Below are positions 1 to 64,000 of a stretch of DNA of 64,000 bases, piece by piece. The position numbers and the translations under genes were made by a program. The stretch comes from Dasania sp. GY-MA-18 (lineage in GTDB: Bacteria > Pseudomonadota > Gammaproteobacteria > Pseudomonadales > Dasaniaceae). Below the pieces are notes generated by a model. That model saw nothing but the letters and a program-made list of their open reading frames with translations, searched no databases and had not been told where the DNA came from. Numbering within the stretch: position 1 is the stretch's first letter; each line of letters starts with the position of its first letter. The stretch covers positions 1 to 64,000 of the forward strand of contig NZ_JANHAP010000011.1 in assembly GCF_024734385.1 (NCBI RefSeq), in the 5' to 3' direction.

Positions 1-126
1 AGGCAAGAGGCAAGAGGCAAGAGGCAAGAGGCAAGAGGCAAGAGGCAAGAGGCAAGAGGCAAGAGGCAAGAGGCAAGAGGCAAGAGGCAAGAGGCAAGAG
101 GCAAGAGGCAAGAGGCAAGAGGCAAG
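1..126. repeat. Perfect heptamer tandem array, AGGCAAG x18
   Basis: The 7-bp unit AGGCAAG (CTTGCCT on the other strand) is repeated about 18 times without error, and the array runs off the left edge, so its full length is unknown. The unit matches one heptad of the degenerate CTTNNNN blocks found elsewhere, for example CTTGCCT at 18610-18616. No gene overlaps it. The unit length and lack of decay suggest recent slippage or expansion. Confidence 0.97.
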
Positions 127-307
127 AAATTTTTGAACTTGGGCTGCCCCCAAGTCAAGTCCTTTAATCCTTTTCTTAAAACTTACCGCTTGTAGCTTGC
201 AGCTCAGCCCTACAGGCTGACAATCCCCAAGGAAATATGTAACAATCCGCGCCTAGGATGTTAGGGCCCGCCTGACAAACAATAATAAATAGGTAGTACG
301 CGCTTAC
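127..307. other. Intergenic region before the Wzi-like gene, with a CTTNNNN heptad block at 175-205
   Basis: An inverted repeat (ACTTGGG ... CCCAAGT) lies just right of the tandem array. From 175 the heptads CTTAAAA, CTTACCG, CTTGTAG and CTTGCAG follow in exact 7-bp phase and lead into a small AGCC/GGCT hairpin. No gene is seen. The remaining about 100 bp before the start codon at 308 should hold the promoter, but no clear -35/-10 pair was identified. Confidence 0.75.
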
Positions 308-1792
308 ATGCTAAAACGCTTTGCAACTTTTTCGTGCTGGCTATTGGCTAGCAGCCTGATCACTGGGCAGGCTATTGCTGGCCCATGGATAGATGCAGGT
401 GATGCCCGCCTGCGCCATCATATACAAGTGCTCGCCGACCAAGGCATTATCACCGCACCTATCACCACCTGGCCGCTGATGTGGGCCAGTATCAGTAGTG
501 ACATTAGCAAAGCCCGGGCTCAGCAATTAGACGAGCAAACCTTTTGGTCGCTGAAGTACGTGAAGTTTGCCTACCAGCAGCAAACCCGTAGCCTTAATAT
601 TAACGCCAGCGCCACCCTGCGCAGCGACGTCAACCCATTAACCACCTTTGCTAACAATCAGCGCGAAAGCGACAGCACTAACGCGCAAATTGATTGGCTG
701 GGCGACCGCTTTGCCGCACGCATAAACGCTAGCTACAGTAGCGACCCGCTGGATGGCGATGAGTTAAGGGCCGACGGCTCTTATTTAGCAGTAACACTGG
801 GCAACTGGGCACTATCGGCAGGCAGCATAGATCGCTGGTGGGGGCCGGGCTGGCAAAACAGTTTAATACTCTCGCACAATGCCCGCCCCGTACCGGGCCT
901 AGCCCTGCAACGCAGCAGCGCCAGCGCTTTTGAAACCCCTTGGCTATCATGGCTGGGGCCTTGGCAGCTAGTCGCCTTTGGCGGCCAGTTAGAATCCGAG
1001 CGCCATGTGCCCGATGCCAAATTAGTGGGCGCCCGCTTTAGCTTTAAGCCCAGCGCGCACTGGGAGATAGGCTTAAGCCGTACGGCCCAATGGGGCGGTG
1101 AAGGTAGGCCGCAGGATTGGGATACTTTTAAAAATTTAGTGCTGGGTAAGGATAATGGTGGCAGCGATGGCATAGACGCCGATAAGTCTAATGAACCAGG
1201 CAATCAGCTAGGCGGCATAGATATACGCTACAACTTTAGCTGGAGCCAATATAACAACGCAGCTTACATACAATTTGTAGGCGAAGATGAGGCCGGCGGC
1301 ATGCCTTCACGCGGCATGCTACAAGCAGGGTTGGAAACCAGCTTTCTAATGTGGGATACACAACATCGCCTGGTGCTGGAAGCCATGGAAACCACCCTGA
1401 ATTCACACAGCGACCCTATTTACAACAGCGCTTACGAACATAGCATCTATCAAACGGGATACCGTTATAAGCAACGTCCGTTAGCTGCCGCTACTGATAA
1501 CGATACACGTGCCCTAGCGCTCAGTGGCCAACACTACTTTAGCAATGGCCACCAATTACAGTGGACAGCCGCGTATATGGATATCAATCAAGATAATGTA
1601 ACCAGAGGATTTCCCGGCGGCAGCGTATTCGGCACCGGCGCAGACACCACCTATCTCACCGCCAGCTACGCCCTGCCACTGAGCAAGCATTGGCTGGCTG
1701 AAGTAGGGGTAAACTTCAGCACAGAGACACTGGTATATAACAATGAAGTATTAGATGACGGTGGCTACCTGGCATTACGATTTAAATATTAG
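308..1792 (+). CDS. Wzi-like capsule assembly outer-membrane protein
   Basis: This 494-residue protein has a signal peptide (hydrophobic core at residues 8-22, cleavage likely after AIA near residue 24) followed by alternating, aromatic-rich segments and a C-terminus ending in F-K-Y. That fits an outer-membrane beta-barrel of the Wzi/capsule-assembly family. The early block around 'DARLRHHIQVLADQGII' and the later 'SIDRWWGPGWQNSLILS' are typical of that family. Wzi proteins help hold capsular polysaccharide on the cell surface. It is followed 115 bp later by a Wza-like export gene and then a Wzz-like gene on the same strand, which supports a surface-polysaccharide role. No strong ribosome-binding site precedes the ATG. 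The substrate polysaccharide cannot be inferred. Confidence 0.85.
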   Translation: MLKRFATFSCWLLASSLITGQAIAGPWIDAGDARLRHHIQVLADQGIITAPITTWPLMWASISSDISKARAQQLDEQTFWSLKYVKFAYQQQTRSLNINASATLRSDVNPLTTFANNQRESDSTNAQIDWLGDRFAARINASYSSDPLDGDELRADGSYLAVTLGNWALSAGSIDRWWGPGWQNSLILSHNARPVPGLALQRSSASAFETPWLSWLGPWQLVAFGGQLESERHVPDAKLVGARFSFKPSAHWEIGLSRTAQWGGEGRPQDWDTFKNLVLGKDNGGSDGIDADKSNEPGNQLGGIDIRYNFSWSQYNNAAYIQFVGEDEAGGMPSRGMLQAGLETSFLMWDTQHRLVLEAMETTLNSHSDPIYNSAYEHSIYQTGYRYKQRPLAAATDNDTRALALSGQHYFSNGHQLQWTAAYMDINQDNVTRGFPGGSVFGTGADTTYLTASYALPLSKHWLAEVGVNFSTETLVYNNEVLDDGGYLALRFKY

Positions 1793-1803
1793 ACCAGCTG
1801 CTA

Positions 1804-1846
1804 CTCTCTAGTTAACAGCCGCTAGAGACTAGGAACTAGCGACTAT
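1804..1846. repeat. CTAG-heptad repeat element (copy a)
   Basis: CTAG or CAG recurs in exact 7-bp phase (units end at 1811, 1818, 1825, 1832 and 1839): CTCTCTAG, TTAACAG, CCGCTAG, AGACTAG, GAACTAG, CGACTAT. Left and right ends match the polarity of the other copies (TCTCTAG on the left, CTAGCGACT on the right). It starts 11 bp after the Wzi-like stop codon. Confidence 0.85.
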
Positions 1847-1906
1847 CTTTATCTATTACTCTATGATTAAAAACATATTCCATCACCACACTAAAATAAT
1901 GACACT

Positions 1907-4387
1907 ATGAACCTACATTTTTCAGCGCTAATCAAAACCATCACCCTTGCGGCGGCGCTAGTTACTGCCACCTTGACTGCCACAGCCACCATGGCTGTTA
2001 CCCCCAGTGCGGCCCAAATTCAACAATTTAAAAACTTGCCACCCGCACAGCAGCAGGCACTGGCCAAGCAATATGGCATCAACCTTAGTGACTTAGGCAT
2101 TAGTAATACCCTGCCGCAACCTAGCTTTGAACAAAGCTACAACGCCAACTTACAAGCCAGCACTGGCCCAGAAATACCTGAGGCAAATAGCCCTGCTCAC
2201 GCCAGCACCACCTTAGACCAAGCCTTGCTCAACGAACCAGCACTACAACCTTTCGGCTACGACCTGTTTGATAACAACCCCTTAGGCTTGGCACCCGCCG
2301 CAGATATCCCCATCCCCGACAACTATGTGATGGGCCCCGGCGATAATTTAGTGGTACAACTGTACGGCAAAGAAAACGGCAGCTATGCCCTCACGATCAA
2401 CCGTGAAGGTGATATTCAATTTCCAGAAATAGGCCCCATCTCTATCGCGGGGTTAAGCTTTACCGAGGCTAAAAAATTATTACAGCAAACGGTAGAGCAG
2501 CAAATGATAGGGGTGCGCATCTCTACCACCATGGGTAGCTTGCGCTCTATACGCGTATTTATTTTAGGCGACGCCCGCAACCCCGGCTCTTATACGGTAA
2601 GCTCATTAGCCACCATGACTAACGCGCTACTGCTCAGTGGCGGCGTTGAAACCATAGGCAGCCTGCGCAATATACAACTTAAGCGCCAAGGCAAAATCGT
2701 TACCACCTTAGACCTTTACGACTTACTGTTGCACGGCGATACCTCTAAAGATGCCCGCCTACTACCTGGTGATGTTATTTTTATCCCGCCGGTGGGTAAA
2801 ACCGTAGGCGTAGAAGGCGAGGTGCGCCGCCCCGCTCTTTATGAACTAAAAAACGAAACCACCGCGCAACAAGCCATACAACTAGCTGGTGGTTTTTTAC
2901 CCACCGCCTACCCACAGGCCTCACGTATAGAGCGCATAAACCAATTGGGCAGCCGCACCATATTGGACGTTAACCTTGAGCAAAGCCAAGGCCTACAAAC
3001 CCGCCTACGCGACGCCGATGTGCTACAGGTATTTTCAGTACTAGAAACGGTAGAAGATGTGGTGATGGTGGAAGGCCATATCAAACGCCCTGGCGGCTTC
3101 GCCTTTAAAACAGGCCAACGCTTTACCGATATTGTGCGCAGCGTTCACGACTTATTACCCAACCCCGATTTAAACGCTGCCCTAATTATTCGCGAACAGC
3201 AACCCACCCGCCAAATCACCACCTTGCTGTTCAGCCCAGCTAAAGCCTTTGCCCAGCCCACCAGTGATGCCAACCCCAAGTTACAAGCCCGCGACAAACT
3301 AGTATTTTTTAACTACCAGGATAACAGAACAGAATTATTAGCCGACACCGTTAAACAACTCAACCTACAAGCCAACAACCTGCAACGCCGCCAAGTCACT
3401 ACCATTAACGGCAGTGTACGCTTCCCCGGTATCTACCCCCTCACTGTAGGCATGAACGCTCAAGACTTAATTACCTTAGCTGGCGGTTTAAGCGACAGGG
3501 CCTATAGCATAGAAGCGGAAATCACGCGCTACCAATTTAGCGACAGCCAACAACAAAGCATTATGCACCTCACGGTAGACCTGACCCAACCGGCCGCCAC
3601 AGCTTTAATTGCCGAAGATTATTTACGCATTAAGCACATGCCTAATTGGGTGGGCACCGAAACCGTTACCATAGAGGGCGAAGTCGCCTTCCCCGGCACC
3701 TATACCATTCAACGGGGTGAAACCCTGTCACAGGTTATAAAACGAGCTGGTGGCTTAAATGAATACGCCTTTGTTAATGCCGCTGTCTTTACCCGCGAGC
3801 AATTACGCATTAATGAAGCCTCTCGCTTAAAAGAATTAGAAGCCAAGTTAGAGGCCGACATAGCCAACAGTAATATAGAAGCACAAAACTCTAATGAAAA
3901 AACAGCACTTGAAGATGCTGAACAATTGTTAGACAAATTGCAAAACAGCAAAGCCACCGGCCGCATGGTAATCGACCTGGCACAGATTATGGCCCAGCCC
4001 GACATTAGCGACGTAATTCTAAAAAACGGCGACAAACTCACCGTGCCCCGCTATAGGCAAGCCGTAACCGTAATAGGCGAAGTACAATTTGCCACCTCAC
4101 ACATATACGCTAAAGACCTAAACGTAGAAGACTATATAGCCAGTAGCGGCAACACCACACAAAAAGCTGATGAAGACAGAATCTACATCGTAAAAGCCAA
4201 CGGCAGCGTGTTTTTGCCCAGTAGCTCCAGCTGGTTTAGCCATAACAAAAATAATGGGGTAGAGCCTGGTGATACCATAGTTGTACCTTACGATTCCGAT
4301 AGAATGAAGCCGCTGCCTTTCTGGAGCACCGTGTCACAAATCTTCTATCAGATTGCCTTAGGTGCAGCAGCGGTTAATAGTTTTTAA
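1907..4387 (+). CDS. Wza-like polysaccharide export protein with multiple SLBB domains
   Basis: This 826-residue protein has a cleavable signal (residues 1-30, no lipobox cysteine), a polysaccharide-export domain at about 138-225 (around 'NYVMGPGDNLVVQLYG'), then several SLBB-type beta-grasp repeats. Repeats are recognisable by 'GDARNPGSY', 'GEVRRPALYEL', 'GHIKRPGGFAF', 'GSVRFPGIYPL' and 'GEVAFPGTYTI'. A charged coiled-coil segment lies at about 638-681 and a hydrophobic amphipathic stretch ends the protein. It is longer than classical Wza (about 380 residues) and resembles the large multi-SLBB exporters of marine gammaproteobacteria. It probably forms the outer-membrane/periplasmic conduit with the Wzz-like protein encoded next. 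The absence of a lipidation cysteine is unlike E. coli Wza. Confidence 0.88.
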   Translation: MNLHFSALIKTITLAAALVTATLTATATMAVTPSAAQIQQFKNLPPAQQQALAKQYGINLSDLGISNTLPQPSFEQSYNANLQASTGPEIPEANSPAHASTTLDQALLNEPALQPFGYDLFDNNPLGLAPAADIPIPDNYVMGPGDNLVVQLYGKENGSYALTINREGDIQFPEIGPISIAGLSFTEAKKLLQQTVEQQMIGVRISTTMGSLRSIRVFILGDARNPGSYTVSSLATMTNALLLSGGVETIGSLRNIQLKRQGKIVTTLDLYDLLLHGDTSKDARLLPGDVIFIPPVGKTVGVEGEVRRPALYELKNETTAQQAIQLAGGFLPTAYPQASRIERINQLGSRTILDVNLEQSQGLQTRLRDADVLQVFSVLETVEDVVMVEGHIKRPGGFAFKTGQRFTDIVRSVHDLLPNPDLNAALIIREQQPTRQITTLLFSPAKAFAQPTSDANPKLQARDKLVFFNYQDNRTELLADTVKQLNLQANNLQRRQVTTINGSVRFPGIYPLTVGMNAQDLITLAGGLSDRAYSIEAEITRYQFSDSQQQSIMHLTVDLTQPAATALIAEDYLRIKHMPNWVGTETVTIEGEVAFPGTYTIQRGETLSQVIKRAGGLNEYAFVNAAVFTREQLRINEASRLKELEAKLEADIANSNIEAQNSNEKTALEDAEQLLDKLQNSKATGRMVIDLAQIMAQPDISDVILKNGDKLTVPRYRQAVTVIGEVQFATSHIYAKDLNVEDYIASSGNTTQKADEDRIYIVKANGSVFLPSSSSWFSHNKNNGVEPGDTIVVPYDSDRMKPLPFWSTVSQIFYQIALGAAAVNSF

Positions 4388-4403
4388 GCTCACCTTGTGA
4401 GCA

Positions 4404-4452
4404 GCTGTAAGCTGTAAGCTGTAAGCTGTAAGCTGTAAGCTGTAAGCTGTAA
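4404..4452. repeat. Perfect heptamer tandem array, GCTGTAA x7
   Basis: Seven exact GCTGTAA units (CTTACAG heptads on the opposite strand) lie 17 bp after the stop of the Wza-like gene. The unit equals the CTTACAG heptad of the degenerate CTTNNNN blocks at 7227, 18397 and 28317. Confidence 0.97.
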
Positions 4453-4459
4453 AAACACT

Positions 4460-4487
4460 GTCATCCCGGACTTGATCCGGGATCCAG
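4460..4487. repeat. REP-like palindrome
   Basis: A single copy of a GTCATCCCGGACTTGATCC-type palindrome: TCCCGG and CCGGGA arms around a 7-bp centre. Related palindromes form the 104-bp repeat block at 62292. Such elements are common dispersed repeats in proteobacteria. It lies between the Wza-like and Wzz-like genes. Confidence 0.8.
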
Positions 4488-4579
4488 CAAAAACAACGCA
4501 TGTACTAAATAGCTACAAGCCCAAGCATGACTAACTTAAAGCTTAATATCTAGAGCTGCGGCAAAGCCGCTTTAAAATT

Positions 4580-5566
4580 ATGACAACAAAAGAAAACAAC
4601 AGACCGCCATCTTCACCTCAAAACTTGCAACCTATCTATTTAATGCAGCCAGATAATCACAGCTATGATGATGAAATAGATCTGCGCGAATTGTGGGTGG
4701 CTGTCTGGCAGGGAAAAATGACCATTATTGCTATTACCTGCATATTCGCAGTTGCTTCTGTCATTTTTGCAATTATGCAACCGAATCTATATAAATCAGA
4801 AGCCTTGTTAGCTCCAGCGGCAGAATCACAAGGCCAAGGTCTATCTGCTTTAGCGGGGCAATTTGGAAGTTTGGCCAGCCTAGCCGGCATTAATTTAAAA
4901 AACGGAAGCAGCGATCAAACTGCAATTGCCTTGGAAATATTAAAATCACGCACCTTTATTAAAGAGTTTATTCAGAAACATGAGATATTACCCACGCTCA
5001 TGGCGACTAAAGGCTGGAACCAGAAAAACGACCAACTAATTTTCGATAACAAGATTTACAACTCACAGACTAAAACATGGCTCAGAGAGGTAACGCCACC
5101 TAAACAAGCTAAACCCTCTGATTTCGAAGCCTATAACGCCTTTTCTAAAATACTCCACGTTTCGCAAGATAAAACTAGCGGCTTAGTAACCATAGGTATT
5201 TTGTTTTACTCACCCAGCACGGCCAAACAATGGGTAGACTGGCTAATTGAAGATTTAAATAGCTATATGCGCAGGCAAGACTATAACGAAGCCACACTCA
5301 CCTTAGCCTACCTCAATGAACAGCTTAAAAGCACGGCTATTGCAGGCATGCAAAATATTTTTTACCAACTGATCGAAGAACAAACAAAAACCATTATGCT
5401 ATCAAAGGTACGTCAAGACTACATATTGAAAACTATAGACCAAGCTATCAGCCCTGAAGAAAAAGCAAAGCCTAAGCGAGCTCTAATATGTGTATTAGGC
5501 ACATTATTAGGTGGCATGCTCTCCATTACGATAGTTTTGACTCGTCACTTTTGCCGTAAGCATTAA
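4580..5566 (+). CDS. Wzz-type polysaccharide chain-length determinant
   Basis: This 328-residue inner-membrane protein has two transmembrane segments, at about 47-66 and 300-320, flanking a large periplasmic loop. A proline-rich cytoplasmic N-terminus precedes 'EIDLRELWVAVWQGK', the usual start of the Wzz domain. The motif 'LYKSEALLAPA' after the first membrane helix is also typical. Wzz proteins set polymer length in Wzy-dependent surface-polysaccharide synthesis. There is no C-terminal tyrosine-kinase domain, so it is a Wzz/PCP1-like form. It is the third gene of the export set, but a 190-bp gap with repeats separates it from the Wza-like gene, so co-transcription is uncertain. The following gene is on the other strand. 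Confidence 0.87.
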   Translation: MTTKENNRPPSSPQNLQPIYLMQPDNHSYDDEIDLRELWVAVWQGKMTIIAITCIFAVASVIFAIMQPNLYKSEALLAPAAESQGQGLSALAGQFGSLASLAGINLKNGSSDQTAIALEILKSRTFIKEFIQKHEILPTLMATKGWNQKNDQLIFDNKIYNSQTKTWLREVTPPKQAKPSDFEAYNAFSKILHVSQDKTSGLVTIGILFYSPSTAKQWVDWLIEDLNSYMRRQDYNEATLTLAYLNEQLKSTAIAGMQNIFYQLIEEQTKTIMLSKVRQDYILKTIDQAISPEEKAKPKRALICVLGTLLGGMLSITIVLTRHFCRKH

Positions 5567-5743
5567 CGGCCCGGCTTTATCGAAATAACAATCCTAGCTT
5601 TTTACCCTTGAAAACCATATTGCATTAAAAGATCACGATAAAAGCAGCTAACTATTCAGTACTCTTATAAGGCTAAAACACATTAACTGAAACCAGTCCT
5701 TTCCTTAGAAGTAAAGATTGTAGCACTTAGAGTTTATTGTTTA

Positions 5744-7150
5744 TTAACTCCTTCCATAATTATCTTCCAAACGCACAATATCGTCCTCACCCAAATAGGA
5801 ACCTGATTGCACCTCAATTAACTCTAAAGGTACTTTGCCAGGATTTTCTAACGCATGCACTTCGCCAATGGCTATATAGGTAGACTCGTTTTCAGCCACT
5901 AAAAATGTTTTATCACCTTTGGTGACCTTTGCCGTGCCCGATACTACCACCCAGTGCTCTGCGCGGTGATGGTGCATTTGCACGCTAAGTTTGGCGCCTG
6001 GGTTGACGGTAATACGTTTGACTTGATGGCGGTGCCCTGCATCGACGGAGTCATACATACCCCAAGGCCTATACACCTGCCTGTGGATTGTTGCTTCGCT
6101 ACGCTTTTGCGCTTTAAGCTTGCTTACTATGTTTTTTACATCTTGTACTTTATCTTTGGCTGCCACTAACAGGGCATCTTTAGTGTCAACAATTACGATA
6201 TTATCTAAGCCTATAGTGGTAACTAAGCGCTCACCACCTTGTATTAGGCAATTGTGACTTTCTTCAAGAATGGCATCGCCTTTTACCACATTATCGTTAC
6301 TGTCTTTTTCACCGACTTCCCATAGAGCCGACCAAGCGCCTATATCATTCCAGCCCGCATCTAAGGGCAGCACTACCGCTTCTGTGGTTTTTTCCATTAC
6401 CGCATAGTCTATAGAATCTTCTGGGCAGGCTAAAAAAGCCTGACTATCTATGCGAATAAAATCTAAATCTTTGGCGGTGTTTTTTAATGAGGCAGTACAA
6501 GCTTGTGCGATATCAGGCCGATGTTGATTAAGCTCTTGTAAATAACGGCTGGCTTTAAACAAAAACATACCGCTATTCCAATAGTAGTTACCGCTATCGA
6601 CATATTGTTCAGCTGTGGCTTGGTCGGGTTTTTCTACAAAGCTATCAACGCTAAAACAATTTTCAGTTTCGACACCGCGTTTAATATATCCGTAGCCGGT
6701 ATGGGCACTGTTTGGAACTATGCCAAAGGTTACCATTTTGCCTTGCTCGGCTAGTGGTATGGCTTTTTGGATAGCACTAATAAATGCCGATTCATTCTCA
6801 ATAATATGATCAGCGGCTAGCACCAATAATAAAGGATCGCTATCCACGTGTTGCTGCTGTGACACTTCTGCCGCCAAGGCAATTGCTGGTGCGGTGTTGC
6901 GCCCCTCGGGCTCTAATATGATAGGCCCCAACTCATTGATAGCCCGTAGCTGCTCTGCCACTATAAAACGATGCTCTTCATTACAGATCGTAACAGGCGC
7001 TGTTGTTTCTATAGCCGACAAACGCTTAATCGTTGCCTGCAACATGCTGTGCTCGCCATACAAGTTCAAAAACTGCTTAGGATGTAAGGCACGAGATAGA
7101 GGCCATAACCGTGTACCCGACCCCCCAGCCATCACTACTGGGATAAGCAT
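5744..7150 (-). CDS. manC: Mannose-1-phosphate guanylyltransferase / mannose-6-phosphate isomerase
   Basis: This 468-residue bifunctional enzyme makes GDP-mannose from mannose-1-phosphate and GTP, and interconverts fructose-6-phosphate and mannose-6-phosphate. The N-terminal nucleotidyltransferase has the signature '[12 protein letters not shown]' at residues 9-20 and 'FVEKPD' mid-protein. The C-terminal cupin isomerase carries '[14 protein letters not shown]' near residues 394-407. Length matches the AlgA/ManC/CpsB family. AGGAG lies 9 bp before the ATG. It probably supplies the nearby polysaccharide genes together with phosphomannomutase (algC homologue at 21.5 kb). The isomerase activity is inferred from the family. 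Confidence 0.93.
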
Positions 7151-7219
7151 GTGATTTTTCTCCTAAAAATTAAGCTACAAAGATTATTACCTTCTTCCTT
7201 ATACAGGATCAGCAATTTT

Positions 7220-7250
7220 CTTGTCGCTTACAGCTTTAAGCTTGCAGCTG
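7220..7250. repeat. CTTNNNN heptad block
   Basis: CTTGTCG, CTTACAG, CTTTAAG and CTTGCAG follow in exact 7-bp phase, then CTGAAGC. It has the same four-heptad-plus-CTG structure as the blocks at 18390, 18610, 28310 and 58346. It lies just downstream of the SLC13 permease gene. The hairpin that usually follows is weak here (GAAG/CTTC only). Confidence 0.8.
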
Positions 7251-7270
7251 AAGCGCGTGTAATGGCCTTC

Positions 7271-8998
7271 TCAAAACGGATACACCAACGGCGTTACCCA
7301 CAGCACCATAGCGCCGTACACTAATGACACTGGCAAGCCAAACTTCACAAACTCAGCCAATTTATAGTTACCCGCATTAAATACCATTAGGTTAGTTTGA
7401 TAGCCGTAGGGGCTAACAAAGCTAGCGCTGGCGCCAAAGGCGACGATCATAATAAAGGGCACGGGGCTAACGCCCAAACCTATAGCCACACTATAGGCTA
7501 TGGGGAAGCTTAATGCCGCGGCGGCATTATTGGTAATAAGTTCGGTTAATAAAACCGTAAACAAATAGATGGCAATAAACGCCCAATACACATGCACATC
7601 TAGCAGCAAGACGTGCACTGAGCTGGCCACCAAGGCTGAAACGCCGGTGTTATCCAAAGCTTTGGCTATGGTTAAGGCGCTTATCACTATTAACAGTAAA
7701 TCTAATGGCAGGCGGCGCTGTATTTCATTAATGCTAAAGGAGTTACTGACCACTACCGCCGCCAAATAAAACAGCAAGGTTTTGATTAAGCTGACATCAG
7801 TAACAATAGATATTGCAAGTGCAGCAATAAAACCCCAAATTACTAAGCGCTCGCGCCAGCCGCTAATAAAGTTTTTAGGCGAGATACCACTGAGTATAAA
7901 AAAGTTTTTACTAATGTTGGGGCGTGATGCAAAGTCACGACCAGCAGCCATGACTAAAAAGTCGCCGGCTTGTATGCGTATATTGCCCAGCTTGCCCGAT
8001 AGGCTTTGTCCTTCACGCCGTATCGCCACTACCGCCGCATCAAAGCGCGCCCTAAAGCCAGCTTCTTTTAAGGTTTGCCCTGTAATAGCGGATTCTTCTT
8101 TAACAATGGCTTCGGTGAGATTTTCACCCAGTAAACCATCTTCTTCGGCAAATAAACTCAAGCCATCAAATTGCTTTAGGCGCAGCACACTGCTGACATC
8201 ACCTGAAAAAATTAGCTTATCGCCGCCCTGCAACACAAAATCTGGCGTCACCGCGCTGACGACTTTGTGGCCGCGTATTACTTCAACCAAAAATAAGCTG
8301 TCTAAATTTCTTAGGCCGTTGGCCTCTATGCTTTTACCAATTAATTGCGAGTTTGCTTCTATCTCTGCTTCTAAAAAATAGCTGTGTACTTTTTGTTGCT
8401 CCATTTTTGTATTAGGCAGAGTGCTTAGCGTAAGCATAATCACGGCCATACAAGGCAGCAGTACCGACAAACCGATTAAACTGAAATCAAAAAAGTTAAA
8501 GCCCACACCGGTTTGATCTATTAATAAACTATTAACAATAAGGTTTGTGGATGTACCGACTAACGTTAAGGTGCCGCCCATAATAGCGGCGTAAGATAGC
8601 GGTAACAGTATGCGCGAGGGGTTAATGAGTTTATTACTTCGTACCGGCCCCAATAATGCCGCAATTACAGCGGTGTTATTGACTAATGCGGAGGAAAAAA
8701 TCGTAGCAAAAAACGTACGTATATAGGATTTAGTGACCGAGCCATTGATCAACTTGGCGGTTAACTTATGCATTGCGCTGGTGCGCTCTAAAGCAAAGGC
8801 ACTGATAATCAGCAACAGCAAGGTAACTAAACCTGGATTTACAGCATTGGCGAGTAAATCACCCACACTGACAAAAGACAGCGCCAAGCATATCAGGCAG
8901 GCAGCACCAAACACACGCTGCGGCGCCTTTTGAAATTTAATAAGACCCGCGATGGTGCCCGCAAAAAGCAGCACCATCACCCATTGTTGCCATTCCAT
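7271..8998 (-). CDS. SLC13-family permease with two RCK C-type domains, putative sulfate transporter
   Basis: This 575-residue polytopic membrane protein has 10 or more hydrophobic segments split by a soluble part at about residues 205-365. That part holds two TrkA-C/RCK-like domains ('ANSQLIGKSIEANGLRNLDS' and a second copy near 'ITGQTLKEAGFRARFDAAVV'). The membrane halves carry the SLC13/ArsB-like motifs 'LVGTSTNLIVNSLL' and 'ITNNAAAALSFPIAYS'. This layout is shared with the algal and bacterial SAC1/SLT-type sulfur transporters. The gene lies 50 bp downstream of cysN on the same strand, so sulfate uptake for the CysDN pathway is the best inference. Substrate is not proven by sequence. Confidence 0.85.
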   Translation of the reverse strand: MEWQQWVMVLLFAGTIAGLIKFQKAPQRVFGAACLICLALSFVSVGDLLANAVNPGLVTLLLLIISAFALERTSAMHKLTAKLINGSVTKSYIRTFFATIFSSALVNNTAVIAALLGPVRSNKLINPSRILLPLSYAAIMGGTLTLVGTSTNLIVNSLLIDQTGVGFNFFDFSLIGLSVLLPCMAVIMLTLSTLPNTKMEQQKVHSYFLEAEIEANSQLIGKSIEANGLRNLDSLFLVEVIRGHKVVSAVTPDFVLQGGDKLIFSGDVSSVLRLKQFDGLSLFAEEDGLLGENLTEAIVKEESAITGQTLKEAGFRARFDAAVVAIRREGQSLSGKLGNIRIQAGDFLVMAAGRDFASRPNISKNFFILSGISPKNFISGWRERLVIWGFIAALAISIVTDVSLIKTLLFYLAAVVVSNSFSINEIQRRLPLDLLLIVISALTIAKALDNTGVSALVASSVHVLLLDVHVYWAFIAIYLFTVLLTELITNNAAAALSFPIAYSVAIGLGVSPVPFIMIVAFGASASFVSPYGYQTNLMVFNAGNYKLAEFVKFGLPVSLVYGAMVLWVTPLVYPF

Positions 8999-9048
8999 AG
9001 TATTTTTATTATCTGCGTTTAGTTAATGGCCATAAAATAGTGGCCACA

Positions 9049-10473
9049 CTATTTTAATAATTGGCTAAGGTCTTTGGCATCCCAATGTGGAAAGTGCTTT
9101 CTGACTAAGGCGTTAAGCTCTAGCTCAAAGGCAGAGTAGTTCGTTTCGCCCTGTGCCTCACCGGCTTGCTCTAACACCTGCTCAACCATACCCGCACCTA
9201 CCGTGATATTGCTTAAACGATCAATAACGATAAAAGCACCGGTTGCACGATTTTGAGCGTATTTATCCACTGCCACCGCTTGCGATAATTGCACATCAAC
9301 CATGGCAATATCATTCAGCTCTAAGCTTTCTGCAGCATCATGTGCTTGGGTGTTTACATCAATTTTGTAATTAACATTATCAATGACACCTGTGGTCACC
9401 TTACTGGCAAATTTGAATAAATACTCTTTGCCCGGTGACATAGCCTTTTCTGACATCCACACCAAATGCGTTTTTAAGCAGTTACTAGTCTGTAGCTCGT
9501 CGTCGGCTTTAACGATGACATCACCGCGGCTAATATCAATTTCGTCTTCTAAAGTAAGAGTAACGGCCTGGCCTATAAAGGCCTCATCCAGTGAGCCATC
9601 ATAAGTCACTATATCTTTAACTTTGCTGGTTTTACCTGAGGGCAGTGCTTTTATGGCTTCGCCCTTTTTAACTACGCCTGAAGCTATAGTGCCGCAAAAA
9701 CCACGAAAATCTAGATGCGGGCGATTGACGTACTGCACAGGAAAACGGAAGTCGGTGAGGTTTAGATCTTCAGCGATGGCAACAGTATCTAAAATTTCCA
9801 TCAAGGTTTGGCCGGTATACCAGGGCGAGCGCTCGCTGCGATCAACGACGTTGTCGCCATCCAGTGCTGACATGGGTACAAACTGTATGTCTTGCTCGTT
9901 TAAATCTTTAGCAAACTCTATATAGTCGGCTTTAATTTTCTCAAAGGTTTCTTCTGAGAAATCCAGCAAATCCATTTTGTTAACCGCAACGACTATGTGC
10001 TTAATGCCCAATAATGAGGCTATATAACTGTGGCGGCGTGTTTGTGTTTGTACGCCGTAGCGGGCATCAATCAAAATAATAGCCAAGTCACAGGTAGAGG
10101 CACCGGTTACCATGTTGCGGGTATACTGCTCATGCCCTGGGGTATCGGCAATAATAAATTTGCGCTTATCGGTAGAAAAATAACGGTAGGCTACATCTAT
10201 AGTAATACCTTGCTCGCGCTCGGCTTGTAAGCCATCTACCAATAACGCTAAGTCGACTTTTTCGCCCGTGGTGCCATGCTTTTGAGTGTCGCTGGTAATG
10301 GCCGCCATTTGATCTTCATAGATCATTTTAGAATCGTGCAACAAGCGACCTATTAAAGTGCTTTTACCATCATCCACGCTGCCGCAGGTTAAAAAGCGCA
10401 GCATTTCTTTGTTTTCATGTTGCTTAAGGTAAGCGTTGATGTCTTGTTCTATTAAATCTGATTGGTGGGACAT
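9049..10473 (-). CDS. cysN: Sulfate adenylyltransferase subunit 1 (GTPase)
   Basis: This 474-residue protein is the GTP-hydrolysing subunit that drives formation of adenosine phosphosulfate from ATP and sulfate by CysD. GTPase motifs are clear: P-loop 'GSVDDGKST' near residue 31, '[12 protein letters not shown]' near 110 and 'NKMD' near 165, followed by EF-Tu-like beta-barrel domains. No APS-kinase (CysC) domain is fused, since the protein ends soon after the barrels. In most relatives cysN follows cysD directly. Here a four-helix-bundle gene and repeats separate the two, so translational coupling has been lost although the strand is the same. Confidence 0.96.
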
Positions 10474-10912
10474 AGTCAGTCTCTAGTTTTCAGTTCCTAG
10501 TCGCTAGCCATAGCTAGCTTATTCATTAAGCCGCCTAACATTGCAGCTATCTCAATTATTTCTACACGCCATCTGTCGCTATTATCAGCATCGATTAGCC
10601 CTATATTTTTACCAATCAATACCTGTGTAGATAGCTCAGCCGCCGAGCCTTTAGCAATACCTAAAAAGTGTATGGTCTCTTTATCTGAGCGCCGCTCTAC
10701 CCCTTCCGCAATATTGCTAGGGATGGATAAACCCGAGCGAGTAATTTGATCTTTAAATCCATAGTCTTTGCAGCTGGCAAAATATCTATAGATCTCAACA
10801 CTCAGCCCAACACTCCTTTGCCATACCAGCAGCCTTTCATGCTTCACTAGCGCACTCCCTGCGTAGTTCATTTGTTTTTGCTAGTCTCTAGCGACTAAAA
10901 ACTAGCGACTTA
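10474..10912. mobile_element. Candidate heptad-bounded element carrying a four-helix-bundle gene
   Basis: Both flanks of the 10497-10871 gene are CTAG-heptad arrays. The left flank (10474-10507) reads AGTCAG, TCTCTAG, TTTTCAG, TTCCTAG, TCGCTAG. The right flank (10881-10912) reads CTAG, TCTCTAG, CGACTAA, AAACTAG, CGACTTA. The outer ends (AGTCTCTAG left, CTAGCGACT right) match those of the gene-free copies at 1804, 18170, 41632 and 48774. The unit sits between cysD and cysN, normally adjacent genes. Mobility is inferred from this layout. There is no recognised transposase and no clear target-site duplication. Confidence 0.45.
10497..10871 (-). CDS. Four-helix-bundle protein (23S rRNA intervening-sequence/S23 family)
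   Basis: This 124-residue protein belongs to the four-helix-bundle family first noted in intervening sequences of 23S rRNA genes. Diagnostic stretches are 'LLVWQRSVGLSVEIYRYF' (helix 1), 'QITRSGLSIPSNIAEGVERR' (helix 2) and 'FLGIAKGSAAELSTQVLIG' (helix 3). The family shares its fold with the Avd accessory protein of diversity-generating retroelements and probably binds nucleic acid, but its function is unknown. It lies between cysD and cysN without any relation to sulfur metabolism. Its last codons (M-A-S-D-stop) are encoded within the left CTAG-heptad array, and its start is 10 bp from the right array. No reverse transcriptase is seen in the window. Confidence 0.9.
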   Translation of the reverse strand: MNYAGSALVKHERLLVWQRSVGLSVEIYRYFASCKDYGFKDQITRSGLSIPSNIAEGVERRSDKETIHFLGIAKGSAAELSTQVLIGKNIGLIDADNSDRWRVEIIEIAAMLGGLMNKLAMASD

Positions 10913-10928
10913 TTTCCAAATCTTCGAT

Positions 10929-11840
10929 TTAGAAATACCCCTCCTGCTTTTTCTTTTCCATAGAGCCCGAGCTGTCGCTGTCGATTACGCGACCTTGGCG
11001 CTCTGAGGTTTTGGTGAGCAGCATTTCTTGGATGATGTCGGTCATGGTGGTGGCCTCTGACTCTACTGCACCGGTTAGGGGGTAGCAGCCCAGGGTTCTA
11101 AAACGCACCATTTTTTCTTCTATGACTTCGCCCTCTTCTATGGGCATGCGCTCATCGTCCACCATAATTAACACGCCATCGCGCTCTACAACCGGGCGTT
11201 TGGCGGCAAAGTACAAGGGTACAATGGGGATGTTTTCTAGGTGTATATACTGCCATATATCTAATTCGGTCCAGTTAGACAGTGGGAATACACGTATGCT
11301 CTCGCCTTTGTCGACCTTGCCGTTGTAAATATCCCACAGCTCTGGACGCTGGCTTTTGGGGTCCCAGCGGTGGTTTTTGTCGCGGAAGGAGTAAACGCGC
11401 TCTTTGGCACGGGACTTTTCTTCATCGCGGCGCGCGCCACCAAAGGCGGCATCAAAGCCGTATTTGTCCAGCGCTTGCTTTAAGCCCTGGGTTTTCATGA
11501 TGTCGGTATGCTTGGCACTACCGTGGGTAAAAGGGCCTACCCCCATATCCACACCTTCTTGGTTGATATGTACCAGCAAGTCCCAGCCTAGGTCTTTAAT
11601 GCGCTGGTCGCGAAACTCAATCATTTCTTTGAATTTCCAGGTGGTATCAACGTGCATTAGGGGGAAGGGCGGCTTGCCGGGGTGGAAGGCTTTCATCGCC
11701 AGGTGCATCATAACGGCCGAATCTTTACCCACCGAGTAGAGCATGACAGGGTTATCGAATTCCGCAGCCACCTCACGAATAATGTGTATGCTCTCCGCTT
11801 CTAGTTGCTTCAAGTGGGTTAAATTATATTTACTGCTCAT
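10929..11840 (-). CDS. cysD: Sulfate adenylyltransferase subunit 2
   Basis: CysD catalyses the adenylyl transfer that makes APS from sulfate and ATP, as the PP-loop ATP-pyrophosphatase partner of CysN. The 303-residue product shows the PP-loop '[18 protein letters not shown]' near residues 34-51, the block '[17 protein letters not shown]' and the hallmark C-terminus 'KKQEGYF'. I chose the ATG at 11840, which begins '[17 protein letters not shown]' and has AAGG 6-7 bp upstream, over an in-frame ATG 24 bp further out. It is the first gene of the cysD - four-helix-bundle - cysN - permease cluster. Confidence 0.95.
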
Positions 11841-11997
11841 CACGAACCTTTCTGTTGAGCGCAAAAATGCGCATTCACTTCCGAAAAGGGCAGTATTATA
11901 AGGGGGTTAGCCACAGCTTACTAGTTGAAATAGAGCCAAGCTATGATCGCTTGTTTATAAGCTTATGCTCTATTAGCGCACAGCCTTTAGCAGCTTC

Positions 11998-12032
11998 GGC
12001 CAGTAGACCGGCAGCAACAATAGCTACTGGCC
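11998..12032. other. Strong inverted repeat between cysD and ugd
   Basis: The 9-bp arms GGCCAGTAG and CTACTGGCC surround a 17-bp centre. There is no T-tract on either side, so it is not a standard terminator for ugd (3' end at 12090, minus strand). It could be a structured leader or an operator upstream of cysD. Nothing else is recognisable in 11841-12089. Confidence 0.5.
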
Positions 12033-12089
12033 TACTACTAAGTAGGGCTTAGTTGTTGGACTGCCTAGTTCACTACCTCAGGGCGGCCG

Positions 12090-13394
12090 CTATCGGCCTA
12101 CCCCGCAATACTCAAACCCGGCTGCACGCATAGCGGCAGGCTCATAGACATTACGTAAGTCCACAAACACCTTACCCGCCATTAGCTCTTTGATTTTATT
12201 GGCGCTAAGGCCTCGGTATTCATTCCACTCGGTCATCAAGACTACCGCATCCGCGCCCGCTATGGCCGCATACGCGCTGTCGAAATACTGCACACTGGCG
12301 GGCAGCATATGCTTGGCTTCCGCCATACCCTGCGGGTCGTGAGCCTGTATCTTGGCGCCCTTATCGCACAGTGGCGGCAAAATGGACAAGGCTGGCGCAT
12401 CGCGCATATCGTCGGTTTCGGGCTTAAAGGTAAGCCCCAGCACGGCTATGGTTTTGCCCGATTCAGACCCACCCAGCGCACTGCGTATTTTTTTCACCAT
12501 CTGCGCTTTTTGCGAGGCATTAACCTCTACCACCGACTCTACAATACGGCTGGCCACGCCATGCTCTTGGGCGATGCGCACCAAAGCCAAGGTATCTTTA
12601 GGGAAGCAGGAGCCACCGTAGCCCGGCCCCGCGTGTAAAAACTTCTTACCTATGCGGCCATCCAAGCCCATACCCTTGGCGATGGCATGCACATCGGCAC
12701 CCACTGCTTCGCAGAGCTGGGACATTTCATTGATAAAGCTGATTTTGGTAGCCAAAAAAGCGTTGGAGGCGTATTTAATCAGCTCCGCGCTCTCCAGGTT
12801 AGTCACCAATATGGGGGCCTCAATTAGGTTTAAGGGGCGGTATAGATCTCGCAGCAGCGCTTCGGCGCGCTCGCTCTCCACCCCCAGCACTACGCGATCA
12901 GGGCGCATAAAGTCACTAATAGCCGCGCCTTCGCGTAAAAATTCAGGGTTTGAAGCCACATCAAAATCGGCCTGCGGGTTGGCCTCGCGTACTATGCGCT
13001 CTACCTGTCTGGCGGTCCCCACTGGCACCGTCGATTTATCAACGATAACGGTATAGCCCTGTAAGTTTTTGGCTATATCCTCGGCGGCAGCGTAAACATA
13101 GGCCAGGTCAGCATGGCCGTCACCGCGGCGGGTGGGGGTACCCACAGCAATAAATACCAGGTCAGCCTCGCTAACCGCACCAGCCAAATCAGTGGTAAAC
13201 GCTAAGCGGCCTGCAGCCACATTGCGCGCCACCAAGTCTTCCAAGCCTGGCTCGTAAATGGGTATGCCACCGGCCTTTAGCCTATCGATCTTAGCTTGGT
13301 CTAAATCCACACAGGTAACATTGGCACCAAACTCAGCAAAGCAAGACCCAGAAACCAAACCGACATAGCCGGCGCCTATCATGACTACCTTCAT
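12090..13394 (-). CDS. ugd: UDP-glucose 6-dehydrogenase
   Basis: This 434-residue enzyme oxidises UDP-glucose to UDP-glucuronate using two NAD+, providing an acidic sugar precursor for polysaccharides. The N-terminal Rossmann domain starts 'MKVVMIGAGYVGLVSGSCFA'. The catalytic cysteine lies in 'GPGYGGSCFPKDTLAL' (mid-protein), with the conserved 'NPEFLREGAAI' block before it and 'GLTFKPETDDMRDAPAL' in the C-terminal domain. Length is normal for the family. AAGGAT precedes the ATG by about 7 bp. It stands alone between cysD and a diguanylate-cyclase gene, and its product probably feeds the surface-polysaccharide system. Confidence 0.96.
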   Translation of the reverse strand: MKVVMIGAGYVGLVSGSCFAEFGANVTCVDLDQAKIDRLKAGGIPIYEPGLEDLVARNVAAGRLAFTTDLAGAVSEADLVFIAVGTPTRRGDGHADLAYVYAAAEDIAKNLQGYTVIVDKSTVPVGTARQVERIVREANPQADFDVASNPEFLREGAAISDFMRPDRVVLGVESERAEALLRDLYRPLNLIEAPILVTNLESAELIKYASNAFLATKISFINEMSQLCEAVGADVHAIAKGMGLDGRIGKKFLHAGPGYGGSCFPKDTLALVRIAQEHGVASRIVESVVEVNASQKAQMVKKIRSALGGSESGKTIAVLGLTFKPETDDMRDAPALSILPPLCDKGAKIQAHDPQGMAEAKHMLPASVQYFDSAYAAIAGADAVVLMTEWNEYRGLSANKIKELMAGKVFVDLRNVYEPAAMRAAGFEYCGVGR

Positions 13395-13524
13395 TATTTA
13401 TCCTTATTCAATGCGCAATGCTACTGCCCTAACCGGGCAAAAAAGTGGAGAAAGTTTACAGCAGGATTTCCATACTGAACAGCCTAACCCTTTAGCACAG
13501 CCAGGCCTTTGCGGGCATTATGAT

Positions 13525-15312
13525 TTATGAGGCCACAATAACGCGGTTTCTGCCCTCGTGCTTAGCTTGGTACAGTGCTTTATCGGCACGGGCAAAGGCT
13601 GCATCGGGTTTATCCTCGCCACTAAACTCGGTAACACCAAAGGACAGGGTAATGGTTACTGGCTGCTCTTTAAAATGGAAGGGGCACTGCGCTATGGCCT
13701 CGCGCAAATGGTCTATCACCTGATATGCCGCCTGTTGATCCGTTTCGGGCATGAGCACCACAAACTCTTCGCCGCCAAAACGTGCGATAAAATCGCTTTT
13801 TCTTAAACGGCTGGCGATACTGCGGGCAACGATGCGCAGTACTTTATCGCCCGCCTGATGGCCATAGCTATCATTAATCGATTTAAAATGGTCTATGTCG
13901 CAAACCACTAAACTCAGCGGCCGCTGATAGCGCCGCCAGCGCTCATACTCCTGCTCTAGGTGCTGGTTATAAGCTTCGCGGTTGGGCAGCTGAGTAAGCA
14001 CATCACGTAAAGCACGCTGGCGCTGCTCTTCAATTTGCTGCTCCGCCTGTTGTGACTGCTGCTCCATATTTTTAACCTGCTCAACTAAAGCGTTGAGCTG
14101 GGCAGATAGATTTTGCTCTCGCGTTTGCTCACTGCCTTGATGCTTGCTCATTACTGACAGCACTTGATCTAAACGGTCGCTAACCTCTAATTTTAATTGC
14201 TCCAGGTCATCGGCATTGGCCACACTATCTTGCATAGCTGCCACTTGCTCACGCATAGAGGCTTGCAATAATTGCTGCGCCTGCTGGCTATCACCCTGTG
14301 ACTGCTGCGAGCTATTAATAATCTCATAGGCCGAGGCCAATCTGTCATTAAGTTGCTTTAAAAAGTTTTCAAAAGCCTGCTGATCGCGATCAAAGGCAGA
14401 CACTATCACTATGCTAACTTGCTCCAGCACCGCGACTAGCTCATACCAATTTAAGCCCTGCTCGATTTGCTGCACAGCTTTTTCATAATTAGCCAGGGCC
14501 ATGGCTGGCGGTTCAATTTGCTGCAATAGCTCGCTTAAAATCTCACAAACGGCCGCGTTAATTTTTGCAAAGCCTGGCTCTAACGATTGGCTTTTATCCA
14601 CGCCAACGCGGGGTAAATCCGGCACTACTTCTTCGGCCGCCGAGTTTGACAAGGATAATGCTTGCGCTGCGTCTGGCTTTTGTTCTGGTTCTGGCTCTAC
14701 AGCTAACCCTAGGGCCTGCTCGGTTTGCTCAGTTTGATTAAGCTCGGCCTGCACTGCGTTAGTGCTATTTGCTTTGTCACCACCCCCTGTTAGCCGCTGC
14801 CATAGTGACAGCCTAGGGGTTGTGCTCGCACTGGCCTGCAACACCTGTTGCTGTAGCTCGCCAAACTCTTTTAATAGTAGAGGGTAAAAGGGGATTTCTA
14901 CACTGCGTTTTTTTGCCACTTTTTGAAAAGCTTTTAAGGCTTTTTTATTATCGCTATCGGGCCTTAGCTGCTGCAATTGTGCAATCAAATGATTAAAAGC
15001 CAGGGCAACTTGCTGGCCCCTGTCTGTCTTAATGGCATCCATGCGTTTAACTTGGCCACCTAAAGCTTCGACCACCGTTTTTAGTTCCTTGGCAGATATC
15101 GTTTTGCCTTTTAATAAGCCGCGCATACCGACTAGCTGCTTATCCAGATTTTTATCCATGCCTTCGGCAATCATGCTAATACGCAGCGCAGCCTGATTGA
15201 GCAAAGTCAGCAAGGTTTTAAATTGCTTATCTTGGCGCTCTTGCTGGTCCAGGCTATCTAGGTATTTGTCTTTCCAGCTTTTGCCGGCATTATTATTTTG
15301 TTGGCTAGACAC
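13525..15312 (-). CDS. Diguanylate cyclase (GGDEF) with long coiled-coil N-terminus
   Basis: This 595-residue soluble protein ends in a GGDEF domain (about residues 440-593) that should make cyclic-di-GMP from two GTP. The active-site loop reads 'RFGGEEF' and an allosteric I-site 'RKSD' sits five residues before it. 'VVCDIDHFKSINDSYGHQAGD' is the canonical metal and substrate segment. The preceding 430 residues are glutamine-rich and largely helical or coiled coil, with no recognised sensor domain or membrane helix. Similar stand-alone cyclases occur in Pseudomonas. It lies upstream of dsbA on the same strand, but a terminator at 15360-15386 separates the two. Confidence 0.93.
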   Translation of the reverse strand: MSSQQNNNAGKSWKDKYLDSLDQQERQDKQFKTLLTLLNQAALRISMIAEGMDKNLDKQLVGMRGLLKGKTISAKELKTVVEALGGQVKRMDAIKTDRGQQVALAFNHLIAQLQQLRPDSDNKKALKAFQKVAKKRSVEIPFYPLLLKEFGELQQQVLQASASTTPRLSLWQRLTGGGDKANSTNAVQAELNQTEQTEQALGLAVEPEPEQKPDAAQALSLSNSAAEEVVPDLPRVGVDKSQSLEPGFAKINAAVCEILSELLQQIEPPAMALANYEKAVQQIEQGLNWYELVAVLEQVSIVIVSAFDRDQQAFENFLKQLNDRLASAYEIINSSQQSQGDSQQAQQLLQASMREQVAAMQDSVANADDLEQLKLEVSDRLDQVLSVMSKHQGSEQTREQNLSAQLNALVEQVKNMEQQSQQAEQQIEEQRQRALRDVLTQLPNREAYNQHLEQEYERWRRYQRPLSLVVCDIDHFKSINDSYGHQAGDKVLRIVARSIASRLRKSDFIARFGGEEFVVLMPETDQQAAYQVIDHLREAIAQCPFHFKEQPVTITLSFGVTEFSGEDKPDAAFARADKALYQAKHEGRNRVIVAS

Positions 15313-15359
15313 GAATAGCGACTCTATTGCAAAAAATTACTGGCAAGTATAGCCCAGAT

Positions 15360-15386
15360 AAAAAAAGCCGAGATAAATCTCGGCTT
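15360..15386 (-). terminator. Rho-independent terminator after dsbA
   Basis: On the minus strand, AGCCGAG and CTCGGCT arms with a 6-nt loop are followed by a run of T. It lies 27 bp beyond the dsbA stop codon. Confidence 0.85.
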
Positions 15387-15412
15387 TAGTCAGTATTGTT
15401 AGCTATTAGCGC

Positions 15413-16066
15413 TTAGCTCGCTGCAGCCATGGCTGCCCGCTCTTTGGCAATTAAATAATTCATCACCGCTATCATTTGCTGCTGGCCACCTGCCATTTTG
15501 CCGCTCACCCGGTATTTGCCATTCACAACCACCTCAGGCGTGCCGCTAATTTTATAGCTACGGGCACGGGCGTCGGCTTGGCGTACTTGGCTAAGCACAC
15601 CAAAGGAGCTTAGGGTTTTTAAAGCCTGCTCGCGATCTACACCATAGTCAGCAAATAAATCCGCTATTTGTGCCGGCGTGTTTAAGCGCTTGCGCTCTAC
15701 ATTCAAGGTAACAAAAATAGGGGTGTGTACGGTATCCAGCACTTTTAAAGCCTGCGCTGCATAATAAGCTTGCGCGTGTAACTTCATAGAGCCGCCCCAC
15801 ATAGCTGGCGAGCGATAAAAATCTACGTCTTCGGCCTTACTCTCTTTCCAGGCGTTAATAATGGGCTCAAAGTTGTAGCAGTGGCCACAGCCATACCAAA
15901 ACACCTCTACCACTTCGATTTTGCTGGCATCTCTAGTGCGTACTGGGGTATCCAATACGGCGTAGTGCACCCCCGCCTCATATTGCTGCTGGGCAAAGGC
16001 CGCGGTGGCTGTCATCAACATTAGGGCGCTAATGACCATGGCCGCCATCCGTCTCATTGAGCTCAT
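15413..16066 (-). CDS. dsbA: Thiol:disulfide interchange protein DsbA
   Basis: This periplasmic thioredoxin-fold oxidase introduces disulfide bonds into exported proteins. It has a signal peptide (cleavage after 'TAAFA'), the redox motif C-G-H-C in 'FWYGCGHCYNF', and the cis-proline loop 'GTPEVVVNG'. The start at 16066 has GGAG 7 bp upstream. An in-frame ATG 87 bp further out would add a region with no signal-peptide logic. It lies beside cytochrome c4/c5 genes and engB, as in Pseudomonas. A terminator at 16204-16231 separates it from the cytochrome genes. Confidence 0.94.
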   Translation of the reverse strand: MSSMRRMAAMVISALMLMTATAAFAQQQYEAGVHYAVLDTPVRTRDASKIEVVEVFWYGCGHCYNFEPIINAWKESKAEDVDFYRSPAMWGGSMKLHAQAYYAAQALKVLDTVHTPIFVTLNVERKRLNTPAQIADLFADYGVDREQALKTLSSFGVLSQVRQADARARSYKISGTPEVVVNGKYRVSGKMAGGQQQMIAVMNYLIAKERAAMAAAS

Positions 16067-16203
16067 AGTATTCTCCAAACAAATCATATTATCGGTATCA
16101 ATTATTCTAGGTCTGTATGACCCCAAGCTTAGCGTTAGAGTTCCTAACACCAAGCTAAAACCCTTATTGCTGCTATCTCATCTTGCAAACAATCTATAGA
16201 TAC

Positions 16204-16231
16204 AAAAAAGGCAGCCTCAGCTGCCTTTTTT
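16204..16231. terminator. Bidirectional terminator between cytochrome c4 and dsbA
   Basis: A GGCAGC/GCTGCC hairpin with a 4-nt loop is flanked by A and T runs on the two sides. It lies 44 bp after the cytochrome c4 stop codon and fits termination of the two-gene cytochrome unit on the minus strand. Confidence 0.88.
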
Positions 16232-16274
16232 ACATGACCCCAGCGCAGATTGCCAGAGCCATTATTAGCGCTTA

Positions 16275-16937
16275 TTAATACAGCCCTGAGATATAGCTGG
16301 CTACCGCTTCAATTTCATTATCGCTAAGCGGGTAGGCATTGGCACGCATCATTTGGGTATCGCCATCGTTGCTGCGGCCATTGTGATCGCCATCGGCGGC
16401 AGCGCGGAAAGCTTTTAACTGTGCGGCCACGTAATCAGCATGCTGGCCCGACAAACGCGGGAAACCTGCAGGAGCGTTACCCTTGCCCGTAGGCGAGTGA
16501 CAACCGGCACAAGCGGCCACACCTTTAGAACGTATACCTGCGGCATAAATCTCAGCACCCTTGGCAACTAACTCGGCTTTAGCCTGGCCACCTGAGGCTG
16601 GCTGGGCGGCAAAGTAAGCGGCGATGTCGGCTAAGTCCTGGTCGTTGAAATTGTCCAGCTGACCAGCCATTTGCGCCACACTGCGGCCGCTACACTTGCT
16701 GGCCTTCTGTTCATCGGCAGATAAAAAGCCACACTGTATATCTTGCATCTGTTTAACTAAGTAGCGCTCGTTCTGGCCGGCCAGTTTAGGAAAGCTAGGC
16801 ACGGTGCTATTTCCACCTTGGCCATGACAGGCTACACAGGCTGCAGCTTTACTTTGCCCCGCAGCAGCATCGCCATCAGCGCTGGCCCAGCCCGCTAAAC
16901 CGAAAGAAACTAAAGCCCCTACTAATAGTTTTTTCAT
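16275..16937 (-). CDS. Cytochrome c4 (dihaem)
   Basis: This 220-residue periplasmic dihaem cytochrome has a signal peptide ('MKKLLVGALVSFGLAGWASA') and two haem-binding motifs, C-V-A-C-H near residue 34 and C-A-G-C-H near residue 135, in two homologous halves. Methionine ligands are likely in 'AQMAGQLDNF' and 'TQMMRANAYPLSDNEI'. Cytochrome c4 passes electrons from the bc1 complex to terminal oxidases. The start at the second in-frame ATG (16937) gives a standard signal peptide. It lies just downstream of a c5-type cytochrome gene on the same strand, an arrangement shared with Pseudomonas. Confidence 0.93.
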   Translation of the reverse strand: MKKLLVGALVSFGLAGWASADGDAAAGQSKAAACVACHGQGGNSTVPSFPKLAGQNERYLVKQMQDIQCGFLSADEQKASKCSGRSVAQMAGQLDNFNDQDLADIAAYFAAQPASGGQAKAELVAKGAEIYAAGIRSKGVAACAGCHSPTGKGNAPAGFPRLSGQHADYVAAQLKAFRAAADGDHNGRSNDGDTQMMRANAYPLSDNEIEAVASYISGLY

Positions 16938-16999
16938 AATCAATCCAATCTTCAAATAGCAGCCGTTGTAAGTAACAGCTTGTTGTTATTAGGCCGAGG

Positions 17000-17299
17000 C
17001 TATTGAGCCGCCGACATATACTCGATTAATGCTTTAAAATCATCTGCACTGCAGTTCATGCACATACCCTTAGGCGGCATGGCATTTAAGCCGTTTTGTA
17101 CACTTTGCACTAAAGTATCCATACCTTTTTGCAGGCGTGGCGCCCAGTCACTGGCTACCCCAGTTTTAGGTGCATTGGCAGCGCCGGTCGCATGGCAAAG
17201 TGCGCAGGTTTTAGCGTAGTGCTGGTCTACTGCTGGGTCAGACGCTTGCGCTAAGGCCGCCATAAACGGCAAAAGACCAACTAAAAGTAGTTTTTTCAT
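17000..17299 (-). CDS. Cytochrome c5-family monohaem protein
   Basis: This 99-residue periplasmic c-type cytochrome has a signal peptide (cleavage after 'AALAQA'), the haem motif C-A-L-C-H, and the c5 signature 'PPKGMCMNCSADDFKALIEYM', which holds the methionine-ligand region and a disulfide pair. GGAGGG 6 bp before the ATG at 17299 fixes the start, against an in-frame ATG 39 bp upstream. It precedes cytochrome c4 by 62 bp on the same strand, and the pair probably forms one transcript. Confidence 0.92.
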   Translation of the reverse strand: MKKLLLVGLLPFMAALAQASDPAVDQHYAKTCALCHATGAANAPKTGVASDWAPRLQKGMDTLVQSVQNGLNAMPPKGMCMNCSADDFKALIEYMSAAQ

Positions 17300-17498
17300 T
17301 GCATCCCTCCTGCATAGACAACGATAATGCACCCGCAAGTGCGCACTTAATGTTAGAAAACGGCGGCATTATACACAAGAGTAGACTGATACCGCCATCC
17401 CCGCACGACAAGCTTTAACGAATAAGCCCGCAGCAACAGCTATACTGCTGACGACTTAATCTATACATCACCCGAAATACCCAGCTAAAGGCCACAGT

Positions 17499-18179
17499 GT
17501 GAGCAGCGACCCCAGCAGCAACCCCAATACCCCGTCTAACAACAAACCCGGCAACAAAGCGCTTAATTTTCGCGTGGCCGAGTTTTTTACCAGCGCCCCA
17601 AAACTGGCCGACTGCCCCCCCGACATAGGGGTAGAGGTAGCCTTTGCGGGCCGCTCTAATGCCGGCAAATCCAGCTCTATCAATACCCTTACCGAAAATA
17701 AAAAGATGGCCCGCATCAGTAAAACGCCCGGGCGCACGCAGTTAATCAACTTTTTTAAATTAAGCGAAACACAAAGGCTGGTAGACCTACCGGGCTATGG
17801 CTTTGCCAAAGTACCGCTGGCCGTTAAAGAGAAATGGCAGCGCCACCTGGAGCAATACCTGCGCGAGCGCCAGTCATTAAAAGGCCTAATCCTATTAATG
17901 GACAGCCGCCACCCGCTGCAAGACTTTGACCGCATGATGATCAGCTGGGCGCAAAGCTGCCAGATGCCTGTACATATATTGCTCACCAAAAGCGACAAAC
18001 TTAAAAACGGCCCCGCCAAGGCCACACTGTTAAAAGTACGCAAAGAGTTTGCAGAAGATCAGCTAATCTCCGCCCAGCTGTTCTCCTCCCTCAAGCGCAC
18101 CGGCCTGCCAGAGCTTAGAGCGAAGTTGGGGGAGTGGCTGGGCCCTGCCCAGCCACAGCCGATAGACGCCAGTCTCTAG
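17499..18179 (+). CDS. engB: Ribosome biogenesis GTPase EngB (YihA/YsxC)
   Basis: This 226-residue essential-type GTPase assists late assembly of the 50S ribosomal subunit. G1 is 'GRSNAGKSS' (near residue 50), G3 lies in '[12 protein letters not shown]', and G4 is 'TKSDKL'. The start is GTG at 17499. A poorly conserved, proline- and asparagine-rich N-terminal 25 residues precede the '[17 protein letters not shown]' block. The stop codon TAG and the last codons fall inside a CTAG-heptad repeat, giving the C-terminus D-A-S-L. In Pseudomonas engB lies next to polA. Here polA is 40 kb away. Confidence 0.94.
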
Positions 18180-18226
18180 CTCCTAGCCTTAGAGCCCGTA
18201 GTGTTTGCTCTAGCGACTAGCGACTT
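18170..18226. repeat. CTAG-heptad repeat element (copy d)
   Basis: The element starts CAGTCTCTAG, CTCCTAG and ends CTAG, CGACTAG, CGACTTT, with 7-bp phase at each end and a less regular middle. It covers the engB stop codon. Ends and polarity match copies at 1804, 10474-10912, 41632 and 48774. Confidence 0.75.
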
Positions 18227-18229
18227 TCC

Positions 18230-18334
18230 AAAAAAAACCCAGCGACGAAAACCGTGCTGGGTATAAGTAGTGTCTAAACATAGGGGATCAAGACACTGTG
18301 GAGACTTGGATGGGGAATGCATTGCATCCGCATG
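18230..18334 (-). ncRNA. Candidate small RNA 1 of a tandem pair
   Basis: On the minus strand this unit runs about 105 nt from a sigmaE-like promoter to a terminator (CCCAGC/GCTGGG hairpin at 18238-18261, then eight T). Just before the terminator is a second hairpin (18269-18297): 7-bp arms AGTGTCT and AGACACT around a loop containing ATCCCCTA. The neighbouring unit has the same loop motif but different stem bases, so the stem pairing is kept while its sequence is not. No open reading frame of note is present. The C-rich loop could pair with Shine-Dalgarno sequences (inference). Confidence 0.65.
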
Positions 18335-18339
18335 GTTAC

Positions 18340-18367
18340 TGTGACGCCACTATTCAATACTAGTTCC
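18340..18367 (-). promoter_or_regulatory. SigmaE/AlgU-like promoter of small RNA 1
   Basis: The minus strand reads GGAACTA, then 16 nt, then TCACA. The AlgU/RpoE consensus is GAACTT with a 16-17 nt spacer and TCTGA, so the spacing fits and most key bases agree. The same layout recurs at 18561-18588. Confidence 0.5.
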
Positions 18368-18389
18368 ATCCGCTATCAAATTATTTACT

Positions 18390-18441
18390 CTTGCCGCTTA
18401 CAGCTTATCGCTTGCCGCTGTTAAGCGCCCAGCGCTTAACT
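18390..18441. repeat. CTTNNNN heptad block plus hairpin
   Basis: CTTGCCG, CTTACAG, CTTATCG and CTTGCCG are followed by CTG and the inverted repeat TTAAGCGC/GCGCTTAA. It lies between the two small-RNA units. The same hairpin follows the block at 18610. Confidence 0.9.
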
Positions 18442-18451
18442 CCACCCCCAT

Positions 18452-18556
18452 AAAAAAACCCGGTCACGATTAACGCGCCGGGTCTAAAATGCGCCCTTAG
18501 GGGATGGGCGCTGTTCAGGGAGATCAGATCAAAAACAATGAATATTTCCGTTCTGC
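18452..18556 (-). ncRNA. Candidate small RNA 2 of a tandem pair
   Basis: This minus-strand unit of about 105 nt ends in a terminator (CCCGG/CCGGG hairpin at 18459-18482 followed by seven T). A hairpin at 18491-18511 has arms GCGCCC and GGGCGC around a loop with ATCCCCTA, the loop motif shared with unit 1. The bases at and just after the promoter are also similar between the units (GGCGTCA, AGTA). It lies downstream of the rpmG terminator, so transcription would need its own promoter. Confidence 0.65.
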
Positions 18557-18560
18557 ATAC

Positions 18561-18588
18561 TCTGACGCCCTACTTCTAACTTGGTTCC
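18561..18588 (-). promoter_or_regulatory. SigmaE/AlgU-like promoter of small RNA 2
   Basis: GGAACCA, a 16-nt spacer and TCAGA on the minus strand. The -10-like TCAGA and the -35-like GGAAC agree with the RpoE/AlgU pattern, and the geometry matches the promoter at 18340-18367 exactly. Confidence 0.5.
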
Positions 18589-18609
18589 ATCTCCCCCAAA
18601 TTATTTACC

Positions 18610-18661
18610 CTTGCCTCTTGCGGCTTAGAGCTTGCCACTGTTAAGCGCCCAGCGCTTAACT
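18610..18661. repeat. CTTNNNN heptad block plus hairpin
   Basis: CTTGCCT, CTTGCGG, CTTAGAG and CTTGCCA in 7-bp phase, then CTG and the TTAAGCGC/GCGCTTAA inverted repeat. It is a near copy of the block at 18390. Confidence 0.9.
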
Positions 18662-18670
18662 TTGAAGCAT

Positions 18671-18698
18671 AAAAAAACCCAGCACTAGGCTGGGTTTT
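18671..18698 (-). terminator. Terminator of the rpmB-rpmG transcript
   Basis: On the minus strand a CCCAGC/GCTGGG hairpin with a short loop is followed by seven T. It lies 18 bp beyond the rpmG stop codon. Confidence 0.9.
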
Positions 18699-18715
18699 AG
18701 AGGCGTTAATTAAGC

Positions 18716-18886
18716 TTACTTAATTTTCGCTTCTTTGTATTCTACGTGCTTACGAACAACAGGATCATACTTCTTGAACAACATCTTATCAGGAGTGTTG
18801 CGCTTGTTTTTGTCTGTTGTGTAAAAGTGACCGGTGCCGGCAGTTGAAACCAGACGGATGAGGTCGCGTGCGCCTTTTTTAGCCAT
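18716..18886 (-). CDS. rpmG: 50S ribosomal protein L33
   Basis: The translated 56-residue product begins '[20 protein letters not shown]' and is clearly L33. It has no zinc-binding cysteines, so it is the C-minus type. AAGGAG lies 8 bp before the ATG. It is the second gene of the rpmB-rpmG pair (11-bp gap) and is followed by a terminator. This conserved pair is standard in gammaproteobacteria. Confidence 0.97.
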
Positions 18887-18897
18887 GATCTAGCTCC

Positions 18898-19134
18898 TTA
18901 AACCTTTTCGCCACGAGCACGGATGTCAGCTAATACTGCATCTATACCCTTTTTATCGATGATACGCATACCTTTGCTGGTAACACGTAATGAAACAAAG
19001 CGTTTTTCAGCCTCAACCCAAAAACGGTGTTGGTGCAAGTTAGGTAAAAAACGACGCTTAGTGCGGTTTTTAGCGTGGGAAACGTTGTTTCCTGTTACTG
19101 GACGTTTGCCGGTAACTTGACATACTTTAGACAT
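18898..19134 (-). CDS. rpmB: 50S ribosomal protein L28
   Basis: The 78-residue protein starts '[20 protein letters not shown]', the family's standard N-terminus. The start at 19134 has AAGGGG about 11 bp upstream, and an in-frame ATG 27 bp further out has no support. It carries the usual basic, RNA-binding composition. It is transcribed with rpmG. The promoter should lie in 19135-19367, where I could not pick out a confident -35/-10. Confidence 0.97.
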
Positions 19135-19367
19135 GAGCTGAGCGCCCCTTTCAAATAGCAAATTAAAACTGGTGAGCCGGGCAAGCTACAAGGTCTATCC
19201 ATACTCAAAGAGCACTTTTTGGAGACTGTATGTGATCTCTATGTAGACCACCCCGAACAGAGCGCGACTTTATACCAGAACAGCTACCCCATATCAACCG
19301 AATGGAGAGAATTTAGCCAATTTAGCCCAATTTTCAGCCCAAAGCGGCTAATTAGCTCCATCCGGCC

Positions 19368-20042
19368 TCACAACAATCCGCGCTCGGCAAAAGACAGCGC
19401 CTCACCATCACCCACCACTATATGATCCAACACCCGTATTTCCACCGTCGCCAACGCCTCACATAAACGCTGGGTAATACGCTGGTCAGCTTGGCTGGGC
19501 TCGGCTACGCCACTGGGGTGATTATGGGCGAGGATAACAGCCGCAGCGTTATGTTTTAACGCCAACTTCACCACTTCGCGAGGGTAGACCGACGCCGCAT
19601 CTATGGTGCCGTAAAACAGCGGCTCGTAGTGTATAACCCGATGCTGGCTATCCAACAGCAGGCAGGCAAAGACCTCGCGGTGCTCATCCCTAAGGCAGGC
19701 GCGTAAATACTCACGGGTTAATTGGGGGCTGGTCAGCGCGTTAGACCGCCGCAGCTGTTCGCCCAAGTGACGGCGCGACATCTCCAACACCGCCTGCAGC
19801 TGGGTGTACTTGGCGGCACCTAAGCCCTTGGCGGCACAGAACTGATTTAAGTCGGTATTGAGCAGCTGCCGCAAGCCGCCAAAGGACTCCAGTAAATAGC
19901 GCGCCAAATCCACTGCGCTCATACCTTTGGTGCCGGTGCGTAAAAATATGGCTAATAATTCTGCGTCCGATAAGGCCGCAGCGCCTCTAGCTAACAGTTT
20001 TTCTCGGGGCCGCTCAGCCGCGGGCCAGTCTGTAATTGCCAT
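19368..20042 (-). CDS. radC: RadC/JAB-domain DNA repair-associated protein
   Basis: This 224-residue UPF0758-family protein has an N-terminal helix-hairpin-helix part ('[21 protein letters not shown]' region) and a C-terminal JAB/MPN metalloprotease-like domain with the zinc motif '[14 protein letters not shown]'. The family is called RadC, but its role in repair is unproven. The start at 20042 ('[17 protein letters not shown]') has GGAG 5-6 bp upstream. It is divergent from coaBC, as in Pseudomonas and E. coli. Confidence 0.93.
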
Positions 20043-20158
20043 CACCACTCCTTGTTTAGGCTTTATTCGTGCAATCCCCTGCACAGTTACTTACAATTCG
20101 CTGTTATTATGCAGCGCTTAATTTACTCCTTTATTGATTACTGGTCGACCCACAACCC

Positions 20159-21370
20159 ATGCAGCAATTAAACAACAAGCACATATTATTAGGCGTGACC
20201 GGCGGCATAGCGGCCTATAAAGCAGCCGAGCTAATACGCCGCCTCAAAGAGCACGGCGCCCATGTGCAAGTGGTTATGACTAAGGCCGCGCAGGAGTTTA
20301 TTACCCCACTGACCCTGCAAGCCCTATCGGGCAACCCGGTACACACCAGCCTGCTAGACCCTGAAGCCGAAGCGGCCATGGGCCATATAGAACTGGCCCG
20401 CTGGGCCGACCTAGTGCTGGTAGCCCCGGCCTCTGCTGACTTTATGGCCAGGCTAACCAACGGCCAAGCCGACGACTTACTCACTACTTTATGCTTGGCC
20501 ACCGATGCGCCTATAGCCATCGCCCCGGCCATGAACCAGGCCATGTGGCGAGACGCCGCCACCCAAAGCAATGCCGCTACCCTACAGGCCCAGCAGGTCA
20601 CTCTGTTTGGTCCCGGCGAAGGCGAGCAAGCCTGCGGCGATATAGGCCCCGGCCGCATGCTAGAGCCCGACCACATAGCCCAACTGACTGCCCAGCAATT
20701 TGCCAGCGGCAGCTTAGACGGCGTTAAGCTAGTGATTACCGCAGGCCCCACCATAGAGGCCATAGACCCGGTGCGTTTTATTAGCAACCACAGCTCCGGC
20801 AAGATGGGCTTTGCGCTAGCGCAAGCCGCCATAGACGCCGGTGCCAGCGTCACCCTGGTAGCCGGCCCGGTACACCTAGCCACCCCCGAACGCTGCCAGC
20901 GCATCAATGTACAAAGCGCCGAGCAAATGCTACAGGCCGTTAACGAACAACTTGATAGCTGCGATATTTTTATAGGCTGCGCCGCGGTTGCCGATTACCG
21001 CCCCGCCACCGTCGCCGAGCAAAAAATTAAAAAGAACGACGACAGCATGAGCATCACCCTAGTGCGTAACCCCGATATTATTAGCGTAGTGGCTAAACAT
21101 CAGCCCCGCCCCTTTTGCGTAGGTTTTGCCGCCGAAACTGAAAACCTCATCGCCCATGCGCAACAAAAGCGCATACGCAAAAACTTGGATATGATTATTG
21201 CCAACGATGTGGCTAACAGTGCAATAGGCTTTAACAGTGATAACAATGCCGCCACCTTGATCACCGCCCAAGGCGAGCACAGCCTGGCACTGGCCAGCAA
21301 AACACAGCTGGCGCGGGCAGCCATCGCCCACATAGCACAGCAGTTTAAAGCGGGTAATAAACCAGCCTAG
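20159..21370 (+). CDS. coaBC: Bifunctional phosphopantothenoylcysteine decarboxylase/synthetase
   Basis: This 403-residue enzyme carries out two steps of coenzyme A synthesis: ligation of cysteine to phosphopantothenate (CoaB) and its decarboxylation (CoaC). The N-terminal flavoprotein domain has '[17 protein letters not shown]', the active-site His in '[11 protein letters not shown]', and the conserved Cys in '[14 protein letters not shown]' near residue 161. The CoaB half starts near residue 190 ('[19 protein letters not shown]'). The dut gene that normally follows is absent: the next reading frame is the phosphomannomutase 79 bp on. Confidence 0.95.
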
Positions 21371-21449
21371 GCGCGAGCGGTCACTAAACCCAAAGGCGAG
21401 ATAGACTGGACAAGGGCGCTAACAGCTCCCATTATTTAACACCTAACCG

Positions 21450-23969
21450 ATGAGCTCTTTTTACGGGCAGCTGCCCAGATGGATAGTTATGGCTAAGCAA
21501 AAAAATAATAACAAAACCCCCACCGCAAAACCGCAAGACGCCATTAAGACCAACTTTATACGTTGCGCCTTAATAAGCCTGTTGGCAGTATGCGGCAGCT
21601 TTATCTACCTGGGCCTTATAGAGCAGCCCAAGTCCCAGCATAGTCAGCTCAACAACCTAGCCAATCGCCTAGCCGACAACCAAGTATTATTGCTTAATCA
21701 AGCTATAGACGATATTCAACGGCGCGCCAACCACTATGCCAAAAACCCGCAGCTATTAGCCGCCCTAGAAAACGGCGACTCTGCACGCTTAGTGACGTTT
21801 CAAATTGAAATTCAGCGCAGCTTTCCCCAAGCCATCAGCGCCAAGCTCATCCCCTTAGGCTCGCTAGGTATCGCCGGGCTGGATAAACAGCAAGCCGCCC
21901 TGCGCAACAACATAGAGCTAGATATGCTCAGGCGAGTCAGCAACGATGAGAAAGTGGCCATAGAGTCCTACCGCAGCAATAAACTCTCACTATTTACTTT
22001 TGCCGAAGCCATACAAGGCAAGGGCAAAAAATACGCCGCTGGCGCCCTGCTTATTAGCTATAACAATACCCTCTTGCACGAGCTGCTAAGCCTAGTCGAT
22101 AGCAACCTGGGGCAAACCACCTTGGTACAAACACTGAGCGGCAACAGCACCTTGGTTAAAATTGGTGATGCAGCGAGTAATGCCCCCACCATCAATCGCA
22201 GCACCGCGGTTAATCACTGGCAGCTTAGCTTCACGCCTTCAGCACAACTGGTCGCCAGCCTTAAACCAGCCATACCCCTGATTTGGATATTATTGGCCAT
22301 TGCTATCATCGCCATATTAGCTGCCACAGCGCTGACCCTAAGCGGTATCAAAAAAGCGATTAGCGACAACCTCGCCCTGCTGGCGGCCTATAGCAAAGGG
22401 CCTTTTAGCCTGCCCGGCTTTGAGGAAACCGCCCAGCAGTTGCAAGACGACAGGCAAAAACTGGAAGCGCAAGCCAAAAGAAAAGCCGCGGCCGCCAAAC
22501 CGGCAGAGCAGCCAGACGAAACCGCTGATGTTAATCCTGTAGCTGCCATCGCCGCCGAAATCGACAACGACGCAAGCCAGCCACCGGCACTACCACAGGA
22601 TATACCCGCCACCATTTTTAGAGCCTACGATATACGCGGCATAGCCGACCAAGAGCTCACCGACGAACACTGCCACGCCATAGGCCTGGCCATAGGCAGT
22701 GAAGCCCGCGACCAAGGCCAAGAGGCGCTGCTGGTCGCCGCCGATGGCCGCCACAGCTCGCCGCGTATACGCGACGCCCTGGCCAAGGGTATACAAGCCA
22801 GTGGCTGCGATGTCATAGACATAGGCATGGTGCCCAGCCCGCTGCTGTACTTTGCCACTCACCAATTAGAAACCCAAAGCGGGGTTATGATTACCGGCAG
22901 CCACAACCCCGCCGAATACAATGGTTTAAAAGTAGTGATTGCTGGCCATACCCTCTCCGCCGAGGGCATTACTGCCCTGCGTGAGCGCATAGTCAACAAT
23001 AAGCTACACAGCGGCAAAGGCGCCTACCGCACTGAGGCCATAGAAGAGGAATACATCGATTATATTATTAACGATGTCGCCATCGCCCAGCCGCTAAAAA
23101 TTGTTATCGATGCCGGCAATGGCGTCACCGGCAATATAGCCCCGCGCCTGTTTGAAGAACTGGGTTGTGAAGTGATCCCACTTTACTGCGAGGTGGACGG
23201 TGACTTCCCCAACCACCACCCCGACCCTACAGTGGCGGCCAACCTGCAGGATTTAATCGCCAAAGTTAAAGAAGAGGGCGCCGACCTAGGCATAGCTTTT
23301 GATGGCGACGGTGATCGCCTGGGTGTAGTCACCGCCGAGGGCAATATCGTCCCCGCTGATCGTTTACTGATGTTACTGGCGCAGGATGTGGTCTCCCGCA
23401 ATCCCGGCGCCGATGTTATTTTTGACGTCAAATGCACCCGCAGCCTCAATAGCTTAATCAGCAATTATGGCGGCCGCCCCATTATGTGGAAAACCGGCCA
23501 CTCCTTTATGAAAGAAAAAATGCTAGAGACCGGCGCGCTATTAGGCGGCGAGTTTAGCGGCCATATTTTCTTTAAAGAGCGCTGGTTTGGCTTTGACGAC
23601 GGCATGTATGCCGCCGCGCGTTTAATAGAGATTTTAAGCACCACCGACCCCGACCTGGATGCACAGCTCAGCGCATTCCCGTTAATGGTAAGCACAGCCG
23701 AATTAAAAGTAGCCAGCGATGAACAACGCAAGTTCAGTATTATTGAACAGCTCACCCAGCAGGGCCAATTTGAAAACGGCAAAATCACTACCTTAGATGG
23801 GGTGAGGGTAGACTTTAATGATGGCTGGGGTTTGGTTAGGGCCTCAAACACCACACCGATATTGGTGCTACGTTTTGAAGCCAAAGATCAGCAAACCCTG
23901 CAAAACATCCAGCAGATCTTTAAACAACAACTCAGCAATATAGACAACAGCTTACAGTTTGATTTTTAA
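21450..23969 (+). CDS. algC: Phosphomannomutase/phosphoglucomutase with membrane-anchored N-terminal extension
   Basis: The C-terminal ~460 residues are an alpha-D-phosphohexomutase of the AlgC type, interconverting mannose- or glucose-6-P and 1-P for polysaccharide precursors. The phosphoserine loop 'TGSHNP' has its Ser at residue 484, the metal loop is 'DGDGDR', and the sugar-binding loop is 'GGEFSGH'. The N-terminal ~380 residues carry a membrane helix at about 36-55, a periplasmic-sized region, a second helix at about 275-298 and an Ala/Lys-rich linker. Long AlgC forms like this occur in Pseudomonas relatives. The ATG at 21489 ('MAKQKNNN') is an alternative start and neither has a strong ribosome-binding site. 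It probably supplies ManC with mannose-1-phosphate. Confidence 0.92.
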   Translation: MSSFYGQLPRWIVMAKQKNNNKTPTAKPQDAIKTNFIRCALISLLAVCGSFIYLGLIEQPKSQHSQLNNLANRLADNQVLLLNQAIDDIQRRANHYAKNPQLLAALENGDSARLVTFQIEIQRSFPQAISAKLIPLGSLGIAGLDKQQAALRNNIELDMLRRVSNDEKVAIESYRSNKLSLFTFAEAIQGKGKKYAAGALLISYNNTLLHELLSLVDSNLGQTTLVQTLSGNSTLVKIGDAASNAPTINRSTAVNHWQLSFTPSAQLVASLKPAIPLIWILLAIAIIAILAATALTLSGIKKAISDNLALLAAYSKGPFSLPGFEETAQQLQDDRQKLEAQAKRKAAAAKPAEQPDETADVNPVAAIAAEIDNDASQPPALPQDIPATIFRAYDIRGIADQELTDEHCHAIGLAIGSEARDQGQEALLVAADGRHSSPRIRDALAKGIQASGCDVIDIGMVPSPLLYFATHQLETQSGVMITGSHNPAEYNGLKVVIAGHTLSAEGITALRERIVNNKLHSGKGAYRTEAIEEEYIDYIINDVAIAQPLKIVIDAGNGVTGNIAPRLFEELGCEVIPLYCEVDGDFPNHHPDPTVAANLQDLIAKVKEEGADLGIAFDGDGDRLGVVTAEGNIVPADRLLMLLAQDVVSRNPGADVIFDVKCTRSLNSLISNYGGRPIMWKTGHSFMKEKMLETGALLGGEFSGHIFFKERWFGFDDGMYAAARLIEILSTTDPDLDAQLSAFPLMVSTAELKVASDEQRKFSIIEQLTQQGQFENGKITTLDGVRVDFNDGWGLVRASNTTPILVLRFEAKDQQTLQNIQQIFKQQLSNIDNSLQFDF

Positions 23970-24020
23970 CCCTTGTTTTATTGCGGCGCTTTCTTCGCAC
24001 TAGCTATCGCAGTGTTTTAG

Positions 24021-24962
<942 letters not shown>

Positions 24963-25099
24963 GCACTACCCTAGCCTGCTACCTGTAGAGGTAGGCTAAG
25001 GGATAATGTTATTTATTTGTATTTCGCACACTTATTTTTATTGCAGCCCGAGCAACGAGTCGTTACGATGGCTGTTCAACCAATACAGACTCATTGGTC

Positions 25100-25702
25100 A
25101 TGACTAAAAAAACATCGCGCCGCCAACAAATTTTAGAATCCCTTGCCCATATGCTGGAAATCAGCCCGGGCGAACGCATCACTACCGCTAGGTTAGCGAA
25201 AGAGGTGGGCGTTTCTGAAGCCGCACTTTACCGCCACTTCCCCAGCAAATCGAAAATGTTCGAAGGCTTAATCGAGTTTATAGAAGAAACCATTTTTAGC
25301 CGGGTTAGCCTAATTTTAAATGACGAGCCGCAAGCGGTAGCCCGCTGCGAACTCATACTCACCTTGTTATTAGGCTTTAGCGAGCGCAACCCTGGGCTAT
25401 GCCGCATTTTAACGGGCGATGCCCTGGCTGGCGAAACCGAGCGCTTACGCAACCGCGTGGCGCAGTTTTATGACCGCCTAGAAACCCAGCTCAAACAGAT
25501 TTTACGCGAAGCCGAAATGCGCGAAGGGGTACGCACCACCCTACCGGTTAATATTGCCGCCAACTTATTGCTGAGCACCGCCGAAGGCCGCATCAGCCAA
25601 TTTGTACGCAGCGAGTTTCAGCGCAAGCCCACCGAAAACTGGCAATCACAATGGCCGGTACTGGTTAATGGTTTGATGAAGGAAGCCTTAGTTAGCAGCT
25701 AG
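25100..25702 (+). CDS. slmA: Nucleoid occlusion factor SlmA (TetR family)
   Basis: SlmA binds specific chromosomal sites and blocks FtsZ ring assembly over the nucleoid. The 200-residue protein has a TetR helix-turn-helix ('RLAKEVGVSEAALYRHFPSK') and the SlmA-type C-terminal core ('GLCRILTGDALAGETERLRN'). I chose ATG 25100. The reading frame can be opened two codons earlier at a TTG. Placement between argB and pyrE supports the call, since slmA sits next to pyrE in many gammaproteobacteria. Confidence 0.93.
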   Translation: MTKKTSRRQQILESLAHMLEISPGERITTARLAKEVGVSEAALYRHFPSKSKMFEGLIEFIEETIFSRVSLILNDEPQAVARCELILTLLLGFSERNPGLCRILTGDALAGETERLRNRVAQFYDRLETQLKQILREAEMREGVRTTLPVNIAANLLLSTAEGRISQFVRSEFQRKPTENWQSQWPVLVNGLMKEALVSS

Positions 25703-25804
25703 GCCAGCTAAAGCAAGAATTGTACAGACGCCACCACTGTATTAAGCAGCTTTAGCAGCAAGCCCGGGAACTGCCAAGCACTCCCAGGCACCCCCCAACA
25801 CTGA

Positions 25805-26482
25805 CTAGTAATAACTTTTTCTAACCGCCTTGGGTCGCGCCTGGCTGCGCAGGTGTATGCGATCTTGCAGGGTTTTAAACCTATCTATATCCCTAACAAA
25901 ACGCGCGCTAATAGCATCTACTTCGTTTTCGCGGGCAGTAATAGAATCTTCTATATCTTGTATTTCATCGAGCAGCACATTGATTTTTTCTACCAAAGCC
26001 TGAGGCACTTCGCGGTTGCGGCGCTCTATATCTGCTGCCCGGGCTTGCTCACGCTCTATCTCAGACTTCACCGAAGAGCGGTTAGACTTTAAGATACTAA
26101 TACGCACTTTCACGCTTTGGATGGCCCGTTCACGGGCGGCCTCTATATCCTCAATACTGCTGTAGCGCAGCATCAGGGATTTATCCCACTCTTCTAAACG
26201 GCGCTGCTCTTCTTTGCGCAAACGCTCTTGGGTTTGCGCGTTGTTTTTGTCCAGCAGCTCCTGGCCGGTTAACTGGCGTGGCACTCGCTCTATTAACTGG
26301 CCGCTTACCGTAATAATGTCATAGCCCAAGGGGGCGGCTTCAGGTGGCAGGCTATCGACAATCACCTTAACGCCTTTTTCGTTCACATAGCGATAATAGG
26401 TTTTAGTACTGTCGTCAGCATAAGCCAACATACAACCAGCACAAACTATGCTGCTCAATAATAGCTTTGGTAATTTCACCAC
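25805..26482 (-). CDS. DUF4124-domain exported protein with coiled coil
   Basis: This 225-residue protein has a signal peptide (about 1-22, ending 'MLAYA') and a DUF4124-like domain at about 27-62 ('TYYRYVNEKGVKVIVDSLPP'), then a long charged coiled coil up to the C-terminus. The start is one of two consecutive GTG codons. Such proteins are common in Pseudomonas relatives and their function is unknown. A periplasmic location is inferred. It lies downstream of pyrE on the same strand with a 33-bp gap, so it may be co-transcribed. Confidence 0.8.
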   Translation of the reverse strand: MVKLPKLLLSSIVCAGCMLAYADDSTKTYYRYVNEKGVKVIVDSLPPEAAPLGYDIITVSGQLIERVPRQLTGQELLDKNNAQTQERLRKEEQRRLEEWDKSLMLRYSSIEDIEAARERAIQSVKVRISILKSNRSSVKSEIEREQARAADIERRNREVPQALVEKINVLLDEIQDIEDSITARENEVDAISARFVRDIDRFKTLQDRIHLRSQARPKAVRKSYY

Positions 26483-26515
26483 CTGTTTAATCCCATCCTG
26501 TCTGATTAATACTTG

Positions 26516-27154
26516 TTAAACACCATACTGCTGATAATAAGACTCTACTTTAGCCAACTCGTCGGCACTACCCTTATCACGCAAAAAGTTCATGATGTGC
26601 TGTAAATTAATAATGCTCACCACCGGTATATTATAGTCAGCCTCCACCTCTTGTATGGCCGACAATTCGCCCTTACCACGCTCTTGGCGATTAAGGCCTA
26701 TTACCACTGCCGCAGCCTCAGCCCCAGCAGCTTCTATCATTGTCATGACCTCACGTATGGCGGTGCCAGCAGTAATAACATCGTCAATAATCAGCACCTT
26801 GCCCTTTAACGGGGCACCCACTAATACGCCACCCTCACCGTGATCCTTGGCTTCTTTGCGATTATACACATAGGGCACATCGCGGCCATGGTGGTCAGCT
26901 AATGCGCAGGCGGTAGCCGCAGCCAGCGGTATACCCTTGTAAGCAGGCCCTAGGATAATATCAAACTCCACCCCTGACTCAACAATGGCCTGGGCATAGC
27001 AACGGCCCAATAACGCCAACGCAGCACCACTGCAAAATAGCCCGGCATTAAAAAAATAAGGGCTCACCCGCCCCGATTTTAAGGTGAATTCACCAAAGCA
27101 CAGGGCTTTTTGCCCAATGGCAAGCTCAATAAACTTTTGCTGGTAAGCGTGCAT
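26516..27154 (-). CDS. pyrE: Orotate phosphoribosyltransferase
   Basis: This 212-residue enzyme transfers phosphoribose from PRPP to orotate in de novo pyrimidine synthesis. The PRPP-binding motif is '[13 protein letters not shown]', with '[17 protein letters not shown]' and '[13 protein letters not shown]' also diagnostic. The start at 27154 ('[12 protein letters not shown]') has AGGA 5 bp upstream. Longer in-frame starts exist but add non-conserved residues. It is divergent from crc, as in Pseudomonas. Confidence 0.95.
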
Positions 27155-27456
27155 ATACATCCTATAACAGTAAAAAAATAACGGGGTAGGCTGGCCATTG
27201 AGGCCAACAAGTTCTACACTCATTCTACATTAGCTGCCGGGCGCTGATAACTATAGCAACCTCGCCTTAGCGCAACTAATCTAATTTCCCAGTCGGCAAT
27301 GGCTTCATCTGCTCAACGTTTAGTAGTATAGGGCCTTATGCGCTGGGTTTTATTGTTTAATTATTAAGCTTAACAATAAAATAATAGATAAATGACATAG
27401 CCGCTGTGCGCATCATACCCCTATAAACTGCACACGTGCATAGATTTGAGACGACT
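27155..27456. other. pyrE-crc divergent intergenic region
   Basis: About 300 bp between divergent start codons. It should hold both promoters. An ATTGTT ... AACAAT inverted repeat lies in the AT-rich part near 27350-27375, and no other feature could be named with confidence. Confidence 0.5.
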
Positions 27457-28227
27457 ATGAGAATTATTAGTTTTTGCGCTGACGGCATACGCGAGGCCGC
27501 CAAGGCGGGCTTTTACGACTGGGTATTAGACCAAGACGCCGATTTTATTTGTGTGCAAAACTTGCAAGCGCAAGAATACGACCTACACGATGATATCTTT
27601 TTCCCCCAGGGCTATAACCCATATTTTTTTGATGCGGTAGAGCCTAACTCCAACGGCGTAGCCATCTATTGCCGCGATATGCCCAAGGCCATTATGACCG
27701 GCCTAGGCTTTATGGACTTCGATATGGAGGGTCGCTATATACAAGCCGACTTCCAAAATATCAGCATAGGCTGCCTATTGGCCCCCAGCGCCTATCAGCA
27801 AGATGCCAAAGCCCAGCACCACAAAAAGCATTTCTTTGAGCTGTTTCAAGCCCATCTAAGCAAGATACGCAACAAGCGCCGCGAGTTTGTGATTTGCGGT
27901 AATTGGAATATGGCCCACCGCGACAAAGACGTAGAAAACGCCGCCCAAAGCCTTAACCAGTCAGGCTTTTTGCCGGAAGAGCAGCAGTGGATGGACCAGC
28001 TATTTAGCAATATGGGCTATGTAGACGCTTTTCGCGAGGTCAATGACGATAACGACGAGTTCACCTGGTGGCCAGACGGCGACCGCAACAGCGGTGATGG
28101 CTGGCGTGTCGATTACCAAGTGGTTTCCAGCGGCCTACAGCCCGTCATTGAATACGGCGCCATTTACAAAAACCAAGTATTTTCCAGCCATGCGCCGGTA
28201 ATTATGGATTTTGATTTTGAAATGTAA
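27457..28227 (+). CDS. crc: Catabolite repression control protein Crc
   Basis: This 256-residue protein has the exonuclease III fold but has lost key catalytic residues. The usual active-site glutamate in C-L-Q-E is Asn ('CVQNLQ'), and the G-D-x-N motif reads 'CGNWNMAH', while 'WRVDYQV' and 'SSHAPV' remain near the C-terminus. Crc works with Hfq to repress translation of catabolic mRNAs. Start ATG 27457 ('MRIISFCADGIRE') matches the family; a frame opening 21 bp earlier is unsupported. The pyrE-crc-rph neighbourhood is the same as in Pseudomonas, which makes Crc far more likely than an active nuclease. Confidence 0.9.
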   Translation: MRIISFCADGIREAAKAGFYDWVLDQDADFICVQNLQAQEYDLHDDIFFPQGYNPYFFDAVEPNSNGVAIYCRDMPKAIMTGLGFMDFDMEGRYIQADFQNISIGCLLAPSAYQQDAKAQHHKKHFFELFQAHLSKIRNKRREFVICGNWNMAHRDKDVENAAQSLNQSGFLPEEQQWMDQLFSNMGYVDAFREVNDDNDEFTWWPDGDRNSGDGWRVDYQVVSSGLQPVIEYGAIYKNQVFSSHAPVIMDFDFEM

Positions 28228-28250
28228 GCCAGCGTAGCTGGCTTACATAG

Positions 28251-28271
28251 CGGCAAGCTTCAAGCCGCAAG
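28251..28271. repeat. CTTNNNN heptads, inverted copy
   Basis: CGGCAAG, CTTCAAG, CCGCAAG in 7-bp phase. On the opposite strand this reads CTTGCGG, CTTGAAG, CTTGCCG. It is a short copy next to the crc stop codon. Confidence 0.7.
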
Positions 28272-28272
28272 A

Positions 28273-28301
28273 TAAAAAGCCCTCATCGAGGGCTTTTTTA
28301 T
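28273..28301. terminator. Bidirectional terminator between crc and rph
   Basis: A GCCCTC/GAGGGC hairpin with a 3-nt loop is flanked by A and T runs. It serves the convergent crc and rph genes. Confidence 0.9.
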
Positions 28302-28309
28302 TAAGACTA

Positions 28310-28357
28310 CTTGTCGCTTACAGCTTACAACTTGCCACTGTAGAGCCGCAAGGCTCT
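28310..28357. repeat. CTTNNNN heptad block plus hairpin
   Basis: CTTGTCG, CTTACAG, CTTACAA, CTTGCCA, then CTG and a TAGAGCC/GGCTCTA hairpin. The hairpin reaches the end of the rph reading frame. Confidence 0.88.
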
Positions 28358-29072
28358 ACTTTAGAGCTTCTTTTTGCATGGCAATAAGCTCGCCTATACC
28401 TTTGCCCGCCAAATCCAGCATTTGATTAAGCTCTTCGCGGCTATAGGGTTCGCCCTCGGCAGTGCCCTGCACTTCTATAAAGCCGCCGTTTTCACCCATG
28501 ATGACGTTCATATCGGTTTCGGCATTAGAGTCTTCGGGGTAATCCAAGTCCAACACCGCCTTGCCCTCATAAACCCCTACCGAAATAGCAGCGATCATTT
28601 GCTTAAGCGGATTGCCCTCTATCATGCCGCGCTCTTGCATTACCGCAATAGCATCAGCCATGGCTACGCAAGCGCCAGTGATGGACGCGGTACGGGTGCC
28701 GCCATCGGCCTGGATCACATCACAATCTATGGTGATGCTATTTTCACCCAGCGCCTCTAAATCTACCGCAGCACGTAATGAGCGGCCAATTAAACGCTGT
28801 ATTTCTACGGTGCGGCCACCCTGCTTGCCGCGGGCGGCTTCACGGCCCATACGGCTGCCGGTAGAGCGGGGCAACATGCCGTATTCTGCCGTTACCCAGC
28901 CGCGGCCTTCACCGCGCATAAAGGGCGGCACACGGTTTTCTATAGAGGCGGTACAAATAACTTTGGTATTACCAAAGCACACCAATACCGAGCCTTCGGC
29001 ATGGCAGGTAAAATTGCGGGTAATAGAAACTTCGCGTAATTGATCGACAGCGCGGCCACTGGGTCTAGTCAT
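28356..29072 (-). CDS. rph: Ribonuclease PH
   Basis: This 238-residue phosphate-dependent 3' exoribonuclease trims tRNA precursors. Hallmarks are the N-terminal '[19 protein letters not shown]', '[17 protein letters not shown]' and '[19 protein letters not shown]'. The start at 29072 has GGA 7 bp upstream. An in-frame ATG 48 bp earlier adds a hydrophobic stretch foreign to the family. It is divergent from yicC. Confidence 0.96.
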
Positions 29073-29214
29073 GATTACATCCAAACTTAAGGTAAATAAC
29101 AGAAAAACCGCATTATACACACTAAGCCCAGCCTCAGCTCGATCACAGCTTTCCAGTAAGGGAGCGACAAGCTAGAATGCCTGTCCTTTGTAATTATCTT
29201 TCAAGGCCGACTCC

Positions 29215-30084
29215 ATGATACGCAGCATGACCGCTTTCGCCCGCCACAGCAGCCAGCAAGACTGGGGCTCGCTAGTGTGGGAGCTCCGCTCCGTCAACCA
29301 CCGCTACCTAGAGCCCAGCTTAAAACTGCCCGAAGCCATGCGCGCGTTAGAGCCCGCCATGCGCGACAAGCTGCGCAAACAGCTCAGCCGCGGCAAAGTG
29401 GAGTGTGGCCTGCGCTTACATATACAAAGCCAACACGCCAGCGAACAACTCAACATCAACCAAAGCCTATTGGCACAAGTGATCAGCGCCAGCGAGGCCA
29501 TACAACAGCAGCTACAACAGCCGGCACCACTGGATGCCTTGCAACTAATGCAATGGCCCGGGGTACTGGAAGAGTCCACCCTAGACAATGACGCCCTGCA
29601 GCAACAAGCCCTAGAGGCTTTTCAAATTGCCCTAACCCAGCTCAACGAAAGCCGCGAACGCGAAGGGGCCGAGCTCAAGCAAATCATCGTGCAAAGGCTG
29701 GACGCCATAGACGCTATTACCGCCAGCGTGCGCGAGCAAATGCCCCAGATTTTGGCGGCACAAAAAACCAAAATCCAAGAGCGCATGGCCGAGCTGGCCG
29801 CCGAACTCAACCCCGAACGGGTAGAGCAAGAGATCGTACTACTGGCACAAAAAGCCGATGTCGATGAAGAGCTGGATCGCCTAGTCACCCACGTTAACGA
29901 AGTGCGCCGGGTACTCAAAAAAGGTGGCGCCTGCGGCCGCCGCCTAGACTTTTTAATGCAAGAGCTCAACCGCGAAGCCAACACCTTGTCATCGAAAGCC
30001 ATAGTCAGCGATAGCACCCAGGCTGCGGTGGAACTAAAAGTATTAATTGAACAAATGCGTGAGCAGATACAGAATATTGAATAG
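29215..30084 (+). CDS. yicC: YicC-family endoribonuclease
   Basis: This 289-residue protein has the family's 'MIRSMTAFAR' start, 'ELRSVNHRYLEPSLKLPE' and the C-terminal 'GGACGRRLDFLMQELNREAN' with 'IEQMREQIQNIE' at the end. YicC family members have been reported as RNases acting on a small RNA in E. coli. In Pseudomonas and others yicC is next to gmk. Here 8.3 kb of accessory DNA intervenes. Confidence 0.93.
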   Translation: MIRSMTAFARHSSQQDWGSLVWELRSVNHRYLEPSLKLPEAMRALEPAMRDKLRKQLSRGKVECGLRLHIQSQHASEQLNINQSLLAQVISASEAIQQQLQQPAPLDALQLMQWPGVLEESTLDNDALQQQALEAFQIALTQLNESREREGAELKQIIVQRLDAIDAITASVREQMPQILAAQKTKIQERMAELAAELNPERVEQEIVLLAQKADVDEELDRLVTHVNEVRRVLKKGGACGRRLDFLMQELNREANTLSSKAIVSDSTQAAVELKVLIEQMREQIQNIE

Positions 30085-30121
30085 GCTATCAAGCAGAAGC
30101 TTACCCGTACCAAAATATCCT

Positions 30122-30169
30122 AAAAGCCTTGTATTCACTGGTGAAAGACCTTGCAAATACAGGGCTTTT
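30122..30169. terminator. Hairpin after yicC, probable terminator
   Basis: Long arms AAAGCC-TGTATT and AATACA-GGCTTT surround a 20-nt loop. The right arm ends in TTTT. It lies 37 bp after the yicC stop codon and may mark the left edge of the accessory island. Confidence 0.6.
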
Positions 30170-30308
30170 CACCACACAAACAGGTTTGCCGTTACCTTTA
30201 AGATATAGCCGTTAAATGCCCCCCCTCTAACCTTCCTTACCTCGCCAGAGCCTATGGCTCTCTTCTTCCCCTAAATTCTTTTGGACTGCCATTTATTATA
30301 GTTGTTAA

Positions 30309-32876
30309 TCACACCATGGCCTCTTGGTACACCTTCTCCACTTCAGCGAACCTTATGGCACTCTCTAGTCGAGTCAAGGTGGTAAGTTTCATAGCGTTTT
30401 TCATTGGGCGATGTGGCACGTTACTTACTGGGGCTAGTAGGGATAGAGGCCTGCCCAGTTCAAATAAATAACACAAGTCAGCCGAGCCAGATAGCTTACC
30501 GGCTTGCTCTTCGGTAATCGCATAGCGTGGTAACACCGTTACGGATTTAACCGGCCAAAGTTTGTCAATTTGCTTGGTTGAACTTTGAGTATCGGAGGTA
30601 GACGCTAATGCCAAATAGCGGATTTCCTCGGCTACATGCTGCTTAAATTTTTGCAAAAAAGTACTTTGTGGCAAGTGATACCACTTTGCCGTACCTCGCT
30701 CAAAACGTGCAAAGTATTCATTTTCTCGGCCCCGTTGTCCGCCTAATGCCGTTGTCATCGTTAAATCTGGATACAGCACTTGGCGCATGCCGTAATACGG
30801 TATACGCGCCGCCTCTTGTACGTAGAGCCTTTCGGCCATGCCGTCCAAAGGATACACAGCCTCACCACCTTGCCCTGCTTGTGCGTTTGGGGCTGCCCCA
30901 ATTTGGGTTTGTAAAAATTCTAACAACCACTGGTGACCGGAATAACCGTACTCAGCCTGACTAGGCAACAGGGCAAATGCGCCAATACCGACTTCTTCTA
31001 TCGCGGCTGCGTATGGGTTTTGTTTTGTGGCTTGATCAAAAAAGCCTGGGTATAAAGCAAAAGCACCAAAGACAGGGCGGCTTTTTTTGGCGGGTTGGCC
31101 AGCCATTGAACTTGATGGCGACTCAGTCAAACTAGGCTCTGATAAACGTATCAGTGCGTCCCGATAGCGGTGCATTTGGTTAATGGCATCGTCTGGTACG
31201 TAATCAGTACTTTCAATATCTTCGCCGCTATCATCAAAGCGGCTTTTATCGGTTTTAATGCGGTACTTGGCATCAAACAGCCAAATAAACTGTTTCTCTT
31301 CTGAGGAACCAAAGTGTGAGCTTGCACTTTTAGGAAGCGTCACTTCCAAAACTATATCCGGCTCTTGGCTCACCAAGTACGAGCGTATTGATTGACCTTT
31401 TCTCGTAAACTTAGGCTCGTGTGCCAGCCTAGCCGTCACACCATCGCTACGTTTAAAGCGAAAGGCACCGGCAAAACCATCTTTTAGTTGGTACTCAAAA
31501 AAGTCATTTTGTACGAGCTTAGTTGCACTATTTTCTACCAAGTCAAAGCCAAGGTCCTGCTCTAAAATCTGCTTTAGGCAAAAAAAGCACCACACTTCAT
31601 AAATCTCGGCCACCGACTTCATCGAAATGCTCGACTGGTTGCCAAACACATCTAAATAAAATTTTAACTCCTGCCAAACACGATACACCGCGCTGTAACC
31701 CGTTTTTTGCTGCAGCACTAACGACTCGCGGCTTAGCCCTGTGTAGGCACCAATCTCTTTTAAAAAACTTTGGTTTAATACTTTTTGCATCGGTTGCTGC
31801 CAGCTATGTAGTTCATTTAAAAATGAATCCGACAACCGTTGGCGTTCTGGCACTTGGTTACTTTGCCTGAGCCTTTGTTCAAACGCCGCTAATTTCCGCT
31901 TGCTTCTACTCACCGCCATTTTAATAAAGCGGTTTTCTGGGGTATCGACACTCAGTTGCTTTTTTTCGACAGCGTAACGTTTATCATACTGGCCATTAGC
32001 AAAATTTTGCTTTACCTGCTCGGCTAACTTATGTGGCAAGCGGCCTTTTAGCTTAGCGGCTTTAATATTGGCCACCGTTGGTTGTAAGCGGCTATGGGGC
32101 GCAGCACAAATTACTTTTAAACCTTGCTCAAAGCCCTCTCTTAATGCAGAAAAATTGGCCAACCACATCAGTGGAAAATGTCCGCGTTGCTGACTGGTCG
32201 CCGCATCTTGCTCGGTTTTTTCGACCAAACTAAAGCGCCAAAGTGGATAAACCTTGTCAATCGCTTGGTACATCGCGGGCAAGTCTTGGTGGAGTGCCAT
32301 TTTGGTTGGTAGCACTTCAAAGGCAATATGTTGAGTCTGTGTTTTGCCATTAAGCTCAAAAGTGAGTGGCAAACGCAACCACCCAACATCATTCCCAGTA
32401 TTGATGGTGCCGGATAAACGTGCGGGCACTACGCCCCTCGCGGTTTTTACTTCAGGAGCAAAACGGAACGTCTCATTTACACTTTGACTGCGATGGGTTA
32501 ACCGCGCGTTAGTTACTTCACTAAAAAATACCCACTCAAACTGGTACTGAGTATTCTCAAAAAACAGCGGGGCATTCAATGTAAGCTCAGCGTGTTTCGC
32601 TAAGGCATTTGCAACAAGACCGTTTTCGGCTAAACCACTTTCTTCTAAACCCGTTGTAACTAACCCTTGTGGCTCAATGATGTTGCTAAGTTCAGCCGCA
32701 GGGGCAAACCGCATTTCATAACTGGGCTGCGCATGTTTAGCATCAACGTTCACATTGGCCGTTAAACTCGCCCTGTTCGCCATTGTGTTCTGGTAAACCT
32801 TCGTTCGCTGGCTAATATCATTAGCCCAGACCGAAAGCTCAAAGTCGGGCGTTTGTAATCGTATTAACTCCGGCAT
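30309..32876 (-). CDS. McrC-like DUF2357 protein with PD-(D/E)XK nuclease domain
   Basis: This 855-residue protein matches the DUF2357/DUF524 type of McrC-related nuclease subunits. An N-terminal beta-rich part is followed by the DUF2357 region ('MYQAIDKVYPLWRFSL' and 'TPENRFIKMAVSRSKRKLA'). The nuclease core lies near residues 500-540 with 'EPDIVLEVTLP' and 'FDAKYRI', giving the D...D-x-K catalytic set. AAGGAG sits 9 bp before the ATG. It is the last gene of the methyltransferase - McrB - McrC operon and is expected to cut DNA when activated by the GTPase. Family assignment is good, DNA specificity unknown. Confidence 0.82.
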   Translation of the reverse strand: MPELIRLQTPDFELSVWANDISQRTKVYQNTMANRASLTANVNVDAKHAQPSYEMRFAPAAELSNIIEPQGLVTTGLEESGLAENGLVANALAKHAELTLNAPLFFENTQYQFEWVFFSEVTNARLTHRSQSVNETFRFAPEVKTARGVVPARLSGTINTGNDVGWLRLPLTFELNGKTQTQHIAFEVLPTKMALHQDLPAMYQAIDKVYPLWRFSLVEKTEQDAATSQQRGHFPLMWLANFSALREGFEQGLKVICAAPHSRLQPTVANIKAAKLKGRLPHKLAEQVKQNFANGQYDKRYAVEKKQLSVDTPENRFIKMAVSRSKRKLAAFEQRLRQSNQVPERQRLSDSFLNELHSWQQPMQKVLNQSFLKEIGAYTGLSRESLVLQQKTGYSAVYRVWQELKFYLDVFGNQSSISMKSVAEIYEVWCFFCLKQILEQDLGFDLVENSATKLVQNDFFEYQLKDGFAGAFRFKRSDGVTARLAHEPKFTRKGQSIRSYLVSQEPDIVLEVTLPKSASSHFGSSEEKQFIWLFDAKYRIKTDKSRFDDSGEDIESTDYVPDDAINQMHRYRDALIRLSEPSLTESPSSSMAGQPAKKSRPVFGAFALYPGFFDQATKQNPYAAAIEEVGIGAFALLPSQAEYGYSGHQWLLEFLQTQIGAAPNAQAGQGGEAVYPLDGMAERLYVQEAARIPYYGMRQVLYPDLTMTTALGGQRGRENEYFARFERGTAKWYHLPQSTFLQKFKQHVAEEIRYLALASTSDTQSSTKQIDKLWPVKSVTVLPRYAITEEQAGKLSGSADLCYLFELGRPLSLLAPVSNVPHRPMKNAMKLTTLTRLESAIRFAEVEKVYQEAMV

Positions 32877-32951
32877 TCCCTACCACTCCTTCCGCCATCG
32901 CTGCTCTGGCCAAGCTTATGTTTTCAGAAAGTATCAAACAAAACCTACCGA

Positions 32952-34985
32952 CTAAGGCCAGAAACTGGTGAAGGTGGCACTTGCCAACCGATCACTCATC
33001 CACTTTAACTTGGCTTTTGAACGGCACGGAATGAGGAGCACCTTTTCTTCATCATTTGCGCCGTCGGCCACGATTTTCTCGCGATATAAGTCAGGGCGTT
33101 GGTTTGCTTCATCCGTTGCAGGCGCTAGCCAAATAGGATCTAATTGGTTTGCCAATACGGAACTCAATTCTGGCAACAATGCCTTACCATCTGATGTCGT
33201 GAGTTTGTCGGCATCGCCTTCTATACGTGGCAGAACCTTACACATCATAAAGTCGTCCCACACGGCTTTTAGGGTCAAGTCATCTTGTGGTTGGCTGCTA
33301 GCAACAGCAAGCAGTAATTCATTTAGCGCGCGAAACGCCAATTCAAACGGAGTGCTTTTTAGTACTGTGTTTATGGCCGATAAAAATGCAACGGTCTTAG
33401 TGCCATCAACATCAAAAGTATTGGCTAAGTCCGCTTTGCTGGCGTTTGACCAAATGGGGTAGCTTAGGCGTTTATTGCAACTGGTTGGCGTGAAAAAGTC
33501 GTCGTAGTGGTTAGGGAAAAACACACCAAAATCAAAACTTAGCGCACGGTCAATCACCTTACGTGAGAAGCCATGGGTGGTTTCATCCATATTCACCGTA
33601 CCCGCCACCATCAGGTTAAACGGAATACCTAAACCGTACTGGCAAATAAGACCCCAAAGCTCATTGTATTCTTCACTATTAAAGCCCAGCGCTTCGCGCA
33701 GCTTGCCAATGTCTGCCACTTCTTTAATGGTTGCAGGATTTAATAATGCATCACTGTTGTAAGTAAAACTGTCACCCGTCCAGCGCCACTCGCGGGTTTC
33801 AAGCACCGATAAATAATCGGCAAAATACTGCTCGACAGGTGCTAGATTCATTTCATCTAAGCACAGCCAATACGGTGATACCTGTTCAAGCGCATCACGT
33901 TCGCCAGTTATTACTAAACGCTCGCCTAGGTCTTCGATATTTTGAACTTCAACGTTTAAGCCACTATCAGCGCTCTTGGTATCTGCTATTGCGCGCCATG
34001 CTTTGGCGATAAATTGCAAAACATCGGTGGTGATATATTCAGCAGTGCCATTTAAGCGCGAAATATACCCAAGCAAATCACTCGGCTCATGCCAATCGGG
34101 GCGCACCGAGGTTAAACAATAGGTTTCTGCAAACTGCCCCGAGGTTTTTGCTTGCTCGCGAACAAAACGGGTTTTACCGGTGCCTGAGACACCAGCGAGT
34201 AGAAGGAAGGATTTGGATAAGCTTGTATACGAAATATAAGATTTTTCAGCTAAGAACTCAGCTAGTTTTTTGCAAGCAGCACTATACATTGAATTACCAC
34301 TCTTATCCGCTTGCAACCATTCACCTACTTTCCCAAGCTCCTTTAATGCATTCAACACTTGTTCAGAGTTTAATTGGTAAAAACTGCTCACATTCGCGTT
34401 GATGTCATTTATATACTTGTCACAATAAGTGACACCTGCACCTGAATAAGATGATGCCGTTCTTGCAGACAAACCTTTATTTATCATCCATGATCTAAAT
34501 TGTTCTTTTATATTAACAGCCGATAATTTTTCTTTATTCGAAGACTCCCTTCCTACAAAATCACTCCACTTATCAAGAGCCAACCGTAAATGCTTCTCTT
34601 CAAAAAAAGTATTTACTTCCGGCGACTGGTATGGGATTGAAGTTAGAAAACCAATTAATTTTGCAATTAATTTTGTCAGTGCCTTTGTTTGACTCCTTCC
34701 GGCGGAAGAGATTATTTTTATTCCATCATCAGTGGCTGACTTATATATTTCGCGATATGATTTTTCCTCATATTGATATATATACTCTTTTCTTGTTGGC
34801 ACCTTCGCCCATACAGAATGAACTGCCTCATAGTTATCTAGCAAAAAACAAAGAAAAGACTTTATACTCTCAGGCGAGATGCTAAAAGCCTCACCCTTAG
34901 AGTTTGTATATGTTAATAATAAGGTTTTTTCTGCTTTTACTTTCTGATCATCACTAATCAAGTCACAGTATTTTTGAAAGTTCAT
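32952..34985 (-). CDS. McrB-like AAA+ GTPase restriction subunit
   Basis: The C-terminal half of this 677-residue protein is a McrB-type AAA+ domain: Walker A 'GVSGTGKT' at about residues 264-271, Walker B 'CLDEMNLAP' near 373-381, and a McrB signature loop 'GTVNMDETTHGFSRK' near 460. The N-terminal 250 residues are unrecognised and presumably read DNA. The NMDETTH form of the loop resembles the McrB subunits of LlaJI-like restriction systems (family knowledge). The ATG overlaps the methyltransferase stop (ATGA), so translation is coupled. It should translocate on DNA and recruit the McrC-like nuclease. Confidence 0.85.
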   Translation of the reverse strand: MNFQKYCDLISDDQKVKAEKTLLLTYTNSKGEAFSISPESIKSFLCFLLDNYEAVHSVWAKVPTRKEYIYQYEEKSYREIYKSATDDGIKIISSAGRSQTKALTKLIAKLIGFLTSIPYQSPEVNTFFEEKHLRLALDKWSDFVGRESSNKEKLSAVNIKEQFRSWMINKGLSARTASSYSGAGVTYCDKYINDINANVSSFYQLNSEQVLNALKELGKVGEWLQADKSGNSMYSAACKKLAEFLAEKSYISYTSLSKSFLLLAGVSGTGKTRFVREQAKTSGQFAETYCLTSVRPDWHEPSDLLGYISRLNGTAEYITTDVLQFIAKAWRAIADTKSADSGLNVEVQNIEDLGERLVITGERDALEQVSPYWLCLDEMNLAPVEQYFADYLSVLETREWRWTGDSFTYNSDALLNPATIKEVADIGKLREALGFNSEEYNELWGLICQYGLGIPFNLMVAGTVNMDETTHGFSRKVIDRALSFDFGVFFPNHYDDFFTPTSCNKRLSYPIWSNASKADLANTFDVDGTKTVAFLSAINTVLKSTPFELAFRALNELLLAVASSQPQDDLTLKAVWDDFMMCKVLPRIEGDADKLTTSDGKALLPELSSVLANQLDPIWLAPATDEANQRPDLYREKIVADGANDEEKVLLIPCRSKAKLKWMSDRLASATFTSFWP

Positions 34986-36199
34986 AAGATATCCCTTCTA
35001 ATTTTCTTAGCTATTTCCTGAATAATTGGAACAACAACTGAATTACCAAATTGCCTGTACGCTGGTGTTCGAGCAGCGGGTGTAATGAAGTCCTCAGGGA
35101 AACCTTGCAGTCTGGCACACTCTTTTGGTGTTAGAAGCCTAGGGTTTTTGTCTTCCTGAGGAATGAGGCATTCTTTTCCATCCTTACCATAACGAGCAAC
35201 AATTGTATTTGAGGGTTTATCTAAATTTGCTGTATGAGCAGTAAAACCAGTTCCTCTTTCTAAATTTCTTTTTGTTCTATTTATGTGACCAAGCCATAAT
35301 TTATCTGAAATGGTATATTTCTCATCAACAGAGTCCTCAAGTATTGATCCAAGAGGTTTTGGATCACCATTAAACCTTGGAAAACAAAAGTTTTTAGTTA
35401 TATCAGCTCGAATAGCGACCATATAACAACGAACTCTTCGCTGAGGTACTACTGAGCTAGAATCAATTACTTTGTAATAAAAACTATAACCACTTTTTTC
35501 TATTGTCTCTTTTATAGTCTGAAAAGTACGTCCTTTATCATGTCTTTCTAGATTCCTAACATTCTCAAGAAAAACAACTTTAGGCCTTCGCTCGTCAACT
35601 ATACGCATTACATCAAAGAAAAGTGTGCCTTGAGTATCACAAAGAAATCCATGCTTCTTACCAACTGCATTTCTTGCTGACACCCCAGCATTTGAAAAAG
35701 GTTGGCAAGGGAAGCCAGCCAACAATACATCATGTTCAGGTATCTCATTTTCAGCTATTTTAGTTATGTCACCGAAGGGAAATTCTCCGTGATTAAGCTT
35801 ATATGTTTTTTGAGCTGCCCTATCATATTCGGAAGAAAACACACAAACTCCTCCATTTTGCTGAAAACCGAGCCTAACCCCACCAATCCCAGCAAATAAA
35901 TCAATGAAACGAAATTGACTGTCGAAATTGGGCTTTAACTTTAGTCCCCTAAACACATTGCTAAAGAACGCTTTTCTCGTTGTATATAACCCATTCTTTT
36001 GTAACAGTTTTACTATGCTTTTTTTTATTTTTTCTGGCGTGACTAGGTCTGGATTACAGTAAAATTGACTATCGGTTGCTATGGCATGTATCCACTGATC
36101 AATCACCGCTGCAACGTCACTGTCTTGTGGCACATGCTTGAGTGCTAAGGGCTTAATAAGTTCTTCTGCTTGTTGAAGGACGTTGGTTTTATTGTTCAT
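34982..36199 (-). CDS. DNA (cytosine-5) methyltransferase
   Basis: This 405-residue enzyme has all main C5-methyltransferase motifs: 'FIDLFAGIGGVRLGF' (I), 'GFPCQPFS' with catalytic Cys165 (IV), 'FLENVRNL' (VI), 'QRRVRCYMVAIR' (VIII), and 'RLLTPKECARLQGFP' with 'YRQFGNSV' (IX-X). About 90 extra N-terminal residues precede motif I. The target-recognition region lies around residues 270-340; its sequence specificity cannot be read by eye. It would protect host DNA from the McrB/McrC-like pair. Its start overlaps the upstream regulator gene by 11 bp and its stop overlaps mcrB-like by 4 bp, a tight operon. Confidence 0.93.
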   Translation of the reverse strand: MNNKTNVLQQAEELIKPLALKHVPQDSDVAAVIDQWIHAIATDSQFYCNPDLVTPEKIKKSIVKLLQKNGLYTTRKAFFSNVFRGLKLKPNFDSQFRFIDLFAGIGGVRLGFQQNGGVCVFSSEYDRAAQKTYKLNHGEFPFGDITKIAENEIPEHDVLLAGFPCQPFSNAGVSARNAVGKKHGFLCDTQGTLFFDVMRIVDERRPKVVFLENVRNLERHDKGRTFQTIKETIEKSGYSFYYKVIDSSSVVPQRRVRCYMVAIRADITKNFCFPRFNGDPKPLGSILEDSVDEKYTISDKLWLGHINRTKRNLERGTGFTAHTANLDKPSNTIVARYGKDGKECLIPQEDKNPRLLTPKECARLQGFPEDFITPAARTPAYRQFGNSVVVPIIQEIAKKIRRDIL

Positions 36200-36521
36200 T
36201 ATTGACTACTACTAAAAATTCTTGGTGGATGGCTTTAGGGCTAAGCATAGTTTTCGTGCTTTGCATTTCAACTAAGCTGTACTTGCCCAATGTTTTCAGT
36301 GTTCTCGACACATTACTTACCGCACGGCCTGTAAGCGCAGCCAATTCAGTAACCGATTGCGGCTGTTGCTCGGCTATCACTTTTAACAGCTGCTGATTTT
36401 CTTTCGATAGCACATTGGCCACCGATTTAAGCGAGTCGAACCAGATATCAACAGGATAATCTGGGTCGGGCGTTTGGCCTTTAATACCTATAACGCAGCG
36501 CGATTGTTTTACGTTTTCCAT
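36189..36521 (-). CDS. Winged-helix DNA-binding protein, probable operon regulator
   Basis: This 110-residue protein has a MarR/ArsR-like winged helix: 'ENQQLLKVIAEQQPQSVTEL' leading into 'AALTGRAVSNVSRTLKTLGK'. The N-terminal 'DYPVDIWFDSLKSVANVLS' is typical of a family of small HTH proteins often annotated as antitoxin-like or HVO_A0114-type. It is the first gene of the restriction operon and overlaps the methyltransferase start, so it may act as a controller of the restriction-modification genes. That role is inferred from position. Confidence 0.75.
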   Translation of the reverse strand: MENVKQSRCVIGIKGQTPDPDYPVDIWFDSLKSVANVLSKENQQLLKVIAEQQPQSVTELAALTGRAVSNVSRTLKTLGKYSLVEMQSTKTMLSPKAIHQEFLVVVNNEQ

Positions 36522-36950
36522 TGTTTACTCGAAAGTTTGCCAGCGAGTGCATAAAGGCAACGCTTGGCCAATCAAAAGACTGTACGCTTATACATAAGCC
36601 GCATATCTTATCAACTGCTGATAATAGCGCAATGCTATTTTTCCTGTTTAGCGCAAAATAAGCCCCACCGATCTGCCAAGCTCCCTAGACGTTTGCCAGC
36701 CTTGCTTGGGCGCAGTAGACAGCTTAATACCAAAGGTTTGCAGCTTTCTAAGGCTATCGCTAACCACCTACCCTAGCGTCTAAAGAACACCCCAAGGAAT
36801 AATCGTATTACGGGCATGATTGAGGGATAGCTAAGTGCCGTGAATTAAGCCCTACCCCAAATGCCCAAGGGGGTGTGCTAGCTTGAAGTTTCTGACTTAA
36901 AACCCAGTTTTGCTGAGTTTCATGGATTGGAGCTTGATATGTTGATGGCA

Positions 36951-36975
36951 TCGACACAAAAACATGTCATGTCGA
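36951..36975. promoter_or_regulatory. Operator-like palindrome 1 upstream of fic
   Basis: Perfect half-sites TCGACA and TGTCGA are separated by 13 bp, giving a 25-bp site. An identical-geometry site starts exactly 40 bp further on. Confidence 0.7.
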
Positions 36976-36990
36976 AATAATAGAAAAAAA

Positions 36991-37015
36991 TCGACACATA
37001 CAATTGATATGTCGA
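36991..37015. promoter_or_regulatory. Operator-like palindrome 2 upstream of fic
   Basis: Perfect TCGACA-N13-TGTCGA. The spacer differs from site 1 while the half-sites are identical, so selection on the half-sites is likely. Confidence 0.7.
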
Positions 37016-37031
37016 TCGTATCGCCATAAAC

Positions 37032-37056
37032 TGACTCAATAGTTCATTTATGTCGA
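37032..37056. promoter_or_regulatory. Degenerate third operator-like site
   Basis: The right half TGTCGA at 37051-37056 lies 41 bp after that of site 2. The left half (TGACTC) is poor. It overlaps the alternative fic ATG at 37050 and lies 20 bp before the preferred start. Confidence 0.4.
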
Positions 37057-37076
37057 TTTTGACGGGAAATTTAAAC

Positions 37077-38189
37077 ATGACCTGGCAAGCAGATCAGCCT
37101 TACAACCAATTACCCACATTGCCGCCAAACCTAGATGCCATAGAAACTAGGCCTGTGCTAAAAGCCTGTATTTCTGCGCGTGCCGCTGTAGCAGAGTTAA
37201 AAAAGGCTGGGGAACTCATTCCTAACCAAAGCATGCTAATTAACCTGCTGCCTTTGCTTGAAGCCAAAGATAGTTCAGAAATTGAAAATATTGTCACCAC
37301 TACCGATAAGCTTTTTCAGTATGCACAAGAAGGTAGAGGTGCCGATCATGCTACAAAGGAAGCATTACGTTACAGAACGGCGCTATACCAAGGCTATATA
37401 CAACTTGAAAAAAAGCCGCTATGCACAGCAACTGCCATTGAGGTATGCAGTACGTTAAAGCACGCTGAAATGGGTATTCGCAAAGTACCGGGTACTTTGA
37501 TAGGGAGCCAAACGACAGGTGAAATTATCTATACTCCGCCTGCTGGAGAAAACGTTATCCGCGACTTGTTAAGTAACTGGGAGCGGTTTCTTCATGATGA
37601 CGCTGACCTAGATCCATTGATAAAAATGGCGGTTAGTCATTATCAATTTGAAGCCATACACCCTTTTTATGACGGAAATGGCCGAACAGGTCGTATTTTA
37701 AACGTTTTGTACCTTATTGAATGCGGTCTTTTAACACTACCTATTTTGTATTTGAGTCGCTTCATCGTTCATAACAAGCAAGACTATTATCGTCTCTTAA
37801 ACCAAGTCACCAAAGATCAGAATTGGGAAGCCTGGTTGTTATTTATGCTAAAAGGTGTCGAGCAAACTGCAATATGGACCTGTGAAAAAATTACAGCGAT
37901 CAGAGCACTTATGGAAAGTACAAGTGATTACATAAGGGCACAGCTACCCAAAATATATAGCTACGAGCTTGTTCAGCTTATTTTTGAACAACCCTATTGC
38001 CGTATTAGTAACCTAGTTGAACGCGATATTGCAAAACGCCAAACTGCTTCAATCTATTTAAAGCAGTTGACTGATATTGGTGTGCTGCAAGAAATCAATT
38101 CAGGAAAGGAAAAATTATTTGTACATCCACGGTTGATGACACTAATGACTAAAGACAGTAATAGTATTAAGGCTTTTTCAGGTGAGTGA
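37077..38189 (+). CDS. Fic-domain AMP transferase (SoFic-like, class II)
   Basis: Fic proteins transfer AMP from ATP to protein side chains. This 370-residue protein carries the complete catalytic motif '[12 protein letters not shown]' (His195). The N-terminal inhibitory helix motif [S/T]xxxE[G/N] is present in 'SSEIENI', making it a class II, self-inhibited Fic. A C-terminal winged-helix part follows ('[20 protein letters not shown]'). From memory it is very similar along its length to Shewanella SoFic, including '[10 protein letters not shown]' versus that protein's start. This supports ATG 37077 (GGGA 8-11 bp upstream) over 37050. The target protein is unknown. It is divergent from the restriction operon. 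Confidence 0.92.
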
Positions 38190-38278
38190 TCCCCCCCCTC
38201 GTGACCTGCGGGCCGGAACAAATGACGAGAGGAACAGAGGATAAAAATGTAAAAGCATGACCTGAGCCTGACTGTTAG

Positions 38279-39016
<738 letters not shown>

Positions 39017-39183
39017 ATCTAGTAGCCACAACTAGCAGCCAAAGCTATTATCAACTGAACATATTTGATACACTGCGCGGCTAGCTGGGCTAGGCGCAGA
39101 TTCAAGCACTGAATCACCCGCCTGGCCTGCGCCACAATCACGTTAAACTGCCCTGCATAGGGGCTGAAAAGTAGGATACCTCG

Positions 39184-39453
39184 ATGGCTCGTATTACCGT
39201 TGAAGATTGTTTAGACAAAGTCGACAATCGCTTTGAACTTGTTATGGTTGCCAGCAAGCGCGCCCGCGCCATTGCCACCGGTGGCAAAGAGCCGCTAGTT
39301 AGCGTGGACTCTGATAAGCCAACCGTATTAGCACTACGTGAAATCGCCGATGAAAAAATCACTCCTGCCGAGATCATGAACCCCGCTAAGCATGAGGCAG
39401 AAGCCGAGTTTGAAATCATTGCCGAGCCCGAGGAAGAGCAGCCACAGGCTTAG
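39184..39453 (+). CDS. rpoZ: RNA polymerase omega subunit
   Basis: This 89-residue subunit begins '[20 protein letters not shown]' and has '[12 protein letters not shown]', the standard omega core. Omega helps fold the beta' subunit and forms part of the ppGpp binding site. It is 18 bp from spoT and likely shares its transcript. Confidence 0.97.
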
Positions 39454-39471
39454 TATTACCCGGAGAGCGCA

Positions 39472-41631
39472 ATGCAACAATACAGCTTCTTTCCTGTAGG
39501 CCACGAACATCAAGATGTGGCCTCTATTGAAGAGCTAAGCAGCACTCTCCAAACTTACCTCACCTCAGCACAAGTCAATCAAGTCAAACGCGCGTACTTT
39601 TACGCCGAACAGGCTCACGAGGGGCAGCGCCGCCGCAGTGGCGAACCCTACGTAACCCACCCCCTGGCCGTAGCCGGCATACTCGCCGACATGCACATGG
39701 ATCATCAAAGCCTAATGGCTGCCATGCTGCACGATGTTATCGAAGACACCGCCATTTCTAAAAAAGCCTTAGAAGAGCAATTTGGCGCCACCGTTGCCAA
39801 CTTGGTAGACGGCGTAAGCAAGCTTACCCAAATGGAGTTTCAATCCAAGGCCGAAGCGCAGGCGGAAAATTTTCAAAAAATGGCCCTGGCCATGGCCAAA
39901 GATATACGGGTTATTTTGGTCAAGCTGGCCGACCGCTTACACAATATGCGCACCTTAGGGGTATTAAAACCCGAAAAACGCCGCCGCATCGCCCGCGAAA
40001 CTCTGGATATGTACGCCCCTATCGCTCAACGCCTGGGCATGCACAACATACGGGTAGAGTTTGAAGACCTGGGCTTTGCCACCCTGCACCCCATGCGCTC
40101 CACCCGCATACACGCCGCCGTGTTACAGGCCCGCGGCCACCGCAAAGAACTGATAGAGCAAATCAAAGAATCTATAGACCACTGCCTGGTTAGAGAAGGC
40201 CATAGCGCAGTCGTCAGCGGCAGGGAAAAACATCTTTATAGCATTTATAAAAAGATGGATAGCAAGAAAAAGTCCTTCTCCGAAATCATGGACATCTACG
40301 CCTTCCGCATTTTGGTAGACGACGTAGACACCTGCTACCGCGTGCTGGGCTGCATACACAGCTTATACAAGCCAGTACCCGGTCAGTTTAAAGATTACAT
40401 CGCCATACCCAAGGCCAATGGCTATCAATCTTTACACACCGTGCTATTTGGCCTGCACGGCGTGCCTATAGAAATTCAAATTCGCACCCACGAAATGGAA
40501 GAGATGGCCAACTACGGCATCGCCGCCCACTGGCTGTATAAAACCAATGATGGCGAGCCACTAAACGGCAGCCACACGCGAGCGCGGCAATGGCTGCAAG
40601 GTTTGTTAGAGCTGCAACAAAGAGCTGGCGACTCCATGGAGTTTATCGAGAGCGTTAAGCTAGATTTATTCCCCGACGAAGTTTATGTGTTCACCCCCAA
40701 AGGTAAAATTATGGAATTGCCGCAGGGTGCCACCGCGGTAGATTTTGCCTACGCGGTACACACCGACGTGGGCAATAAGTGCATAGCTTGCCGCATTAAC
40801 CGCCGTTTAGCGCCGCTGTCAGAGCCACTGCAAAGTGGCCAAACCGTAGAAATCATGACCGCCCATAGCCCGCAGGCTAACCCGGCGTGGTTAAATTTTG
40901 TGGTGACCAGTAAGGCGCGCTCCAATATACGCCACCTGCTAAAAAATCAGCGCGCAGTAGAGTCCATCAACCTAGGCCGCCGCCTGTTAGATGAAGCCTT
41001 GGCTGGGATGAACTCCAGCATTAACTCGCTAAGCGAATTACAAACCCTGCACCTATTAGAAAACACCGGCCACGACAGCATAGATGGTGTGCTGGCTGAT
41101 ATAGGCCTAGGTAAGCGCTCATCATTTTTAACCGCACACCAGTTAGTGCGTGACAGTGACGAAAGCAAAACCAAGCCCACTGCACAGCAATCCTTAACCA
41201 TTAATGGCACCGAAGGCTTTAGATTAAACTTTGCCCGCTGCTGCTACCCCATACCCGGCGACGCCATCATAGGCTTTATCAGCGCCGAGCGCGGCATAGT
41301 GGTACACACCGATAATTGCCATAACAGCAATGAGTTCCGCAACAACCCCGAACGCTCAGTACCGTTACAATGGGCCGAAGAAGTAGAAGGGGAATTCTCC
41401 GCCGAATTAAAAATCGAGCTGGTAAAAAGCCGCGGCATCATTGCCGTGTTAGCTAACCGCATCAACAGCATCGATGCCAACATAGAAAAAATCAGCATAG
41501 AAGACGAAGACCCGCGCATGAGCATAGTCAACGTCGTTGTAGGCGTACACTCACGCATACACCTGGCAAGAATCATGAAACGCATACGCCAAATTGCCGA
41601 TGTGATAAAAGTGTCGCGGTTAACGCATTGA
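39472..41631 (+). CDS. spoT: Bifunctional (p)ppGpp synthetase/hydrolase SpoT
   Basis: This 719-residue stringent-response enzyme has an HD hydrolase domain ('AAMLHDVIEDT' near residue 85, 'KLADRLHNMRTL' near 150), a RelA/SpoT synthetase domain (about 240-350, 'PKANGYQSLHTV'), TGS (about 400-460, 'VFTPKGKIMELPQGATAVDF') and a C-terminal ACT domain (about 640-715). The intact HD motif indicates hydrolase activity. In Pseudomonas the next gene is ridA. Here a CTAG-heptad repeat and a convergent gene follow. Confidence 0.96.
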   Translation: MQQYSFFPVGHEHQDVASIEELSSTLQTYLTSAQVNQVKRAYFYAEQAHEGQRRRSGEPYVTHPLAVAGILADMHMDHQSLMAAMLHDVIEDTAISKKALEEQFGATVANLVDGVSKLTQMEFQSKAEAQAENFQKMALAMAKDIRVILVKLADRLHNMRTLGVLKPEKRRRIARETLDMYAPIAQRLGMHNIRVEFEDLGFATLHPMRSTRIHAAVLQARGHRKELIEQIKESIDHCLVREGHSAVVSGREKHLYSIYKKMDSKKKSFSEIMDIYAFRILVDDVDTCYRVLGCIHSLYKPVPGQFKDYIAIPKANGYQSLHTVLFGLHGVPIEIQIRTHEMEEMANYGIAAHWLYKTNDGEPLNGSHTRARQWLQGLLELQQRAGDSMEFIESVKLDLFPDEVYVFTPKGKIMELPQGATAVDFAYAVHTDVGNKCIACRINRRLAPLSEPLQSGQTVEIMTAHSPQANPAWLNFVVTSKARSNIRHLLKNQRAVESINLGRRLLDEALAGMNSSINSLSELQTLHLLENTGHDSIDGVLADIGLGKRSSFLTAHQLVRDSDESKTKPTAQQSLTINGTEGFRLNFARCCYPIPGDAIIGFISAERGIVVHTDNCHNSNEFRNNPERSVPLQWAEEVEGEFSAELKIELVKSRGIIAVLANRINSIDANIEKISIEDEDPRMSIVNVVVGVHSRIHLARIMKRIRQIADVIKVSRLTH

Positions 41632-41706
41632 CAGTCTCTAGTCTCTAGTCTCTAGTCTCTAGTCTCTAGTCTCTAAAAGATTTTACTAGCGACTGTTAAC
41701 TAGCGG
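41632..41706. repeat. CTAG-heptad repeat element (copy e) with TCTCTAG array
   Basis: CAG then five perfect TCTCTAG units (to 41669) and a final TCTCTAA, a short AT spacer, then CTAGCGACT and CTAGCGG. The array starts at the base after the spoT stop codon, and its right end encodes the last codons of the convergent VOC gene. Confidence 0.9.
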
Positions 41707-42058
41707 CTTCTTCTTTCGACCAAACCCCAAACTCATTACCACTAGGCTCTATAAACTGAAACCGCCTGCCGCCGGGGAAGGGAAATATTTCTTTGCTGAT
41801 TTTACCGCCTGCGGCTTTAACTTTTTGGTAGCTTTTTTCTAAATCGTAGCTGTACAGTACTATCAGTGCACCGCCATTTTCAGCGCTGGATTTTTTATCT
41901 GCTTGGTAAAATCCGCCATTTAAACCGGCATTTGTGAAAGCGGTATAAGATTCGCCAAAATCAGTAAACACCCAATTAAAGGCTTTGGTAAAAAATTGCT
42001 TGGTTGCCTTTATATCGTGGGCGGCATATTCCACGTAGTTAATTTTTTCATGCTCCAT
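41696..42058 (-). CDS. VOC-family (glyoxalase/dioxygenase-like) protein
   Basis: This 120-residue protein has a vicinal-oxygen-chelate fold: N-terminal 'INYVEYAAHDIKATKQFF', an 'ALIVLYSYDLEKSYQKVKAAGG' repeat half, and the C-terminal 'FQFIEPSGNEFGVWS' with its metal-ligand glutamate. The usual N-terminal histidine ligand is replaced, so metal binding is uncertain. The substrate is unknown. The start at 42058 ('MEHEKINYVEY') fits the family better than one 33 bp upstream. Its C-terminus (A-A-S-stop) lies within repeat sequence. Confidence 0.82.
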   Translation of the reverse strand: MEHEKINYVEYAAHDIKATKQFFTKAFNWVFTDFGESYTAFTNAGLNGGFYQADKKSSAENGGALIVLYSYDLEKSYQKVKAAGGKISKEIFPFPGGRRFQFIEPSGNEFGVWSKEEAAS

Positions 42059-42078
42059 GCTTTTCTTAACCTTAATCT

Positions 42079-42414
42079 TTAAAACAGCCATTCAAAAATT
42101 TTAATTTCGGGTTTTTCCTCTTTACGATTTTTAAGCTCATGAGCGCTGTCGCGCTCCTCTTTACTGTACTGGGGAAACCACTCTATACGTGGCTGCAATT
42201 GCTGCTCTATTAATTTAAAGCGGTCGCGGTTCCACAACTCTTGCTCTAACTCGGCCTTGCGCCACTCGGGCAGCACGCCTTTTACTACCATCTCTTCCAT
42301 TTCTATACGGTAATCTTGCTCGGGCAGTAACTCTATGTCTGGTCTATCTAATGCCTGTGCCAAAACAGTGCCACAACATAAACTACTGATCAGGCTAGCG
42401 ATAATTATTTTCAT
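42079..42414 (-). CDS. Small exported protein of unknown function
   Basis: This 111-residue protein has a signal peptide ('MKIIIASLISSLCCGTVLA', cleavage after V-L-A near residue 19; the C-C-G could instead suggest lipidation). The mature part is highly charged, with many Glu, Arg and Trp residues. I do not recognise a family. Its start overlaps the 3' end of the upstream solute-binding protein gene by 4 bp (ATGG/C context), so the two are probably translated together. Confidence 0.65.
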   Translation of the reverse strand: MKIIIASLISSLCCGTVLAQALDRPDIELLPEQDYRIEMEEMVVKGVLPEWRKAELEQELWNRDRFKLIEQQLQPRIEWFPQYSKEERDSAHELKNRKEEKPEIKIFEWLF

Positions 42415-43214
42415 GGCGCCACCAGCTCTTGCCAACGCAAGGTTTGAAACCAGTAGTAACGGCTACTATCTATCCAGGCATCAGCCTTGCGGGATAATAT
42501 CCAAGCGTTTAAAAAATTAATAAAGTCGTGATCCCCTTTGCGCACCGCAAAAGCCTCATAGCTATTCAGTAAGGGCGTTGCTAAAGGTTGGTCAATAACA
42601 TCGGGGTTACGCAGGCTTAAAAAACGCAGCTCCGTACTGGGGCCTATCAGTATATCTACCTCGCCTTGGGCCAGGGCTAAGCCCGCTTCTTTAATGGAAT
42701 AAAATAGTTTTAATTTGGCATTTTTGAACAAGCGCTTGCTTAACACTTCACCACTGCTGCCAGCCACTGCCGCCATGGTTAACTTAGCGCGCTGCAAATC
42801 CGCCATGGTGCTAATGTTTTGCGTTTTAGCTATATGGCTGGCCAAGCCTATGCCCGACTCCGCATAGCTGTGGCTAAAATTAACCTGCATGGCCAAGCTG
42901 GGGCTAATGCTCAGGCCAGAAACAATAATATCGATACGGCCCTGCTTTAGTGCAGGCACTAGTTGCTCCCACGGCAATTCCACCAGCTTTAATTTCAAGC
43001 CCATGTCTTGGGCCAGGCGGCTAGCAATATCAGGCTCAGAACCAATTAAGCTGCCGTCCTTGCCCTTCATTACCCAAGGGGTGGCCAAACTCAGCCCTAC
43101 CCGCAATTCACCCTGCGCTATAATCTGCTGCCAGCTGGCTGGCGCTGCCATGCTATAGCTGCTTAGCAACAAGCTGATGACGATAGCCATAAAACCTTGC
43201 AGTAATACCTTCAT
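42411..43214 (-). CDS. Periplasmic amino-acid-type solute-binding protein
   Basis: This 267-residue protein belongs to the bacterial extracellular solute-binding family 3. It has a signal peptide ('MKVLLQGFMAIVISLLLSSY'), the opening 'GELRVGLSLATPWVMKGKDG', 'GSEPDIASRLAQDMGLKLKL', and the ligand-site block 'GRIDIIVSGLSISP'. No ABC permease or ATPase is adjacent, so it may act as an orphan sensor or serve a distant transporter. The second ATG was chosen because AAAGG lies 7 bp upstream. Confidence 0.85.
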   Translation of the reverse strand: MKVLLQGFMAIVISLLLSSYSMAAPASWQQIIAQGELRVGLSLATPWVMKGKDGSLIGSEPDIASRLAQDMGLKLKLVELPWEQLVPALKQGRIDIIVSGLSISPSLAMQVNFSHSYAESGIGLASHIAKTQNISTMADLQRAKLTMAAVAGSSGEVLSKRLFKNAKLKLFYSIKEAGLALAQGEVDILIGPSTELRFLSLRNPDVIDQPLATPLLNSYEAFAVRKGDHDFINFLNAWILSRKADAWIDSSRYYWFQTLRWQELVAP

Positions 43215-43261
43215 AGTTATGCCTTTATTCATAGCTTAACGAGCTGGTCGCTTGAGTATCG

Positions 43262-44107
43262 TTATTCAGTATAGTTGAGTTGCGATAGTATCGGCGCATA
43301 ACCCTGTTGATAGTTGCTATAGATCAAATGATAGCCCGATTGCTTCATGCGCTGGTTGCTACAGCGTTTAGCACCGCCAGTAGCTGTTTGCGCTGCGGCC
43401 AATGGCTCACGCTGTAACTGTTTAGCCAACCAGGCTTTTACCTCCGTTAAACGCACCGGCATATCATCCACCCCCACATAGCAAGGCTGTAATTGCGCTA
43501 GCGGCAACTGCAATAAGTGAGATAAAAAGCCCGCGCAGTCATCGCGGTGTATGCGGTTGCTATACCGTGGAGGCGACGCTTTACCCGCCAGCACATCGCG
43601 TACTAAGCGCAGCCGGCCCGGCCCGTAAATACCCGCAAAGCGCACAATACTGCTAGCAATACCTTGTTGCTGGCCAAACGCCAAGCAAACCTGCTCCGCT
43701 TCTAATAAACGCCTGCCCGAATAGCGGCTGGGCTGGGTAGGGCTATGCTCATCTACCCAGCTATCATCACTTTGGCCATACACGCTAGTACTGGATACAA
43801 AAATGAGTCGCTGCAAACTTTTTGCGTTTAAAGCGCTTAGCAAGTTGGATGTGCCCTGCACATAGACCTGTTGATAACGCTCATCAGAGGACTCACCCGG
43901 GGTAAGGCTAATCACCACCGCATCAAAGGCTATATCCGCGAGTGCACTGAGGCTATCGGGCTGGGTCACATCTGCCTGCAAACCTATAATGCCCGCCGGT
44001 AAGGCCCCAATATCGCGGCGCAGCCCGTACACACTAACGGTTTCGGGCAGCGACTCAGCCAGCTTAATCCCTATATCACCACAGCCCACAATTAATAAAT
44101 TTTGCAT
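43262..44107 (-). CDS. NAD(P)-dependent epimerase/dehydratase-like SDR protein (YeeZ type)
   Basis: This 281-residue atypical short-chain dehydrogenase has a Rossmann start 'LLIVGCGDIGIKLAE', the 'FVSSTSVYGQSDDSW' strand, and 'PSRYSGRRLLEAE' where the family's Y-x-x-x-K is Y-x-x-x-R. It resembles YeeZ-like proteins. Its substrate is unknown and catalysis may differ because of the Lys to Arg change. It is divergent from oxyR. Confidence 0.8.
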   Translation of the reverse strand: MQNLLIVGCGDIGIKLAESLPETVSVYGLRRDIGALPAGIIGLQADVTQPDSLSALADIAFDAVVISLTPGESSDERYQQVYVQGTSNLLSALNAKSLQRLIFVSSTSVYGQSDDSWVDEHSPTQPSRYSGRRLLEAEQVCLAFGQQQGIASSIVRFAGIYGPGRLRLVRDVLAGKASPPRYSNRIHRDDCAGFLSHLLQLPLAQLQPCYVGVDDMPVRLTEVKAWLAKQLQREPLAAAQTATGGAKRCSNQRMKQSGYHLIYSNYQQGYAPILSQLNYTE

Positions 44108-44241
44108 AAGGTACTCTCGTTGCTAACGCTTGTTTTAGGCGCTTGTTCTATTAGGGACTTGTTATCTGCCCTAAGCTTTTATTTAATGGCACAATCTATT
44201 TTCAATTTTTAATAGTATTTATCAATCATAAGGCTGTGGCC

Positions 44242-45150
44242 ATGACTCTAACCGAACTACGTTACATTGTTGCCCTGCATCAAACCAAACATTTTGGCAA
44301 AGCCGCCGAAAAATGTTTTGTTAGCCAACCCACCTTAAGTGTGGCTATTAAAAAATTAGAAGAGGCCTTGGACGTCACCCTGTTTGAGCGCAGCCGCCAG
44401 CAGGTACGCGCCACCGCCATAGGTGAAAAAATTATTCAACAAGCCCAAGTGGTGCTAGAGCAGGCCGGGGTAATCGCCGATATAGCCAGCATAGGTAAAG
44501 ACCCATTAGGCAGCACCTTTTCGGTGGGCGCTATTTTTACCATAGGCCCCTACCTGTTTCCCCAACTAGTGCCGCAGCTGCGCAAAATCGCCAGCCATAT
44601 GCCGCTGTTTATAGAAGAGAACTACACCGCCGTATTGCGGGAAAAACTGCGCAATGGTGAACTAGACGCCATTATTATCGCCCTGCCTTTTGATGAGCCG
44701 GATGTGGTCACCAAAACCCTATACGACGAGCAATTTGTGGTAGCCCTGCCCCAGCAGCACCCGCTTAACCAATACCCCAGCCTTAGCAGCCAACAGCTCA
44801 ATGACCAGCAAGTGCTATTACTGGGCAGCGGCCACTGTTTTCGCGATCAAGTGTTAGCGGCCTGCCCCAACCTCAACCAACAACAAAGTGGCGCGATAGA
44901 AGGCAGCTCGCTGGAAACCCTTAAATACATGGTAGCCTCAGGCTTGGGCATTAGCATACTGCCCGCCTCGGCGGCACAATTAGCCGAAGGCCTGCACGAT
45001 AGCCCCTACACCATTAGGCCCTTCCAACAAAACAGCCCCACCCGCAAAGTGGCGGTAGCTTGGCGCGCCAGCTTCCCTAGGCCGCAGGCCATAGAGGCCT
45101 TGTGCGATGCGGTAAAACGCTGCAATTTAGCCCTAGACTACAACCACTAA
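44242..45150 (+). CDS. oxyR: Hydrogen-peroxide sensing regulator OxyR
   Basis: This LysR-family activator of 302 residues has an N-terminal helix-turn-helix ('FGKAAEKCFVSQPTLSVAIK') and the redox cysteines exactly at positions 199 and 208 ('GHCFRDQVLAAC'), the same numbering as E. coli OxyR. Disulfide formation between them switches on peroxide-defence genes. ATG 44242 has AAGG 8 bp upstream. It overlaps the long recG frame but ends 8 bp before the chosen recG start, as in Pseudomonas where oxyR precedes recG. Confidence 0.96.
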   Translation: MTLTELRYIVALHQTKHFGKAAEKCFVSQPTLSVAIKKLEEALDVTLFERSRQQVRATAIGEKIIQQAQVVLEQAGVIADIASIGKDPLGSTFSVGAIFTIGPYLFPQLVPQLRKIASHMPLFIEENYTAVLREKLRNGELDAIIIALPFDEPDVVTKTLYDEQFVVALPQQHPLNQYPSLSSQQLNDQQVLLLGSGHCFRDQVLAACPNLNQQQSGAIEGSSLETLKYMVASGLGISILPASAAQLAEGLHDSPYTIRPFQQNSPTRKVAVAWRASFPRPQAIEALCDAVKRCNLALDYNH

Positions 45151-45158
45151 ACACCGCC

Positions 45159-47237
45159 ATGCCTACCCTCACCCAGCCCACCCTGGATCAACTAGCCGTG
45201 AACACCTTAAGAGGTGTGGGCCCGGCCATGGCCGACAAACTGGCCAAATTAGCGATACATACCGTGCAAGACGTCTTGTTCCACCTGCCGCTGCGCTACC
45301 AAGACAGAACCAAAGTCACCCCCATAGGTGCGCTACAGGCAGGCAGCGATGCCTTAATAGAGGTGGAGGTAAAGCTGGCCGACGTAGTTTTTGGTAAACG
45401 CCGCAGCCTGGCCTGCCGGGTACAAGATGGCAGCGGCACCGTGACCCTGCGCTTTTATCATTTTTCGGCGGCGCAAAAAAACCAGCTTAGCCCCGGCACC
45501 CGGCTGCGCTGCTATGGCGAGGTTAGACGCGGCACCAGCGGCTTTGAGTTTTACCACCCCGAATATAAAATCATCAGCGATAAACAGCCGCCACCCCATG
45601 CCGCCACCCTCACCCCGGTATACCCCAGCAGCGAAGGGCTAAGCCAGTTGAGCTGGCGCAAACTCAGCGAGCAAGCGCTGGCCTTATTGCAACAGCATCA
45701 ACCGCAGGAATTACTACCACGCCAACACAACCGAGGGGTAGATTTAGCCCAAGCCCTGCAATACCTGCACCGGCCGCCCAGCAATGCCGACCAAGCAGCC
45801 CTGCAAGCCGGGCTGCACCCTTTTCAGCAGCGCTTGGCCTTTGAAGAGCTAGTAGCCCACCACCTCAGCCTTAACAAACAGCGGCAACAAATCCGCCAGT
45901 TAGGCGCCCCAGCCTTGGCCCAGGCCCCCGCCCTTAGCCAGCAGTTTTTACAGCAGCTGCCCTTTGCACTCACCGCTGCCCAGCAGCGCGTGGCCGAGCA
46001 GATCAGCCTAGACCTGTGCCAACAACAGCCCATGCTGCGCCTAGTGCAGGGTGATGTGGGCTCGGGCAAAACCGTGGTGGCAGCCTTGGCAGCACTGCAG
46101 GCCATAGCCAGCGGCTACCAAGTGGCCATGATGGCCCCCACCGAAATTCTTGCCGAGCAACACCTCAGCAATTTTAGCGACTGGCTTAGCCCGCTAGGCA
46201 TTAATATCGCCTGGCTTAGCGGCAAGCTCAAAGGCAAGCAGCGGCAGGCCCAGCTTAACGCCATTGCCGACGGCAGTGCGCAAATGGTGGTGGGCACCCA
46301 TGCCCTGTTTCAAGAGCAAGTAGTATTCGCCCAATTAGGCCTGGCCATCATAGACGAGCAACACCGCTTTGGGGTGCACCAGCGCCTAGCCCTAAAAGAG
46401 AAGAGCCAGCTGGGCCACCCCCATCAATTAATTATGACCGCCACCCCCATACCCCGCACCTTAGCCATGAGCGCCTATGCCGACCTAGACACCTCGGTGA
46501 TCGACGAGCTGCCGCCGGGCCGCACCCCGGTCAACACCGTGGTGATAGACAATAGCCGCCGCGACGAGCTAGTCGCCCGCGTTGCCCATGCCTGCCAAGA
46601 GGGCAGGCAAGTGTATTGGGTATGCACACTAATAGAAGAGTCCGAAGCGCTGGAAGCCCAAGCCGCCGAGCACACCGCCGAGCTACTCAAGGCAGCGCTG
46701 CCGCAGGTGCGGGTAGGCCTAGTACACGGCCGCATGAAAGCTGCCGAAAAAGCCGAGGCCATGCGCGCCTATAAAGCCCACCAAATAGACTTATTAGTCG
46801 CTACCACGGTGATAGAAGTAGGGGTGGATGTGCCCAATGCCAGCCTCATGATTATAGAAAACGCCGAGCGCCTAGGCTTGGCACAACTGCACCAATTGCG
46901 CGGCCGGGTGGGCCGGGGTAGCACCGCCAGCCACTGCTTATTAATGTACCAAGCACCGCTATCCAAACTGGGTAAAGAGCGCCTGCAAGCCATGCGCGAC
47001 AGCAGCGATGGCTTTGTGATTGCCGAAAAAGATTTACAGCTGCGCGGCCCCGGCGAATTATTAGGCACCCGCCAAACCGGGCTGCTGCAAATGCGCATAG
47101 CCGACTTACAGCGCGATGGCCATTTACTCGCCGCAGTTAAGCAATGCGCCGAGCAGCTAATAAGCCAACAACCGGCCACACTAGAACCTTTAATCGCACG
47201 CTGGCTGGCCGGCGGCGAACAATATGCTCAAGTTTAA
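45159..47237 (+). CDS. recG: ATP-dependent DNA helicase RecG
   Basis: This 692-residue helicase remodels replication forks and Holliday junctions. It has an N-terminal wedge/OB domain ('FHLPLRYQDRTKVTPIG' onward), Walker A 'GDVGSGKTVVA' near residue 297, the 'DEQHRFGVHQR' box, and the RecG tail 'RGPGELLGTRQTGLLQMRIA'. The start at 45159 ('MPTLTQPTLDQLA') avoids overlap with oxyR. Its ribosome-binding site is weak, so coupling with oxyR is plausible. Confidence 0.96.
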   Translation: MPTLTQPTLDQLAVNTLRGVGPAMADKLAKLAIHTVQDVLFHLPLRYQDRTKVTPIGALQAGSDALIEVEVKLADVVFGKRRSLACRVQDGSGTVTLRFYHFSAAQKNQLSPGTRLRCYGEVRRGTSGFEFYHPEYKIISDKQPPPHAATLTPVYPSSEGLSQLSWRKLSEQALALLQQHQPQELLPRQHNRGVDLAQALQYLHRPPSNADQAALQAGLHPFQQRLAFEELVAHHLSLNKQRQQIRQLGAPALAQAPALSQQFLQQLPFALTAAQQRVAEQISLDLCQQQPMLRLVQGDVGSGKTVVAALAALQAIASGYQVAMMAPTEILAEQHLSNFSDWLSPLGINIAWLSGKLKGKQRQAQLNAIADGSAQMVVGTHALFQEQVVFAQLGLAIIDEQHRFGVHQRLALKEKSQLGHPHQLIMTATPIPRTLAMSAYADLDTSVIDELPPGRTPVNTVVIDNSRRDELVARVAHACQEGRQVYWVCTLIEESEALEAQAAEHTAELLKAALPQVRVGLVHGRMKAAEKAEAMRAYKAHQIDLLVATTVIEVGVDVPNASLMIIENAERLGLAQLHQLRGRVGRGSTASHCLLMYQAPLSKLGKERLQAMRDSSDGFVIAEKDLQLRGPGELLGTRQTGLLQMRIADLQRDGHLLAAVKQCAEQLISQQPATLEPLIARWLAGGEQYAQV

Positions 47238-47405
47238 GCCAGCAAACACAAGCAAGTTCACAATATCTGCTAAAATTAACTCGTTATCTCAACATTGGCA
47301 GGTAGTTAAGCTACACTCCCCCCATAAGTAGAAACACTTACACAATTTTAAAACAGCATTATCCAACAACAAGATAAGCCCGTATTAGCAAAAGGATCTA
47401 AACTC

Positions 47406-48773
47406 ATGGCTGTACCTGCCGCGACTGAAAAAGTGCTACAACAATACAATACCCACTACGCCTTGGTAGAAGCCGTGAACCCACACCCCGATGCACTCAC
47501 CCTGACCACCACCGTATTGCAAGACGGCAACGGCAAGGTACAAGTGATTTGTGCGGCCAACAGCTTATTAGATATAGACCACCTCAATAACGAAATTAAA
47601 CGCCAGCTTAGCCCCAGCACCAAAGCCGAAGTCAAAGACCTGTGTGAGAAACACGAGCTAGATACCTGCCCCAGTGTGCCTGGCGTTTTGCCGCTATACA
47701 CCATCGTCGACCAGCAAGTGCTAGAAGCCAAAGAAGTGCAAATGAGTACCGGTCACAACGAGCAGACCATATACGTGAGCATCGATGATTTTAAAAACCT
47801 GTGCGCAAACGTTACCTATCTGACCGCCACCGTGGCTCTAGATAAACTGCAATCGGCCAACCTAGACCACGCCAAAGATGTAGACGATATTACCAGCGCC
47901 GTGGCCAACTTTACGCAGCTGCGCATTAAGCAACGACTAGAAGAAACCCTAGAATTCCCGCCCTTACCCAGCACCGCCCAGCGCATTATTAAATTAAGGG
48001 TAGACCCCAACGCCGATATTCAAGACTTAACCGACATCGTTGAAGCCGACCCCTCACTGGCGGCACAAGTCGTGAGCTGGGCTTCATCACCTTACTACGC
48101 CGCCCCCGGCAAAATTAAATCAGTACACGACGCCATAGTGCGGGTGTTAGGCTTTGATTTAGTGCTTAACCTATCGCTGGGTTTATCACTGGGCAAAACC
48201 CTCAGCATGCCCAAGGATGCCGCCAAAGGTTTTAGCCCCTACTGGGAGCAAGCCGTTTACACCGCTACCGCCGTTGAAGCTTTAGTGAGCGCTATTACCC
48301 CCAAAGAGCGCCCCGCCATGGGTGTCACCTATCTTTCTGGTTTACTGCACAACTTTGGTCACCTCATTTTGGCCGAGGTTTTTCCACCACAGTTTTCCAA
48401 TATTTGCCGCCTACAAGAGGCCAACCCCTACAGTAACCACGGTTATATAGAGCGCCATGTATTGGGTGTGACTCGCGAACAATTAGGCAGCTGGTTATTG
48501 CGCCTGTGGAATATGCCCGAAGAAGTCTGTAACGCGGTACGCTTTCAAAACGAACCCGATTATGTAGACGAAGATTTTGTACACGCTAACCTGCTGTACA
48601 TAGCCTCACGCCTACTGCGCAAACACCGCATAGGCGATGCACCACTGGAAGATATACCTGCCGAGGTATATCAACGTATCAACCTAGACCCAGAAAAAGC
48701 AGAAGAAGCGATAGAGAAACTGTTAGAGTCCACTACCGAACTGAATATGATGGTAACTAATATGGGCGGGTAA
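47406..48773 (+). CDS. YbaK-like plus HDOD domain protein
   Basis: In this 455-residue protein, residues about 15-150 resemble the YbaK/aminoacyl-tRNA-deacylase fold ('VCEKHELDTCPSVPGVLPLY' region). Residues about 190-390 form an HDOD domain ('FPPLPSTAQRIIKLRVDPNA', 'GLLHNFGHLILAEVFP'). HDOD proteins are non-catalytic HD relatives involved in signalling. A similar gene follows recG in Pseudomonas. GGATC lies 6-10 bp before the ATG. Function of the fusion is unknown. Confidence 0.85.
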   Translation: MAVPAATEKVLQQYNTHYALVEAVNPHPDALTLTTTVLQDGNGKVQVICAANSLLDIDHLNNEIKRQLSPSTKAEVKDLCEKHELDTCPSVPGVLPLYTIVDQQVLEAKEVQMSTGHNEQTIYVSIDDFKNLCANVTYLTATVALDKLQSANLDHAKDVDDITSAVANFTQLRIKQRLEETLEFPPLPSTAQRIIKLRVDPNADIQDLTDIVEADPSLAAQVVSWASSPYYAAPGKIKSVHDAIVRVLGFDLVLNLSLGLSLGKTLSMPKDAAKGFSPYWEQAVYTATAVEALVSAITPKERPAMGVTYLSGLLHNFGHLILAEVFPPQFSNICRLQEANPYSNHGYIERHVLGVTREQLGSWLLRLWNMPEEVCNAVRFQNEPDYVDEDFVHANLLYIASRLLRKHRIGDAPLEDIPAEVYQRINLDPEKAEEAIEKLLESTTELNMMVTNMGG

Positions 48774-48908
48774 CAGTCTCTAGTCTCTAGTCTCTAGTCT
48801 CTAGTCTCTAGTCTCTAAAAAATAATCCCGCTGTTATAAAAAATGCCTAGCACTTTGCTGGGCATTTTTGTTTTTACTAGAGCCTAGCGACTAATCACTA
48901 GCGACTTT
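48774..48908. repeat. CTAG-heptad repeat element (copy f) with internal terminator
   Basis: CAG and five TCTCTAG units plus TCTCTAA begin right after the HDOD stop codon. After a spacer with a hairpin, CTAG, AGCCTAG, CGACTAA, TCACTAG and CGACTTT continue in 7-bp phase from 48877. The right part encodes the C-terminal V-A-S-D-stop of the convergent YkgJ-type gene. Confidence 0.9.
48842..48875 (+). terminator. Rho-independent terminator inside repeat copy f
   Basis: AATGCC-AGCA and TGCT-GGCATT arms with a 3-nt loop are followed by a T-rich tract. It ends the plus-strand HDOD gene and, with A residues on the left, may also serve the minus strand. Confidence 0.85.
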
Positions 48909-49199
48909 TATTATCAAATGCACCGCTCTTTCCTCGCGGCATTCATAAGAGCCCATTTCAAATTCTCGACAAATCAAAGGCCGGTTTTCATAAATGGAAC
49001 ACATCATAGTGTTGCGATCTAAAGCCGAGCACCAACCATCGTCTAAACGCAGCATGGTTTCTGCGCCCCATTTATCGCGGGCAATATGCCTATCGGGTAC
49101 GCCTGTGTCAGTGAAAATCATCACCTCTAAGCGGCAACAGCACGCTTGGCAATTGGAGCAAGTGATTTCAGCTTTGGCGGTGTGTTGGGTAGTGGCCAT
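48891..49199 (-). CDS. YkgJ-family cysteine-cluster protein
   Basis: This 102-residue protein has the metal-binding cluster 'CSNCQACCCR' near residues 14-23, then 'WCSALDRNTMMCSIYENRPL' and 'ICREFE', the CxxCxxCC-type zinc/iron cluster family (UPF0153). Function is unknown. The last residues are encoded by CTAG-heptad repeat sequence. The start at 49199 was chosen over one 9 bp upstream on family grounds; both lack a strong ribosome-binding site. Confidence 0.85.
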   Translation of the reverse strand: MATTQHTAKAEITCSNCQACCCRLEVMIFTDTGVPDRHIARDKWGAETMLRLDDGWCSALDRNTMMCSIYENRPLICREFEMGSYECREERAVHLIIKVASD

Positions 49200-51024
<1,825 letters not shown>

Positions 51025-51089
51025 AGCCACTGTGTTGCGTATTAACTTAGAAAAGTTTCAATCAATATCAAAGGTGACGGGTTTCAAAA

Positions 51090-51152
51090 GGTCAGAGTCG
51101 TTAAAGCTACACTTCGGCTCGCGCCTTTAACCCGGCACTTTAATCCGACCCC
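51090..51152. repeat. REP-like inverted repeat after tmm
   Basis: GGTCAGAGT ... near-complement TCCGACC surround a perfect GTTAAAG/CTTTAAC pair with an 18-bp centre. The GGTCAGAGT end is common in REP-type elements of gammaproteobacteria (family knowledge). No gene lies in 51025-51319. Confidence 0.6.
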
Positions 51153-51319
51153 TTACCCCGTTTGATCACAGCTGAGGCGAGTTCGATTATTTCATTTAAT
51201 ATGAATTAATGGCAAAGGCTTACCTTGGCCATCAAGATCTGAACGCCCGACTCCAACAAACCTCATGCGTTTATTGTTATTACTGTGGCTGTAAGCCCAG
51301 GCATCCCTCGTGTAATATT

Positions 51320-51613
51320 TTATTTTTCTGCGTACTGCTTATTTTTAGCGAGTTCTTTTTTAATAAATATTTCCACTGGAATAAAGGCAAAAGGCACAAC
51401 AGCTGCCAAAAGTACCATTAACCAAACAAACACAGACCAATTTTGTCTATGTGACGCTAAAGCCGAAAGTGCAACATACAGCAAAAACAATACACCATGG
51501 CCCATCCCCAAAAAGTAAACAAACTCTCGGCTGATAAAGCCCAGTGTGACGCACAGTATCAGTAGATAAGAAAAGCCCTCTACCAGGCTCGCGATTCTAA
51601 AAAGCTTTAACAT
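51320..51613 (-). CDS. DUF3817 small membrane protein
   Basis: This 97-residue protein has three hydrophobic segments. The pattern 'FRIASLVEGFSYLLILCVTL', 'YFLGMGHGVLFLLYVALSAL' and a C-terminal positive tail matches the DUF3817/YdzA family, whose function is unknown. It stands alone. AT content looks higher than in the housekeeping genes, consistent with accessory origin. Confidence 0.8.
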   Translation of the reverse strand: MLKLFRIASLVEGFSYLLILCVTLGFISREFVYFLGMGHGVLFLLYVALSALASHRQNWSVFVWLMVLLAAVVPFAFIPVEIFIKKELAKNKQYAEK

Positions 51614-51745
51614 TAAACATACTCTTATTTATTTATGATGCATCAATTTTATTGCAGCTTCTAACGATTGAAACTGATGTCACCCCCCAAGACACTCGCT
51701 ACGCTCATGGCGCAGAGACTTATATTTCAGCGATTCTGGCCCTTT

Positions 51746-51773
51746 GATCGTTGATCGTTGATCGTTGATCGTT
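51746..51773. repeat. Heptamer array GATCGTT x4
   Basis: Four perfect 7-bp units. It shares the 7-bp period of the other arrays in the window but not their CTAG or CTT motifs. Confidence 0.9.
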
Positions 51774-51831
51774 GATTTTATGGGCCCATAATTCCCCAAC
51801 CTACGTTACTTCACCACCGGTTATTGTGTCG

Positions 51832-51920
51832 CACCGTATCGTTTAAATTTTCACTTTACTGGCTCCTGATCCTTTAAGAGAGATGTATAAAAAACAATCG
51901 TCACGACCGCTTTGATTATT
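51832..51920. repeat. Dispersed repeat R1, copy A
   Basis: About 85 bp containing CCGTATCGTTTA near the left and AAGAGAG-TGTAT-AAAAA-CAATCGT-ACGACC at the right end. It is similar over its length to copy C (54394-54478) and at its right half to copies B and C2. The right end meets the stop codon of the minus-strand LysE-type gene. Confidence 0.8.
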
Positions 51921-52476
51921 AGCTTAACAAAAGCCAAATGCCAGTAAAACAAAGTAGTAATCCAAAAACAAAATCCAATACTCCGAGCTGCTTTTCCACG
52001 TTTACTTGGCGTCGCATAAACATACCAGCCGACGCATAAATCACCAGACCAGTCACACCGATAATACATAATATGGCTGCTGTAATTAGCGTATTTTTAT
52101 TCTGACTATTAGCAAATACGCTAAGTACCACAGGTGGATATTTTGGATTGAGGAGTTGAAGGGTAATTCCATTCCATAGGCTTGGCGCCTTGGTTAAAGT
52201 ATTTCGATTCCTTCGCCTAAGTAACTTTACCCCTAAATAAACAATAAAACAGCTGCCAAAGACCCTGATGTAATTAGTGACATCCGCATATTGCTCAGCA
52301 AGCCTACTAGTAATGGCACCCAATACAATGGCTATAACAATGTAAACCAGTGATATCCCAAGTAGAAAAGGTAAAATTTTCGCAAAGCCAAAACGCGCCG
52401 TCAGAGCAAAAGTAACAAGATTGGCCGGACCTGGGCTAAGCATCAGCGGCAATACTAAAAACAAAGTTTCAATCAC
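51919..52476 (-). CDS. LysE-family translocator
   Basis: This 185-residue membrane protein has about six hydrophobic segments and the family start 'LFLVLPLMLSPGPANLVTFA', with 'QLLNPKYPPVVLSVFA' mid-protein corresponding to the LysE/RhtB N-P-K motif. Members export amino acids or related small molecules. The substrate is unknown. No divergent LysR/ArgP-type regulator is adjacent. The stop codon is at the edge of dispersed repeat R1. Confidence 0.85.
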   Translation of the reverse strand: MIETLFLVLPLMLSPGPANLVTFALTARFGFAKILPFLLGISLVYIVIAIVLGAITSRLAEQYADVTNYIRVFGSCFIVYLGVKLLRRRNRNTLTKAPSLWNGITLQLLNPKYPPVVLSVFANSQNKNTLITAAILCIIGVTGLVIYASAGMFMRRQVNVEKQLGVLDFVFGLLLCFTGIWLLLS

Positions 52477-52772
52477 GTTATTTTTGTCTCTCTAACATAA
52501 TGCCTCAAACATTGAATGCTTAATGTGGGCCCACTCTTTATATGGCTTTCTAAATCAAGTAAAAGCATTTACCCGTACACGCGCTTTGACTTGTTATTGG
52601 CATAACTTAATACTCAAGGTGTAGCCCCATTATTCACCATAGGTAACATACAAGTAGCTCAGCTTATTCAATAAACGTATTGGTAAATTGCGATATGGGT
52701 CGCTATGTTCATTTGGTTGAGCAAAAGAGCTACTTTGTATCTGTACATGCTGAGGCAAGGACGCTAGCTCAC

Positions 52773-53255
52773 CTACCCAACTAGCGCGACCGGCTCCCGC
52801 GAGTATTCTGCTAGCGTTGATGCGCAGGCCTGAGCGGACTCTATGCCTTTGCTGACAAAGTGCTCAGCAAAAAACTCAGGCTGGCCGTCGCTAATAAAAT
52901 CATGGGGTGTTAACACGGCAGAGAAGATGGGCGTGTGAGTCGCCAGTTGTGTATTCATCAGCCCGTCTATCACCGCACTGGCAACAAACTCATGGCGATA
53001 AATACCCCCATCGACCACCAGGCCAGCAGCAACCACTGCCGCGTACTTGCCGCTATTAGCTAAAAACTGTGCTTTTAGTGGGATCTCAAACGCGCCGGGC
53101 ACTTCAAATACATCAACCTGTCGGCCGTCGAGTTTGGCGAATTCATCAAGAAAAGAATCACGCAGCCTATCCACAATGTCGCGGTGCCAGCATGATTGTA
53201 TAAACGCCACCCGGTCTCGGGTAGCAATGTCGAAATACATAGAATTGGATTTCAT
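52773..53255 (-). CDS. ribH: 6,7-dimethyl-8-ribityllumazine synthase, RibH2 type
   Basis: This 160-residue enzyme joins a butanone-phosphate to a ribityl-pyrimidine to make lumazine, the riboflavin precursor. 'FEVPGAFEIPL' and 'GLVVDGGIYRHEFVASAV' are family motifs, and 'FIQSCWHRDIV' with its tryptophan is like the Brucella-type RibH2 rather than the icosahedral RibH1. It stands alone, away from other rib genes, and is preceded by an FMN riboswitch. The ATG at 53255 directly abuts a hairpin that holds the likely ribosome-binding site. Confidence 0.93.
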   Translation of the reverse strand: MKSNSMYFDIATRDRVAFIQSCWHRDIVDRLRDSFLDEFAKLDGRQVDVFEVPGAFEIPLKAQFLANSGKYAAVVAAGLVVDGGIYRHEFVASAVIDGLMNTQLATHTPIFSAVLTPHDFISDGQPEFFAEHFVSKGIESAQACASTLAEYSREPVALVG

Positions 53256-53289
53256 CTGTTGTTTGCCTCTGTATGCAGTTAAACAACAG
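53256..53289 (-). promoter_or_regulatory. Hairpin enclosing the ribH ribosome-binding site
   Basis: Perfect 9-bp arms CTGTTGTTT and AAACAACAG flank a 16-nt loop. GAGGC, the probable Shine-Dalgarno sequence, is at the loop's edge and the ATG follows the stem directly. This is suited to translational control by the upstream riboswitch. Confidence 0.7.
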
Positions 53290-53343
53290 GGCAAACAAGG
53301 CAACTCGCCCTCTCACGGCAGATACCGCAGGAAAACATAGCAA

Positions 53344-53488
53344 CCTCATTCTCATAACCAGACTGTAACTGTCGGCCCCGGAATCACACCGAGTCTGCTT
53401 GTCCCCCCGCCAGATGATGACGAGAGCGCCCGCGGGCTACGCACTTACGTACGATTACCGCCGGTGGGGACTTTCACCCCGCCCTGAG
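53344..53488 (-). promoter_or_regulatory. FMN riboswitch (RFN element)
   Basis: Read on the minus strand, conserved RFN blocks occur in order: CTCAGGGCGGGGTGAAAGTC, CCCACCGGCGGTAATC, AGCCCGCGGGCGC, GGTGTGATTCC, GGGGCCGACAGTTACAGTC and GGTTATGAGAATGAGG. These are the characteristic stems and junctions of the FMN aptamer. FMN binding would repress ribH. A CTTCCCC/GGGGAAG hairpin precedes it at 53491-53510. Confidence 0.97.
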
Positions 53489-53627
53489 AACTTCCCCTAT
53501 TTGGGGAAGGCGCACAGATTAGCCTAATCGCGGGTTGAGCTCAACTAGGATAGAGGGTTGGAGGTTTGCGGGTGGGCTTTAAGGGGCGGGGACTTATAGC
53601 TCAACAATTCTGCTTCCTTGATTTATA

Positions 53628-53671
53628 AAAGAGAGCTGTATGAAAAACAATCGTTACGACCCCTTTAATTG
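53628..53671. repeat. Dispersed repeat R1, copy B (right half)
   Basis: AAGAGAGCTGTATGAAAAAC followed by AATCGTTACGACCCCTTT, nearly identical to copy C. The left half of the repeat is not recognisable here. Confidence 0.8.
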
Positions 53672-53758
53672 GTAATCCGGCTGCTTGACTTGCTATGTAC
53701 CTACAACTACGATAATGCGCATGATCAATGCGTATATCCTATAGTGCGAGTGAGTATA

Positions 53759-54004
53759 ATGCAGCCCATAATTGATAGTAACAGCCCTAAAAAAGCTACC
53801 AATCTTAGTATAAACAAAGACTTACTAGCCGAAGCCCGTGCTTTAAAAATAAATCTTTCTGCGACATTGGAGCAAGCGCTTACCGAAAAAGTACGTAAGG
53901 CACGCCGTAAGCAATGGTTACAGGATAATAAGCAAGCCATAAAAGCTTGTAATGAGCTCGCTGAGCAGAACGGTCTCTTTGCTGATAAGCACAGGATCTT
54001 TTAA
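53759..54004 (+). CDS. ccdA: CcdA-type antitoxin
   Basis: This 81-residue antitoxin has an N-terminal ribbon-helix-helix part ('KKATNLSINKDLLAEARALK' with 'INLSATLEQAL') and a C-terminal 'WLQDNKQAIKACNELAEQNG' with 'LFADKHRIF', the segment that binds CcdB. ATG 53759 has GAGTG 5 bp upstream; earlier in-frame starts add unrelated residues. The stop overlaps the ccdB start (TAATG). It should neutralise CcdB and repress the pair's promoter. Confidence 0.92.
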   Translation: MQPIIDSNSPKKATNLSINKDLLAEARALKINLSATLEQALTEKVRKARRKQWLQDNKQAIKACNELAEQNGLFADKHRIF

Positions 54005-54321
54005 TGAAACAGTTTGATGTTTATGCCAATACCGATAAGGATACCAACAAAGCTTACCCCTATTTTGTTGATATTCAGAACGGCCTACTAGAAAGTTTAA
54101 ATAGCCGAGTGGTCATACCGCTAACACCCGCAAGCAAAGCCAATAAAAGCTACCCCTCCAACCTTTGCCCTATCATCAAAATAAAGAACAAAAATTTCTT
54201 TCTATTAACCCACCAGCTTACCAGCGTTTCCACAAACTTCCTCAAAAAGCATGAAGGATCGTTAGCTACCAGTAGAGAGGATATTGTTAGTGCCATAGAC
54301 TTTTTGATTACAGGCATTTAA
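54004..54321 (+). CDS. ccdB: CcdB-type gyrase toxin
   Basis: This 105-residue toxin traps DNA gyrase on DNA. 'QFDVYANTDKDTNKAYPYFV' and 'IQNGLLESLNSRVVIPLTPA' match the CcdB fold, and the C-terminus ends 'DFLITGI', close to the family's gyrase-binding W-G-I end but with Ile-Thr in place of Trp. Whether gyrase binding is kept is uncertain. Chromosomal ccdAB pairs often sit near integron cassettes, as here. Confidence 0.9.
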   Translation: MKQFDVYANTDKDTNKAYPYFVDIQNGLLESLNSRVVIPLTPASKANKSYPSNLCPIIKIKNKNFFLLTHQLTSVSTNFLKKHEGSLATSREDIVSAIDFLITGI

Positions 54322-54393
54322 CAAACAGACAGTCCTTTTTATTTGATTAAACAATTCCCTAGCCTGCGCAATTTCTCTAGCGGTTAGCTTATT

Positions 54394-54524
54394 GCGCCGT
54401 ATCGTTTAGATTTCATTGTGATGGTTCCTGCCACTTCAAGAGAGCTGTATGAAAAATAATCGTTACGACCCCTTTTATTGCTTTTATTCTTGTATGAAAA
54501 ATAATCGTTACGACCCCTTTTATT
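54394..54524. repeat. Dispersed repeat R1, copies C1 and C2 in tandem
   Basis: C1 (54394-54478) is near full length. C2 (54490-54524) repeats TGTATGAAAAATAATCGTTA and CGACCCCTTTTATT exactly. The right end of C2 meets the stop codon of the 54520-54846 gene, where an attC site would be expected. Confidence 0.85.
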
Positions 54525-54846
54525 CTTTGTTAAGGAACTCTTGCCCAGTTGAGTATATTTGCTCGAAATTATCACTAGCAATATTCTCGAGAGCCTCAAT
54601 TGTTGATTTAGTTACTACAACTGATTCTTGTATTACCCACTGAAACTGATCAATCATCAAGTCACGTAATGCTTCAGCTGATGAAACAGTTAAATCCATT
54701 GTCTTTTTTATAGTGTTTCCTGAGCGTAAGAGGCCATCAGCCGCATGCCTTCTTAGCATCATTTCATATTCTGAGTCGAGTTTACTCAGAATACGTTTGA
54801 GCCCATTCTGGATCTTTTTTTCTGCGATGTCTTCTAAGTTATCCAT
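54520..54846 (-). CDS. Cassette gene, unknown helical protein
   Basis: This 108-residue, highly charged protein is probably all-helical ('NLEDIAEKKIQNGLKRILSK'), with no signal peptide or membrane helix. I recognise no family. It follows the R' core of attC1 and so is the downstream-most cassette. Its 3' end has a possible attC start (C-C-T-T-A-A-C) that runs into repeat R1. Confidence 0.6.
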   Translation of the reverse strand: MDNLEDIAEKKIQNGLKRILSKLDSEYEMMLRRHAADGLLRSGNTIKKTMDLTVSSAEALRDLMIDQFQWVIQESVVVTKSTIEALENIASDNFEQIYSTGQEFLNKE

Positions 54847-54870
54847 ACTATGAATTTCTCGGGGCTAAGC

Positions 54871-54941
54871 ACCTAACGCCACGCTCTGCGGCAATTTTGG
54901 AGCGCAGCGGAAAATTGACCGACAGCAGCGCCTTGTTAAAT
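54871..54941 (-). repeat. attC site 1
   Basis: Gene-oriented ends are ATTTAACAAGGCGCTGC and GCAGAGCGTGGCGTTAGGT, 71 bp. Inner arms are complementary with GCGCTGC and GC-rich partners. It starts 5 bp after the PIN-protein stop codon. Confidence 0.88.
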
Positions 54942-54945
54942 TTTT

Positions 54946-56019
54946 TTAGTACCACTCTTCTCCATCTTCTTCAACTGCAACCTCGATGCCACCAGACACT
55001 CCAGCCACATGTAGGTCAAGGTCTTCCGCGTTTTCTAGCTTACCATCCTTAAATTCGTAGCTAAGAAACATTTCTACTGTAAAAGTTTTTGAAATAGTGC
55101 TTGTTCGTGAGGTGCTATCGAATGTAAACATTCGACCTTCTTCTTTGTCGTAAATCCCATTAATGAAGTCAGGCCCTATAACCGTTACTTCAAACTCAAT
55201 ATCAATATCGAAAGTAATCTGACTTTCTTCATCGTCAATGTAGATTACTGAAGGAATAATTTCCCCAAGTTGCTTTACGGTGAGCCCATCATCAACTTCT
55301 GCATCTTCCCATGTTGAAGAGTTATAAACTTCACAATCTTCCAGGTATTCCTTAATTTTATCCTTTATAGACATCTCATTTACAGTAAAGTACTGTCTAA
55401 CTTGATCAGATCGCGTATTCGTGTGTTGTGTATAAATATCTAGAAGCTTATCTAATGTTTCTACTGAAATTAATTGAGGCTCGGACTCACAAAACTCTTT
55501 TAAATCACCGTCATCAGAAATGACGTATATTTTTTCACCTTCGTCTAGATATGATTTGATTGATAGTAATGAAAAAGCATCTGGAAATTCAGACTTTTTC
55601 TTACCTTCGCCAAAGGGAGGTTTTGTTTCAAAATATAAAGATAAGATATCTTCTGGATCGACTTCACTAGCCTCAACAATCTCGGTTGAGCATCCGTTCA
55701 TATAGTCTTCGAATACCTGACTAGATTTTTGATAGATATCTTTTTCGGGTACTTCTGCAAAAAGCCCTTGAATCTGATCATCTTCTAGAGAAGAGAGAAG
55801 TCTCGCCTTTCTTCTAAAAGTCTTTATTGCGCCGATAGCCTCTTTTACTGACACAGCAATTTTTGCTTCAACTTCACGTTTCACAACTGACGTGGAGACA
55901 TGGAACAATTCATTGGATTCACAATATTTTCGAAAGGATTTTAGCGCAGGATTATCAAAGTGGAGACCTGCTTTTACAAAATATTGTGTATCAATAAATA
56001 CTTTTCTAGTTTCTAGCAC
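54946..56019 (-). CDS. Cassette gene: PIN-like nuclease domain protein with C-terminal beta domain
   Basis: The N-terminal ~180 residues of this 357-residue protein look like a PIN (DUF4935-like) RNase. Acidic residues lie in 'VFIDTQYF' (about D10), 'SVVKREVEAK', 'EFPDAFSLLS' and 'VISDDGDLKEFC', matching the four-acid PIN site. The rest, after about residue 210, is acidic and beta-rich ('ITFDIDIEFEVTVIGPDF'). Stand-alone PIN proteins of this type can be toxins or phage-defence effectors. No antitoxin is adjacent in the cassette. Its attC follows the stop codon. Confidence 0.72.
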   Translation of the reverse strand: MLETRKVFIDTQYFVKAGLHFDNPALKSFRKYCESNELFHVSTSVVKREVEAKIAVSVKEAIGAIKTFRRKARLLSSLEDDQIQGLFAEVPEKDIYQKSSQVFEDYMNGCSTEIVEASEVDPEDILSLYFETKPPFGEGKKKSEFPDAFSLLSIKSYLDEGEKIYVISDDGDLKEFCESEPQLISVETLDKLLDIYTQHTNTRSDQVRQYFTVNEMSIKDKIKEYLEDCEVYNSSTWEDAEVDDGLTVKQLGEIIPSVIYIDDEESQITFDIDIEFEVTVIGPDFINGIYDKEEGRMFTFDSTSRTSTISKTFTVEMFLSYEFKDGKLENAEDLDLHVAGVSGGIEVAVEEDGEEWY

Positions 56020-56035
56020 GACATTTCTTCCTGAA

Positions 56036-56114
56036 ATTTAACGCCTTTGGCAGGGGCAAGCGGCGCAGCCGATTGTCCAGCCCGTAAGGGCGAACTTGCC
56101 CAAATTTGTTATGT
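56036..56114 (-). repeat. attC site 2
   Basis: Gene-oriented ends are ACATAACAAATTTGGGCAAG and CTTGCCCCTGCCAAAGGCG-TTAAAT, 79 bp, with GGGCAAG/CTTGCCC inner arms. Confidence 0.88.
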
Positions 56115-56116
56115 GC

Positions 56117-56428
56117 TTACCCACCTGGAGAAACACCTGTTGGATTACTTGTGTCTACTTCAGCATTTATTGGTGATAAGCCCATATGTTCTCTTAGTGA
56201 TTTGTACTTTGATTCACAACCTGAGTCTTTTGAATAATGCGAAAACTCTGTTGCTTTTAGATACCTAGCATATGCAAATTCTTCATTTGGGCCAGATAAA
56301 CCAACATTGTTTATTATTACTTTAAGATCAGTGTATTTCTGCTTTTTTATGGGCTTAACCAAGGAGCCAATTTTTCGTTTGTGCATTGTAAATGCAATGG
56401 CTCGAACATAAAGCAGTAATTTAATCAT
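56117..56428 (-). CDS. Cassette gene, unknown small protein
   Basis: This 103-residue protein starts with a hydrophobic stretch ('MIKLLLYVRAIAFTM') followed by a basic segment ('HKRKIGSLVKPIKKQKYTDL') and a neutral C-terminus ending 'NPTGVSPGG'. I recognise no family. The start was placed after the attC3 core; a longer frame would begin within the attC. It lacks a clear ribosome-binding site, which is common in cassettes. Confidence 0.55.
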   Translation of the reverse strand: MIKLLLYVRAIAFTMHKRKIGSLVKPIKKQKYTDLKVIINNVGLSGPNEEFAYARYLKATEFSHYSKDSGCESKYKSLREHMGLSPINAEVDTSNPTGVSPGG

Positions 56429-56434
56429 GATTAC

Positions 56435-56491
56435 ACATAACGCCAAAAGCAGCGGGCGGCGAAGCCGTCCGACTGCCTTGCTTTGTTAACT
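56435..56491 (-). repeat. attC site 3
   Basis: Gene-oriented ends are AGTTAACAAAGCAAGGCAG and CTGCTTTTGGCGTTATGT, 57 bp, with GCAGTCGGACGGC-type inner palindrome. Confidence 0.88.
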
Positions 56492-56501
56492 GTTGGTGAC
56501 T

Positions 56502-56837
56502 TCACGCTGCCACCACCACATAAACACAAGCACTAAACATAATTGCAAAAATAGTTGAAGATACTTTTGAGCTGATACTTGTGCAAAGATACTGAGTATA
56601 ACCAACGCAAGACATTAGATAGAATACGGCCACCATTGGTATTGTTAATATACGTGAAATATCATGGCTCCAATCTTCTGGATGCTCATAAGTGAGCGGA
56701 TAGAAGAATATGCGAGAAAACCAATCTTTCTTTGCTCGCAGTTTTTCGATACCGCCCTCACTCTCAAACATGCCCCCTGCGCTTATAAAAGACACAAAGG
56801 TCAAAGGGACTAGTATGAATAATAATACTTTGCTCAT
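56502..56837 (-). CDS. Cassette gene, small membrane protein
   Basis: This 111-residue protein has three hydrophobic segments: 'VLLFILVPLTFVSFISAGG', 'ILTIPMVAVFYLMSCVGYT' and 'SSTIFAIMFSACVYVVVAA' at the very C-terminus. The start at 56837 follows the attC4 core; an apparent longer frame only reads through the attC. No family recognised. Confidence 0.65.
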   Translation of the reverse strand: MSKVLLFILVPLTFVSFISAGGMFESEGGIEKLRAKKDWFSRIFFYPLTYEHPEDWSHDISRILTIPMVAVFYLMSCVGYTQYLCTSISSKVSSTIFAIMFSACVYVVVAA

Positions 56838-56845
56838 ATGAGTAC

Positions 56846-56902
56846 AGTTAACGCCTAAAGCAGCGGCGCGTTTTTGGCGTCCGCTGCCTTTATTTGTTAG
56901 AT
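56846..56902 (-). repeat. attC site 4
   Basis: Gene-oriented ends are ATCTAACAAATAAAGGCAGC and GCTGCTTTAGGCGTTAACT, 57 bp, with a GGCAGCGG/CCGCTGC inner pair. The upstream gene's last three codons and stop overlap its left end. Confidence 0.88.
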
Positions 56903-57339
56903 TTTTCTTTAGATTGAGGCTGAGTAACAAACTTATTAAAACTGTTTGTAGTTTCTTGGGCATCTTTGTTTAAAGTAACACTCTCAAGAACTTTATTGTG
57001 CAAGTTAAAATACATCTGCTTTGCCTGCCAATCTGAAATACTTTTATTCTTTTTCTGGTCCTCAATGTATTTAATGGCGTTTAGAATCGACTGATCCACC
57101 TCCTTTCTTCGAAGATAACTGGGGAGATGAATCGACACCACGCCCAAGCCGATCAAATGCCACATTTTGATGGCGCTAAAGTTTAGAAACTCTATAGATT
57201 TTACCAATGGATATGCTAGACCAAGCAGGCCATCTAAAATTACTCCGATCAGAACGCCAATGCTTGTACCTCTCGGACTAGACACAAAAAGTATATTAAT
57301 GGACTTTCTAAAGAATTCGGTTATCCCTTCTTCATTCAT
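56890..57339 (-). CDS. Two-gene cassette, second gene: membrane protein
   Basis: This 149-residue protein has two hydrophobic segments at about 27-47 ('IGVLIGVILDGLLGLAYPL') and 56-73, then a charged, largely helical cytoplasmic-type tail ('KYIEDQKKNKSISDWQAKQM'). The ATG overlaps the upstream gene's stop (ATGA). The last codons S-N-K-stop lie in attC4. No family recognised. Confidence 0.7.
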   Translation of the reverse strand: MNEEGITEFFRKSINILFVSSPRGTSIGVLIGVILDGLLGLAYPLVKSIEFLNFSAIKMWHLIGLGVVSIHLPSYLRRKEVDQSILNAIKYIEDQKKNKSISDWQAKQMYFNLHNKVLESVTLNKDAQETTNSFNKFVTQPQSKEKSNK

Positions 57340-58013
57340 ACTGTAGCACCGTTAATTCCACTATTTTTAAGAGATTCAGCCTCGACTTCAGGCAAAGGAA
57401 TAACTCTCTTCAGGCCGCCAGAATCATTGAAGTCATTTTTGTTTGCGTGGTTTAAAATAAAATTAATTATTTCTTTAGCTTCATACTCATTTTTTCCATA
57501 CCAACCCTTTTTTACTCGATACATAATGAGCTGTTGGTCCGCGTGGATGCAAAAAAGCATCAATGAAACTATTGCCAACAGAAAGTAACTAAACTCAATT
57601 GCCGTCAGCAATGCCAATAAAAAATTAATAACTAAGCATAAAATCAATATAAACTGAATCTTTGTAGATTTTTTTAGCTTATCAATCAGCATCACGCCTA
57701 CAATTGTATTAGATCGCTTATTCTGTTCTGAACCAACATTTAGCTCTTCGGAAAGAGCTGATACAGCAGCTATCAGGGCCGAATTCATCAGAAGTACTGA
57801 TTTTTTGTTGTATTTCCCAAACGGAAATGTATCCACCAATATAGTTTCAACTACACGAGTATAAGCATTTGCTCGATCAGAGAGTTTCGCTGATGCATTT
57901 AACGAATGTTTAAACGCTGATTTAAAGTCTTCATTTCTTAGGAAATTGATAGCCATCGATAGAATTACGAAGGCCGTCGAAAGCCCAAAAATGATAAACG
58001 CGACAGTTTCCAT
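57336..58013 (-). CDS. Two-gene cassette, first gene: membrane protein
   Basis: This 225-residue protein has an N-terminal membrane helix (about 4-24, 'AFIIFGLSTAFVILSMAINF'), a cytosolic part, and two more hydrophobic segments (about 120-155, 'FILILCLVINFLLALLTAIE' and 'YFLLAIVSLMLFCI'). A soluble C-terminal ~70 residues follow, with 'GWYGKNEYEAKEIINFILNH'. I recognise no family. It is coupled with the next gene by a 4-bp overlap in one cassette. Confidence 0.7.
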   Translation of the reverse strand: METVAFIIFGLSTAFVILSMAINFLRNEDFKSAFKHSLNASAKLSDRANAYTRVVETILVDTFPFGKYNKKSVLLMNSALIAAVSALSEELNVGSEQNKRSNTIVGVMLIDKLKKSTKIQFILILCLVINFLLALLTAIEFSYFLLAIVSLMLFCIHADQQLIMYRVKKGWYGKNEYEAKEIINFILNHANKNDFNDSGGLKRVIPLPEVEAESLKNSGINGATV

Positions 58014-58396
58014 AATTTTGAGATACTCCTCTTCTGAAATCTAACAGTTTTATTAAAACGAATGGCCACATATAAACATAATGTCTAGATCTAGGCAAAA
58101 AAGTCTAAACCTGTATTTTTATGTCCATATCTGACTACGCCTTTATGGTTACATCTGCCTATTAAACCTACTTTATTTTTAAGCAAGAAAACTGCTGATA
58201 TTCAGCTGTGTATTACCACTACACTTTTAATTATCGATACAAAAGTACCCGTTGCTTTTTTATTTGCCACACTTAAATATGGCTTTTACATTTACCGTAA
58301 TACCCCCCTCAAAAAAACCACCACCCTCCTAGCTTTTATCTTTTTCTTACCACTTGCCGCTTGCAACTTCCCGCTGCTGAGCGCCTAGCGCTCAGC
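58014..58396. other. Region between the cassette array and polA
   Basis: An AT-rich stretch of about 380 bp with no gene. The core GTTAGAT (58039-58045, minus strand) is a candidate attI-like junction. A CTTNNNN heptad block ends it at 58346. No integrase remnant was recognised. Confidence 0.55.
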
Positions 58397-58397
58397 C
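58346..58397. repeat. CTTNNNN heptad block plus hairpin
   Basis: CTTACCA, CTTGCCG, CTTGCAA, CTTCCCG, then CTG and a CTGAGCGC/GCGCTCAG hairpin that reaches the polA stop codon. Confidence 0.9.
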
Positions 58398-61138
58398 TAA
58401 TGCGCCTCATCCCAATTAGCCCCAAAGCCCACATCAGCAATCAACGGCACATCTAACTTGGCCGCCGCAGCCATGCGCGCTACTACGCCATCACACAGTG
58501 CTTGCTTGTCTGCCTCGGCTACTTCAAACACCAATTCATCGTGTACCTGCATAATCATGCGGGCGTCTAAGCCCGATGCTGGTAGCCAGGCTTGCACTTG
58601 CACCATGGCTTTTTTGATGATGTCGGCGGCGGTGCCTTGCATGGGGGCGTTGATGGCGGTGCGCTCGGCGGCTTGGCGGCGCATGCCGTTGGAGGCGTTA
58701 ATTTCGGGCAAGTACAGGCGGCGGCCAAACAGGGTTTCTACATAGCCTTTTTCGGCGGCCTGTTCGCGGGTGTTTTCCATGTACTGCATTACGCCAGGGT
58801 ATTTGGCGAAGTAGGCATCCATATAGGCCTGCGCTTCGTTGCGGCCTATGTTGAGTTGTTTGCCTAGGCCAAAGGCCGACATGCCGTAAATTAAACCAAA
58901 GTTTATGGCCTTGGCGCTGCGGCGCTGTTCGCCCGACACTTGCTCTAGCGGCACACCAAATACTTCTGAGGCGGTGGCCTTGTGCACATCTAAACCTTTT
59001 GAAAATGAGTCTAGCAAACCTTTATCTTGCGAGAGGTGGGCCATAATGCGCAGTTCGATTTGCGAGTAGTCGGCGGCCACGATGATATTACCCGGCCCGG
59101 CGATAAAGGCCTGCCTAACCCGGCGGCCTTCGTCGGTGCGTATGGGTATGTTTTGCAGGTTGGGGTCTGAGGAAGATAAACGCCCGGTGGCGGTCACCGC
59201 CTGATGGTAGGAGGTGTGTATGCGGCCGGTGTGCGGGTTGATCATCTCCGGCAGTTTATCGGTGTAAGTGGACTTGAGTTTGCTCAGGCCACGGTGCTCC
59301 ATTAATAACTTGGGCAGCGGGTAATCCAGGGCTAACTCGGCCAGCACTTCCTCGGCGGTAGAGGGTGCGCCTTTGGGGGTTTTTTTAATCACCGGTATGG
59401 CCAGCTTTTCAAACAGTATGCGGCCCAGCTGCTTGGGCGAGCCCAGGTTAAACTCCTCACCGGCTAGCTCGTAGGCTTCGCGCTCTAGTTCGGTAAGGCG
59501 GGCGCTGATCTCGGCGCTTTGCTGGCCTAATAGCTCGCGGCTAACCAGCGCGCCGTTCATTTCTATATCCGATAGCACTTCCACCAGAGGCAGCTCTATC
59601 TCTTCAAAGACTGACTTCAAACTGGGCTCGCGCGCTAGCCGCGGCCACAGGGTTTGATGCAGGCGCAGGGTAATGTCGGCATCTTCGGCGGCGTAGGGGC
59701 CAGCTTGCTCTAACTCGATTTGGTTAAAGGTGATTTGCTTGGCGCCCTTACCGGCTATGTCCTCGTAGTGTATGGTTTTGTGATCCAAATAAAACGAGGC
59801 CAGGTCGTCCATATTATGGCGGCTGGCGGTGGAGTTAAGCACGTAGGATTCCAGCATGGTATCAAAGGCTATGCCCTGTAGCTTAATGCCGTGCTTGGCC
59901 AATACCGACCTATCGTATTTTAGGTTTTGCCCCACTTTGGCTTTGTTGGCGTCTTCTAATATGGGTTTTAGCTTGGCTAGCACTAGCTCTTGGCTAAGCT
60001 GCTCGGGCACGCCTAAGTAGTCGTGGCCAAAAGGTACGTAGGCGGCTTGGCCCGCCTCTACCGCAAAGCTCACCCCCACCAATTTGGCCTCCATATAGTT
60101 GAGGCTGGTGGTTTCGGTATCAAAGGCAATCAGCTCGGCGGCTTGTAAGCGTTGCAGCCATTCATCCAGCTGCGCCTCGGTAAGTATGGTTTGGTAGTCC
60201 ACCTCGGCCACTTTTTCGGCCGCGCTATCAACACCGCCGCCCTCTTTAAGAGGCTGGCTGTATTCATCCATCCAGCCTTTAAATTCTAATTCGGTAAACA
60301 GCTCTAGTAAGCGCGCCCGGTCTTCTGCGGCCATCACCAAGTCTTGCGGGCCTAACTCCAGCGCTACGTCCAGCTTGATTGTGGCCAGCTCATAGGAGAG
60401 AAACGCCAGCTCACGGTTGGCCTCTAGCTTTTCGTGCATTTTTTTAGCGCCGCGAAACTCTAAGCCGGCGACTTTATCGAGGTTGTTATAAATATTCTCT
60501 AAATTGCCTAGGCCTTGCAGCAGCGCCAGTGCGGTTTTTTCACCTACGCCGGGTACGCCGGGAATATTGTCTACCTTGTCGCCCATTAGCGCTAAGTAGT
60601 CGATGATTAGCTCGGGGGGCAGGCCAAACTTTTCTTTTACGCCCTCTACATCCATTACCGTTTCGGTCATGGTGTTGACCAAGGTAACGTGTTGGTTAAC
60701 CAGCTGGGCCATATCTTTATCGCCGGTGGATAACACCACATCTATGCCCTGCTCGGTAGCCTGCTGGGCCAGGGTGCCCATGACATCGTCGGCCTCTACC
60801 CCTTCTATTACTAGCAGCGGCATACCCATGGCTTGCACTATATTGTGTATGGGCTCTATTTGCGGGCGCATATCGTCGGGCATGGGCGGGCGATGGGCCT
60901 TGTACTCGCTGTATATCTCATCCCTAAAGGTTTTGCCCTTGGCATCAAATACCACCGCTATGGTGCTGCCGGGGTAATCCTGCTTTAGCCTGCGCAACAT
61001 ACTGGTAACGCCCCGTATGGCCCCCACCGGCTCACCCTTAGAGGTGCGTAAGTCGGCTTTGTACATGGCGTGAAAGGCACGGTAGAGATAGGAAGAGCCA
61101 TCAACGAGTACCAATGGCTGAGTAGAGCTTTGTGACAT
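58397..61138 (-). CDS. polA: DNA polymerase I
   Basis: This 913-residue protein has the three usual domains: N-terminal 5' nuclease ('[20 protein letters not shown]'), 3'-5' exonuclease ('[20 protein letters not shown]', with intact acidic residues), and polymerase with motif A '[14 protein letters not shown]', the O-helix '[19 protein letters not shown]' and motif C '[10 protein letters not shown]'. It fills repair gaps and removes RNA primers. ATG 61138 was chosen over one 18 bp upstream on family grounds; neither has a strong ribosome-binding site. It is divergent from thrB. Confidence 0.97.
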
Positions 61139-61288
61139 GATTTTGATTCGCAGCAAAAAGTTAGTTAACGCCCACCAAGCAAGTAAGGCTTAGCAGGGCT
61201 ATAGTTATAGACAGGGGTGAGCTACAGTATCACCGCTACTTTTTAACAGCAATCGCCAAACATAAAGCAATGATAAAGGAGTAAGTGC

Positions 61289-62275
61289 ATGGCTGTTTAC
61301 ACCGTGCTAGACCGTGAAGAGATAGAGGCCTACATCGCCCCCTTTGGCATAGGCCCGCTAGTAAGCTATGAAGGCATAGCCGAGGGTATTACCAATACCA
61401 ATTATTTTATTACTACCGACCAATCGGAGTTTGGCAGTGAATTGCAAACCGAACCGCTGCAACATTTTGTGCTCACCCTGTTTGAAGTGCAAAATTTAAA
61501 CGATTTAAAATTTTATACCGAGTTAACCACCCTGCTTAACTTGCGCGGCCTGCCCGTACCCTGCCCAGTGCGCGACAGCGATGGCGTTAGCCTAAAAACC
61601 CTGCAAGGCAAACCCGCCTTATTAATCCCCAAAGTGCCCGGCCAACATGCCATGCAGCCCAACCCCAAACAATGCCGCGAGCTGGGCGAGATTTTAGCCA
61701 ACATACACCGCGCCTGTGTGGACGCCAATTTACAGCATCAAGGCCCGCGCTCAGTGGAGTGGCTGGTGGCCGCAGCAGCCGAGCTAAGCCCACAACTGGA
61801 AGAGGCCGACCAAAAATTACTCAACGATGAAATCAACCACTTTGTAAACCTGCACAATAGCAACCTCAACCTACCCCGCAGTGTGATACACGGCGACTTG
61901 TTTAGAGACAATGCTTTATTTGTAGGCGACAGGCTGGCGGGCATTATTAATTTTTTTAGCGCCAGTGATGGCTATTTATTACACGACCTGGCGGTAGTGG
62001 CCAACGACTGGTGCTCGGAACACGACGGCAGCCTAAACCACGACTGCTGTGACGCACTACTGGCTGGCTACGAAAAAAACCGGCCGCTCACCGACGATGA
62101 AAAAAACGTGTGGGATGATTTTTTACGCATCGCCGCGGTACGCTTTTGGGTTACGCGTTTATTAATTAAATTAAACCCCAGCGGCCATCATCGCCCCGGC
62201 GGCTTAATGGAAATTAAAGATCCACAGGAGTATAAAAATATTTTGATACAGCGTATTTATCCTAGTGAGGATTAA
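61289..62275 (+). CDS. thrB: Homoserine kinase (APH-like, type II ThrB)
   Basis: This 328-residue kinase phosphorylates homoserine in threonine synthesis. It belongs to the aminoglycoside-phosphotransferase fold, with 'SVIHGDLFRDNALFVGD' as the catalytic loop, where the catalytic Asp is present, and 'INFFSASDGYLLHDLAVVAN' following. In Pseudomonas thrB of this type lies next to polA. AAGGAG sits 7 bp before the ATG. In the second motif the usual Ile-Asp-Phe metal residue appears as Ile-Asn-Phe, as reported for ThrB proteins of this kind (uncertain). Confidence 0.92.
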   Translation: MAVYTVLDREEIEAYIAPFGIGPLVSYEGIAEGITNTNYFITTDQSEFGSELQTEPLQHFVLTLFEVQNLNDLKFYTELTTLLNLRGLPVPCPVRDSDGVSLKTLQGKPALLIPKVPGQHAMQPNPKQCRELGEILANIHRACVDANLQHQGPRSVEWLVAAAAELSPQLEEADQKLLNDEINHFVNLHNSNLNLPRSVIHGDLFRDNALFVGDRLAGIINFFSASDGYLLHDLAVVANDWCSEHDGSLNHDCCDALLAGYEKNRPLTDDEKNVWDDFLRIAAVRFWVTRLLIKLNPSGHHRPGGLMEIKDPQEYKNILIQRIYPSED

Positions 62276-62291
62276 GTAAAAACCGTTTTAA

Positions 62292-62685
62292 GTCATTCCG
62301 GGCCACGACCCGGAATCCAAACCAAACCCCGCAACCCCATGGATCCCAAATCAAGTTTGGGATGACAAGCGGCCTCGCTCAAATCTAAACCCAACGTCAT
62401 TCCGGGCCACGACCCGGAATCCAAACCAGACCCTGCAAAGCCATGGATCCCAAATCAAGTTTGGGATGACGAGCGGCTTCGCTAAAATCCAAACCCAAGG
62501 TCATTCCGGGCCACGACCCGGAATCCAAACCAGACCCCGCAAAGCCATGGATCCCAAATCAAGTTTGGGATGACGAGCGGCATCGCTAAAATCCAAACCC
62601 AAGGTCATTCCGGGCCACGACCCGGAATCCAAACCAAACCCCGCAAACCCATGGATCCCAAATCAAGTTTGGGATCACGAGATAG
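62292..62685. repeat. 104-bp tandem repeat of paired palindromes, 3.8 copies
   Basis: Units begin at 62292, 62396, 62500 and 62604, period exactly 104 bp. Each holds two palindromes in opposite orientation: GTCATTCCGGGCC...CCCGGAATCCA and TGGATCCCAAA...TTTGGGATGAC. The copies are nearly identical. The single REP-like element at 4460 is related. Nothing codes here. Confidence 0.95.
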
Positions 62686-62696
62686 CCTGATCAAAC

Positions 62697-63176
62697 TTAT
62701 TTTATTACCGGAATAATATGAGTGGACTTCACCTCTTCCATTACCGCATAGGTGTGGGTTTGGGCCACGCCCTCTATAGCCGCTAGTTTTTCGCCTAAAA
62801 ACGTCCTATAGGTTTGCATGTTTTCGGTGCGTATTTTAATCAGGTAATCAAAGCCGCCTGCCACCATCACACACTCTACCACTTCGTCTAAGTCGCGCAT
62901 GTGGCGGTTAAACTTATCCAGGTCTTCAGTGGCGGTGCGTTTAAGTGACACCTCTATATAGGCCACTAAGGCGGCATCTAATAACTCGGGGTTGAGGTGG
63001 GCTACGGTCTCTTTAATGTAACCACTTTTTTCCAAGCGCCGCACCCGCTCTAGGCAGGGCGAGGGGCTTAGGTGCACCAGCTCGGCCAGGTCGCAGTTAG
63101 CAATTTTGCCATTGCGTTGCAGGGTATCCAGTATTTTTTTGTCTATGCGATCCAGCTTTTTTTCGCTTTTAGTCAT
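62697..63176 (-). CDS. Lrp/AsnC-family regulator, probable PutR
   Basis: This 159-residue regulator has an N-terminal winged helix ('DKKILDTLQRNGKIANCDLA' with 'ELVHLSPSPCLERVRRL') and a C-terminal RAM/AsnC ligand-binding domain ('VVECVMVAGGFDYLIKIRTE'). AGG lies 7 bp before ATG 63176; a frame 48 bp longer adds residues not typical of the family. It is divergent from putA, so it is probably the proline-responsive activator, as in other proteobacteria (inference). Confidence 0.9.
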   Translation of the reverse strand: MTKSEKKLDRIDKKILDTLQRNGKIANCDLAELVHLSPSPCLERVRRLEKSGYIKETVAHLNPELLDAALVAYIEVSLKRTATEDLDKFNRHMRDLDEVVECVMVAGGFDYLIKIRTENMQTYRTFLGEKLAAIEGVAQTHTYAVMEEVKSTHIIPVIK

Positions 63177-63379
63177 GGTATTACCTGGCTCCACGGGGGG
63201 TGATGAGTAATAAAAATGATTCACTACTATAGCGATTATTTAGGCAATTAATATGCGGCTTATCAAGCCTGAATCCCTATTTCATATCGAAAATATAGCC
63301 TATTTCCAAAGCACCTGCTGCGTCATATTACCTACTATTCCTGCATTCAATCTTTGCCATTTTTTATAGGATCGGTTTT

Positions 63380-64000
63380 ATGCAACTGCCTCGTACGCTA
63401 GACACCACGTCCCCCCTACGCCAGACCATACGCCAGCATTACCGCGCTGACGAAGCCCAGGTATTAGAGGGCTTATTAGCCATGGCAGAAGTGGATAAGC
63501 CTACACAAGGTCGCATTGCCAACACCGCCCTAGCGCTGGCAGGTCAGGTGCGCCGCACCGCCCAAAAAGGTGGCCATATACAAAACCTGCTCAACCAGTA
63601 TTCGCTATCAACCAACGAAGGCATAGTGCTTATGTGCCTGGCCGAAGCGCTGCTGCGGGTGCCCGATAGCACCACCGCCGACCGGCTAATACGCGACAAG
63701 CTGATCAGCGGTGACTGGCAGGCGCACTTGGGCAAAAGCGACTCCTTTTTTGTTAACGCCTCGGCTTGGGGCTTATTGCTATCGGGGCGCATCGTGCGCT
63801 TTAACCCGCAACAGCAGCAACAACACATCAACAGTTTAAAAAGCACTTTGGCCAAACTAGGCGAACCCGTTATTAGATCCGCCATGCGTCAGGCCATGGG
63901 CATTATGGGCAACCAGTTTGTACTGGGGCGCAGCATAGCCGAGGCCAGTAAGCGCGCCACCAAACTAGAGGCCAAAGGTTATCGCTACTCCTACGATATG
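63380..64000 (+). CDS. putA: Bifunctional proline dehydrogenase/P5C dehydrogenase PutA (5' part)
   Basis: The gene runs off the right edge; 207 codons are visible. The product starts 'MQLPRTLDTTSPLRQTIRQH' and continues with 'SLSTNEGIVLMCLAEALLRV' and 'RLIRDKLISGDWQAHLGKS', the conserved N-terminal arm and start of the proline-dehydrogenase domain of PutA. PutA oxidises proline to glutamate. AGGA lies 8-9 bp before the ATG. No N-terminal ribbon-helix-helix repressor domain is present, so it cannot autoregulate as in E. coli, which fits the divergent Lrp-type gene. Confidence 0.93.
   Translation, partial: MQLPRTLDTTSPLRQTIRQHYRADEAQVLEGLLAMAEVDKPTQGRIANTALALAGQVRRTAQKGGHIQNLLNQYSLSTNEGIVLMCLAEALLRVPDSTTADRLIRDKLISGDWQAHLGKSDSFFVNASAWGLLLSGRIVRFNPQQQQQHINSLKSTLAKLGEPVIRSAMRQAMGIMGNQFVLGRSIAEASKRATKLEAKGYRYSYDM

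Follow-up and report, generated by a model that had tools for sequence, protein, structure and literature searches.

Proteins of the S23/IVP family have been known for decades as components of rRNA intervening sequences (IVSs), with no function ever assigned to them, and the family is not known to have any catalytic activity. The results described here join this puzzle to a second one, the cause of the heptanucleotide repeats of Xanthomonas, Nostoc and Beggiatoaceae. In the IVS of Coxiella burnetii 23S rRNA, one ORF of the same protein family lies within terminal inverted repeats and the transcript forms a hairpin; the excerpted account describes a 28-bp stem and no heptads, and gives the S23 structure as a homopentameric torus (PMC4990558). 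Heptanucleotide arrays, with units of TAACTGA in Beggiatoaceae (PMC4679880) and GGGAATC in Xanthomonas and Nostoc (PMC4692102), are intergenic, lie near a start codon or the 5′ neighbouring ORF and were read as regulatory or G-quadruplex sites; those of Xanthomonas mostly have four units, and many form convergent pairs (PMC4692102). S23 and four-helix terms are absent from the texts of both papers (PMC4679880, PMC4692102), and X. campestris encodes an S23 protein, XCC0516 (2gsc). Our literature search, which covered subscription journals and preprints thinly, found no report linking heptad arrays to S23/IVP, and a prior report may exist.

The element analysed here lies in the window, by which we mean the whole 64,000-nucleotide stretch of DNA from Dasania sp. 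GY-MA-18. As in the IVS, an S23 ORF is enclosed by terminal inverted repeats (10478–10507 and 10881–10910), but the element sits between the protein genes cysD and cysN rather than in 23S rRNA, its arms have a 7-nt period and it is accompanied by dozens of gene-free copies. It shares the 7-nt unit of the heptanucleotide arrays, the arrays being intergenic tandem 7-bp units. REP/BIME sequences with their RAYT genes are similar in combining many short gene-free inverted-pair repeats with one gene flanked by the same repeats; S23/IVP, however, is not a Y1/HUH protein. Because the gene-free copies share the ends of the gene-bearing element, they resemble MITEs beside their transposon. Our main reading, to which we assign a probability of roughly 0.6, is that this is an IVS-like selfish element with MITE-like gene-free derivatives, whose pentameric protein reads the heptad arms; the binding and the spread we infer.

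An S23/IVP gene between inverted heptad arms

The unit and its neighbours comprise the following features.

9049..10473, minus strand: cysN, downstream neighbour (ORF and translation)
10478..10507, plus strand: left arm of heptads, AG core ×5, one every 7 nt
10497..10871, minus strand: S23/IVP four-helix-bundle gene, 124 aa (PF05635 and TIGR02436, AlphaFold2, Foldseek to 2gsc)
10881..10910, minus strand: right arm of heptads, in inverted orientation, AG core ×5, one every 7 nt
10911..10937, no strand: border hairpin of the insertion, with the cysD 3′ end as one of its arms; also present in the congener (G001)
10929..11864, minus strand: cysD, upstream neighbour (ORF; query for relatives)

In profile searches, the protein matched PF05635 (E=1e-31, 109.7 bits against a cut-off of 33.8) and TIGR02436 (E=1e-32, 112.3 bits against a cut-off of 24), the S23/IVP profiles being its sole profile matches; defence and phage profile libraries gave no match. 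AlphaFold2 modelled the monomer with a pLDDT of 95, and Foldseek matched the model to the four-helix bundles XCC0516 (2gsc) and BT_0352 (2rld), each of which has five chains in its crystal structure. With both profile scores above the curated cut-offs and a four-helix-bundle fold, the unit carries a member of the S23/IVP family, as had been predicted from the sequence. No second S23/IVP gene was found in the 3.81-Mb genome.

The model also resembles Avd of DGRs (4dwl, 8ub7; TM about 0.75 by Foldseek), a likeness in the four-helix-bundle fold that favours a DGR-related retroelement, in which an Avd-like protein would act with a reverse transcriptase in trans. A working reverse-transcriptase partner, named in the original prediction for S23/Avd relatives, did not hold up: profile searches found no RVT_1 match in the window genome (G000) or in its congener, which sets this system apart from DGRs and rules the partner out for this genome, and yet arrays are numerous in both genomes and vary in copy number between them. 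Because the genome lacks a reverse transcriptase, a retroelement mechanism is not needed, and we consider one highly improbable.

The left arm (10478–10507, 30 nt) reads AGTCTCT AGTTTTC AGTTCCT AGTCGCT AG, with the stop codon of the S23/IVP gene inside one of its CTAGs, and the right arm (10881–10910, 30 nt), read inwards on the minus strand, AGTCGCT AGTTTTT AGTCGCT AGAGACT AG. In the original prediction both flanks had been read as CTAG every 7 bp; the 7-bp arrays are real, but CTAG itself recurs in steps of 7 or 14, and it is AG(T) that returns strictly every 7 nt. The window holds 7 occurrences of a CTAG-N3-CTAG-N3-CTAG chain where 0.01 would be expected. By pattern searches and sampled stretches, the same chain occurs 98 times genome-wide against 2 for a reversed control pattern, and the right-end motif, with up to 3 mismatches allowed, in 83 + 124 places against 0 + 3.

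Insertion between cysD and cysN

In 17 of 17 order relatives with a readable cysD 3′ end, cysN lies directly behind cysD, at about 0–80 bp, and there is no insert; the insert is present in the window genome and in the congener. The original prediction had placed the unit between two normally adjacent genes and proposed looking for an empty site in relatives, and both points were borne out. Because the cysD–cysN site is empty in these relatives, the S23/IVP unit is, by sequence comparison, an insertion. The empty spacers are too diverged among the relatives to define a target-site duplication. An S23/IVP element with TAGTCGA heptads on a Campylobacterales contig (L060) also lies in a cysD–cysN junction, so that this junction was hit twice, in different phyla.

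Some insertion borders have a snap-back hairpin, in which an inverted repeat of the 3′ part of the upstream gene directly precedes the arm. Such duplications were seen at 10911–10937 of the window and at L047, L048 and L049, and by eye at L061 and L068. Those with an arm of at least 10 bp are rare (3.1% versus 0.3%); the feature is striking in a few loci and serves as a lead only.

Gene-free copies and in-place turnover

The window holds the following further elements and arrays, none with an assigned strand.

1..206: AAGC/CAAG-class element; left arm (AGGCAAG)×18, right arm GCTTGTAGCTTGCAGCTC
1808..1844: gene-free CTAG-class copy, degenerate, from the end-motif search
4403..4452: AAGC-class array (AGCTGTA)×7
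7172..7254: AAGC-class element; expanded left arm (AAGCTAC)× about 10 in G001
18171..18226: gene-free CTAG-class element; common to G001
41633..41708: element of the CTAG class without a gene; (AGTCTCT)×6 as left arm, (AGTCGCT)× about 22 in G001
48775..48907: element of the CTAG class without a gene, enclosing a terminator-like hairpin; (AGTCTCT)×6 as left arm, ×12 in G001

About 30 gene-free elements of the CTAG class were listed and have a 30-nt arm consensus in common; the predicted gene-free copies with matching outer ends were recovered at 1808, 18171, 41633 and 48775. The consensus of non-expanded arms is AGTCGCT AGTnnnn AGTCTCT AGTCGCT AG, and in a profile for which only the first two cores served as anchor, own-genome arms retained AG at offsets 14, 21, 28 and 35 with frequencies of 0.79, 0.72, 0.59 and 0.21, which points to five cores in each arm. 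Unit 2 of the 4 is near random, with its neighbours conserved. Other arms consist of many perfect repeats of one unit, and several gene-free elements, such as 48775–48907, enclose a terminator-like hairpin. The elements keep to gene ends: 33 of 38 gene 3′ ends lie at most 23 nt from an arm, the median distance to the stop codon is 3 nt, and divergent gene pairs enclose 0 of 26 elements. Both the window genome and the congener contain CTAG as well as AAGC arrays, with one IVP gene apiece, which weighs against our main reading.

That gene-free copies far outnumber IVP genes, and that S23/IVP has no catalytic activity known to us, would fit a different enzyme, a transposase or recombinase, moving the heptad-ended elements with S23/IVP as passenger or regulator. 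The sole Y1 transposase of the genome, however, has flanking repeats unrelated to the heptads and was rejected as the mobiliser (a result for the Y1 family only), and the motif class follows the IVP tree, as described below; we judge another enzyme improbable. The Y1 gene itself (L288, G000:C9:532042-532371) encodes a single RAYT-like transposase flanked by AAAGGGGTCGTAACGATTATTTTT-type repeats.

Comparison with the congener gave no sign of recent movement, since 5 of 5 testable window elements are common to both genomes. Of the mobile or recombining element that had been proposed, the inserted unit with heptad-array ends thus stands, on the strength of the empty sites, whereas movement between these congeners was not seen. 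The arrays at the same five sites differ, in that copy number and unit have changed in place, as the listed differences at 7172, 41633 and 48775 illustrate. The cysDN IVP of G001 has 46% identity to the window IVP and AAGC rather than CTAG arms, and the genes flanking it have about 87% DNA identity between the two genomes. On the 46% identity and the arm class we considered independent re-insertion at cysD–cysN; sisterhood of the two IVPs was not rejected (AU p=0.45), and the G001 protein either was replaced or co-diverged fast with its arms.

Such in-place change in number and unit is also what would be expected if the arrays were simple-sequence repeats arising by polymerase slippage, in or near which S23/IVP merely lands; slippage with a 7-nt preference was proposed in literature cited by PMC4679880. 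Slippage fits less well with the inversion of the arms and with non-expanded arms ending at five cores, and we return to it with the protein comparison.

Heptad arms at S23/IVP loci of many phyla

We collected 96 S23/IVP loci from many phyla by a genome-contig scan and by family, order and phylum searches, and scored the self-similarity of their flanks at lags 3 to 21. The lag-7 score was 12 or more in 3% of control windows, which were mostly coding, in 35% of flanks on the upstream side and in 54% of those downstream, and within this range only lags 7, 14 and 21 differed from the control. An intergenic-gap control from the same loci gave 49 of 81 IVP-adjacent gaps versus 8 of 61 others (p=6e-9). 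Among held-out cyanobacterial plasmid loci, found afterwards, inverted period-7 arms were present in 11 of 12, and 21 of 24 flanks scored at least 12. Left and right arms are reverse-complementary in phase (identity 0.76 versus 0.23 out of phase), the inverted orientation beats the direct one in 31 of 34 loci, and in IVP arms of other genomes a dinucleotide chain most often runs to 5 cores upstream and 4–5 downstream. By the score used, a considerable fraction of IVP loci lacks a clear arm on at least one side.

The units at these loci are diverse (AAGCNNN, CAGTNNN, GTCNGAN, TAGGCAG, GTGAGNN, TTCGGTT and more). The prediction that CTAGNNN would be enriched beside S23 genes was therefore upheld for heptads in general but not for CTAG, which is this lineage's version and was dropped as a universal signature because other S23 genes bear other units. 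S23 elements inside 23S rRNA (L097, L111) have heptad arms too. At L075, a perfect 7-bp array lies to the left of the S23/IVP gene and an array of 15-bp units (gtccgtaagcgaagc) to its right. Three loci on cyanobacterial plasmids (L290, L294, L300) have S23/IVP inside CRISPR operons, in the orders cas6-IVP-cas4 and cmr2-IVP-cmr3; 23S rRNA IVP was listed among CRISPR-linked genes (PMC10910872), for which such insertions may account.

Arm motif and protein vary together

We assigned arms to motif classes drawn by hand and mapped these onto a phylogeny of 92 S23/IVP proteins. Arm class changes 9 times on this tree (32 labelled rows), and in 300 label shuffles the minimum was 15 and the mean 19.7, none reaching 9 or fewer. 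Protein identity and motif similarity were correlated (Mantel r=0.20, p<0.0005). GTC-class heptads, predicted before the search, occurred in 3 of 12 genomes, exactly those with GTC-class IVP arms (counts on both strands: G007 8, G291 36, G245 116; the other 9 genomes 0). The proposed link between S23 protein and arrays thus finds support in the motif on the protein tree and in the class-specific genome counts, and protein and motif covary in these comparisons. In 20-kb regions sampled at a distance from the IVP gene, strong 7-bp arrays were present in 8 of 41 from IVP+ and 0 of 48 from IVP− genomes (p=0.0014); a stricter, gap-based comparison was weaker (6 of 365 versus 1 of 412, p=0.056).

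These results bear on slippage, which does not lead one to expect that array class tracks IVP phylogeny, that GTC-class arrays are confined to genomes with GTC-class IVPs or that sampled IVP− regions lack strong 7-bp arrays. On its side, and against our main reading, is a genome of the same family (G008) with 50 CTAG-chain hits and no S23/IVP gene by profile, where the arrays are either a relic, the mark of a missed gene or the outcome of spread without IVP. Overall we regard slippage with a chance association as unlikely.

Stem or motif

The arms might instead be a mere RNA hairpin for excision by RNase III, with the protein having an unrelated role and the arms not being read. The RNA of the IVP element folds far better than shuffles (z=-5.8), as does that of 48775–48907 (z=-8.0), 23S members have the same arms and the Coxiella IVS was removed by RNase III in vitro (PMC4990558). 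Yet short gene-free elements show no such excess over shuffles (z=-0.15 for 18165–18230), and a stem accounts for neither the 7-nt period, the five cores nor the covariation of motif and protein. Nor is there compensatory pairing between arms: in 13 elements the variable positions of paired arms match at 0.42 versus 0.41 when shuffled, and flush pairing is no better than pairing shifted by 7 nt (p=0.15). Since the variable positions are at the shuffled level and flush pairing has no advantage, the motif rather than the stem seems to be under selection, and we think a hairpin alone slightly less likely still than slippage. The strong hairpins of the larger elements may nevertheless permit removal by RNase III, as in rRNA.

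A candidate mechanism

For an IVS-like selfish element with a protein that reads its arms, each arm of about 30 nt would be the candidate binding site, offering five cores of 2–4 nt at 7 nt per step. An arm with five cores and a ring with five subunits together suggest one core per subunit, such that a predicted ring of five identical subunits would take up the arm as single-stranded DNA or RNA. B-DNA turns about 240 degrees per 7-bp step. Cores spaced by 7 bp would not face the ring on a duplex, and we infer that single-stranded DNA or RNA fits better. Gene-free copies would be non-autonomous derivatives recognized in trans, and perfect arrays of 6–22 units would be arms expanded in 7-nt steps. 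The elements would be tolerated in operons and rRNA because of their position, only a few nt from stop codons, and because they can form long hairpins like that of the 23S rRNA IVS.

A broader possibility, which we hold tentatively and below even odds, is a mobile system free of transposase, integrase, relaxase and reverse transcriptase, in which the ring reads the arms and joins the inverted pair while the replication machinery copies or moves the insert, and which would be the source of many heptanucleotide repeats. For the spread itself we propose, with low confidence, that exposed single-stranded arms are held together by the ring, which would favour template switching at the replication fork, and the element would need neither a nuclease nor a reverse transcriptase of its own. 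Snap-back border duplications would fit template switching, itself a speculative step.

Inverted heptad arms, typically with four to five motif copies each, flank S23/IVP genes in most of the distant bacteria examined, which suggests that many seven-base repeats of bacterial genomes hitherto without explanation belong to the S23/IVP system. The matter comes down to one binding question, whether a five-fold ring binds five cores spaced by 7 nt; if it does, there is a mechanism for a widespread selfish element that occupies the borders of genes in operons, CRISPR operons among them, and in rRNA genes, and the likeness to Avd becomes informative on where that retroelement accessory protein came from.

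Further repeats in the window

Rfam gave no match above the gathering score over the element, and the only match in the window is an FMN riboswitch (RF00050, 53344–53495). A TTGATCG ×4.7 array at 51744–51776 represents a further heptad class with no recognized partner arm. Four copies of a 104-bp repeat beginning GTCATTCCGGG occupy 62292–62681; at the corresponding site of the congener there are different but related GTCAT repeats.

Follow-up and report, generated by a model that had tools for sequence, protein, structure and literature searches.

The sRNA locus 3' of engB

In the window, that is, the whole 64-kb stretch of DNA analysed, the engB/yihA gene encoding a YsxC-type GTPase occupies positions 17499–18179 of the plus strand and marks the position at which ErsA is found in Pseudomonas. 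Sequence inspection located two small RNA (sRNA) units 3' of engB, convergent with it on the minus strand, unit A at 18556–18452 and unit B at 18334–18230, with a repeat period of 220–221 bp. The two units of about 105 nt with a hairpin, a AUCCCCUA loop and a terminator described in the initial annotation were all found in the sequence and in the predicted folds. Unit B contains the C-rich segments UUCCCCAU (18310–18317) and GUCUCC (18300–18305), the P3 hairpin AGUGUCU-UGAUCCCCUAUGUUU-AGACACU (18269–18297, minus strand) with its AUCCCCUA loop at 18281–18288, and an intrinsic terminator (18231–18262, minus strand). Unit A contains the segment AUCUCCCUGA (about 18515–18524), which includes the anti-hemB-like CUCCCUGA, the P3 hairpin GCGCCC-AUCCCCUAA-GGGCGC (18491–18511, minus strand) with AUCCCCUA at 18498–18505, and an intrinsic terminator (18452–18483, minus strand). 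In both terminators, seven or eight U follow a G+C-rich hairpin. The P3 hairpin of each unit is present in the minimum-energy fold, and the fold stability compared with shuffled sequences gave z values of −3.9 (unit A) and −2.7 (unit B). Both ancestral C-rich motifs are retained in unit B, and the 5' UUCCCC segment has been lost from unit A.

A sigmaE-type promoter precedes each unit on the minus strand. That of unit A (18561–18588) is composed of GGAACC (18583–18588), N16 and GTCAGA (18561–18566), with an inferred start at about 18555, and that of unit B (18340–18367) of GGAACT (18362–18367), N16 and GTCACA (18340–18345), with an inferred start at about 18334. These were the only two sites matching the strict sigmaE/AlgU motif GGAAC[C/T]-N16-GTCA[G/C]A within the 64-kb window, and a sigma-70 promoter scan gave no site at either unit; the promoter-like starts seen earlier are thus real, but of the sigmaE type and not of the sigma-70 type. 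The genome also has genes for RpoE (TIGR02939, over cut-off) and for Hfq.

Since engB ends nearby and rpmG (about 18716–18886, minus strand) has a similar terminator of its own upstream of unit A (about 18671–18698, minus strand), the units could be regarded as mere structured repeats of a terminator, or as read-through terminators serving rpmG and engB, without regulatory function. This is very improbable, because each unit has its own sigmaE promoter and contains a further hairpin that is not a terminator and has a conserved loop, and because the units are conserved across genera despite differing neighbours (polA, rpmG or another gene). Still less probable is a coding role for unit B, as a small mRNA or a dual-function RNA from which MRMQCIPHPSLHSVLIPYV would be translated. 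The 19-codon frame in question (18322–18266) is of equal length and open in both members of the genus, but it lacks a ribosome-binding site, nothing corresponds to it in unit A, and the differences between the species alter five residues with one changed codon synonymous, so that there is no sign of purifying selection on the protein and the small ORF was rejected.

A 65-nt spacer with a GTTAAGCGC palindrome (18377–18441, strand unassigned) is 89% like a second copy upstream of unit A (18597–18661, strand unassigned), a likeness exceeding that of the sRNAs themselves. This spacer is probably a dispersed genomic repeat and not part of the sRNA. The dispersed repeat is made of imperfect AGCTTATCGCTTGCCGCT units and a GTTAAGCGC...GCGCTTAAC palindrome and occurs in many copies in both members of the genus; a related palindrome follows polA at about 58345–58400.

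The polA gene, next to which such sRNAs are usually found, lies at 58400–61114, 40 kb from the units, and no sRNA was found beside this relocated polA. Adjacency to polA is common but not universal among relatives, polA also not being seen beside the single copy of the genome G002. In the region 18716–24962 the engB-sRNA block is joined to an rpmG-rpmB-radC-coaBC-algC-argB block, which, with polA at its distant position, points to a rearrangement.

Relatives of the units in the genus and family

The one further genome of the genus (G001, locus L010) has both units as well, and a DNA similarity search gave matches from the same genus only. The orthologues of the two species are 91% (unit A) and 87.5% (unit B) identical, and the paralogues A and B are about 57–65% alike; given this difference of 35–43% between A and B, the duplication predates the split of the two species. 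The P3 stem of unit A changes between the species from GCGCCC/GGGCGC to GUGCCC/GGGCAC, a compensatory change by which pairing is kept.

The sister genus has one sRNA, located between polA and engB, whose promoter and arrangement are the same: a 5' hairpin, the C-rich UUCCCC, GUCUCC, a hairpin with a C-rich loop and a terminator. Since MAFFT alignment of whole transcripts across genera put hairpins in wrong places, a closer set was used for the covariance model, and the P3 arms were tabulated by hand. The model was built from the single-copy polA-engB sRNAs of G003, G005, G006 and G007, with the genus of the window excluded, and gave exactly two matches in the window, unit B (33.5 bits, E 6.4e-8) and unit A (23.3 bits, E 5.7e-5), these E-values being rough because the calibration was short. 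Over 54 genomes, it found two copies in G000 and in G001, one in each of G002–G008, and a weak match away from engB in G024; one copy visible by eye in G009 was missed, and thus the model matches seven of the eight other genomes of the family. The search in related genomes proposed in the initial annotation therefore recovered both units with a model from a sister genus, establishing covariance-model homology to polA-engB sRNAs outside the genus, and the conservation that it had called for was observed as a pair in both genomes of the genus and as single copies in sister genera.

The engB-locus sRNA is named ErsA in Pseudomonas, sX13 in Xanthomonas and anti-hemB in Burkholderia. At gathering score no Rfam family matched the units, and the sole match in the window was an FMN riboswitch (RF00050) at 53344–53495 (minus strand). 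Under its cut-off of 49.5 bits, RF02837 matched unit A with 28.8 bits (E 1.6e-4 over the 3.8-Mb genome, in which this is the sole match) and unit B with 14.7 bits. In a lenient search (E ≤ 5), RF01719 and RF02232 (cut-off 50 bits each) gave no match to either unit, and RF02232 gave none in the units' own genome. The pair, whose sequence had initially not been recognised, is a relative of ErsA, anti-hemB and sX13. The region 18230–18556 very probably represents two tandem, diverged paralogues of a sigmaE/AlgU-dependent sRNA encoded 3' of engB, usually next to polA, in many Gammaproteobacteria, which would act by sigmaE-induced pairing of C-rich loops with ribosome-binding sites. This kind of sRNA is already known; the duplicated, polA-detached pair in this genus is new.

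The units resemble ErsA of P. aeruginosa (RF01719) in lying 3' of engB on the opposite strand, in having a promoter of the sigma22/AlgU (sigmaE) type, and in being multi-hairpin RNAs in the range of 100–140 nt with C-rich loop segments in a genome that encodes Hfq, but ErsA is present in Pseudomonas as a single copy next to polA, whereas here there are two copies with polA far removed. Unit A shares with anti-hemB (RF02837, Burkholderia/Nitrosomonas) the CUCCCUGA segment, the second hairpin, the terminator and, in Nitrosomonas, the engB position; unlike in anti-hemB, the first hairpin is not formed in unit A, and the score stays below the cut-off. The sX13 RNA (RF02232, Xanthomonas) is likewise a polA-locus sRNA with CCCC apical loops, for which loop-to-GGGG pairing serves as the working model, but it is Hfq-independent and no sigmaE-type motif was present at the three top sX13 loci. 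Spot 42 (spf) of E. coli has the same polA-engB intergenic position (PMC3771888; PMC3349714) but is under cAMP-CRP control instead of sigmaE, and its family (RF00021) was not among the Rfam matches at E ≤ 5 in the window. The RNA ncS35 (PMC5760752) was rejected as a counterpart on account of its different locus.

The initial annotation had compared the layout with PrrF1/PrrF2, which are also tandem paralogous sRNAs. The PrrF copies are nearly identical and iron-responsive. The tandem layout is indeed shared, but the copies described here are diverged and have sigmaE promoters, and no Rfam match to the PrrF family was obtained in the window, either at gathering score or in the lenient search.

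Conserved loops, changing stems and the recurrence of the locus across the class

Complete difference of the stem bases, from which RNA-level selection had first been argued, holds between the two paralogues, but taken alone it depends on a loop-anchored alignment, and homologues elsewhere are the proper test. Among 32 engB-locus transcripts, 48 of 77 C-rich runs (62%) were located in hairpin loops, as compared with 17% (sd 5%) in dinucleotide shuffles, and in many genera the C-rich loop is retained on stems that pair although their sequences are unrelated. When the P3 arm of one genome was set against the arm of another, 39% pairing was found; the hand-made table pairs at 100% by construction, so that its informative parts are the variety of stems and this cross-pairing value only. 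With the matching of both units by a model from another genus, the enrichment of C-rich loops upholds the view of paralogous sRNAs under RNA-level selection.

RF01719 (Pseudomon-1/ErsA) was found at the engB position in Halopseudomonas, P. neustonica and G102, a genome of the order, and RF02837 at the engB position in Nitrosomonas; other members of the order gave sub-threshold scores on RF01719, RF02232 or RF02837 at this position. Across the class, 145 of 321 genomes had an RF02837 match at E ≤ 0.001, 15 of them above the curated cut-off. At the loci of the top RF02837/RF02232 matches in Gammaproteobacteria, engB was adjacent in 20 of 45 and convergent in all of these 20, and engB and/or polA lay within 1.5 kb in 32 of the 45. 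A loose sigmaE motif preceded 21 of 41 loci of this kind, whereas random windows drawn from these loci gave an expectation of 0.7 (sd 0.75); no sigmaE-type motif was found ahead of the three top sX13 loci. A crude promoter and terminator scan 3' of engB in 95 loci of the order gave 22 hits on the same strand as the units, two on the opposite strand and none in shuffles. Tandem arrays were detected in several genomes, with two copies in G255, G297, G299 and G410 and four in G319, G411 and G426, and one copy of G319 scored on both sX13 (48.3 bits) and anti-hemB.

The four-copy arrays (L331 of G319, L336 of G426 and G411:C3:217579-218301) are anti-hemB/sX13-like with C-rich loops, and those of G319 and G426 sit between polA and engB. 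A further family of the order has two successive sigmaE-promoter/terminator units 3' of engB (L166 of G066), possibly a second, independent duplication.

It is unlikely that the sRNAs are of independent origin and converged on sigmaE promoters and C-rich loops, so that the units would be neither paralogues nor kin of ErsA, sX13 or anti-hemB. Outside the promoter, terminator and loops the similarity of A and B is low, RF01719 does not match the units, and C-rich loops evolve easily, as exemplified by LhrC of Listeria (PMC4132741). LhrC1-5 of L. monocytogenes resemble the units as multicopy, envelope-stress-induced RNAs with C-rich (UCCC) segments but are Gram-positive, LisRK-controlled and encoded at an unrelated locus, so that the analogy is functional only. 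Against independent origin, a single model from the sister genus matches both units end to end, the locus and orientation recur across the class, and bridging genomes exist, as in the doubly scoring copy of G319.

Common descent of the whole set (ErsA, anti-hemB, sX13 and this pair) is likely on the sequence evidence, but the short length and fast evolution of the sequences outside the loops stand in the way of a proof. On balance we favour, with some reserve, one ancestral class-wide and mostly sigmaE-controlled polA-engB sRNA gene, in which the loops would have remained constant while the stems turned over freely, and which some lineages, including this genus, would have expanded into tandem arrays with copies partitioning targets. 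One locus holds sRNAs now filed under three Rfam entries (RF01719, RF02837 and RF02232), and such a locus-wide family is a more interesting outcome than the pair alone. The authors of the sX13 study had pointed out that other bacteria also have sRNAs at polA, and they asked whether structurally related sRNAs with C-rich loops exist at the polA locus elsewhere (PMC3771888). For many families of Gammaproteobacteria the answer is yes, and about half of the top loci show control of the sigmaE type. No paper uniting ErsA, anti-hemB and sX13 was found in a search that took in a minor part of the subscription literature; the sequence evidence that the three occupy one locus, share a layout and cross-match appears to be new.

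Proposed mode of action and targets

By analogy with the studied relatives, the units are most likely sigmaE-induced translational repressors acting through pairing of C-rich loops with G-rich ribosome-binding sites. Envelope stress would activate RpoE, which would transcribe both RNAs, and their stability may be owed to Hfq and the terminator U-tract. The exposed C-rich segments (AUCCCCUA, UUCCCCAU and G/AUCUCC) could then base-pair with several mRNAs at ribosome-binding regions that are rich in G, and translation would thereby be blocked. Duplication would raise the dose and let the copies differ in their targets, since B keeps the 5' UUCCCC and A carries the anti-hemB-like segment. Binding of Shine-Dalgarno regions by the C-rich loop, as first suggested, is a prediction that agrees with experiments on sX13 (PMC3771888) and ErsA (PMC8395346, PMC6321483). 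ErsA needs sigma22, and its repression of algC involves Hfq and pairing at the ribosome-binding site (PMC8395346, PMC6321483). In sX13, encoded at polA, the CCCC loops and the GGGG motifs near target starts are required for repression, which takes place without Hfq, and mutations in the loops or in the G-motifs of the targets abolish regulation (PMC3771888).

In a target search based on the loop, UAGGGGA before ATG showed no enrichment in the two genomes of the genus: 29 and 31 sites were counted, and the reversed-pattern control gave 48 in each. This lack of an enriched target set, together with the multiple short C-rich loops and the tandem copies, which suit titration, would fit units serving mainly as decoys or sponges for Hfq or a C-rich-binding factor instead of pairing with mRNAs. 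We consider such a role quite unlikely, because conserved apical loops on rigid stems with 7–8 nt of complementarity to ribosome-binding sites fit base pairing, and because of the effects of the sX13 loop and target mutations. Repression by loop pairing is the preferred reading, by which an anonymous pair of hairpins becomes a testable candidate regulator of the envelope stress response, and with tandem pairs such as this one it can be tested directly whether copies with different loops divide the targets between them.

The rsd/algQ leader held the only UAGGGGA-before-ATG site conserved in both members of the genus, and chance could give one such site; the sister genus lacks this G-rich motif, which makes the leader a weak lead. 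The leaders of the two species (L269 and L262) carry an identical UUAGGGGACUUACUAUG, of which 8 nt are complementary to the loop of unit A. Known targets of ErsA include algC, oprD, amrZ and anr. No convincing pairing of the algC leader (21371–21490) with the units was seen by eye. The algC gene itself (21450–23969) lies 3 kb from the units, and its product has a long N-terminal extension (839 aa).
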